Below are positions 1 through 5,301 of a stretch of DNA of 5,301 bases, one piece after another. The DNA is from Thermoleophilia bacterium (lineage in GTDB: Bacteria; Actinomycetota; Thermoleophilia; Gaiellales; Gaiellaceae). Made by a program: the position numbers and the translations under genes. Location: assembly GCA_016844515.1 (NCBI GenBank), contig JAERMP010000291.1, positions 1-5,301 of the forward strand, in the 5' to 3' direction. The first letter of the stretch is position 1; each line of letters begins with the position of its first letter. Under the pieces are notes generated by a model that was not told the DNA's origin, did no database searches, and saw only the letters and a program-made list of their open reading frames with translations.

Positions 1-7
1 ATCGCTC

Positions 8-373
8 CTACTGGACGGCGACGACCGATAGCTCGTCGGCCGAAAGAACGCTCACGTCCGGCACGAAGTCGCAGGTGACGCTCGTTCCGCCGGTGACGGT
101 GCAGCTGGTGTAGGTCGAGCTCGCCTGCACGAGCTTCGCCTTGACCGTCGTCGCCGCAGCGTTGAGCGTGAAGGCCACGCTGTCGATGTTCGCCGGATTG
201 GTCGCGCTCAGCGTGTACGCGACGCCGGAGACGGTGTACCCGCTGATCGCGCCCTCGCCTTGACCCGCTTTCGACCCGGGGACGATGTTCGACGCTGTAA
301 ACGCGTAAGTGGCGAGGGCCAGGGCTGCCGCGAAGGCAACCACGAGAACCGTCCGCCGACGGATTCGCAACAT
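8..373 (-). CDS. Small exported protein of unknown function
   Basis: This gene encodes 121 residues. The start was set at ATG 373-371 because a strong Shine-Dalgarno (AAAGGAGGAG) lies 8 nt upstream; an in-frame ATG at 448 would add 25 polar residues before the leader and lacks such a site. The N-terminus is a classic export signal: a basic stretch (RIRRR, residues 3-7) followed by a hydrophobic core at about residues 8-27. Cleavage probably falls near residues 21-27, but the site is ambiguous. The mature part is rich in Ala, Ser, Thr and Val, looks like beta-strands, and has two Cys (C91 and C101) spaced for a disulfide. There is no transmembrane segment after the leader and no catalytic motif. 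The pattern resembles small secreted hypothetical proteins common in actinobacteria, an impression I cannot verify here. It could be a surface or fibre-type protein, but no function can be assigned. It has its own upstream region, 153 bp past the nnr stop. Confidence 0.8.
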   Translation of the reverse strand: MLRIRRRTVLVVAFAAALALATYAFTASNIVPGSKAGQGEGAISGYTVSGVAYTLSATNPANIDSVAFTLNAAATTVKAKLVQASSTYTSCTVTGGTSVTCDFVPDVSVLSADELSVVAVQ

Positions 374-379
374 TGAGCG

Positions 380-389
380 CTCCTCCTTT
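380..389 (-). promoter_or_regulatory. Strong ribosome binding site of the exported-protein gene
   Basis: On the minus strand this reads AAAGGAGGAG, near-perfect complementarity to the 16S 3' end, with its AGGAGG core 8 nt before ATG 373-371. It decides the start codon of the small exported protein and predicts efficient translation. Most other genes in the window have weak or no visible sites. Confidence 0.85.
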
Positions 390-401
390 GTCTCGTGTGC
401 T

Positions 402-432
402 GGGGATGCCGTGCGAAGCGTGTCTCGGCCCC
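402..432 (-). other. Possible 5' leader hairpin of the exported-protein gene
   Basis: On the plus strand, GGGG (402-405) and CCG (409-411) can pair with CGG (426-428) and CCCC (429-432), with a 3-nt bulge on one side. In the minus-strand transcript this hairpin would sit 29 nt or more before the start codon. I do not recognise it as a known riboswitch, and in GC-rich DNA it may be incidental. Confidence 0.25.
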
Positions 433-455
433 TTTGCGCGCTTACCACTCACCCG

Positions 456-483
456 TTCGAGGTAAATCGTTCGGGGTAATCAG
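456..483 (-). repeat. 14-bp tandem direct repeat upstream of the exported-protein gene
   Basis: Two adjacent 14-bp units (470-483 and 456-469 on the plus strand) share the minus-strand core TTACCYCGAACG. The units match at 11 of 14 positions and lie about 83-110 nt before the ATG at 373. The position and spacing would suit a tandem activator or response-regulator site, or a promoter -35 region. No convincing -10 box could be fixed nearby. Confidence 0.35.
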
Positions 484-490
484 TAGGTGT

Positions 491-510
491 ACAGCGAACC
501 GTCTCGCTGT
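491..510 (-). terminator. Hairpin just past the nnr stop; weak terminator candidate
   Basis: There is a perfect 7-bp stem (ACAGCGA at 491-497 and TCGCTGT at 504-510) around a 6-nt loop. It begins 16 bp downstream of the nnr stop codon on the minus strand and may end the HAD-acpS-nnr transcript. No U-run follows it, so it is not a standard intrinsic terminator. It could be a pausing or stabilising hairpin, or coincidence. Confidence 0.3.
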
Positions 511-526
511 GTGCGGAAACGCGGGC

Positions 527-1894
527 TCAGCCGTCGAGCGCCGCGGGAAGAAAGCCGAGCAGATCACTTGCGAGGAGCCCGGCGCGGTGCGGAACGAGCT
601 CGGCCGCGCGCGCGTGAGCGACGGCTCCGGCAGCGGCTGCGAGCTGCGGTTCGAGACCCTTGGCGAGGAAGGCGCCGATTACACCGGTGAGGACATCGCC
701 CGTTCCGGCCGTCGCGAGCGAGGGCGGCCCGAGATCGCAAACGATGACACCCTCGCCCGGCGCCGCGACGATCGTGTCCGCGCCCTTCAAGACGACCACG
801 AACCCGAGCCGATCAGCCGCTTGCTGTGCAGCTGCGAGGCGGTGCGCGTCGACCCAGTCCGAGTCGGTGTCGAGCAGCCTCGCAAGCTCGCCTGCGTGAG
901 GCGTCAGGACGGTGGGCGCAATACGAGTGAGGGGCTCGAGCCCGAAGAGCGCGTCTGCGTCCACGATTGCCGGAATCGGCAGGCGTTCGAGCAGCTCGCG
1001 AACGAGCGCTCTGCGCTCGCCGCTGCGGCCGAGACCTGGGCCGATGGCGAGCGCCGTGGCGCGCTCTGCCGCACGCGCGATCGTCTCGGCGGCATCGACG
1101 TCGCTCCAGCCGATCTTCACTGGCTCCAGCGCGAGCACCTCGGCGGCGGGCAATGCCTCTTCAGGGATGGCGAGCGTCACGTAGCCCGCATCGGCGCGCA
1201 ACGCTGCCATGGCCGAGAGGCACGCCGCACCAGTCATTCCGGGCTGGCCACCGACGACGATGACCGATCCCGATGAGTACTTCGTGTCCCGTGCGCCACG
1301 GCGTGGGACGATCGAGAGGAGCGCTGCACTGGCCCGTCGGTGCCCGGTCGAAGCGGCTTCGAGCCCGATGTCGGCGACAACGACGCGTCCGGCGTGGAAT
1401 CGTCCCGGCCCGATGGCCAAGCCCACCTTGAGAGCGTGGAAAGTAACGGTGAGGTCGGCGTCGACGACGGCCCCGGCGATCTCGCCCGTGGACGCGTCCA
1501 CGCCAGACGGGAGATCGACGGAGACCACCGGTGCCGGGGTCGCGTTGATGCGCTCGACCAGCTCGGCCGAGTCCGGACGCGGCGCCCCGCGAAACCCGGT
1601 GCCGAAGAGCGCGTCGACAACGACGTCGTACCCATCGGGCTCGGCTGTCTCGTCCGCAACATGCCCGGCTTCGCGAAGGACGCGCGCTGCTACTCGTCCG
1701 TCGCCGCCATTCGATCCGCCACCGCATACGCACGCGAAGCTCCGTGCCGCAGGGAAGGCCAGCATCGCCTCGTGCGCGACGGCCGCCCCCGCACGCTCCA
1801 TCAGCTCGGGAATCGAGTCGGGATACGCCGGATACCGCTCCTCGGCGGCGCGCATCTCGTCGGCTGAGTAGAGCGGCTCGAACAGGTCAGCCAT
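527..1894 (-). CDS. nnr: Bifunctional NAD(P)H-hydrate epimerase / ADP-dependent NAD(P)H-hydrate dehydratase
   Basis: This cytosolic metabolite-repair enzyme of 455 residues repairs NADHX and NADPHX: the N-terminal domain interconverts the R and S hydrates, and the C-terminal ribokinase-like domain dehydrates the S form using ADP. The epimerase (YjeF_N) domain covers about residues 1-200, with GGGSNGGDG at 58-66 (usually NNGGDG, here SNGGDG), DALFGTG at 94-100 and VDLPSGVD at 126-133. The dehydratase domain runs from about 205 to 450, with the glycine loop VVGGQPGMTGA (213-223), AIGPGLGR (283-290), DADAL (312-316), TPHAGE (331-336) and AGTGD (396-400), whose D400 is the expected catalytic Asp. 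The segment between the GGDG and DALFGTG motifs is about 25-30 residues shorter than in family members I recall. The start at ATG 1894 gives an 8-nt overlap with the acpS stop and implies translational coupling; a start 12 codons upstream is less likely. The nnr-acpS pairing is common in bacteria and supports both calls. Confidence 0.95.
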   Translation of the reverse strand: MADLFEPLYSADEMRAAEERYPAYPDSIPELMERAGAAVAHEAMLAFPAARSFACVCGGGSNGGDGRVAARVLREAGHVADETAEPDGYDVVVDALFGTGFRGAPRPDSAELVERINATPAPVVSVDLPSGVDASTGEIAGAVVDADLTVTFHALKVGLAIGPGRFHAGRVVVADIGLEAASTGHRRASAALLSIVPRRGARDTKYSSGSVIVVGGQPGMTGAACLSAMAALRADAGYVTLAIPEEALPAAEVLALEPVKIGWSDVDAAETIARAAERATALAIGPGLGRSGERRALVRELLERLPIPAIVDADALFGLEPLTRIAPTVLTPHAGELARLLDTDSDWVDAHRLAAAQQAADRLGFVVVLKGADTIVAAPGEGVIVCDLGPPSLATAGTGDVLTGVIGAFLAKGLEPQLAAAAGAVAHARAAELVPHRAGLLASDLLGFLPAALDG

Positions 1895-2273
1895 CGCTAC
1901 GAGGACTGACGACGCAGATCGCAGCGGCAATCTCCCGCGAGTGCGTCATCGAAAGATCGATCGGGCCGGCCTGAACCCGCTCGGCGAAGGCGGCGGTACG
2001 GCCGGACAGATGCACTCCCGGCTTGGGTCGTCCGACGATCTCGATCTCTTTCCACGTGAACCGCACCCCGCAACCGAGGGCCTTCCCCACAGCCTCCTTC
2101 CCGGCGAAACGTGCGGCGTAGCTCTGGGCGGGGTCGGCGCGCGAGTCGCAATACGTGCGCTCGGCTTCGGTGAAACAGCGATCGCGAAAGCTCGGGCGAT
2201 CCAGCGCGCGACGGACGCGCTCGATCTCGATGATGTCGAGGCCGACCTTTAGAGCTTCCTTCAGGGTGTCCAC
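1887..2273 (-). CDS. acpS: Holo-[acyl-carrier-protein] synthase (AcpS)
   Basis: AcpS transfers the 4'-phosphopantetheine arm of coenzyme A to the conserved Ser of acyl carrier protein, activating fatty acid synthesis in the cytosol. The 128-residue product has the usual AcpS size. It shows the N-terminal VGLDIIEIERV motif (10-20) with Mg-binding D13, the FAGKEAVGKAL motif (56-66) with E60 as the second metal ligand, and the C-terminal SMTHSREIAAA strand (108-118). The start is GTG at 2273-2271, which overlaps the end of the upstream HAD gene by 13 nt. It adds about eight residues before the conserved VGLD strand, a little longer than typical, but no better in-frame start is visible. A purine-rich AGGAGG lies about 18 nt upstream, a loose spacing. 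The 3' end overlaps nnr by 8 nt. It sits inside an operon and has no promoter of its own that I can see. Confidence 0.93.
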   Translation of the reverse strand: MDTLKEALKVGLDIIEIERVRRALDRPSFRDRCFTEAERTYCDSRADPAQSYAARFAGKEAVGKALGCGVRFTWKEIEIVGRPKPGVHLSGRTAAFAERVQAGPIDLSMTHSREIAAAICVVSPRSDG

Positions 2274-2993
2274 CCGCCCCCGGTCAGATCCTCCTCGAGC
2301 AGGGCCGGGAACTGCGCGAGAGACGACACCACGATGTCCGGGGACGGATCGGCCGATTCGAGCGTCTCAGGTCGGAACTTTCCGGTTCGGACGAGTGCGG
2401 TTCGCATTCCGAAGAGACGAGCGCCGCGAACGTCCGCCTCGACGTCGTCCGTCACGAGCCAGGTCCGCTCCGGTTCGGCGTCGAGAGCGTCGAGCGCCGC
2501 CGCAAAGTACGAGGGGCTCGGCTTCCCGAGAACCGTCGCCTCGACACCGGTCGAATACTCGAGCCCGGAGACGAACGCGCCGCTGTCGAGCATCGGGCCG
2601 CGGCTCGTCTGCCACCACTTGTTCTTGTGCAGACAGAAGAACGACGCGCCCATTTGAATCTCCTCGAATGCTCGAGCGAGGTTCATGTAGCTGAACACCT
2701 GATTGGGCTCGAGCGTCTCGTCGCACCCTCCGATGAGCACAGCCTCGGCGTCGCTTCCCCGAAAGCTCGCGCGCTGCCGCGCCGGGCGTCGTCTGCAACT
2801 CGTCGTCCTCGAGCGTGAAGCCCATCTCGCGAAGCTCCTCCGCGAGGCGGCAGCGAGGCCTGGTCGAGTTGTTCGTCACGAAACGCAAGGCATGCCCCGA
2901 ACGCCGGAGGCCTGCCACTGCGTCGACCGCACCAGGGATCGGGTCGCCCGACACGTGCAGAACTCCGTCGATGTCGAGCAGAATGCACGCCAT
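2261..2993 (-). pseudogene. HAD-superfamily subfamily IIA phosphatase (LHPP-like), frameshifted with apparent internal deletion
   Basis: This is a HAD-IIA sugar- or phosphoester-type phosphatase related to the LHPP/TIGR01458 group; the substrate is unknown. From ATG 2993-2991 the first frame gives about 81 good residues: the nucleophile motif LLDIDGVL (5-12; D7 and D9) and motif II FVTNNST (38-44). It then loses frame near 2752. The rest is in another frame, ending at the stop at 2261-2263, and carries NQVFSYMNLARAF, the motif III lysine (GKPSPSYF) and motif IV TDDVEADV (usually GDD). Compared with LHPP-type proteins about 22-26 residues of the cap region are missing at the junction, and the missing length must be 2 modulo 3 to restore frame. 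As read, the first frame runs on to a stop at 2367 and gives about 208 residues with a nonsense tail. Either the gene is dead or this is an assembly deletion. It is first in the HAD-acpS-nnr cluster and has no clear ribosome binding site. Confidence 0.82.
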
Positions 2994-3405
2994 GGAGCGT
3001 GAGTCTATTCGGGTCACGCGCTCCGTTTCCCTCCCGGTCTCCGAGATTGCGATTCGGGTCTCCCGGTCGAGCGGCCCAGGGGGGCAACACGCCCAGAAGT
3101 CCTCCACGCGGGTCGAGGCCGTCTTCGATGTCGAGGCGTCCGGGGCGTTGACCGACACGCAAAAACGGCGTGTGCTTGCCCGCACCGGGCCCGTCCTTCG
3201 GGCGATTGCGCAGGACGAGCGGAGCCAGCTACGGAACCGCGAGCTCGCCGTCGAGCGGCTCGCCGAGAAGTTGCGCGCCGCCCTCGCGGTGCCTCGGCGA
3301 CGCGTCCCGACCCGGCCGGGCGCGGCAGCGCGCGAGCGTCGCATGACCGAGAAGAAGCGGCGCTCCAGAGTGAAAAGGCTTCGCGGTCAGCCCGAGGATG
3401 AATGA
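2992..3405 (+). CDS. arfB: ArfB/YaeJ-type peptidyl-tRNA hydrolase (ribosome rescue)
   Basis: ArfB enters stalled non-stop ribosomes and hydrolyses the peptidyl-tRNA with its GGQ loop. The 137 residues match the usual size (about 140). A class-I release-factor catalytic core covers about residues 15-100, with SRSSGPGGQHAQKSSTRVE (24-42) containing the catalytic G30-G31-Q32. The C-terminal tail (about 98-137) is very basic, with RRRVPTRP followed by the ERRMTEKKRRSRVKRLR stretch typical of the part of ArfB that occupies the mRNA channel. It is too short and lacks the codon-recognition domains of RF1 or RF2. The start was taken as ATG 2992, about 25 residues before the GGQ loop region; ATG 2983 is an alternative. 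No ribosome binding site is evident, and the start overlaps that of the divergent HAD gene in the sequence CATG, so a leaderless transcript is possible. The gene ends 83 bp before the NuoEF gene. Confidence 0.92.
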   Translation: MERESIRVTRSVSLPVSEIAIRVSRSSGPGGQHAQKSSTRVEAVFDVEASGALTDTQKRRVLARTGPVLRAIAQDERSQLRNRELAVERLAEKLRAALAVPRRRVPTRPGAAARERRMTEKKRRSRVKRLRGQPEDE

Positions 3406-3420
3406 GCGAGGCGCGGACGG

Positions 3421-3439
3421 CCTTGTAACAGTCTGTTAC
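3421..3439 (+). promoter_or_regulatory. Palindromic operator candidate upstream of the NuoEF gene (copy 1)
   Basis: The 19-mer CCTTGTAACAGTCTGTTAC contains a perfect 7-1-7 palindrome: GTAACAG (3425-3431), T (3432), CTGTTAC (3433-3439). It is AT-richer than its surroundings and lies 50 bp before the NuoEF start in the only gap between arfB and that gene, where a repressor would block transcription. The same 19 bases occur in reverse complement at 4225-4243. The symmetry fits a dimeric regulator of the TetR or GntR kind, but the regulator is not in the window and I cannot name it. Confidence 0.6.
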
Positions 3440-3476
3440 TTGGCGCTTCTCCGCTTGCGCTCCGAAGGCGCAACGT

Positions 3477-3480
3477 AGGA
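3477..3480 (+). promoter_or_regulatory. Modest ribosome binding site for the NuoEF GTG start
   Basis: AGGA is placed 8 nt before GTG 3489. It supports that start over any internal start, because the NuoE helical region begins immediately after it. Confidence 0.5.
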
Positions 3481-3488
3481 TCGAAGGC

Positions 3489-5075
3489 GTGGACGTTCTT
3501 CGAGCGACCGCGCTCATCGCGGAGCTGCCGGTCGAGCGCACCCGGCTGCTCGACAACCTCGGCAGGATTCGCCGCGAGGTCGGCCCGATCGGCCCGGAGC
3601 TCTCGGACGCTCTCGCCGATCACATGAACATCCGGCGCGGCGAGGTGCACGAGGTCGTCTCGTTCTACTCGTTCTTGCAGGTTCCCGCCGATGCCGTTCG
3701 GGTGTGCACGGGGCCCGTGTGCGACTGCTTCGGCGCCCGGGAGCTGCTCGAGCGCACTCCCGACGCGATCGAGGTCGCGTGCCTCGGTCACTGCGATCTC
3801 GCGCCGGCGATGACGCGCGGAGACGAGATCGTCCCGCAGGTCACGCACTCGACGAACGACGGCTCCGCGGTCGGGCTCGGAGCGGGTGACGTGACGCTCG
3901 CCGACTACGCGGCGCGCGGAGGTCTCGACCTCCTTCGAAACCTTCCGCCGCTCGAGCGGATCGTGGGCGAGCTGAAGGCGTCGGGTCTTAGCGGGTTCGG
4001 CGGCGCCGGCTTCCCGACCGGCACGAAGTGGGAGGCGGTCTCGCGAGAGCCGGGCCCGCGGTTCGTCGTCGTGAACGCCGACGAGGGCGAGCCCGGGACG
4101 ATCAAGGATCGCTACGTGATGGAGCTCCGTCCCCATCTGCTGATCGAGGCGACGCTGATTGCGATGGGCTCACTCGACGCGGCCGAGGGCTACATCTATC
4201 TGCGGGAGGAGTACGCGACCGCTCGTAACAGACTGTTACAAGGCATCGACGAGTTCCGCAGTGCAGGGTTGCTGGATGGGCTCTCGCTCGAGCTCGTGAT
4301 CGGGGCGGGCGCCTACATCGCCGGCGAGGAGACGGCGATGCTCGAGTCGATGGAGGGCCGGCGGGCGATGCCTCGTCTCAAGCCGCCGTTCCCGAGCCAG
4401 GTCGGATATCTCGGCCGCCCGACGCTGATCAACAACGTCGAGACGCTGGCGCACATCCCGGCCATCCTCCGTAACGGAGGCGAGTGGTGGGCGGGCCTCG
4501 GAACCCGCGGCGCTTCGGGGACGCGGCTGTGGTCAATCACGGGCGCCGTCGGGAAGCCGGGCTGTTACGAGGCGCCCAGCGGCGTGACGACGCGCGAGCT
4601 GGTCGACGAGTATGCAGGGGGCTTCACCGACGACGTGGGCTCGATCGTCCCGGGCGGCGCCGCAAGCGGGATCCTGCCACCCTCTGCGCTCGACGCGCCG
4701 CTCACCCGGGACGGCTTGCGGGAGTACGACGCCGGGCCTGGCTCGGCAGCCGTGCAGGTCTTCCCCACGTCCTACTCCCCGCTTCGCCTCCTCGCCGAGA
4801 CGATGCGCTTCTTCGCCGAGGAGTCGTGCCAGAAGTGCACGCCGTGCCGGATCGGCAATCGCGCGCTGCACCACCTCTTCGAGGAGCTCGCACACGGCAA
4901 AGCTGCGATGACGCGCGAGAAGGTCGACGAGTGGTTGCTGGCGATGGAGAAGACCTCGATCTGCGGCCTCGGGCAGGCCTCGCCGTTCCCGGTGCGCAAC
5001 GCGATGAAGTGGTGGCCGGACCCTCGATCTGCGGCCTCGGCCAGGCCTCGCCGTTCCCCGTGCGCAATGCGATGA
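3489..5075 (+). CDS. nuoF: NuoE-NuoF fusion: NADH-oxidising flavin/iron-sulfur subunit (formate dehydrogenase beta/gamma-like), C-terminus frameshifted
   Basis: This protein passes electrons between NAD(H) and iron-sulfur clusters through FMN, in an NAD-dependent formate-type dehydrogenase or complex I-like module. The NuoE part (about 1-115) has a helical bundle ending in VVSFYSFL, then [2Fe-2S] ligands C73, C78, C98 and C102; the gap between the Cys pairs is shorter than in classic NuoE. The NuoF part (about 140-511) has GFGGAGFPTGTKW (169-181), NADEGEPG (196-203) and GAGAYIAGEE (272-281) for FMN and NADH binding, then the 4Fe-4S ligands C447, C450, C453 and C492. The start is GTG with AGGA 8 nt upstream. 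A 68-bp imperfect tandem duplication (4954-5089) shifts the frame after D511, giving 17 foreign residues and a stop at 5075. Without one copy the protein would be 521 residues, ending ...LFAPLGEGVA at a TGA at 5120-5122 that overlaps the next start. FdsB/FdsG-type identity is favoured because a fused E-F followed directly by a ferredoxin-domain subunit, with no nuoD next to it, is unusual for complex I. Confidence 0.9.
   Translation: MDVLRATALIAELPVERTRLLDNLGRIRREVGPIGPELSDALADHMNIRRGEVHEVVSFYSFLQVPADAVRVCTGPVCDCFGARELLERTPDAIEVACLGHCDLAPAMTRGDEIVPQVTHSTNDGSAVGLGAGDVTLADYAARGGLDLLRNLPPLERIVGELKASGLSGFGGAGFPTGTKWEAVSREPGPRFVVVNADEGEPGTIKDRYVMELRPHLLIEATLIAMGSLDAAEGYIYLREEYATARNRLLQGIDEFRSAGLLDGLSLELVIGAGAYIAGEETAMLESMEGRRAMPRLKPPFPSQVGYLGRPTLINNVETLAHIPAILRNGGEWWAGLGTRGASGTRLWSITGAVGKPGCYEAPSGVTTRELVDEYAGGFTDDVGSIVPGGAASGILPPSALDAPLTRDGLREYDAGPGSAAVQVFPTSYSPLRLLAETMRFFAEESCQKCTPCRIGNRALHHLFEELAHGKAAMTREKVDEWLLAMEKTSICGLGQASPFPVRNAMKWWPDPRSAASARPRRSPCAMR
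4225..4243 (-). promoter_or_regulatory. Palindromic operator candidate inside the NuoEF gene (copy 2)
   Basis: The plus strand reads GTAACAGACTGTTACAAGG, the exact reverse complement of the 19-mer at 3421-3439, with palindrome arms 4225-4231 and 4233-4239 around A4232. It encodes R246-N247-R248-L249-L250-Q251 with CGT AAC AGA CTG TTA CAA, an AT-rich run. The AGA and TTA here are the only ones I found in this reading frame, suggesting the DNA sequence itself is constrained. With copy 1 it could support looping repression. Confidence 0.5.
4954..5021 (+). repeat. 68-bp tandem duplication in the NuoEF 3' end, copy 1
   Basis: The first unit of a 68-bp direct tandem repeat encodes the end of the NuoF domain in frame, SICGLGQASPFPVRNAMKWW and the following PD, including the fourth 4Fe-4S cysteine C492. 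It matches copy 2 at 65 of 68 positions. Its three distinguishing bases are all third codon positions (GGG, CCG, AAC). Confidence 0.97.
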
Positions 5076-5089
5076 AGTGGTGGCCGGAC
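5022..5089 (+). repeat. 68-bp tandem duplication in the NuoEF 3' end, copy 2
   Basis: The second unit abuts copy 1 exactly. Because 68 is not a multiple of 3 it is read out of frame in the current gene, but in its own frame it encodes the same peptide (with GGC, CCC, AAT) and continues into DLFAPLGEGVA and a TGA at 5120-5122. That is the natural end of the protein. Confidence 0.97.
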
Positions 5090-5118
5090 CTGTTCGCCCC
5101 GCTGGGGGAAGGTGTAGC

Positions 5119-5301
5119 GTGACGGAGATGGTCGAGTTCACGCTCGACGGCCGGAAGGTCGCCGCGAACGAGGGCGAGTTGCTCGTCCACGCGGCCGCGC
5201 GCCACGGCACCTTCATCCCAACGCTCTGCCACGACAACAAGCTCGAGCCTTACGGCGGCTGCCGCATGTGCGTCGTGGACGTCGAGGGCGCGCCACGGCA
5301 C
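5119..5301 (+). CDS. N-terminus of a NuoG / formate dehydrogenase alpha-type iron-sulfur molybdopterin protein (partial)
   Basis: The gene runs off the window after 61 codons. What is present is the start of an N-terminal [2Fe-2S] ferredoxin-like domain: an FTLDGRKVAANEGELLVHAA strand-helix (7-26), then FIPTLC with C37 and GGCRMCVVDVEG with C48 and C51. The fourth ligand is expected just beyond the window. This domain opens NuoG and the large NAD-linked formate dehydrogenase alpha subunits (FdsA/FdhA type). The catalytic molybdopterin part, which would separate these options, is not visible. The start is GTG 5119, giving a 4-nt GTGA overlap with the native stop of the NuoEF gene (TGA 5120-5122), typical of translational coupling; ATG 5128 is an alternative. 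In the frameshifted version the upstream stop moves 44 nt away, so coupling would be lost. Confidence 0.85.
   Translation, partial: MTEMVEFTLDGRKVAANEGELLVHAAARHGTFIPTLCHDNKLEPYGGCRMCVVDVEGAPRH

Follow-up and report, generated by a model that had tools for sequence, protein, structure and literature searches.

To our knowledge, dispersed sites that organise the chromosome have been described from few bacteria. The matS site of MatP, with the consensus GTGACRNYGTCAC, is 13 bp long and confined to the terminus, and the BldD box reads nTnACnC(A/T)GnGTnAn. The NBS of Noc and the SBS of SlmA are tens of short dispersed palindromes, about 70 and 24-52 respectively (PMC4726725). For ParB, PMC7383237 states that residue 173 contacts parS and that K or R at position 179 or 184 is permissive in the reprogramming of ParB to Noc. 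Table 1 of PMC1762422 lists 11.60 and 11.08 bp per turn for fits to looping by the Lac repressor (LacR) inside E. coli cells.

Here we describe, from the class Thermoleophilia, a palindrome with an odd-centred 7-1-7 core of 15 bp, which occurs twice in a 5,301-nt stretch of genomic DNA (hereafter the window). It resembles NBS and SBS in being present as tens of dispersed copies (8-46 per site-rich genome), and differs from them in its odd-centred core, in its 23-bp consensus and in forming phased pairs. Some of its spellings contain the GTGAC...GTCAC halves of matS, but with five central bases instead of three, and in the closed chromosome of G083 the sites lie both near the origin and opposite to it. 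The spelling of genome G002, GTGACACTGTGTCAC, fits the BldD box, whereas other spellings do not, and many sites lie in coding DNA or at gene ends.

Results

The minus strand of the window holds an NAD(P)H-hydrate repair gene, AcpS, a HAD hydrolase and an open reading frame that matches no family. On the plus strand lie an ArfB-like gene, then NuoEF, a NuoE-NuoF fusion-like gene with 2Fe-2S thioredoxin-like, 51K FMN and 4Fe-4S parts, and finally a NuoG/HoxU-like gene of which only the start falls in the window (Table 1). It was compared with 20 relatives' loci (L001-L020), the nearest of which are Thermoleophilia MAGs; L001, the nearest of all, shows 92% protein identity and 89.2% identity in NuoEF DNA. 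A 68-bp direct tandem duplication (96% alike) at 4954-5089 upsets the NuoEF frame; both of its copies align to one L001 stretch (~9466-9533), the sequence thus being single in L001, and the duplication is possibly an assembly or strain artefact. At 2753-2764, in the HAD hydrolase gene, about 65 bp of L001 (7200-7274) are missing and the gene is split over two frames.

Table 1. Features of the window (positions counted from its first nucleotide)
Feature	Coordinates	Strand	Remarks
ArfB-like (RF-1 domain) gene within open reading frame	2815-3405	+	upstream of first palindrome
20-nt exact inverted repeat, first arm	3420-3439	+	partner 4225-4244
Upstream site CCTTGTAACAGTCTGTTACTTGG	3421-3443		fits 23-bp consensus CCWWGTNACASNSTGTNACWWGG; 50-68 bp before NuoEF start codon
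NuoE-NuoF fusion-like gene, host of internal palindrome	3489-5018	+	frame upset after ~5018
Internal site GCTCGTAACAGACTGTTACAAGG, in NuoEF coding region	4221-4243		lineage-specific
20-nt exact inverted repeat, second arm	4225-4244	-	partner 3420-3439
NuoG/HoxU-like 2Fe-2S gene, start only	5119-5301	+	runs off window

Both palindromes contain a perfect dyad with zero mismatches, GTAACAGTCTGTTAC at 3425-3439 and GTAACAGACTGTTAC at 4225-4239. The original prediction, that a 19-bp palindromic element with the core GTAACAG-N-CTGTTAC is duplicated here in inverted orientation with centres 800 bp apart, was borne out, the exact match (GCCTTGTAACAGTCTGTTAC, 100%) being one base longer, at 20 nt, and the centres falling at 3432 and 4232. 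The rare codons pointed out in the internal copy are likewise real, as TTA, AGA and CAA are each used a single time in the NuoEF reading frame up to 5018 (1/57 Leu, 1/39 Arg and 1/7 Gln codons), all inside the element; the in-frame TTA is accounted for by the palindrome, and rare-tRNA control of the bldA type, raised at the outset as speculation, has no sign in its favour. The chance of the match had been put at well below 1 in 1,000, a valid figure if the two sequences are unrelated; relatives, however, carry the motif throughout their genomes, with a consensus of 23 bp, and because of this family the 20-nt match alone does not tie the two copies in the window together. That the palindromes reflect chance, or protein-coding constraint alone, is hardly credible: the residues RNRLLQ encoded by the internal copy do recur in L006, but only 0.01 dyads are expected in the window with up to three mismatches allowed, two copies were obtained in none of 200 shuffles, and a genome-wide excess over the reversed pattern already refutes this explanation for the family as a whole.

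This excess was seen in the genomes of L001, L002, L003, L005, L009 and L018, in which the pattern GTNACANNNTGTNAC occurs 31, 46, 16, 28, 19 and 4 times, respectively, as against 0-1 times per genome for its reversed form. The sequence GTAACAGNCTGTTAC itself stands at four places in the genome of L001, with near-matches at more. At least one strict match was present in 91 of 249 genomes of the class; 22 genomes hold 8-46 strict sites and the other 227 hold 0-5, and these counts are not independent since the genomes rich in sites seem to form a single clade. A pattern with a looser centre and fixed flanks matched in 49 of the 249 genomes, and it also brought to light further spellings, among them one with an asymmetric centre, GTGACGATNNGTCAC, in G062 and G154. 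The consensus quoted in Table 1 was taken over the fetched sites.

In a sample of 20 loci each from G001, G002 and G005, with genes delimited by a home-made codon-usage caller, strict sites lie within genes, over gene ends and in gaps. Their hosts and neighbours include DNA polymerase III alpha-like, DNA polymerase I, RsmG/GidB, CofD, EF-P, MutM/Fpg, CysS, ribosomal protein S2 and QueA; ten proteins (counting the ParB of G163) were checked by Pfam, further hosts and neighbours being named by eye only. As these are unrelated housekeeping genes, a single-pathway regulon was rejected; the scan of related genomes that had been proposed led to many loci elsewhere. A phage origin was rejected as well, no exact match to CWWGTAACAGNCTGTTACWWG being found in a viral contig collection. 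Complementarity between the WW flanks of a site does not exceed that of shuffled sequence, which speaks against an RNA hairpin, and the interiors of pairs fold mostly near shuffled energy (mean z -0.54, n = 60), with exceptions near -3 in L135 (-3.17), L078 (-2.92) and L170 (-2.91); structured RNA was set aside on both counts.

No bias towards origin or terminus was consistent over G163, G009 and G083. Six of the 18 sites of G163 lie on its 367-kb dnaA contig, as compared with none of the 12 strict sites of G009. In the closed chromosome of G083, relaxed forms included, there are 5 sites per 400 kb round the origin versus 4 per 400 kb opposite; all 5 of the origin-region sites lie to one side of the origin, a small sample in which a bias is not clear. 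Within the paper collection searched, there was no paper with any of four spellings of the site and none on Thermoleophilia with ParB, and searches combining Gaiella with parS or Thermoleophilia with palindromic gave unrelated papers only.

The fate of the two copies differs among the relatives. The internal dyad is absent from all 17 relatives aligned over that stretch (20 were fetched; L019 ends too early, and L016 and L020 were left out of the alignment), the nearest approach being L006, with a 6/7 dyad, the codons AAC AGA CTG CTG CAA and the same residues RNRLLQ as in the window. At the upstream place, L002/L092 has a perfect dyad of another spelling, CCTTGTGACACTGTGTCACTTGG, the NuoEF gap of L003 holds two dyads as a 67-bp pair, and L001 retains a 5/7 remnant; no strict site occurs anywhere in the other 17 fetched loci, among which L007 and L016 hold almost no upstream DNA. 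Compared with L001, the internal stretch differs at 6 of 21 bases, a level reached by 3.2% of 504 windows of the gene (binomial P = 0.02). Absence of both sites from close relatives, which had been named as a ground for abandoning the original reading, thus holds in half, through the internal copy.

Taken with these comparisons, the internal copy looks like a young site that arose either through substitutions or as a copy of the upstream one. Inverted copying of a short tract, by template switch or conversion, would account for the exact 20-nt inverted identity, which includes the non-palindromic flank GCCTT, and for the clustering of the changes relative to L001, in which CTGTT and AGGC are already present. 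The flank identity is weak evidence for copying because the consensus itself contains CCWW, and the 6/7 dyad of L006 with the same RNRLLQ leaves stepwise substitution open to consideration as well; we regard inverted copying as improbable.

The original prediction had taken the two copies for the operators of a dimeric repressor that loops the 800 bp between them. Its notion of a dimer-bound dyad and of bridging fits the helically phased pairs of the relatives described below, but that of an operator pair specific to NuoEF is not supported. Such local control could draw on the arrangement of the copies, one flanking and the other entering the same gene, on the short distance of the upstream copy from the start codon and its counterparts in L002 and L003, and on the internal stretch, which has diverged from L001 further than the greater part of the gene. 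It is nevertheless very improbable, given that the identical motif is scattered over many unrelated loci, that the phased pairs elsewhere are spaced 53-128 and not 800 bp, and that an alignment of NuoEF orthologues, called for at the outset, found the internal dyad in none of the 17 relatives aligned there.

The half-site is spelled in a species-specific manner, as GTAACAG, GTGACAC, GTTACAA or GTAACAC, and these spellings change in place. Upstream of NuoEF, the site of the window aligns without gaps to that of G002 (GTAACAG versus GTGACAC), with a flank identity of 0.81, and at one place in the DNA polymerase III alpha-like gene GTGACAC (G002), GTAACAG (G005) and GTAACAC (G003) replace one another, with flank identities of 0.76-0.82. 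In these switches at the NuoEF gap and the polymerase gene the dyad is 7/7 on both sides, the change being symmetric. Over the 50 cross-genome comparisons listed, 38 were scored and 12, which contain gaps, were left unscored; 6 of the 50 run from the two sites of the window to genomes without a dyad there. Among the scored counterparts, 7/7 dyad pairs were kept in 20, 6 in 10, 5 in 2, 4 in 4 and 3 in 2.

Many sites have a partner. A weight-matrix scan (within 500 bp, score at least 17) found one at 22 of the 23 fetched G229 loci and 15 of the 18 fetched G033 loci; none of the 16 fetched strict sites of G005 had one, so that pairing is not general. Eight genomes together yielded 62 unique pairs, of which 60 measure less than 140 bp, the phased pairs being 53-128 bp apart. 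Spacings cluster near 70, 82, 93, 105, 116 and 128 bp in G229, G033 and G133, and near 54, 66, 77, 88 and 112 bp in G001-G003. The best period was 11.4 bp for 39 pairs and 11.5 bp for 16 pairs (concentration 0.77 and 0.84), both sets including orthologous loci, while G229 alone, with 22 pairs at 22 different loci, gave 11.35 bp at 0.85. None of 2000 jittered spacing sets was as strong, in each pair set; a period of 10.5 bp also scored fairly (0.60 and 0.68), so the exact value is soft. Pair spacing is thus periodic near the in vivo helical repeat, as for Lac-type auxiliary operators, from which these sites differ in having many pairs per genome and in their setting: of the 62 pairs, 25 are enclosed by convergent, 28 by tandem and 4 by divergent genes, while 4 fall within coding DNA and 1 touches the edge of a contig. 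The neighbouring gene has its stop codon in the TAA of the site at 27 pair ends.

All fetched loci of G229, G033 and G133 entered an orthologous comparison. In 15 of 17 comparisons a pair corresponds to a pair, always with the spacing kept within 2 bp; in the other two (L145/L161 and L146/L159) a pair faces a single site in G033. Identity was determined in 13 of the 15 kept pairs, picked by hand before the full comparison and in part sharing a locus, and amounted to 95.6% in the palindromes, 74.6% in the outer flanks, 77.2% in inner bases 5-20 and 62.2% in the middle of the spacer. Spacing is not kept in distant genomes, one locus measuring 70 bp in G033 and G229 and 379 bp in G166.

Two further features of the pairs were noted. 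A second spacing class of 368-401 bp appears in six genomes (G166 379, G244 368, G163 390, G139 392, G246 397 and G033 401); L128 (401 bp) and L158 (128 bp), considered as one locus, are alike at their inner ends only, with flanks unaligned at E 1e-40, and this equation was dropped. Within the pairs of G001-G003, the outer flank of one site is more complementary to that of the other than in shuffled sequence (0.75 versus 0.525; P = 0.014, 16 pairs), which no simple protein-site model needs.

Discussion

The dyads could be the ends of a small non-autonomous mobile element of the MITE or REPIN kind, in which case transposase synapsis would set the phased spacings and single sites would be remnants. 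Several observations point this way: (i) L124 (G229) and L133 (G133) align only across an element of 104-108 nt, (ii) L121, L144, L145 and L150 of G229 and L170 of G033 form a 115-117 bp group with a common right end, (iii) a TTCGACACGGCCCGAA-like sequence stands at many element ends, (iv) convergent settings of pairs far outnumber divergent ones, (v) copy number differs among relatives, and (vi) at two orthologous loci G229 has a pair and G033 a single site. From the subterminal sequence common to different loci, whole elements have likely been copied in the G229/G033 group. The common right end reads AAGAAAGACCGG..., and long hairpins are predicted in some of the 115-117 bp elements, only L170 folding clearly better than shuffled sequence. 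Against a mobile element stand the pairs and spacings kept in nearly all orthologous comparisons, the high identity of the sites beside a spacer middle that has drifted, the interiors mostly near shuffled folding energy, and the missing exact CWWGTAACAGNCTGTTACWWG in the viral collection; moreover, single sites switch spelling in place without insertion or deletion, and the internal copy of the window replaces, and does not interrupt, the aligned L001 sequence. Kept sites and spacing round a drifting interior, together with in-place change of spelling, indicate a function beyond parasitism, and we hold the mobile-element explanation to be unlikely.

As to the protein that may read the dyads, a tentative and still doubtful lead is ParB. 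Under this proposal the dyad would be a re-specified centromere-type site of the clade's ParB, in which parS was lost, residue 173 changed from R to K and residue 179 to R, the new site being the odd-centred and dispersed GTnACAS-N-STGTnAC, with phased pairs bridged by ParB. Its half-site GTnACAS has G1, T2, C5 and A6 in common with the GTTTCAC of parS; the dyad differs from canonical parS in its sequence, with one extra base at the centre, and is dispersed, not beside parB. Canonical parS (core GTTNCACGTGNAAC) occurs in 134 of the 249 class genomes: among the 22 that are site-rich it is present in G133 alone, among the remaining 227 in 133. The association of parS absence with site richness (Fisher P = 4e-7) is uncorrected for kinship. 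In G083, no parS core was found in 400 kb round the origin at up to 3 mismatches. In parS genomes such as G227, G130, G185, G234 and G189, canonical parS itself also stands in close pairs near parB, often at 33-39 bp.

The ParB proteins divide in a similar way. Among the 15 site-rich genomes tried first, the ParBs of the other 14 are 66-76% identical to that of G163, as against 46-57% in 15 parS genomes. Residues were then read in two sets of 30 genomes chosen on site and parS status, with numbering mapped by motif in this analysis onto that of PMC7383237; G250 was unreadable, G065 and G092 gave no match, and second hits in G181, G015 and G126 and two weaker G005 hits were not counted. Position 173 is K in 34 of 35 clade-type ParBs and N in one (G229), and 179 is R in all 35; in the 22 readable ParBs from outside the clade, 173 is R and 179 is never R. 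At position 203 the clade has A and most other ParBs have G, G087 and G050 being exceptions with A. The residues of Noc are Q173, K179, K184 and R201, and the clade differs from these not only at 173 and 179 but also at 184 (E/D) and at 201 (G in 34 of 35, R in G148). Rich site sets occur only in genomes with the altered ParB: at least 8 strict sites are present in 23 of the 35 genomes with a clade-type protein and fewer in 12 (0 in G039, G056 and G110), two of which, G062 and G154, have 11 and 8 sites by a second pattern, and all 22 genomes with a non-clade ParB have at most 3. Canonical parS is lacking in 34 of the 35 altered-ParB genomes.

Other results sit less well with ParB. A dyad, strict or one base off, lies about 1 kb from parB at only 3 of the 15 site-rich loci first examined (G163, G148 and G005). 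A scan of clade parB loci by a fixed criterion (7-bp arms, at least 7 A/T) found the present dyad in G163 and G148 and different, scattered dyads in four other genomes (one shared by G033 and G229, others in G003 and G244), with none common to these loci; a repeated GGTTAGAGCGCCGCTCTGATA dyad near parB, considered as a candidate site, proved to be part of tRNA-Ile. G039 and G244 have the same DNA-binding stretch in ParB, yet 0 and 4 strict sites, and the sites of G083 are as frequent opposite the origin as round it. Eight R173-type genomes, selected for the absence of parS, are also without a rich set of palindromes, so that the dyads cannot be predicted from the loss of canonical parS by itself; an R173 ParB without canonical parS, as judged by the exact core pattern, is found in L241-L248 (from G047, G052, G017, G070, G029, G131, G075 and G050). 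For the ParB lead, the clade counts as one evolutionary event.

Conclusions

The account that we prefer, and which we consider rather probable, is that both palindromes of the window are copies of a chromosome-dispersed dyad site for a putative dimeric DNA-binding protein of this Thermoleophilia clade, which would act in part through bridged pairs. We infer that the protein would bind dispersed dyads in a sequence-specific manner and that, where two dyads stand 53-128 bp apart in fixed helical phase, it would bridge them into a short loop. The role of the sites would be in chromosome architecture or housekeeping, and not in the control of neighbouring genes. In the window, the upstream copy would belong to a locus that is old and shared with relatives, and the internal copy would have arisen in the window's own lineage through change in place.

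What emerges looks like an unrecognised chromosome-wide system and not a switch for one gene. Its species dialects, changing in place, offer a natural experiment in protein-DNA co-evolution, and its phased pairs, which hold their spacing almost exactly although the sequence between them drifts, record DNA looping in the genome itself. Should ParB be the binder, the system would show how a centromere site comes to be rewritten and scattered, and the clade would possess a chromosome-wide ParB network with species dialects.
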